Of a stretch of 21,916 nucleotides of DNA, positions 1 to 21,916 are shown in pieces. The stretch lies in contig JAFDWD010001043.1 in the NCBI GenBank assembly GCA_018268695.1, positions 1 to 21,916 of the forward strand, given 5' to 3'. Positions within the stretch are counted from its first letter, which is position 1; each line of letters opens with the position of its first letter. The notes beneath the pieces are model-generated. The model was not told the origin of the DNA and searched no databases. It was given only the letters and a program-made list of their open reading frames with translations. The stretch comes from Actinomycetota bacterium (lineage in GTDB: Bacteria; Actinomycetota; Thermoleophilia; Solirubrobacterales; 70-9). Position numbers and translations under genes: made by a program.

Positions 1-2
1 GC

Positions 3-122
<120 letters not shown>

Positions 123-125
123 GCG

Positions 126-178
126 CCCCCACCCTGCACGCTTGTCTCGCTATGCGAGACAAGCGTGCAGGGTGGGGG
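126..178 (+). repeat. Long palindromic repeat, copy 1 (candidate bidirectional terminator / REP-like element)
   Basis: The two 25-base arms (126-150 and 154-178) are perfectly complementary around a TAT loop. The inner arm reads TGCACGCTTGTCTCGC. It sits between the convergent stops of the thiolase and an SDR gene, so it could stop transcription from both sides, though there is no T-tract. Positions 127-177 are identical to copy 3 at 4642-4692. The asymmetric loop gives an orientation, and all three copies point the same way. Confidence 0.9.
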
Positions 179-196
179 CTCGACGGCGGCGCCGTC

Positions 197-958
197 TCAG
201 CGCGGCGCCATGCGGATCGAGCCGTCGAGGCGGATCGTCTCGCCGTTCAGCATCGGGTTGGCGACGATCGTGGCGACCAGGTCGGCGTACTCGCTCGGGC
301 GGCCGAGGCGGGGTGGGAACGGGACCGAGGCGCCGAGGGAGTCTTTGACGTCCTGGGGGAGGGAGGCGAGGAGCGGGGTGTCGAAGATGCCGGGGGCGAT
401 CGTCATCACCCGGACGCCGCGGGCGGCCAGCTCGCGGGCCAGCGGCAGGGTCATCCCGGCGATCCCGGCTTTCGAGGCCGCGTAGGCGACCTGGCCGATC
501 TGCCCGTCGAAGGCCGCGACCGAGGCGGTGTTGACGGCGACGCCGCGCTCGCCATCCTCGTCGGGATCGTTCCCGACCATCGCCCCGGCCGCCAGGCGCA
601 GGGTGTTGATCGTGCCGATCAGGTTGACCTCGATGATCGAGCGGAAGGCGTCGAGCGGGTTGGGGCCCTCGCTACCGACCAACTTCCCCGGCGGTCCGAT
701 CCCGGCGCAGTTGACGCAGATGCGCAGGCCGCGCGGGGCGCCTGCCGCCGCCTCGACGGCGGCCCCCACCGCCTCCTCGTCGAGCACGTTGGCCTCCGCG
801 GCGTGGCCGCCGATCTCGGCGGCGAGTTCGCGCGCCCGGTCGCCCGCCAGATCGACGATCACGACCTCGGCGCCGTCGGCGGCGAGCCGCCGCGCGGTCG
901 CCTCGCCCAGCCCCGAGGCACCGCCGAAGACGATCGCTCCCGCGCCGTCGCTCAGCAT
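197..958 (-). CDS. SDR dehydrogenase, 3-hydroxyacyl-CoA dehydrogenase type-2-like
   Basis: A 253-residue classical short-chain dehydrogenase. The cofactor-binding glycine motif GGASGLGE lies at about 12-19, followed by VDLAG, whose Asp after the second strand suggests NAD preference. The tetrad is intact: N112 (VNLIG), S146 (NTASV), Y159 and K163 (YAASK). The C-terminal [16 protein letters not shown] stretch and the RLDGSIRM ending are typical of the HSD17B10 / type-2 3-hydroxyacyl-CoA dehydrogenase group. These oxidise 3-hydroxyacyl-CoA to 3-ketoacyl-CoA, which fits the neighbouring convergent thiolase. The start codon overlaps the stop of the upstream SDR by one base (TGATG), so the two are translationally coupled. 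Function by family resemblance only. Confidence 0.85.
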
Positions 959-1683
959 CAGTTGGTCCCGAACCCGGCCATCAGGCCGCCGTCGACCGGG
1001 ATCACCGCGCCGGTCATGTATGGGGTCTGCGAGACCCAGTGGACGACCCGGGCGATCTCCACGGGTGCCGCCGTCCGGCGCAGGGGGATGCCGCGGACGA
1101 TCCGCTCCTTGGCCGCCTCGTCGACCCCCTCGGTCATCTCGGTGTCGGTGAAGCCGGGCACGACCAGGTTGACGGTGATCCCCTGGCGGGCGAGCTCTAC
1201 GCCCAGCACCTTGGTCAGGCCGGCGAGCCCGCCCTTCGCCGATCCGTAGGGGGAGTCGCCGGGGAAGCCGCGGAGGCCGACCACCGCGCCGATGTTCACC
1301 ACCGCACCCCCGGGCTCCATCTCCGCCGCGACCGCGCGGATCAGTCGGAACGGGGCGACCAGGCCGATCTCGAGCACCGCGCGGTAGTCCTCGTCGGAGA
1401 GCGACGCGAGGCGGCCGCCGACGTGGAGGGCGGCGCTGTTGACCAGGACGTCGACTCCGCCGAGGCCCTCCATGGCAGCCGCGGCGACGGTCTCGGGCCC
1501 GTCCTCGGCGGCCAGGTCGACCTGGATCGGGACGGCGCTACCGCCCGCCTTCTCGACCCCCTCGGCGGTCGCCGAAAGGTCGCGGCGGCCGACCACCGCC
1601 ACCGCGTCGCCGGCCGCGCCGGCGAGCTCCGCCACGGCGCGGCCGATGCCGCTACCGGCTCCGGTTACCAACCATCTCCTCAT
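958..1683 (-). CDS. SDR family protein, FabG-like, with degenerate catalytic tetrad
   Basis: A 241-residue Rossmann SDR starting [17 protein letters not shown] chose the ATG at 1683 because the glycine motif then begins at residue 8 as in normal SDRs; an open extension upstream to 1839 has no SDR-like sequence. The tetrad is unusual. Y146 and K150 (YGSAK) are present, but the Ser position is A133 (NIGAVVG where FabG has IGSVVG), the Asn position is G107 (EIGLVAPF where VNLxGxF is usual), and the NNAG motif reads NSAA. Both odd codons are clear in the DNA (GCG and GGC). The C-terminal VDGG motif is normal. First gene of a two-gene unit with the downstream SDR, divergent from a third SDR. It may be a weak or non-catalytic SDR, a pseudoenzyme, or an enzyme with substrate-assisted chemistry. 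Confidence 0.82.
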
Positions 1684-1855
1684 CGGCGCCGACGGTATCG
1701 GCTCCGGCGCGGGTGCCGCACGGCCCCGGCCGCGGCAGGCCTGTGGGAACCTCCAAGACCCGGTTTCACACTCCACGCCGGCTCCTCGCGGCTCGCCTAC
1801 AAAGGGAGGGCGCGCTCGATTCGAGGCGCATCTGGGCAACTACGGAGGAGGAATC
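1684..1855. other. Divergent intergenic region between two SDR genes
   Basis: 172 bases between oppositely oriented starts must hold the promoters for both SDR units. TACAAA at 1798-1803 is a possible minus-10 for the plus-strand unit, but I see no matching minus-35 at normal spacing. No convincing operator was found. Confidence 0.4.
1844..1850 (+). promoter_or_regulatory. Shine-Dalgarno site fixing the GTG start at 1856
   Basis: GGAGGAG ends five bases before GTG 1856. This, together with the SDR glycine motif falling at residues 12-19, selects this start over the open frame that continues upstream. Confidence 0.75.
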
Positions 1856-2620
1856 GTGGGCCGACTCGACGGCAAGGTGGCGATCATCAGCGGTGCGGCA
1901 CAGGGCATCGGACAGGCCTGCGCCGTCCGCATGGCCAAGGAGGGCGCGAAGGTCGTCTGCGCCGACATCCAGGACGACACGACGACCTACGACCAGATCG
2001 TCGCCGACGGTGGAGCCGCGCTGCAGGTGCAGATGGACACCCGCGAGAGGGAGGACTGGAACCGCACCGTCGAGGCCTGCGCCGAGGCCTTCGGCCCGGT
2101 CGAGCTGCTCGGCAACGTCGCCGGCGTCGTCAACATGAAATCCGAGGACTCGGTGGTCGGGCTGACCGACGAGGGCTGGGACTACGTCCTCGACACCGAC
2201 CTGCGCGGCGTCTGGCTCGGCATGCAGGCGGTGATCCCGACGATGCAGTCGAACGGCGGCGGGCGCATCGTCAACATCAGCTCGCTGGCGGCGGTGAAGG
2301 GTCTGACGAACCTCGCCTCCTACTCGGCGGCGAAGGGCGGCGTCATCGGCCTGACCCAGCAGGCGGCGCAGGAATACGCGAAGCACAACGTCCTGATCAA
2401 CGCGATCGCGCCGGGGACGATCGACACGCCGATCCTCCAGGACATCACCGACGAGATGCGCGAGCAGAACGCCAACTCGCACATGATCAAGCGGCTCGGG
2501 ATGCCGTCGGAGATCGCCGGGCAGATGGCCTACCTCTTCGACCCGACGGACGGCGCGTTCCAGACCGGCCTGCTGTTCCCGGTCGACGGCGGCTGGTCGG
2601 TCAACGGCCTGAACTACTGA
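1856..2620 (+). CDS. SDR family oxidoreductase (FabG / 3-hydroxyacid dehydrogenase-like)
   Basis: A 254-residue classical SDR starting at GTG with a strong upstream Shine-Dalgarno site. The cofactor motif GAAQGIGQ lies at about 13-20, with an acidic residue in ADIQD at the end of strand 2 suggesting NAD. S143 (NISSLAAVKG), Y156 and K160 (YSAAK) are in place; the tetrad Asn position is Asp115 (DTDLRGVW). The NNAG motif is GNVAG. The VDGGWSV ending is family-typical. It is followed after six bases by an APH-like kinase gene, so the two probably form an operon. Together with the kinase and the acyl-CoA dehydrogenase later in the window it could act as a keto/hydroxyacyl reductase, but the substrate is unknown. 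Confidence 0.85.
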   Translation: MGRLDGKVAIISGAAQGIGQACAVRMAKEGAKVVCADIQDDTTTYDQIVADGGAALQVQMDTREREDWNRTVEACAEAFGPVELLGNVAGVVNMKSEDSVVGLTDEGWDYVLDTDLRGVWLGMQAVIPTMQSNGGGRIVNISSLAAVKGLTNLASYSAAKGGVIGLTQQAAQEYAKHNVLINAIAPGTIDTPILQDITDEMREQNANSHMIKRLGMPSEIAGQMAYLFDPTDGAFQTGLLFPVDGGWSVNGLNY

Positions 2621-2626
2621 CGCCAC

Positions 2627-3667
2627 GTGCCTCGTCCAGTCCAGACCGAGGCCGCGGAGGAGCCGCTGATCGTCCGCGAGCCGCTCGAACGGCTGCTCGG
2701 CCTGGGCGAGCTGGAGGTCGAGCGGGCCTCCGCCGGGCACTCCAACGTCACCTTCTTCCTCGACGCCGGCGAGCGGCGGCTGGTGCTGCGCCGGCCGCCG
2801 CGGGGGCCGTTCTCGCCCTCGGCCCACGACGTCCTGCGGGAGTACCGCATCCTGGCGGCGCTGGAGGAGTTCGACGTGCGGGTGCCGGAGGTGATCCTCG
2901 CCTGTGACGACCCGGGTGTGATCGGCGCGCCGTTCTACGTGATGGAGCGGGTGGACGGGGTGGTCGTCGACCCGAAGACGCCACCTCCGCTGGACGATCC
3001 GACCGGCCGGCGGCAGATCGGCGACGAGCTGATCGACACGCTGATCGAGCTGCACCGCGTGGACTGGCGGAGCTCGGAGGCGCTGTCCCGGATCGGGCGC
3101 GCGGACGGCTACCTGAAGCGGCAGGTCGACCTCTGGTCCAAGCAGTGGAAGCGGCAGAAGACCCGCGACGTGCCGTCGATCGAGCGGACCGAGGCGGAGC
3201 TGCGCCGGGCCCTGCCGAAGTCGCCGCCGGCGACGATCGTCCACGGCGACTACAAGCTCGACAACGTCGCCTTCGCCCCCGGTGCGCCGGCGCGGCTGGT
3301 GGCGGTGCTCGACTGGGAGATGGCGACGATCGGCGATCCGCTCGCCGACCTCGGGTTCCTCACCGCCACCTGGCTGCAGGGCGATGACCCCGAGCGTCTA
3401 CTGGGTCTCTCCCAGGCCGCGACAGAGCCGGGCTATCCGACCCGCGCCGACCTGATCGAGCGCTACGCGAGCGTCTCGGGCCTCGACGTCGAAGGCCTCG
3501 CCTGGTACCAGGCGCTGGCGCTGTGGAAGCTGGCGATCCTGCTCGAGGGCAGCTACCGCCGCTACCAGGCGGGCACCACCGACGACCCCTTCTTCGCCCG
3601 CCTCGAGACCGGCATCCCGAACCTCGCCGAACAGTCCTGGGCCGCCCTAAGCGGCGCCCTCCTCTAA
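2627..3667 (+). CDS. APH/ACAD10-11-type phosphotransferase family protein
   Basis: A 346-residue kinase-like protein of the aminoglycoside phosphotransferase fold. The nucleotide-binding N-lobe includes VLRRPPRG (about 53-60) and the hinge VMERVDG (about 105-111). The catalytic HGDYKLDN motif is at 206-213 and the metal-binding DWEMATIGDPLADLG block at 229-243. This form (RRPP, HGD.K.DN, DWEMATIGDP) is typical of the kinase domain of ACAD10/11 and of LvaA-like proteins, which phosphorylate 4-hydroxyacyl-CoAs, rather than of antibiotic-resistance enzymes. The GTG start follows the SDR stop by six bases and lacks a clear Shine-Dalgarno site, suggesting coupling. A second member of the family lies at the right end of the window. 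Kinase fold is firm; substrate is inferred. Confidence 0.85.
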   Translation: MPRPVQTEAAEEPLIVREPLERLLGLGELEVERASAGHSNVTFFLDAGERRLVLRRPPRGPFSPSAHDVLREYRILAALEEFDVRVPEVILACDDPGVIGAPFYVMERVDGVVVDPKTPPPLDDPTGRRQIGDELIDTLIELHRVDWRSSEALSRIGRADGYLKRQVDLWSKQWKRQKTRDVPSIERTEAELRRALPKSPPATIVHGDYKLDNVAFAPGAPARLVAVLDWEMATIGDPLADLGFLTATWLQGDDPERLLGLSQAATEPGYPTRADLIERYASVSGLDVEGLAWYQALALWKLAILLEGSYRRYQAGTTDDPFFARLETGIPNLAEQSWAALSGALL

Positions 3668-3715
3668 CCGCAAACTCGGCAATCCCCGCCCCACCCGGGG
3701 GGGCAAAACCCAACC

Positions 3716-3756
3716 CTCTGCACGCTTGTCTCTCCATGCGAGACAAGCGTGCAGAG
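3716..3756 (+). repeat. Long palindromic repeat, copy 2, containing the start codon of the next gene
   Basis: Arms at 3716-3732 and 3740-3756 (17 bases each) match the inner stem of copies 1 and 3. Relative to copy 1 the pair 133/171 (C-G) has become 3717/3755 (T-A), a compensatory change. Two substitutions near the loop turn CGCTATGCG into CTCCATGCG, leaving a T-C mismatch. The ATG at 3736-3738 lies at the tip. Just upstream, 3685-3704 holds a C-run followed by a G-run that may be a weak terminator for the preceding kinase gene. Confidence 0.85.
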
Positions 3757-4641
3757 TTGGGGGAGTTGGCGACGGAACAGCACGGCGTCGTGTCGACGCG
3801 GCAGCTGGCGAGGATCGGGATCAGCCGTAACAGCGCTTGGCTTGGCACCGAGGTGGGACGCCTGCATCGAGTGCATCGGGGCGTGTACGCGGTGGGCCAT
3901 CGTCGCCTGACGTGGAAGGGATGGTGCATGGCCGCGGTGCTGGCCGCCCACCCGGCGAAGGTAAGGCTTGGGCACATGCCGATCGTCGCCAGCCACCTCT
4001 CCGCGGGCCGACTGTGGGGGATCGTCCGATTCGACCCGGAAGCGATCGAGGTCACGGTCCCCAAACGGCGACGATCGCAGAGGCCTTACATAGTCCACCA
4101 GGGTCGGGTGTCACCGGCCGATCGCGCCGTGGTCGACGGGATCCCGGTCACGACTCTCGCGCGGACGTTCTTCGATCTCGCCGAGGGGGCGCGCACGCGG
4201 ACCTTCCAGAAGATGCTCCAGCGAGCCGAAGAGCTCGAGCTCCTGGACCTGGATGAAATCGACGCGACCCTCGTCCGCGCTCCGGCAGGGACGGGCGCCG
4301 CGCTTCGCCGCCAGCTCGAGATCTACCGCCCGGAAGTTGGCGTCATCCGGTCCGACCTCGAGCGCGACTTCCAGCGGCTGGTGACCGAGGCGGGGCTATC
4401 GCGTCCGAGCATGAACTACTTCCTGGCCGGTCACGAGGTCGACGCATATTGGCCGGAGAGCAAACTCGTCGTCGAGCTGGACGTCTTCGAGACGCACGGC
4501 TCGCGTCTCTCCTTCGAGGAGGACCGCAAACGCGACGAGGACCTCCTCCTGCAGGGCATCTCGACCGTCCGCGTCACCGGCCATCGCCTCTACCGCGAAC
4601 CCGAAGAGATCGTCAACCGCCTGAGGAAGCTCCTCCGCTAG
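3736..4641 (+). CDS. AbiEi N-terminal-domain / DUF559 (VSR-like fold) family protein
   Basis: A 301-residue protein. Residues about 8-55 resemble the winged-helix AbiEi antitoxin N-terminal domain (LATEQHGVVSTRQLARIGIS, then RVHRGVYAVGH). The middle holds GIPVTTLARTFFDLAE (135-150). The C-terminal part is DUF559-like: EVDAYWP with D236, VVELD with E247 and D249, H254, then FEEDRKRDEDLLLQGISTVRVT. That arrangement is related to Vsr/PD-(D/E)XK nucleases. Such proteins occur in many copies in actinobacterial genomes and their role is not established, to my knowledge. The ATG at 3736 lies at the tip of the palindromic repeat and has no Shine-Dalgarno site; TTG codons at residues 8 and 11, after a G-rich stretch, are alternatives. 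A second palindrome copy begins directly after the stop codon. Codon choice looks less strictly GC-biased than in neighbours, hinting at transfer. Nuclease activity is an inference. Confidence 0.8.
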   Translation: MRDKRAELGELATEQHGVVSTRQLARIGISRNSAWLGTEVGRLHRVHRGVYAVGHRRLTWKGWCMAAVLAAHPAKVRLGHMPIVASHLSAGRLWGIVRFDPEAIEVTVPKRRRSQRPYIVHQGRVSPADRAVVDGIPVTTLARTFFDLAEGARTRTFQKMLQRAEELELLDLDEIDATLVRAPAGTGAALRRQLEIYRPEVGVIRSDLERDFQRLVTEAGLSRPSMNYFLAGHEVDAYWPESKLVVELDVFETHGSRLSFEEDRKRDEDLLLQGISTVRVTGHRLYREPEEIVNRLRKLLR

Positions 4642-4692
4642 CCCCACCCTGCACGCTTGTCTCGCTATGCGAGACAAGCGTGCAGGGTGGGG
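4642..4692 (+). repeat. Long palindromic repeat, copy 3 (candidate bidirectional terminator)
   Basis: Perfect 24-base arms (4642-4665 and 4669-4692) enclose a TAT loop. It starts at the base after the DUF559 stop codon and ends three bases before the stop of the convergent EthD gene. The sequence is identical over all 51 bases to positions 127-177. There is no T-tract. With copy 2 it brackets the DUF559 gene. Confidence 0.9.
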
Positions 4693-4695
4693 AGC

Positions 4696-5382
4696 TCAGG
4701 TGGGCCAGATGAGGCGGACTTCCTCGGAGAGGAAGGCGCTTGACGCCCCGAGGTCCGCGAACCCTTCCAGCGAGCGCAGGTAGCCCTCGCGGTCGGCCGC
4801 CCAGTCGGACTCGAAGGCCTCGCGGTCGGGCCACCAGATCTCGGCGAAGCCGTCGGCCGGTGGCTCGCCTTCGGCGTAGCTCTCCGCGCGCGCCTCGGAG
4901 CGGACCAGCCGCAGGGCGCCGGGGAAGGCGGCGGCGAAGTCGGCGTCGCTCGCGGCCCAGGCGGCGTCGAAATCCTCGCGCGAGGTGCCGGCGGCGCGGC
5001 GCAGGAGGACCTGCGCCTTGACCACCGGATCGTCCTTGCCGATCTCCGCGCCGTCGCGCACCACGCGCTCGTCGGCGAAGACGAAGGCGAGCCGGTCGAT
5101 GTCGATGAAGTTCGGCTCGTCGGGGTTCACCTGCTCGGCGTAGACCGGGTTCTCACCCATCGCCGCCGCCGTCTCGACGTCGGTGAACCACACCTCCGCG
5201 ATCCCCTCGTAGTCGGCCTCGGGCAGGCCGTCGATGCCGGGCCGGATGCGGTGGCACTGGACGTATCCCTGCAGGGTGTCGATCCCGCAGGCCATCTCCC
5301 CGTGCGGCGAGATCCAGTGCGAGTGGAACTCCTCCCGCGAGATGTCGGGACGCTGGGGGATGAGGGCGAAGACTTTGACCAT
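4696..5382 (-). CDS. Tandem EthD-domain protein
   Basis: 228 residues forming two successive dimeric alpha-beta-barrel (EthD-like) units. The first, about 1-105, opens MVKVFALIPQRPDISREEFH and includes the W-x-x-x-H-G pattern HWISPHGE and the later AEVWF strand. The second, about 112-225, repeats the layout (VKAQVLLRRAAGTSREDFDA, then AEIWW). EthD proteins accompany oxidative degradation of ethers and other xenobiotics; most have no defined catalytic role. The start follows a GGGGGAGA Shine-Dalgarno site and lies 12 bases after the alpha/beta hydrolase stop, making this the last gene of the minus-strand operon. The second unit lacks the His-rich part of the first and may be structural. Family call is good; function unknown. 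Confidence 0.78.
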   Translation of the reverse strand: MVKVFALIPQRPDISREEFHSHWISPHGEMACGIDTLQGYVQCHRIRPGIDGLPEADYEGIAEVWFTDVETAAAMGENPVYAEQVNPDEPNFIDIDRLAFVFADERVVRDGAEIGKDDPVVKAQVLLRRAAGTSREDFDAAWAASDADFAAAFPGALRLVRSEARAESYAEGEPPADGFAEIWWPDREAFESDWAADREGYLRSLEGFADLGASSAFLSEEVRLIWPT

Positions 5383-5394
5383 CGTCGTCTCCCC

Positions 5395-6198
5395 CTAGAG
5401 GTCGCCCAGGAAGGAGAGCAGCTCGGACTCGAACTTCGCCTGCTCCTCGATGAACGGCGCGTGGCCGGAGTCGGCGAACTCGACCAGGCGGGCGTTCGGC
5501 AGCATCTCCGCCGCCTTGGCCGAGGTGCGCGGGTCGACGATCACGTCGCCCTCGCCGACGCAGACCAGGCTCGGGACCCCGAGGGTCGGCAGCAGCTCGC
5601 GGTGGTCGACGTCCCCCAGCGAGATCAGGGCCTGGTCGGCGTTCTGGCTGGTCTGCATGAAGATGTTCCACATCCAGCCGACGACCTGGGGGCCCGGGTC
5701 GTTCTTGCAGACCGCCGAGGAGATCGCGAAGAGGGTGTCGGCGCGGGCCGTGGCGAGGCCGACTTTCGATTCCTCCAGCGCCTCCGTGGTGCCACCGATC
5801 TCCCAGCCGTCACCCTGCAGGTAGCGGGGCGAGGGGGTGCCGACCAGGACCATGCCGGCGACCTCGTCGCCGAGCTGCGCGACCGCCTCGACGGTGACCG
5901 CGGCGCCCAGCGACCAACCGACGATCACCGGGTCGTCGAGGCCGCGATCGGCGACCAGGGCGGCGACGTCGGCGGCGATCGCCGCGATCGAGACCGCCTC
6001 GAAGTCCTTGTCGGAGTGGCCGCAGCCGCGGTGGTCGAGCGAGACGACGCGGTGGCCTGCCCCGCGTAGCGCCGCCAGGTTGTAGTCCCAGGCCCGGCAG
6101 CTCATGCCCCAGCCGTGCACGAGCACGACCGGGCGCCCGTCCCCGGCGTAGTCCTCGAAGTAGATCTCCTTGTCGCCCTCGACAGCGAGCCTTCCCAT
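5395..6198 (-). CDS. Alpha/beta hydrolase
   Basis: 267 residues with a standard alpha/beta hydrolase core. The oxyanion-hole motif HGWG is at 28-31, DHRGCGHSD at 55-63, nucleophile Ser96 in GWSLG, acid Asp218 (VGEGD) and base His246 (SGHAPFIE). The cap region (about 125-185) includes a Trp/Met-rich segment that should shape a hydrophobic pocket. It resembles non-haem peroxidase, lactonase or C-C hydrolase members of the family. In this operon it could open a lactone or ester made by the preceding flavin monooxygenases (inference). The ATG has a GGAGAGG Shine-Dalgarno site, and the gene follows the second LLM gene by about 25 bases. All catalytic residues are present. Confidence 0.85.
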   Translation of the reverse strand: MGRLAVEGDKEIYFEDYAGDGRPVVLVHGWGMSCRAWDYNLAALRGAGHRVVSLDHRGCGHSDKDFEAVSIAAIAADVAALVADRGLDDPVIVGWSLGAAVTVEAVAQLGDEVAGMVLVGTPSPRYLQGDGWEIGGTTEALEESKVGLATARADTLFAISSAVCKNDPGPQVVGWMWNIFMQTSQNADQALISLGDVDHRELLPTLGVPSLVCVGEGDVIVDPRTSAKAAEMLPNARLVEFADSGHAPFIEEQAKFESELLSFLGDL

Positions 6199-6223
6199 CG
6201 CACCTCTCCTCTCTCCAGCGTTC

Positions 6224-7345
6224 TCAGGTGCCGCTGATCGCGGCCCTGCCGTTCTGTGCGGAGACCTCCTCCGGGATCGACATCGGCCGTTCCCGGAAAC
6301 GAGGCATCACCTCCTCCGCGAAAAGCTTCATCGAGTCGCGGACCTTGGCGTCCTCGAGGCCGCCGATCCGGAACCAGCAGCTGATGTGGTGCTGGCCGAT
6401 GTCGCGGTAGACCTCCTCGATCCGCCGGATCGCGTCCTGCGGGGTGCCGAGCACCAGCACGCCGAGCTCCTGCAGCCGCTCGATCGGGAAGCCGCCCGCC
6501 TCGCTGTAGGCCTGCGCCATCTCCGCGTAGGCCTCGTAGGTGGCGGGGACCTTGCCGCCCTGCGGCACCAGCGACATCACCTTGTCGAAGTACCAGCCGA
6601 AGGCGTCGCGGGTGCGCTCCTTCGCTTCGGCGGCGGTCCGCGCCACGTGGATCTGCCAGTTCAGCGGGAAGTTCAGCGAGTGGGGGTCGCGCCCCCGTTC
6701 GACCAGCCGCTTCTTCGCGTCGAGGGTGAACGACTTCAGCGTCGGCAGGTCCATCAGGGTCGGCGTGATCAGCAGGTTGAAGCCCTTTTCGGCGACCAGC
6801 TCGAAGGTGTCGGGGCTGATCGCCGCGACGTACACCGGCGGGTGCGGGCTCTGCAGCGGCCGCGGGTGCAGCTCGGCGTCCTCGATCTGGAAGTGGCGCC
6901 CGTGGTATGTGAAGCGGTCCTCCGTCCAGAGGCCGAGGATGATGTCGAGCGACTCTTCGAAGAGGCCGCGGCTCTCACCCTGGACCTCCTCCAGTCCCAG
7001 CATCGAGAACTCGCGCGGCTGGTAGCCGCGGCCGACGCCGAAGTCCAGCCGACCGCCGGAGATGACGTCGACCATCGCGTAGTCCTCGGCGATCCGGACC
7101 GGATTGTCGAAGGGCAGGATCGACACCGCCATCCCGATCCGCATGTACTTGGTGCGTTCGGCCACCGCCGCCGCCATCACCTGCGGCGATGGCATCGAGC
7201 CGTAGCTCGAGCCGTGATGCTCGGCCAGCCAGACGGTGTCGAAGCCGAGGTACTCGGCGTATTCGATCTGGCCGAGCATCTCGTCGTAGGCCCGTTTGAA
7301 GTCGCCGTCCGGCGACTCCACCACGTAGAAGACGCCGAACTTCAT
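6224..7345 (-). CDS. LLM-class (luciferase-like) flavin-dependent oxidoreductase
   Basis: 373 residues starting MKFGVFYVVESPDG. The (beta/alpha)8 luciferase-like fold is shown by FDTVWLAEHHGSSYG, MRIGMAVSILPFDNPVRIAEDYAM, GGRLDFGVGRGYQPREF and PPVYVAAISPDTFELVAEKG. Members use reduced FMN or F420 to oxygenate or oxidise organic substrates. The start overlaps the upstream LLM stop by four bases (ATGA), so the pair is translationally coupled and may work together. The two differ in their C-terminal halves, suggesting an old duplication. The C-terminal segment after about residue 340 (MPRFRERPMSIPEEV) extends past the core. Cofactor (FMN or F420) and substrate cannot be decided from sequence alone. 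Confidence 0.85.
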   Translation of the reverse strand: MKFGVFYVVESPDGDFKRAYDEMLGQIEYAEYLGFDTVWLAEHHGSSYGSMPSPQVMAAAVAERTKYMRIGMAVSILPFDNPVRIAEDYAMVDVISGGRLDFGVGRGYQPREFSMLGLEEVQGESRGLFEESLDIILGLWTEDRFTYHGRHFQIEDAELHPRPLQSPHPPVYVAAISPDTFELVAEKGFNLLITPTLMDLPTLKSFTLDAKKRLVERGRDPHSLNFPLNWQIHVARTAAEAKERTRDAFGWYFDKVMSLVPQGGKVPATYEAYAEMAQAYSEAGGFPIERLQELGVLVLGTPQDAIRRIEEVYRDIGQHHISCWFRIGGLEDAKVRDSMKLFAEEVMPRFRERPMSIPEEVSAQNGRAAISGT

Positions 7346-8382
7346 CCCTGTACGGCGCTTCCCTCGCGCAGCCCGGCCTCGACCTTCGGGGCCACCTCGC
7401 GCATGAAGTAGTCGATCCGGCGGGAGCCGCTCTCGACGCTCTCGCCGGGTAGCTGGGCCCAGAAGAAGACGTCCTTGATCTGGGGACGCTCGCGCAGCAG
7501 CTTGGTCAGTTCGGCGACGGCGGTCGGGCCGTCCCAGAGGGTGTAGCCGCCGCCCGCGACGATCGCGTCGGCATCGGGGAAGAGCGGCACCTGGTCGGGT
7601 GGCCCGAACGCGCCCCAGCGGATGTATTCGTTCAGCTGGTAGAGGGCGTGGTCCCCGATCTCGGCCCAGGTCGCCTCGGGGTCCTCGGCGATGATCGCCC
7701 ACTGGCCCGCGTGGATCTGGCCGGCGGCCGGGTCCTTGCCGTGGCGCTCGAGCGCCTCCAGGTAGAGCGCCTGGTGGTCGTTCTGGGTGCTGAGGAAGCC
7801 GTCGGCGATGCGGGCGACGCGGTCGATCGCGGCCTCGTTCATGCCGCCGACCAGCAGCTTCGGCGGCTGGGGCGGGACCGGCGAGACGGTGACGTCGGGG
7901 TACTGGAAGCGCCTGCCGGCGAACTCCAGCGACCGGCCTTCCCAGGAGCGGCGGATGATCTCGGCCCCCTCTTCCAGAAGCGACGGCCGGTTCTTCAGGC
8001 TGCGGCCGAAGGCCTCGAACTCGTCGGGCCGGTAGCCGATCCCGACCCCAAGGTCGAAGCGGCCGCGGGTCAGGATCGAGAGCGTGGCGCTGTCCTCGGC
8101 CAGGCGCACCGGGTCGTGGAGGGGGAGCAGCATCAGCGACATCGCGATCCGCATCTCCGTCGTGCGGGCGCCGATCGCCCCGGAGATGACCAGCGGCGAG
8201 GGGGTGTAGCCGTCGTCGATGAAGTGGTGCTCGGTCAGCCAGACGGAGCGATATCCGAGCTCCTCGGCCCAGACGATCTGATCGATCGCCTCGGCGTAGA
8301 AGTCCTCCCACGGACGACGCCACGGCGCCGGATTGCGGAAGTCGTACCAGAGCCCCCAACGGGGCACATGCGACTCGCTCAC
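7342..8382 (-). CDS. LLM-class (luciferase-like) flavin-dependent oxidoreductase, paralogue
   Basis: 346 residues. The frame is open up to a TTG at 8439, but GTG 8382 is preferred: it has AGAGGAGGG five bases upstream and gives an N-terminus (SESHVPRWGLWYDFRN) that enters the fold at the usual point. Family motifs are YRSVWLTEHHFIDDGYTPSP, MRIAMSLMLLPLHDPVRLAE, RGRFDLGVGIGYRPDEF and PPKLLVGGMNEAAIDRVARI. The opening WGLWYDFRNP resembles monooxygenases acting on hydrophobic acids or terpenoids, though this is from memory. It is the first of the four short-spaced genes; the acyl-CoA ligase is 122 bases upstream on the same strand. Either a two-component system fed by a flavin reductase or an F420 enzyme is possible. 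Confidence 0.83.
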   Translation of the reverse strand: MSESHVPRWGLWYDFRNPAPWRRPWEDFYAEAIDQIVWAEELGYRSVWLTEHHFIDDGYTPSPLVISGAIGARTTEMRIAMSLMLLPLHDPVRLAEDSATLSILTRGRFDLGVGIGYRPDEFEAFGRSLKNRPSLLEEGAEIIRRSWEGRSLEFAGRRFQYPDVTVSPVPPQPPKLLVGGMNEAAIDRVARIADGFLSTQNDHQALYLEALERHGKDPAAGQIHAGQWAIIAEDPEATWAEIGDHALYQLNEYIRWGAFGPPDQVPLFPDADAIVAGGGYTLWDGPTAVAELTKLLRERPQIKDVFFWAQLPGESVESGSRRIDYFMREVAPKVEAGLREGSAVQG

Positions 8383-8504
8383 TTCGTCCCTCCTCTCCGC
8401 CGGGTCCCACCCGCGCGGTCTCGTCCTCTCGGTCGACAACGTAACCGCGCGCGCGAAGCCGGGAGCGAGGGCGTTTGGCGACTTCTACAAATGCCCTTCG
8501 TGCC
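8383..8504 (-). other. Intergenic gap inside the minus-strand block
   Basis: 122 bases between the acyl-CoA ligase stop and the first LLM gene. On the minus strand TACGTT (plus coordinates 8438-8443) repeats the hexamer used as minus-10 upstream of the ligase. I see no matching minus-35, so an internal promoter is only possible. Confidence 0.3.
8388..8396 (-). promoter_or_regulatory. Shine-Dalgarno site deciding the GTG start at 8382
   Basis: On the minus strand this reads AGAGGAGGG, five bases before GTG 8382. The upstream TTG at 8439 has no comparable site, so the shorter protein is preferred. Confidence 0.65.
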
Positions 8505-10127
8505 CTAGCTCCGCGCCGGGGAGACCACGTCGATCTCGCCCGCCTCGTAGGCGGAGCGGAGGGCGCGTTTGTCGGCCTTGCCGACGCTCGTCTTCGGGAT
8601 CTCGGTCAGCGCCGCCCAGCGCTCCGGGATCCACCAGCGGGCCACCCGCGTGGTCAGGTGCTCCGCCAGCGCCGGCGGGTCGAGCCGCGCTCCTTCGCGC
8701 AGCACGATGCAGGCGAGGGGCCGCTCCTCCCAGCGCTCGTCGTCGACGCCGATCACGGCCACCTCGAGGATGTCGGGGTGGGACGCGAGCCCGTCCTCGA
8801 GGTCGAGCGAGGAGATCCACTCGCCGCCCGACTTGATCACGTCCTTGGCGCGGTCGGTCAGTTGCACGAACCGCTCCTCGTCGCCGTAGCCGACGTCGCC
8901 CGTGCGCAGCCACCCGTCGTCGAACTTCTCCGGCGTGTCGATCGCCAGGTAGGAGGTCGTCACCCACGGCCCCCGCACCTCGATCTCGCCGACCGACTCG
9001 CCGTCCCAGGGCAGCTCCCGTCCGGCGTCGTCGACGATCCGCAGCTGGATCCCGGCCGAGGAGGCCCGGCCGCTCTTCGAACGCCAGTAGGTGTCCTCCT
9101 CGGCCGGCGAGCCCTTGGGCGGATGGGAGAGCGCGCAGAGCGGACTGGTCTCGGTCATCCCCCAGCCCTGCAGCATCGGCACGCCGCGGTCGCGCATCGC
9201 GTCGATCAGCGCCCCGGTGACCGCCGAGCCGCCGCAGACGGCGACCCGCAGGCTGGAGAGGTCGACAGGCTCGGGGTCGTCGTGGTTGAGCAGGTCGTTG
9301 AAGAGCGTCGGCACGCCGGCGGTGAAGGTCGGTCGCCGCTCCTTGAACATCGGAGCCAGCGAAGCCGCGTCCAGCGTCGACTGCGGCATGACGAAGTCCG
9401 CCCCCGACATCCAGCCGGAATAGGGGAGGCCCCAGGCGTTCGAGTGGAACATCGGGACCATCAGCATGATCGTGTCGTCCTGGCCGATCCCGAAGGCGTT
9501 GGTCGCGCACTGGGCCATCGAGTGGACGAAGGTGGAGCGGTGCCCGTAGGCGACGCCGCGCGGGTCGCCGGTGGTGCCGCTGGTGTAACAGATCGAGGCG
9601 GCCGAGCTCTCGTCGAGCTCGGCCCATTCCGGCTTCGCGCCAGGCTCCGCCAGGGCATCCTCGAACGGCATCGCCCGCTCCCCCAGCGCGGCGCCGTCCC
9701 CGCCGACGACGAGGAAGCGCTCGACCGAGGTCAACGAGTCGGCGATCGGCGCGAGCAGATCGACCAACAGTTGGTCGACGATCATCAGCCGGTCGCCCGC
9801 GTGGTTGACGACGAAGGCGACCTGGTCGGGGAAGAGGCGGATGTTGACCGTGTGCAGCACCGCGCCCATGCACGGCAGGGCGAAGTAGGCGGCCAGGTGG
9901 TCGCCGTGGTTCCAGCAGAACGTGCCGACCCGGTCGCCGCGCTCGACCCCCATCCGCTGCAGGCCGGCGGCGAGCCGGTCGGCCCGCTCGGCGACCTCCG
10001 CGTAGGTCTGCGTGCTCGAGGACCCGTCGGCGGCGAAGGTGGTGACGAGGCTGCGATGGTGGACGGTCCGGCCGTGCTCGTAGATCAACCTGGTCGTCAG
10101 CGGCATCTCCGACATCGTGCTCTTCAT
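8505..10127 (-). CDS. AMP-forming acyl-CoA synthetase (FadD-like, medium/long-chain type)
   Basis: 540 residues of the ANL adenylation superfamily, which activate a carboxylic acid to acyl-AMP and then acyl-CoA. Visible motifs are the ATP-binding loop YTSGTTGDPRG (about 181-191), MVPMFHSNAWGLPY, GWGMTETSP near 330, the hinge region DDGWLRTGDVG, and the C-terminal KTSVGKADKRALR carrying the catalytic Lys. The VPMFH..AW pattern is typical of the AlkK/medium-long-chain subgroup. I chose ATG 10127 because it sits exactly where a leaderless transcript from the candidate promoter at 10134-10162 would begin; ATG at 10115 with a weak GAAGAG site is the alternative. First gene of the minus-strand block and divergent from the transporter, so it may activate the imported or oxidised acid. 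Confidence 0.88.
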   Translation of the reverse strand: MKSTMSEMPLTTRLIYEHGRTVHHRSLVTTFAADGSSSTQTYAEVAERADRLAAGLQRMGVERGDRVGTFCWNHGDHLAAYFALPCMGAVLHTVNIRLFPDQVAFVVNHAGDRLMIVDQLLVDLLAPIADSLTSVERFLVVGGDGAALGERAMPFEDALAEPGAKPEWAELDESSAASICYTSGTTGDPRGVAYGHRSTFVHSMAQCATNAFGIGQDDTIMLMVPMFHSNAWGLPYSGWMSGADFVMPQSTLDAASLAPMFKERRPTFTAGVPTLFNDLLNHDDPEPVDLSSLRVAVCGGSAVTGALIDAMRDRGVPMLQGWGMTETSPLCALSHPPKGSPAEEDTYWRSKSGRASSAGIQLRIVDDAGRELPWDGESVGEIEVRGPWVTTSYLAIDTPEKFDDGWLRTGDVGYGDEERFVQLTDRAKDVIKSGGEWISSLDLEDGLASHPDILEVAVIGVDDERWEERPLACIVLREGARLDPPALAEHLTTRVARWWIPERWAALTEIPKTSVGKADKRALRSAYEAGEIDVVSPARS

Positions 10128-10133
10128 CTGGCG

Positions 10134-10162
10134 AACGTAGCGCGCGGCGGGCGCGGCGTCAC
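10134..10162 (-). promoter_or_regulatory. Candidate leaderless promoter for the acyl-CoA synthetase
   Basis: On the minus strand GTGACG (10157-10162) resembles a minus-35, then 17 bases, then TACGTT (10134-10139) fits the actinobacterial TANNNT minus-10. The A of the ATG at 10127 is seven bases further on, the spacing expected if transcription begins at the start codon. No Shine-Dalgarno site precedes this ATG. Confidence 0.45.
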
Positions 10163-10298
10163 GGCTTCGGGCCGGGCGGGGCGGTCCGGGGTTGGAGAAC
10201 TCGACAACGCCGCGGCGACTTCTTGGGGCCCGCCGTTTTGGCACGTCCTAGTTTCGCCTTGCCAGCGCCGGGGGGGAACCCGGTGGGCCACTTCAGAG

Positions 10299-10304
10299 AG
10301 GAGA
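10299..10304 (+). promoter_or_regulatory. Shine-Dalgarno site fixing the GTG start at 10310
   Basis: AGGAGA lies six bases before GTG 10310 and gives a lipoprotein signal peptide of normal length. A possible minus-10 (TAGTTT, 10249-10254) lies upstream but without a well-spaced minus-35. Confidence 0.6.
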
Positions 10305-10309
10305 TTCAA

Positions 10310-11725
10310 GTGCAGTACGAGATGACCCGCCGGCGCGGGCCACGACGCCGGGTTGCCTTCCTCGCGTGCCTCGCGCTCGTGCTCGCGGTCTGCAGCATCC
10401 TGCTCGCGGCATGCGGGGGCGGCGGCAGCAGCTCGTCGAGCTCGACCGAACCGGCGAGCGAAGCGAACGCGAACGAAACCGAAAACGCCGCCGCCGAAGA
10501 AGGCGGGGGCGAAGAAAGCTCCGGCTCCACCGAACCGATCGGCATCGCCGGTCTGGAAGGCGAAGTCGCCGAGGGTGGTCCCGACTTCATGAAGGGCATG
10601 AAGATCGCCACCGAAGAAATCAACAAAGCCGGTGGGGTGAACGGTCGTGAAATCGACCTGAAGATCTTCAAGACCGGCGGTACCCCGCAGGGCGCGGCCA
10701 GTGCCTACCAACAGGCGGGTGCCGAAAGCAGCATCATCGGCGCGTTCCTCGGTGCGACCGGGTCGCTGGCGATCCGCGAACAGTCCGAACGGGTGAAGCT
10801 GGCGCTGATCGCCGCGAGCGGCAACGACAAGATCGACACCCCGGTGACGAAGTACATCTTCGAGAACTCGGCGGGCAAAGAATACGCGTCGTCGTCACTC
10901 GTCTACATGAACGAACACGGTCCGGAATACGCGAAGGCGTTCGGTCGCGAATTCACCGGGACGAACCTGAAGGGCAAGAAAGTCGCGATCCTCCACTACG
11001 AAACCGACTTCTCCCAGCAGATCCCGGAAGCGATCGAAGAAGGGTGCGAACAGCTGGGCTGTGAAGTCGTCGACGTCGAGGAAGCCGGTTCCGCCGACTC
11101 GGTCGAAGCAGTCACCCCGCAGCTGACCAAAATGAAGGAAAGCGGCGCGGAAATCTATTACATCGAGTCGCTCAACCCGAACGCTCTGGCAGCCGCCAAA
11201 CAGCTCGGGATGGACTCCAAACCGGTGATCGCCGAGCAGTGGCTGACCGTTCCGGCACTCGCCGAAGCGGCCGGCAAGAACGCCGAAGGCGTCGTCTTCG
11301 GCGGCCACAAGTGCCGGGCGCCGGAAATCATCGCGAAGAGCGATCCGGCGAAGAAGTGGTGCGAAGAATACGTCGAACGATTCGAAAAGTACTTCCCCGG
11401 TGAACCGTTCGCCCTGTTCTCGATCTACGGCTACGACGCCGTGAACACCTACGCCTGGGCGGTCGAACACCTCGAAGAAGAAGGGAAGGAAGTCACCCGC
11501 GACTCGATCGTCGAAGCGATGCAGGAAATGGACGGCAGCCTGCGCACCAGCCACGGCCTCGTCAAGACCAGCCCGGAAAGCCACCGGCTCACCGGCTCCT
11601 GGGAAGAAGCGTACGTCGACATGACGATCAAAGTGAACAAGAAGGGAGAACCGGAATACGTGCTCGCGCCGGGGGCCGACCCCGCCGGGGCGAAAGCGAC
11701 CGGACCGCACGCGGAAACCGAATAG
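10310..11725 (+). CDS. ABC transporter substrate-binding lipoprotein, LivK-like
   Basis: 471 residues. An Arg-rich N-terminus (TRRRGPRRR) leads into a hydrophobic core and the lipobox LLAAC, so Cys35 should be lipidated and the protein anchored outside the membrane. A Ser/Glu/Ala-rich linker (about 36-75) precedes a type 1 periplasmic-binding domain: IGIAGLEGEVAEGGPDFMKG, ATEEINKAGGVNGREI, then KGKKVAILHYETDFSQQ. Such proteins capture branched-chain amino acids, amides, organic acids or aromatics for Liv-type importers. The transporter genes follow on the same strand. By hand count about 53 of 59 Glu codons are GAA whereas neighbouring genes use mostly GAG, a sign of selection for high expression. 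A 16-bp hairpin follows the stop. Ligand unknown. Confidence 0.88.
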   Translation: MQYEMTRRRGPRRRVAFLACLALVLAVCSILLAACGGGGSSSSSSTEPASEANANETENAAAEEGGGEESSGSTEPIGIAGLEGEVAEGGPDFMKGMKIATEEINKAGGVNGREIDLKIFKTGGTPQGAASAYQQAGAESSIIGAFLGATGSLAIREQSERVKLALIAASGNDKIDTPVTKYIFENSAGKEYASSSLVYMNEHGPEYAKAFGREFTGTNLKGKKVAILHYETDFSQQIPEAIEEGCEQLGCEVVDVEEAGSADSVEAVTPQLTKMKESGAEIYYIESLNPNALAAAKQLGMDSKPVIAEQWLTVPALAEAAGKNAEGVVFGGHKCRAPEIIAKSDPAKKWCEEYVERFEKYFPGEPFALFSIYGYDAVNTYAWAVEHLEEEGKEVTRDSIVEAMQEMDGSLRTSHGLVKTSPESHRLTGSWEEAYVDMTIKVNKKGEPEYVLAPGADPAGAKATGPHAETE

Positions 11726-11761
11726 CGGATCCGGCCAGACACACGAACGGCGACACCGATC

Positions 11762-11797
11762 CCGCCACCCGGGGCTCCGACGAGCCCCGGGTGGCGG
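11762..11797 (+). terminator. Strong hairpin after the binding-protein gene (partial terminator or mRNA 3' stabiliser)
   Basis: Perfect 16-base arms (11762-11777 and 11782-11797) around a CGAC loop, very GC-rich, with no T-tract. It lies 37 bases past the binding-protein stop and 25 bases before the next gene of the transporter block. Such a position often lets the binding protein be made in excess over the membrane parts. Confidence 0.65.
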
Positions 11798-11822
11798 TGG
11801 TTCGGCGTCGCGGGGGAAGCGA

Positions 11823-12323
11823 ATGAACGACACCACCACCGCATCGAACCTCGAGGCCCGGGTCGGCGAGCTCGCTGACCAGCTGGCCATCACCGACGTC
11901 CTCTACCAGTACGCGACCGCGCTCGACACCCGCGACTGGGATCTCCTGAGCGCCTGCTTCACCGCCGACGGCGTCGCCGACTACCTCGAGTTCGGCGGCG
12001 TCAACGAAGGCCGGGACGCGATCGTCAGCCTCTGCGGCGGCGTGCTCTCCGGGCTCGACGCGAGCCAGCACCTGATCGCCAACCCACGCGTCGTCCTCGA
12101 CGGTGACCGCGCGACGGCGACCTGTTACTTCCAGGCCCAGCACTTCCTCGCCTCCCCGGCCGGCGGCAACACCTACCTGGTCGGCGGGACCTACGAGGAC
12201 CGCCTGCGCCGCACCGACGAGGGCTGGCAGATCGAGCACCGCACCCTCCACTGCAGCTGGCAGGACGGTAACGCCGGCGTCTTCACCGAGGCCGCGGCAC
12301 GGCTCGCCGCCGACGGGGCCTAG
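11823..12323 (+). CDS. NTF2-like / SnoaL-type protein
   Basis: 166 residues of the NTF2-like cone-shaped fold. The N-terminal helix ELADQLAITDVLYQYATALD and the DTRDWDLLSACFTADGVADY block are characteristic of the SnoaL_4 / ring-hydroxylating dioxygenase beta-like group. Middle strands include SQHLIANPRVVLDGDRATAT and TYEDRLRRTDEGWQIEHRTL. Members include isomerases, dehydratases and many proteins of unknown role. A GGGGGAAG Shine-Dalgarno site precedes the ATG. The gene lies between the binding protein and the fused permease, 15 bases before the latter, so it is likely cotranscribed with the transporter and may act on the imported compound. No specific reaction can be assigned. Confidence 0.8.
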   Translation: MNDTTTASNLEARVGELADQLAITDVLYQYATALDTRDWDLLSACFTADGVADYLEFGGVNEGRDAIVSLCGGVLSGLDASQHLIANPRVVLDGDRATATCYFQAQHFLASPAGGNTYLVGGTYEDRLRRTDEGWQIEHRTLHCSWQDGNAGVFTEAAARLAADGA

Positions 12324-12338
12324 CGGGGGAGCGGGGCG

Positions 12339-15158
12339 ATGAGCGAATACGTCCAGTACGTACTGTCGGGTCTCTCGCTGGGGTGCATCTACGCGCTGGT
12401 CGCGCTGGGGATCGTGCTGATCGTCAACGTCACCGGCGTCTACAACTTCGCGCTCGGCAACTACGTCATGTTCGGCGGGCTGATCATGTACGGGACGGCG
12501 GGCGCGGGCGGCTGGAGCGTGCCCTTGGCGATCCTGGTCACGATCGCCGCCGTCGCCGGCATCGCCCTGCTGCAGGAGCGATTGACGATCGCGCCGGTGC
12601 GCGGCAAGCTCGGCCCGCTCGGACTGCTGATCACCACCCTCGGCGTCGGCTCTGTCCTCCAAGGGGCGGCGCTCGCGATCTGGGGCGAATACACGAAAAG
12701 CGTGCCGCCCTTCACCTCGGGCGCGTTCGTCTTCCTCGGCGCCCACCTCAGCTACCAGACCCTGTACGTCTGGGGCGGGACCGTGATCTGCCTGATCGCG
12801 ATCGTCTCCCTCTTCCGCTTCACCGACCTCGGCCGCGCGATGCGCGCCAGCGCGATCAACCCGGTCGCCGCGCGGCTCCACGGCATCCGCATCGGCTCGA
12901 CCTCGATGACCGCCTTCCTCCTCGCCGGGGCGCTCGCCGGCGTGATCGCCGCGGTCACCGTGCCGCTCACCTCGGCCAGCTGGAACGCCGGCCTGGAAGT
13001 CACCCTGGTCGCCTTCATCGCCGCCGCCCTGGCGGGCTTCACCAGCCCCGGCCGTGCCGTCGCCTTCGGCCTCGCGCTGGGCGTGCTGGAGTCGCTGGCG
13101 GCGGGCAAGATCTCCTCCGAATACCGGCTGGCGATCGTCTACGGCACGCTGATCGTCTTCCTCCTCGGCCGCGATCTGCTCGGCCGCGACGGCGTCGTCC
13201 AGCGGCTCTCGAAGCTCTCCCGCGCCAAGGGCGAAACCGACGAGGCGGTCGTCGCCCTGCAGCAGCGGATCCGCGAGCGGACCGCCGCCTTCGTCGAGCG
13301 CCTCGAGGGGGCCAAGCCGCGTCCGCGCGGGGTCTTCGACGGGGTCGGGCCGCGCTCGCTGCTGCCGATCGCGCTGCTCGCCGCCGCCTTCTTCGTCCCC
13401 TCGATGAGCAGCGACCTGGGCTTCCAGTCGGCCGCCACCTACATCGTCCTCGGCGCGGTCGGGGCCACCGGCCTCGGCCTGATCCTCGGCCTCGCCGGGC
13501 AGCTCAGCCTCGGCCACGCGGTCTTCTTCATCATCGGCGGCTACGGCGTCGCGATCCTCACCGTGAAGAGTGGCTGGGGACTGCTGCCCGCCGCCCTCGT
13601 CGCGGTCGCCGCCTCGATCGTGGTCGCCTACCTGATCGGCCGCCTGACCGTGCGGCTCTCCGGGTTCAACCTCGCCCTGGCGACCCTGGCGATCCAGCTG
13701 ATCGCGCTCGTCGTCGCCGCGCAGCAGTACCCGCAGGGCATCACCGGCCTGCCGATCATGTACCTCTTCGGCACCGAATTCATCAGCGCCAAGCAGTTCT
13801 TCTACCTCGGCATGGGCCTCCTCTGCGTCTGCCTCCTGATCGCCCGCAACATCTGGGTGTCGCAGACCGGCCTCGCGCTGCGCGCGGTCGGGCGCGACGA
13901 GGAGGCGGCGGAGAGCCTCGGCCTCGACGTCTCGAAGATGAAGGTCCGGATCCTCGTGCTCGGCGCGGCGATGGCCTCGCTCGCCGGTGTCCTCTGGGCG
14001 ATCTACGGCAACTTCGCGACCCAGACGAGCTGGGACGTCACCTTCACCATCACCCTGCTCACCTACGTGATCGTCGGCGGCGTCGCCTCGCCGTTCGGGG
14101 CCGCCGCGGGCGCGGCGGTGGTGGGCGGCATGCAGTACGCCGTCCAGGAATCGTTCAGCTCCTCGGCCGGCGCCTCGACCCAGCAGTACACGATCATCCT
14201 CAGCGGCCTCTTCCTGATCTTCTTCGTGCTCGTCTTCCGCGACGGGCTGACGGCGATCCCCGAGTACATCCGCAAGGCGGTCGCCGCCGGACGGGGCAAA
14301 GGGGCCGCGCCGAAGGGGGAAGCCTCGGCGCCGGCCGCCGCCGCAACCCGACCAGCCGCCGCCAACGGCAACGGGGCCGGGCACGCCGGCCTCAGCCTGG
14401 TCGAGGTCGAGGAACTGACCAAGCGCTTCGGCCGCCTGCCCGCCGTCTCCGACGTCGACTTCAGCCTCGACTCCGGTGAGATCACGGCGCTGATCGGGCC
14501 GAACGGCGCGGGCAAGTCGACCGTGATCAACATGCTCTCCGGGGCGATCGTGCCCTCGGAGGGGAAGATCGCGGTGATGGGTCGCCAGGTGGTGGGGCTG
14601 CGGCCGACCGACATCGGCCAGTCCGGCGTCGCCCGGACCTTCCAGACGCCGCGGCTCTTCGAAGGCCTGACCGCCCTCGAGAACGTCGTCCTCGCCCGCC
14701 AGCGCTTCCGTCGCTCCGGCCTGCTCGGCGCCGTCTTCCGTGGGCCCCGCTCGCGCCGCGAGGAAGCGGCGTCGGAGATGGAGGCCCGCGCCTGGCTCGA
14801 CTTCGTCGGGCTGGCCGAGGAGGCCGACACGATCGCGATGGACCTGCCGGTGGGCAAGCAGCGCCTCGCCGAGCTCGCCCGCGCCCTGGCGACCGACCCC
14901 TGCGTGCTGCTGCTCGACGAGCCCGCGGCGGGCCTCGACGGCACCGAGACGAAATCGCTGGCCGCCGTGGTCAGCACGATCCGCGATCTCGAGGTCGCGG
15001 TGCTCCTGGTCGAGCACGACATGAGCATGGTGATGTCGATCGCCGACAAGGTCTTCGTGCTCGAGGAGGGGGCGAAGATCTCCGAAGGCACGCCGGCCAC
15101 GGTCGGCGCCGACCCCACCGTGATCGAGGCGTATCTGGGAACGACGGTGGAGGTATGA
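12339..15158 (+). CDS. Fused Liv-type ABC transporter: LivH permease + LivM permease + LivG ATPase
   Basis: One uninterrupted 939-residue frame carries three transporter subunits. Residues 1-285 are LivH-like (YVLSGLSLGCIYALVALGIV, LGLRAMRA-type loop at 164-170). After a charged linker (286-335), residues 338-645 are LivM-like (LGLILGLAGQLSLGHAVFF, LRAVGRDEEAAESLGLDVSK). An Ala/Gly/Pro-rich linker (648-684) leads to a LivG-like ATPase (686-939). The ATPase has Walker A GPNGAGKST (720-728), a Q-loop FQTPRLF, a modified signature LPVGKQRLAELARAL, Walker B CVLLLDEP (855-862) and H-loop His893. The fused protein plus LivF would make the membrane complex, receiving substrate from the lipoprotein upstream. 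The start has a G-rich Shine-Dalgarno site; the stop overlaps the LivF start by four bases (ATGA). The frame is continuous as given. Confidence 0.9.
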   Translation: MSEYVQYVLSGLSLGCIYALVALGIVLIVNVTGVYNFALGNYVMFGGLIMYGTAGAGGWSVPLAILVTIAAVAGIALLQERLTIAPVRGKLGPLGLLITTLGVGSVLQGAALAIWGEYTKSVPPFTSGAFVFLGAHLSYQTLYVWGGTVICLIAIVSLFRFTDLGRAMRASAINPVAARLHGIRIGSTSMTAFLLAGALAGVIAAVTVPLTSASWNAGLEVTLVAFIAAALAGFTSPGRAVAFGLALGVLESLAAGKISSEYRLAIVYGTLIVFLLGRDLLGRDGVVQRLSKLSRAKGETDEAVVALQQRIRERTAAFVERLEGAKPRPRGVFDGVGPRSLLPIALLAAAFFVPSMSSDLGFQSAATYIVLGAVGATGLGLILGLAGQLSLGHAVFFIIGGYGVAILTVKSGWGLLPAALVAVAASIVVAYLIGRLTVRLSGFNLALATLAIQLIALVVAAQQYPQGITGLPIMYLFGTEFISAKQFFYLGMGLLCVCLLIARNIWVSQTGLALRAVGRDEEAAESLGLDVSKMKVRILVLGAAMASLAGVLWAIYGNFATQTSWDVTFTITLLTYVIVGGVASPFGAAAGAAVVGGMQYAVQESFSSSAGASTQQYTIILSGLFLIFFVLVFRDGLTAIPEYIRKAVAAGRGKGAAPKGEASAPAAAATRPAAANGNGAGHAGLSLVEVEELTKRFGRLPAVSDVDFSLDSGEITALIGPNGAGKSTVINMLSGAIVPSEGKIAVMGRQVVGLRPTDIGQSGVARTFQTPRLFEGLTALENVVLARQRFRRSGLLGAVFRGPRSRREEAASEMEARAWLDFVGLAEEADTIAMDLPVGKQRLAELARALATDPCVLLLDEPAAGLDGTETKSLAAVVSTIRDLEVAVLLVEHDMSMVMSIADKVFVLEEGAKISEGTPATVGADPTVIEAYLGTTVEV

Positions 15159-15940
15159 GCGTGGCGAACGGAAGCGACAACGGCAAGACCGTCCTGCGGG
15201 TCGAGGGCGTCACCTCCGGCTACGGCCAGGTGTCGGTGCTGCGCGATCTCTCGCTCAAGGTCGAGGCGGGGGAGATCGTCGCCGTCCTCGGCACCAACGG
15301 GGCCGGCAAGTCGACGCTGCTGAAGACGATCGTCGGGCTGCTGCGGCCGACCGCGGGCCGGATCGAGCTCGAAGGCGAGGACGTGACCAAGGTGCCGCCG
15401 GAGGCGATGGCGGGCAAGGGCGTCGTGCTGGTCCCCGAGGGCCGCCAGCTGTTCGGCGAGATGTCGGTGCGGGAGAACCTGATCCTCGGCGCCTACACGC
15501 ACCGGCGCGAACGCGGCACCCGCGAGGCCGAACTCGAACGGGTGGTCGACCTCTTCCCGGTTCTCGGCGAGCGGATGGGGAGTCGCGCGGCGGACCTCTC
15601 GGGCGGCCAGCAGCAGATGGTCGCGGTCGGCCGCGGGATGATGGCGCGGCCCTCGCTGCTGCTCCTCGACGAGCCCTCCCTGGGCCTCGCGCCGCTGGTG
15701 ACGAAGGAGATGTTCGAGGCCTTCGAGAAGCTCCGCGACGGCGGCATCACGGTGATGATCGTCGAGCAGCAGGCGATGCTGACGCTGAAGATGTCGGACC
15801 GCGCCTACGTGATCGAGCGCGGCCAGATCATCGTCGAGGGCACCGCCGAAAAGGTGATCGACGAGGACCAGGTGCGTTCCGCCTACCTCGGCCTCGACGT
15901 GGCCGCGGCGGGCGCCGGCAACTCCGACCGGCCCGCCTAG
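15155..15940 (+). CDS. livF: Liv-type ABC transporter ATP-binding protein, LivF-like
   Basis: 261 residues with a complete ABC ATPase: Walker A GTNGAGKST (46-54), VPEGRQLFGEMSVRENL (Q-loop region with the PEGR typical of LivF), signature LSGGQQQ (148-154), Walker B LLLLDEP (168-174) and VEQQ in place of the usual H-loop His, as is common in LivF. It powers the importer as partner of the LivG domain of the upstream fusion. Its start overlaps the fusion gene stop by four bases, so synthesis is coupled. A short Ala/Gly tail follows the domain. Its stop codon overlaps the stop of the convergent flavin reductase gene (CTAG shared by both), leaving no space for a terminator between them. Confidence 0.9.
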   Translation: MSVANGSDNGKTVLRVEGVTSGYGQVSVLRDLSLKVEAGEIVAVLGTNGAGKSTLLKTIVGLLRPTAGRIELEGEDVTKVPPEAMAGKGVVLVPEGRQLFGEMSVRENLILGAYTHRRERGTREAELERVVDLFPVLGERMGSRAADLSGGQQQMVAVGRGMMARPSLLLLDEPSLGLAPLVTKEMFEAFEKLRDGGITVMIVEQQAMLTLKMSDRAYVIERGQIIVEGTAEKVIDEDQVRSAYLGLDVAAAGAGNSDRPA

Positions 15941-16434
15941 GCGCGGTCGGCGGGGCGGAAACGGTCGAAGGCGCCGCGGTGGAAGATCAACGGATCCCCG
16001 GGGTCGCCGAGGTCGAGCTCGAGCACCGAGCCGAGCACCAGCCAGTGGTCGCCGGCCTCCTGCTCGCTCTCGACGGCGCAGTCGATCCAGGCCACCGCGC
16101 CGGCGAGGATCGGCGCCCCGGACGGCCCGTGCCGCCACTCGAGCCCGGCGAACTTGTCGCCGCCGGAGACCGCGAAGCGCCGCGCCAACTCCGCCTGCGC
16201 CTCGCCGAGGACGTTGACGCAGAACCCGCCGGTGGCGCGGATCGTCGGCCAGCTGGTGGAGCTCAGCGCCGGGCTCACGGCGATCAGCGGCGGCTCCAGG
16301 GACACCGACATGAACGAGCCCACCGCCAATCCCGCCGGGCCCTCCTCGCCGTGGCCGGTGACGATGCTCACCCCGGTCGGCAGGTGTCCCATCACCTGAC
16401 GGAAGTGGGGGCTGTCGAAGGTCGATTCCTTCAT
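15937..16434 (-). CDS. Flavin reductase-like (HpaC family) protein
   Basis: 165 residues starting MKESTFDSPHFRQVMGHLPT. The split-barrel FMN-binding fold is shown by GVSIVTGHGEEGPAGLAVGS, FMSVSLEPPLIAVSPALSST and GGFCVNVLGEAQAELARRFA. The GDHWLVLGSVLEL and PLIFHRGAFDRF strands near the end are typical of the flavin reductase domain. Such proteins use NAD(P)H to reduce FMN or FAD for two-component monooxygenases, so it could serve the LLM enzymes encoded at 6224-8382, although it is not in their operon. ATG 16434 is the first Met matching the domain edge; the open frame continues far upstream without homology. Divergent from the PucR regulator. Confidence 0.82.
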   Translation of the reverse strand: MKESTFDSPHFRQVMGHLPTGVSIVTGHGEEGPAGLAVGSFMSVSLEPPLIAVSPALSSTSWPTIRATGGFCVNVLGEAQAELARRFAVSGGDKFAGLEWRHGPSGAPILAGAVAWIDCAVESEQEAGDHWLVLGSVLELDLGDPGDPLIFHRGAFDRFRPADRA

Positions 16435-16614
16435 CGGCCCCACGAAATCAGGAACGTCGACAATCGCCCCGACTTCGTCGGAACGGGACTGTGCGACCCC
16501 ACAAAGAGGTCTAGCACCGATCGGCACAAGTGGGTATGCTCGCGAGCGGGAGCAGGGGACAGGGAGCTTGGACCTCGCCGGTCCTGGGGGCGTCGGAGGA
16601 GAAAGGGTTGACCG
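16435..16614. other. Divergent intergenic region between flavin reductase and PucR genes
   Basis: 180 bases that should contain both promoters. TATGCT (16535-16540) is a fair plus-strand minus-10 but no good minus-35 is seen. The 10-base palindrome GCTCGCGAGC overlaps it (16538-16547) and could be an operator, on position alone. A purine-rich Shine-Dalgarno region (16595-16607) precedes the PucR start. Confidence 0.35.
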
Positions 16615-18531
16615 ATGTCCGTCGACGCAATCGTCGAGGAGCGTGAGGGCGTGACCTCCGGGCGCCGTCCGGCAGGGTTTCCGGAGGTCGTCGAGGCCTT
16701 CAACGAGATCTCCGGCGCGATCACCGAGCACGTCGCGCTCGACTCGCTGCTCCATATCGTCGCGACCCGGATCTGCGAGCTTCTCGACGTCCGCCGGTGC
16801 AGCGTCTACCTGCGGGACGAACGGACGGGGCTCTTCCGCGGCCAGGTCGGGCACGCCGACCGCAACATCGACGCGGCGATCAAGGGCCTCACCGCCGGGA
16901 TCGAGGCCGACGGCTTCACCCGCGAGATCCTCAGCACAAAGCGGCCCGTCCTGATCGTCAACGCCCAGTCGGACCCGCGGCCGGTGCGCTCGACGATGCT
17001 GGAGTGGAACGTCCACACGATGCTCGGCGTGCCGATGGTGCGCAAAGGCCAGGTCGTCGGCCTGATCTTCCTCGACAACGAAGAAGAACCGCATGAGTAT
17101 CTGGAGGAGGAGCAGTCGCTCTGCGGCACCTTCGCCAACCTCGCCGCGATCGCCATCTCGCACGCCCAGCTGACCTCGGAGCTGCGCACCTCGCTGCAGA
17201 CGGTCGAGCGCCAGAACAAGCTCCTGCGCACGGCGGCGGCGATCGAGGAACGGCTGGCGACGCTGGTCCTCAAAGGGGCCAACCTGCACGAGATCACCGA
17301 GGCGGTCGCCGAGCTGACCGGCAAGCCGACGATGGTCGTCGACGCCGGGATGCGGCCGCTGGCCACCGCCGGCAACGACGACGAGGGAGGCGCGGTCCTC
17401 GACCGCCTGCTCCACCGGATGCGCCAGGAGCCCGCCCTCGCCGCGGCGATCACGAAGAACCAGGGCCGCAACGCGGCGGTGATCGACTCGGCCGGGGGCG
17501 GCAAGCTGGCGAAGCGGATGATGGCCGCGCCGATCATCGTCGGCAGCGATGCCTGGGGGTACCTGGTGGTGATCGAGCACGGCGGCTGGTTCAACGCCCA
17601 CGACCGCATCGTCGCCCGCCGCGCGGGGACGATCGTGGCGCTCGAGATGAGCGCCGAGCGGCGTGCCGCCGACGCCGAGATGCGCGCCCAGGAGACCCTC
17701 GCCCGCGACCTCATCGTCGGCACCGACGACCCCGCCTCACTGCTGCGGCGCGCCCACTTCCACGGCCTCCACCTGACGGCGCCGCACGTGGTGGTGCTGT
17801 TCGCCACCGGCCAACGGCAGAAGCCGATCCGGTCAGACCGCGTCTTCAAGGCCCTGAAGGAGGCCCGCCCGGACCGCACCCCGCTCGTGGTCGGGGTCGA
17901 GGAGGGCGTCGCGGCAGTGATCGAACTGGCGAGCGAGAACGGCGAGACGGACGGGATCGAGGAAGCGAAAGCGATCGCCGCGGACGCGCTCGCGGCGCTC
18001 TCGGCCAAGGGGATGACCTCGGCGGCGATCTCCGGCATCTGCGACGAGGCCGGCCAGTACCCGGCCTCGTTCCGCGAAGCGCAGCAGGTCTCGCGCTGCA
18101 TCTCCGTCTTCTGCCCGCCCGACTCCTACCGGGTCCTCGCCGGCGCCGACATCGGGGCCGCCCGCCTGCTGCTCTCGGGGACGACCAAAGACGACGCCGA
18201 GCGCTTCGCCCGCGACACCCTCGGCGAGCTGCTCGACCCCGGCATGGAGGACCTGCTGGCGACCGTGCAGGTGTTCTTCGCCACCTCGCGCAGCGTCCGT
18301 CGCTCGGCCGAAGTGCTGAACGTCCACGAGAACACGATCCGCTATCGGCTGGGGCGGATCCACGAGGTGACCCACCTCGACGTCGCCGCTGACGCCGACG
18401 ACCAGCTGACCCTGCAGCTGGCGCTTCTGATCCTGCGGCTGGTCGGGCGGATCGGCGACGAGGAGCTGGCCGGGGCGACTCAGGCGGCGGCGCCGGAGGA
18501 GAGCAGCGACTCGACCCGCTCGGAGGAGTAG
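16615..18531 (+). CDS. GAF-domain PucR/CdaR-family transcriptional regulator
   Basis: 638 residues. The N-terminal part, about 40-190, is a GAF sensor domain (LLHIVATRICELLDVRRCSV, then MLGVPMVRKGQVVGLIFLDN). A helical stretch follows (about 195-235), then a second sensory-like region with LTGKPTMVVDAGMRPLATAG, and a CdaR-like GGDEF-related domain. The C-terminus (about 550-600) is the PucR helix-turn-helix FFATSRSVRRSAEVLNVHEN with TIRYRLGRIHEVT. Such proteins usually activate catabolic genes in response to a metabolite. Its position between the transporter block and the CoA-transferase/acyl-CoA dehydrogenase pair makes both likely targets. The Shine-Dalgarno site AAAGGG is seven bases before ATG. 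Its last 52 bases overlap the end of the convergent CoA-transferase gene. Confidence 0.87.
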   Translation: MSVDAIVEEREGVTSGRRPAGFPEVVEAFNEISGAITEHVALDSLLHIVATRICELLDVRRCSVYLRDERTGLFRGQVGHADRNIDAAIKGLTAGIEADGFTREILSTKRPVLIVNAQSDPRPVRSTMLEWNVHTMLGVPMVRKGQVVGLIFLDNEEEPHEYLEEEQSLCGTFANLAAIAISHAQLTSELRTSLQTVERQNKLLRTAAAIEERLATLVLKGANLHEITEAVAELTGKPTMVVDAGMRPLATAGNDDEGGAVLDRLLHRMRQEPALAAAITKNQGRNAAVIDSAGGGKLAKRMMAAPIIVGSDAWGYLVVIEHGGWFNAHDRIVARRAGTIVALEMSAERRAADAEMRAQETLARDLIVGTDDPASLLRRAHFHGLHLTAPHVVVLFATGQRQKPIRSDRVFKALKEARPDRTPLVVGVEEGVAAVIELASENGETDGIEEAKAIAADALAALSAKGMTSAAISGICDEAGQYPASFREAQQVSRCISVFCPPDSYRVLAGADIGAARLLLSGTTKDDAERFARDTLGELLDPGMEDLLATVQVFFATSRSVRRSAEVLNVHENTIRYRLGRIHEVTHLDVAADADDQLTLQLALLILRLVGRIGDEELAGATQAAAPEESSDSTRSEE

Positions 18532-19652
18532 CCCGCGTCGGCGAGGAGCGCGCGGGTGTCGGCACCGAGCTTCGGCGCCGGCGTCCGCACGCCGACCGGG
18601 TGGTTGCGGAGCTTCAGCGGCGAGCCGAGCTGCCGGGTCGTCCCGACTTCGGGGTGCTCCTGCTCGACCACCATGCCGCGGGCCAGCATCTGCGGTTCGG
18701 TGCTCGCCTCGGCGAAGTCGTTGACCGGGCCGACGCAGGCGCCGTCCTCGAGCAGGCCGACCCACTCGTCGCGCGGACGCTCGAGGAAGACCTCGCGCCA
18801 GGTCCCGATCGCCTCCGGGTCGACGCGGGTGGGGAGGAGGTCGGGCCGGCCGACGCGCTCGCAGAGGACCTCCCAGAACTGCTCCTCGATCGCGCCGACG
18901 GTGATGTGGCCGCGGTCGGCGCAGGCGTAGACGTTGTAACAGGGGAACCGCCCGTTGAGGATCATCCCTTCCCGCCCCGGGTCGACCCCGGAGGCGAAGT
19001 AGTCCTCGAGGTGGATCGAGAGCCAGGCGAAGGCGCCGTCGGTCATCGAGATGTCGATGTGGTCGCCGTCGCCGCTCTCGCGGGCGCGGTAGAGCGCCGC
19101 CAGGATGCCGGCGACGCTGAAGAGGCCGCCGGTCCCGAGGTCGGCCACCTGGACGCCGGGCACGGCCGGACGTCCGTCGGCGGGCCCGCTGATCGAGAGG
19201 ACGCCCGCCCGCCCGACGTAGTTGATGTCGTGCCCGGGGGTCGTGCGCAGGGGGCCGTCCTGTCCGTGCCCGGTGATCGAGCAGTAGACGATCGCCGGGT
19301 TGACCGCGCGCACGGCGTCGTAGCCGACGCCGAGGCGGTCGACGACGCCGGGCCGGAAGCTCTCGACCACGACCTGGGCGCGCGCCGCGAGGTCGAGCAG
19401 GGCCTGGACCCCGTCGGGATGCTTGAGGTCGAGCGAGACCGAGCGCTTGTTGCGGTCGATCGTCCAGCTGGCGGCCGACTCGGCGCCGAACTTGGGGTCC
19501 CCCCAGCGCATGTAGTCGCCGCTGCCCGGCTGCTCGACCTTGACCACGTCGGCGCCGAGGTCGCCGAGCACGGCGGTGGCGAAGCCGCCCGGCAGGAGCC
19601 GGCTGAGGTCGAGGACGCGGACCCCGTCGAGCGGCCCCGCCGCGGCGCCCAC
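18480..19652 (-). CDS. Class III CoA-transferase (CaiB/BaiF) / alpha-methylacyl-CoA racemase-like
   Basis: 390 residues starting at GTG 19652, one base after the acyl-CoA dehydrogenase stop. Family motifs are GVRVLDLSRLLPGGFATAVL, GADVVKVEQPGSGDYMR, NKRSVSLDLKHPDG, ADVVVESFRPG-type VVVESFRPG, and SITGHGQDGP. PGHDINYVGRAGVLS carries the catalytic Asp142. That last motif and the LLPGG near the N-terminus look closer to alpha-methylacyl-CoA racemase than to CaiB-type transferases, which would epimerise 2-methyl-branched acyl-CoAs for beta-oxidation. Downstream DGAFAWLSIHLEDYF and the FPCYNVYACADRGHITVGAI stretch fit the family. Coupled to the acyl-CoA dehydrogenase. Racemase versus transferase is unresolved. 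Confidence 0.85.
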   Translation of the reverse strand: MGAAAGPLDGVRVLDLSRLLPGGFATAVLGDLGADVVKVEQPGSGDYMRWGDPKFGAESAASWTIDRNKRSVSLDLKHPDGVQALLDLAARAQVVVESFRPGVVDRLGVGYDAVRAVNPAIVYCSITGHGQDGPLRTTPGHDINYVGRAGVLSISGPADGRPAVPGVQVADLGTGGLFSVAGILAALYRARESGDGDHIDISMTDGAFAWLSIHLEDYFASGVDPGREGMILNGRFPCYNVYACADRGHITVGAIEEQFWEVLCERVGRPDLLPTRVDPEAIGTWREVFLERPRDEWVGLLEDGACVGPVNDFAEASTEPQMLARGMVVEQEHPEVGTTRQLGSPLKLRNHPVGVRTPAPKLGADTRALLADAGYSSERVESLLSSGAAA

Positions 19653-19653
19653 G

Positions 19654-20931
19654 TCAGCTGACCGAGGCGGCGTCGAGCAGCTCGGCGAAGTGAGCCTGCG
19701 CGGCGGCGCGGCGGGTGGGGATGTGTTCGGTCGGCGTCTCGACCGGCTCGTAGGCGCGCAGGATCCGGCGGGCGACGCCGACCCGGTGGACCTCGTCGGG
19801 CCCGTCGTAGATCCGTGAGGCGCGCGCGTAGCGGTACATCTCCTCCAGCGGTAGGTCACAGGAGAAGCCGAGCGAGCCGTGCACCTGGATCGCCCGGTCG
19901 AGGACGTTGTACATGACCTTGGGGCCGTGGTACTTGATCATCGCGATCTCGTTCCGGGCCTCCTTGGCACCGACCTGGTCGAGTCGCCAGGCGGTGTAGA
20001 GGGTCAGCATCCGGGTCGCCTGCATTTCGGCGGCCGAGTCGGCGACCCAGTTCTGGATCGTCTGCTTGTCGGCGAGGGTCGAGCCGTGGACCGACTTGGA
20101 GACGGCGCGCTCGCAGAGCATGTCGAAGGCGCGCTTGGAGACGCCGAGCCAGCGCATCGCGTGATGGATGCGGCCGGGGCCGAGGCGCTTCTGGGCGAGG
20201 GCGAAGGCGCCGCCGCGCTCGCCGAGCAGGTTCGCGGCCGGGACCCGGACGCCGTCGAAGGTGACTTCGGAGTGGGTGTGGATCGGGTTGCGGGAGTCGG
20301 GATCGTTCATCACGCCGAGGTCGCGGACGCTGATCCCGGCGGCGTCGGCGGGGACGATGATCATCGACATCCGACGGTGCGGATCGGCCTCGGGGTCGGT
20401 CAGCGCCATGACGATGTGGAAGTCGGCTTTGTCGGCGTTGGAGATGAACCACTTGGTCCCGTCGACGACCCACTCGCCGCCGTCGCGGACGGCGGCGGTC
20501 TTCAGCTGAGTCGGGTCCGAGCCGGTGCCCTCCTCGGTCATCGTGAAGGCGGAGAGCAGCTCGCCCGCGAGCAGCGGTTTCATCCAGCGCTCCTTCTGCT
20601 CCTCGTCGCCGGCAACCGCGATCAGCTCCGAGTTGCCCGAGTCCGGCGCCTGGTTGCCGAAGACCGGCGGCGCGTAGTCGGTGGCGCCGAGGATCTCGTG
20701 CATCAGCGCCAGGTGGACCTGGCCGAGGCCCTGGCCGCCGAGCTCGGGCTCCAGGTGGGCCGCCCAGAGGCCTTTCTCCTTCACCATCTCCTGCAGCGGC
20801 GCGATCGCCCGCCGGTAGGTGGCGAAGTCGAGGTCGAGCGTCTCCAGCGGCAGGATCTCCTCGCGCACGAGGTCCCGCATCCACTGCAGCTTCGCCTCGA
20901 ACTCGGGCTCGGTGGAGAACTCCCAGGCCAT
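19654..20931 (-). CDS. Acyl-CoA dehydrogenase, ACAD10/11-like
   Basis: 425 residues, slightly longer than ordinary acyl-CoA dehydrogenases. It opens MAWEFSTEPEFEAKLQWMRD. The FAD/substrate motif is AFTMTEEGTGSDPTQLKT, followed by WVVDGTKWFISNADKADFHI, RLGPGRIHHAMRWLGVSKRA and QVHGSLGFSCDLPLEEMYRY. Near the C-terminus, IYDGPDEVHR has Asp376 where ordinary family members have the catalytic Glu of Y-E-G-T; the DGPDEVH form is what I recall from ACAD10/11-type enzymes. ATG 20931 is chosen because it gives the usual N-terminal helix; the frame stays open upstream without homology. It is divergent, by 116 bases, from an APH-like kinase, the other half of the ACAD10/11 architecture. This suggests processing of phosphorylated 4-hydroxyacyl-CoAs (inference). 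Confidence 0.87.
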   Translation of the reverse strand: MAWEFSTEPEFEAKLQWMRDLVREEILPLETLDLDFATYRRAIAPLQEMVKEKGLWAAHLEPELGGQGLGQVHLALMHEILGATDYAPPVFGNQAPDSGNSELIAVAGDEEQKERWMKPLLAGELLSAFTMTEEGTGSDPTQLKTAAVRDGGEWVVDGTKWFISNADKADFHIVMALTDPEADPHRRMSMIIVPADAAGISVRDLGVMNDPDSRNPIHTHSEVTFDGVRVPAANLLGERGGAFALAQKRLGPGRIHHAMRWLGVSKRAFDMLCERAVSKSVHGSTLADKQTIQNWVADSAAEMQATRMLTLYTAWRLDQVGAKEARNEIAMIKYHGPKVMYNVLDRAIQVHGSLGFSCDLPLEEMYRYARASRIYDGPDEVHRVGVARRILRAYEPVETPTEHIPTRRAAAQAHFAELLDAASVS

Positions 20932-21047
20932 CGGCCGGCAGCCTATGCGGGACCGCGGCAGGGGGTGGTGGGGAGGCTTGGAGAGAACTCCAAAGCCGGC
21001 CGATGGAGGGCGGCGGCGGCGCGGGCCGGCGCCGGGAAGATGCGCCG
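20932..21047. promoter_or_regulatory. Divergent promoter region with an imperfect inverted repeat
   Basis: 116 bases between the starts of the acyl-CoA dehydrogenase and kinase genes. GGCTTGGAG (20975-20983) and CTCCAAAGCC (20988-20997) form an inverted repeat with one extra A, placed centrally where a regulator controlling both genes could bind. A related string, TTGGAGAACTC, occurs near 10195 in the other divergent region. No clear minus-35/minus-10 pair was recognised. Confidence 0.35.
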
Positions 21048-21916
21048 ATGGGAAGCGAAGGGAGACGGCCGACGGCCGCCGTGCGGGCAACGGAGCCGAG
21101 CGCCAGTGCCGAGCTCGAGGCGTGGCTGGCCGACGCCGGGCTCGCGGGGCCCTACGACCTGCGCCCGCTGAGCGGCGGCAACTCGAACGAGACGATGCTG
21201 CTGAGCGCGGGCGGCGAGCGCCTGGTGATGCGACGGCCACCGCGGGCGACAATCGACGCCTCCGCCCACAACGTGGGTCGCGAGGACCGGATCCTGGCGG
21301 CCCTGGCGGAGACCGCCGTCCCGGCGCCGGCGCCGCGCGGGCTCTGCGTCGAGGAGGCGGTGCCCGAGGCGCCCTTCCTGCTGATGGAGGCGGTCGACGG
21401 GGTCTCGCTCGGCGACGAGCTGCCCGCCGAGTGGGCGGCCGGACCGGGGGCCGCGGTCGGCGTCGTCGGCCGCGAGACGGCGAGCGCCCTGGCCGATCTC
21501 CACACGCTCGACTGGCGCGGGCTCGGGCTCGGCGACTTCGGCCGGCCGGAGGAATTCCTCGCCCGCCAGGTGCCCCGCTGGCGCAAGCAGCTCGACCGCT
21601 ACCGCCACCGTGAGCTGCCCGACTTCGAGCCGGTCGCCGCGTGGCTCGAGGCCAACCGTCCACCCGACGTCCCGCCGGGGATCCTCCACGGCGACTTCCA
21701 CGTCGACAACTGCCTCTTCGAGGTGGCGCCGCGGCCGCGGCTGGCGGCGATCATCGACTGGGAGATGTCGACGATCGGCGACCCGCTGCTGGACGTCGGC
21801 CTCTTCCTCGGCTTCTGGGGCAGCGAGCGTGCCCGGCCGATGGGGATGCCCTGGGTGCAGGCGATCAGCCGCGTCGACGGAGCGCCCTCGCGAGCCGAGC
21901 TGGCCGCCCTATATGA
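21048..21916 (+). CDS. APH/ACAD10-11-type phosphotransferase family protein, 3' end missing
   Basis: The frame runs open from ATG 21048 to the window edge (289 complete codons), so the C-terminus is cut off. A GGGAAG Shine-Dalgarno-like string is eight bases upstream. After a variable start (MGSEGRRPTAAVRATE) come the N-lobe motifs LSGGNSNETMLLSAGGERLV and MRRPPRA, the hinge LLMEAVDGVSLG, the catalytic HGDFHVDN and the metal-binding IIDWEMSTIGDPLLDVG. This is the same family as the kinase at 2627-3667 and distinct from it in sequence. Placed head to head with an ACAD10/11-like dehydrogenase, it probably phosphorylates a hydroxyacyl-CoA used by that enzyme. About 50-60 residues are expected to be missing, judged from the paralogue. 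Confidence 0.83.
   Translation, partial: MGSEGRRPTAAVRATEPSASAELEAWLADAGLAGPYDLRPLSGGNSNETMLLSAGGERLVMRRPPRATIDASAHNVGREDRILAALAETAVPAPAPRGLCVEEAVPEAPFLLMEAVDGVSLGDELPAEWAAGPGAAVGVVGRETASALADLHTLDWRGLGLGDFGRPEEFLARQVPRWRKQLDRYRHRELPDFEPVAAWLEANRPPDVPPGILHGDFHVDNCLFEVAPRPRLAAIIDWEMSTIGDPLLDVGLFLGFWGSERARPMGMPWVQAISRVDGAPSRAELAALY

Follow-up and report, generated by a model that had tools for sequence, protein, structure and literature searches.

Introduction

Short dispersed palindromes are common in bacteria and, to our knowledge, the only dedicated enzymes known for them are the Y1 tyrosine transposases (RAYTs). In the excerpted text of one report, RAYT genes are described as having flanking repeats, a cognate repeat abundance tied to the presence of the gene, repeats that change and yet remain palindromic, and a gene that changes faster than its neighbours (PMC2817692). 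A second report assigns to REP repeats a tag, GTAG or CGTC, on one of their ends (PMC3733652).

The protein encoded at the locus considered here resembles two other described proteins. AbiEi is the antitoxin and autorepressor of the AbiE type IV toxin–antitoxin system. One study describes its binding sites as inverted repeats within its own promoter, reaching 23 bp around a centre of three bases (PMC3985639). The nuclease I-Bth0305I, as stated in an extract of its description, dimerises on nearly 60 bp (PMC3943268).

In this study, a GC-rich stretch of 21,916 nucleotides (the window), whose relatives are Thermoleophilia/Solirubrobacterales or Actinomycetota drafts, was analyzed with respect to a palindrome that brackets a gene for an AbiEi-like protein with a nuclease-like C-terminus. 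Gene and palindrome probably constitute a system of the REP/RAYT type built on an unrelated enzyme, in which the palindrome would be the operator and the probable cutting site, with binding, cutting and copying inferred. No account of AbiEi/Vsr-like genes with dispersed palindromes was found among the open-access papers searched, as judged from listings and individual passages.

The gene and its palindrome

The features of the window are as follows.

127..177, no strand: palindrome copy 1, solitary, with 24-bp perfect arms and a 3-nt loop, between convergent genes
3697..3703, + strand: G-run upstream of the gene's palindrome, identified by eye
3711..3761, no strand: palindrome copy 2, at the gene start, with a perfect 17-bp stem (3716–3756) and a loop (3733–3739) that holds ATG
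3736..4641, + strand: gene for a predicted AbiEi-like repressor fused to a Vsr/I-Bth0305I-like nuclease, 301 amino acids (Pfam, PADLOC and fold search)
3736..4329, + strand: predicted AbiEi-fold part, residues 1–198, with Pfam AbiEi_4 at residues 10–53
4351..4638, + strand: predicted Vsr/EDxHD-type nuclease domain, residues 206–301, with E209, D236, E247, D249, H254 and D263 highly conserved
4642..4692, no strand: palindrome copy 3, beginning at the first base past the stop codon

The palindrome of about 51 bp is present three times. Copies 1 and 3 are identical across 51 nt and give a DNA fold of −34.3 kcal/mol (z = −11.9; none of 200 shuffles as good), and copy 2 is 84% identical to them (z = −7.6). 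When one 14-nt arm was searched at up to three mismatches, six matches were obtained in the window, all exact and two per copy; shuffled sequences gave a mean of 2.3 matches and reached six or more in 2 of 100 cases. An Rfam scan of the window returned no family. A 16-bp perfect stem at 11762–11797 (CCGCCACCCGGGGCTC) is unrelated in sequence to the three-copy palindrome.

The first-pass annotation had placed the gene between palindrome copies with its start codon at the hairpin tip, and this was borne out: the loop of copy 2 contains ATG 3736, the last base of the stop codon is 4641 and copy 3 follows from 4642. Its reading of the first codons as the right arm of the repeat was likewise confirmed in the sequence, the codons CGA GAC AAG CGT GCA after the ATG lying within the right arm of copy 2 and the same six codons, ATG included, recurring in copy 1. 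We infer that translation starts in the loop; the database entry for the protein begins downstream. The three copies stand as annotated, with the correction that for both copy 1 and copy 3 the adjoining genes converge: copy 1 stands between the end of a + strand gene that we take, from its C-terminal sequence alone, to be thiolase-like and a short-chain dehydrogenase gene on the − strand, and copy 3 between the AbiEi-nuclease gene (+) and an EthD-domain gene (−). The G-run closely upstream of the stem recurs, as judged by eye, in many paralogues and is a possible distant Shine–Dalgarno or promoter element.

The encoded protein

Of the earlier label AbiEi/DUF559, the first half was upheld by a Pfam match to AbiEi_4 (E = 4e-8, above the cut-off) and by a PADLOC classification as AbiEi, whereas DUF559 was a sub-threshold match (E = 0.002) and gave way to the Vsr-like REase_MTES_1575, itself below the cut-off in the window protein (E = 2e-5) and matched at E ≤ 0.01 in all 25 aligned family members, the window protein included. 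In the source records, family members bear names such as 'AbiEi antitoxin', 'very-short-patch-repair endonuclease' or 'hypothetical protein'. A fold search with the predicted structure points to an AbiEi repressor fused to an I-Bth0305I/Vsr-type nuclease, in agreement with the winged-helix-like N-terminus and Vsr-like C-terminus (D236, E247, D249) proposed previously. The model has an AbiEi fold, and the predicted C-terminal part presents an EDxHD/Vsr catalytic fold with conserved E, D, H and D residues, whose correspondence was taken from motif order, not from superposition. E209, D236 and E247 are retained in at least 79 of 82 paralogues, a set drawn from 107 genes after 25 that were truncated or cut by the fetched region had been left out. 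A profile search of the sequences of solved structures gave nothing below E = 0.29, and a search of NCBIfam with the protein matched 0 families.

The neighbours of the gene encode SDR, APH, EthD and hydrolase proteins. The upstream APH protein has matches in 187 of 232 genomes of the order, with a best identity of 60% among the matches listed. No AbiEii nucleotidyltransferase toxin was recognised beside the gene, and PADLOC gave no hits in all four neighbours tested. The present protein thus differs from AbiEi in its fused C-terminal nuclease, in having no recognised toxin neighbour in the window and in the dispersal of its palindrome. It differs from I-Bth0305I and Vsr in its fusion to AbiEi, with no intron seen and with many dispersed palindromes, instead of one allele, as putative sites. 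A phage or plasmid origin was rejected, since scans of viral contigs found neither a relative of the protein nor a match to the palindrome pattern and a plasmid search found no match.

Start hairpins across the gene family

Among the 120 closest homologues listed, 47 start with (M/V)(G/E/R/D/A)(D/N/E)(K/Q/N), 30 of them strictly with (M/V)G(D/N)K; a linker that varies between homologues comes next. These N-terminal residues are shared because their codons form the right arm of a palindrome. In 11 genomes, 3–19 family matches each were found (154 in total, including fragments), from which 106 places, together with the window, were taken for a survey of 107 gene starts. Hairpins were scored as the stem minus 2.5 per mismatch with a loop of 3–12, leaving out L012, which duplicates L032, and, for the gene starts, L015 and L017, which lie outside the 11 genomes (genomes and loci are denoted by G and L numbers). 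A score of at least 10 was reached by 74 of the 107 gene starts versus 9 of 414 background stretches, and a score of at least 8 by 91 of 107 versus 84 of 414; the remaining 33 of 107 genes scored below 10. A strong start hairpin is therefore a family trait in this group of soil bacteria. The trait becomes weaker at greater distance: in other members of the order, 8 of the 20 best loci scored at least 10, and in three of these eight the loop contained a start codon.

Immediately past the stop codon, a palindrome resembling the one at the start was found by hairpin search, with matching by eye, at 11 of 112 loci (L024, L033, L038, L039, L040, L048, L204, L252, L253, L375 and the window), where an apparent lack can also reflect too little sequence past the stop; most loci have a palindrome at the start end only. 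The enrichment at both ends envisaged in the first-pass annotation thus holds for the start and is rarer at the stop.

An in-frame start codon lies in the loop of 61 of the 74 strong hairpins (ATG in 51, GTG in 10), versus an in-frame start in 469 of 2140 random in-gene stretches of similar length; off-frame start codons number seven in all. This anatomy, with a buried start that has no Shine–Dalgarno site directly before it and a G-run one hairpin arm upstream, is what would be seen if translation were made conditional by a long hairpin whose loop holds the start codon and the dispersed copies were incidental. The same control of translation had been offered as an alternative in the first-pass annotation, and the buried start has proved to be conserved. 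However, RNA-level control leaves the dispersed copies and the palindrome after the stop unexplained, 13 of the 74 hairpins lack an in-frame start within their loops, and a leaderless transcript beginning in the loop accounts equally well for the anatomy. We regard it as highly improbable.

Dispersed palindromes cognate to the gene

The stem sequences of paralogues differ widely. For 29 of 36 genes (hairpin score of at least 7.5) in three genomes, about 400 kb of each genome was searched for dispersed palindromes matching the start hairpin of the gene. At a score of at least 10 and a shuffle p of 0.01, the lowest value possible, 17 of the 29 genes paired with a palindrome of their own genome, versus 11 of 58 pairings with other genomes; for 12 of the 29, no cognate copy was found within the roughly 400 kb per genome. 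Examples are L204 in G010 with GATGGGCCGAAAACTCAAGC, L040 and L011 in G007 with TTCGCACTTAGCCACAA and CGACGCTTGTCTTC, respectively, and L026 in G006 with GGCGTTCGTCCTTTGTTC. Within one genome, separate paralogues pair with separate palindrome families.

When the solitary hairpins were taken as the starting point, 7 of 19 in G006 matched genes of their own genome versus one matching genes of the other two genomes, and 13 of 33 versus five did so in G007. The corresponding figures for G010 were 19 of 40 versus 17, a poor discrimination because palindrome families are common to the genomes. Of the hairpins in the census, 24 of 89 lie between convergent genes. A role as ordinary terminators only was judged insufficient, as the stems differ from genome to genome and correspond to the start palindrome of the gene itself.

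Another kind of near-perfect palindrome, exemplified by acagcctgccag / ctggcaggctgt, has a 12-nt loop (L136:6135, L137:10004, L140:13497, L131:13629 and others). Such palindromes occur repeatedly in G010 and G007, mainly with one of two stem types and often in clusters with other palindromes, and no cognate gene for them was found among the paralogues compared.

Copy number by genome

Three palindrome families were counted by pattern, and reversed patterns gave 0 matches throughout. The TTCGCA family (up to three mismatches) is present in 113 copies in G007, 92 in G003, 76 in G009, 48 in G002, 21 in G010 and one in G047, and is absent from 19 of the 25 genomes. All five TTCGCA-rich genomes carry the L040-type gene (L040, L038, L048, L054 and L049), the start palindrome of which is degenerate in G002 and G010. 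One gene, L042 in G005, has a TTCGC-type start palindrome, yet its genome contains 0 pattern matches. The CTTTGT family (up to two mismatches) has several copies each in G001, G002, G003, G004, G008, G009 and G010, with a single copy in G007, one two-mismatch match in G167 and none in the other 223 of 232 genomes. Its cognate gene is present in all seven CTTTGT-carrying genomes, with the start out of frame in G010 and one of two copies degenerate in G002.

Exact matches to the GATGGGCCGAAAAC family number 83 in G010, 54 in G007, 30 in G002, 28 in G008, 20 in G003, five in G009 and one in G001, with none in 8 of 15 genomes. G010 carries a cognate gene and G007 carries one with an early stop, and none was present among the paralogues examined in G002, G008, G003 and G009, which are draft genomes of unstated completeness. 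The copies without a cognate gene are a real exception to the pairing of gene and palindrome. A start palindrome related to this family belongs to L033 in G011, a genome with 0 pattern matches. Palindromes thus track the gene in two of the three families tested, the third having exceptions.

Palindrome families without a detected cognate gene, which occur in some genomes, and further repeat types in the same genomes would be natural if another transposase or replication slippage had mobilised the palindromes and the AbiEi-nuclease genes had merely taken them up as promoters or operators. Against this origin, the Y1 domain (PF01797) was found in none of 11 genomes by a search that was positive in 5 of 14 control genomes and was limited to Y1 among transposase families. 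Furthermore, separate paralogues match separate palindrome families within one genome, which is not expected from a single outside mobiliser. Mobilisation by such an agent is considered very unlikely.

Pairing of the arms

In the GATGGGCCGAAAAC family, the inner 15 nt, which were left free in the search, are paired in 94 of 138 cells when 23 different sequences are taken together, compared with 62.8 ± 5.1 in shuffles (highest of 2000, 77). The TTCGCA family has 318 of 460 cells paired versus 274.9 ± 7.1 in shuffles, and its seventh arm pair is random without covariation (20 of 46 paired). The pairing data fit both a hairpin and two identical half-sites for a dimer, and either could be the reason that the arms pair. 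Many copies of the TTCGCA family in L272–L291 join two different half-types, with C or G at position 7 independently in each arm, as if halves were exchanged.

Orthologous sites

At one convergent spacer, a palindrome is present in G010 and G009, absent from G007, G002 and G001, and replaced by other sequence in G003; G008, where the contig ends, and G005, with 737 nt between the anchors, were uninformative, and the longer spacers of G004, G006, G043, G044 and G047 were left out. A second G010 site is occupied in G002, G003, G007 and G009 by palindromes with different yet paired inner arms and is empty in G008, and a third is occupied in G008 and G009 and empty in G002, G003 and G007. The variants of the palindromes are genome-specific.

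At the L040 locus, G010, G002 and G003 contain the gene, G044 contains a diverged gene and G008 contains a partial one. Sites lacking the whole unit, for which the first-pass annotation had proposed a search, were found at this locus elsewhere in the family: the flanks meet within 5 nt in G006 and within 14 nt in G043. A third such site, in G005, retains 99 nt with the remnant of a gene start, so the empty sites may be losses. In G007 and G003, TTCGCA-type palindromes stand close on both sides of the L040-type gene. In G002 the copy on the start side is about 50 nt upstream, and in G010 both palindromes are degenerate. The identity of the family gene is 70–72% versus 80–86% and 91–96% for the flanking frames. 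No target-site duplication was established. On the simplest reading, the gene is inherited vertically with losses and solitary palindromes turn over faster.

These sites bear on an explanation that sees in the protein an AbiEi-like autorepressor and in the dispersed copies further binding sites (a regulon, decoys or chromosome-organising sites) or bidirectional terminators, the palindromes having spread by selection or unrelated mechanisms and the nuclease serving, for example, in defence. For AbiEi, autorepression through inverted repeats of similar size has been proven (PMC3985639), and PADLOC places the present protein in its class. In addition, the palindromes are intergenic, and the genes on either side converge for the quoted share of census hairpins as well as for copies 1 and 3 of the window. 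However, copying is suggested by the genome-specific variants, by the up to 113 similar copies per genome and by the palindromes gained or lost at orthologous sites, and a role as operator only leaves the near-universal retention of E209, D236 and E247 to be accounted for. This explanation is considered unlikely.

Comparison with REP/RAYT systems and proposed mechanism

The first-pass annotation had drawn a parallel to REP sequences and their RAYT transposases, and the partnership that it proposed between a hairpin repeat and a nuclease-like gene is supported; the gene is not a RAYT. As in the excerpted description of RAYTs, palindromic intergenic repeats are tied to a nuclease gene that is at times flanked on both sides, gene presence is linked to the abundance of the cognate repeat (here in two families, with exceptions in a third), orthologous genes stay in place while the repeats change but remain palindromic, and the gene outpaces its neighbours. 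In contrast, the enzyme here is not Y1/HUH, the repeats are longer, near-perfect palindromes, the gene begins inside the repeat, and flanking on both sides, as in the window, is the exception. Membership of the RAYTs was rejected on the result of the PF01797 search, and the Y1 domain was also absent from the domain lists of the window protein and the 25 aligned members. The system would work like REP/RAYT but is not REP/RAYT: it has no identifiable component related to the known repeat-spreading enzymes and, grouped by logic alone, would be of the REP kind.

In the proposed mechanism, the AbiEi-type winged helix and C-terminal AbiEi fold, fused to a homing-endonuclease/Vsr-type nuclease, would recognise the cognate palindrome of about 50 bp as two half-sites of about 17–25 bp around a short centre. 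Since the size of these palindromes and their short centre are suited to a dimeric fusion protein, the copy at the start codon is most likely the operator, through which the gene would repress itself, and the dispersed copies should also be recognisable by the nuclease. The dispersed intergenic sites would then form a REP-like population kept and spread by the nuclease, which may cut cognate palindromes either as a duplex site or as an extruded hairpin, with repair then filling the break by copying from a palindrome elsewhere. Such cutting and repair would account for the genome-specific inner arms and for their change at orthologous sites; a transposition-like step is an alternative route of spreading. 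The gene itself would be mostly inherited in place, at times flanked on both sides like RAYT genes.

The strongest form of this proposal, a repeat spreader outside the HUH class in which an AbiEi-fused homing-type nuclease targets its own operator palindrome, cuts dispersed copies and overwrites or seeds sites via repair, is a serious possibility that we hold tentatively. If true, it would imply genome-wide concerted evolution of palindromes, with many distinct paralogous enzyme–palindrome pairs in one genome that would represent a natural set of nuclease–site specificities. An unrelated enzyme with the same genomic signature would mean an independent origin; a small protein and a 50-bp substrate would suffice to test the old question of how REP-type repeats arise and are kept, and a function would be assigned to a very large family.

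Other repeats in these genomes

Two further dispersed repeats were observed in G010. The first (L133:3821–3944) is about 122 nt in length with inverted ends (TGAGGGGGCGTGGG...CCCACGCCCCCTCA) and looks like a miniature element. It gave no Rfam or tRNA match, Rfam returning for L133 just a microRNA-family match on a palindrome, far below the cut-off. Its copies in G002, G003, G007, G008 and G009 are mostly 80–94% identical, and the sequence found in the G003 spacer where G010 has a palindrome shares stretches with it, as judged by eye. The second (L133:15137–15290) is about 150 nt in length and is present many times in G007, whereas the matches in G002 and G008 are shorter.
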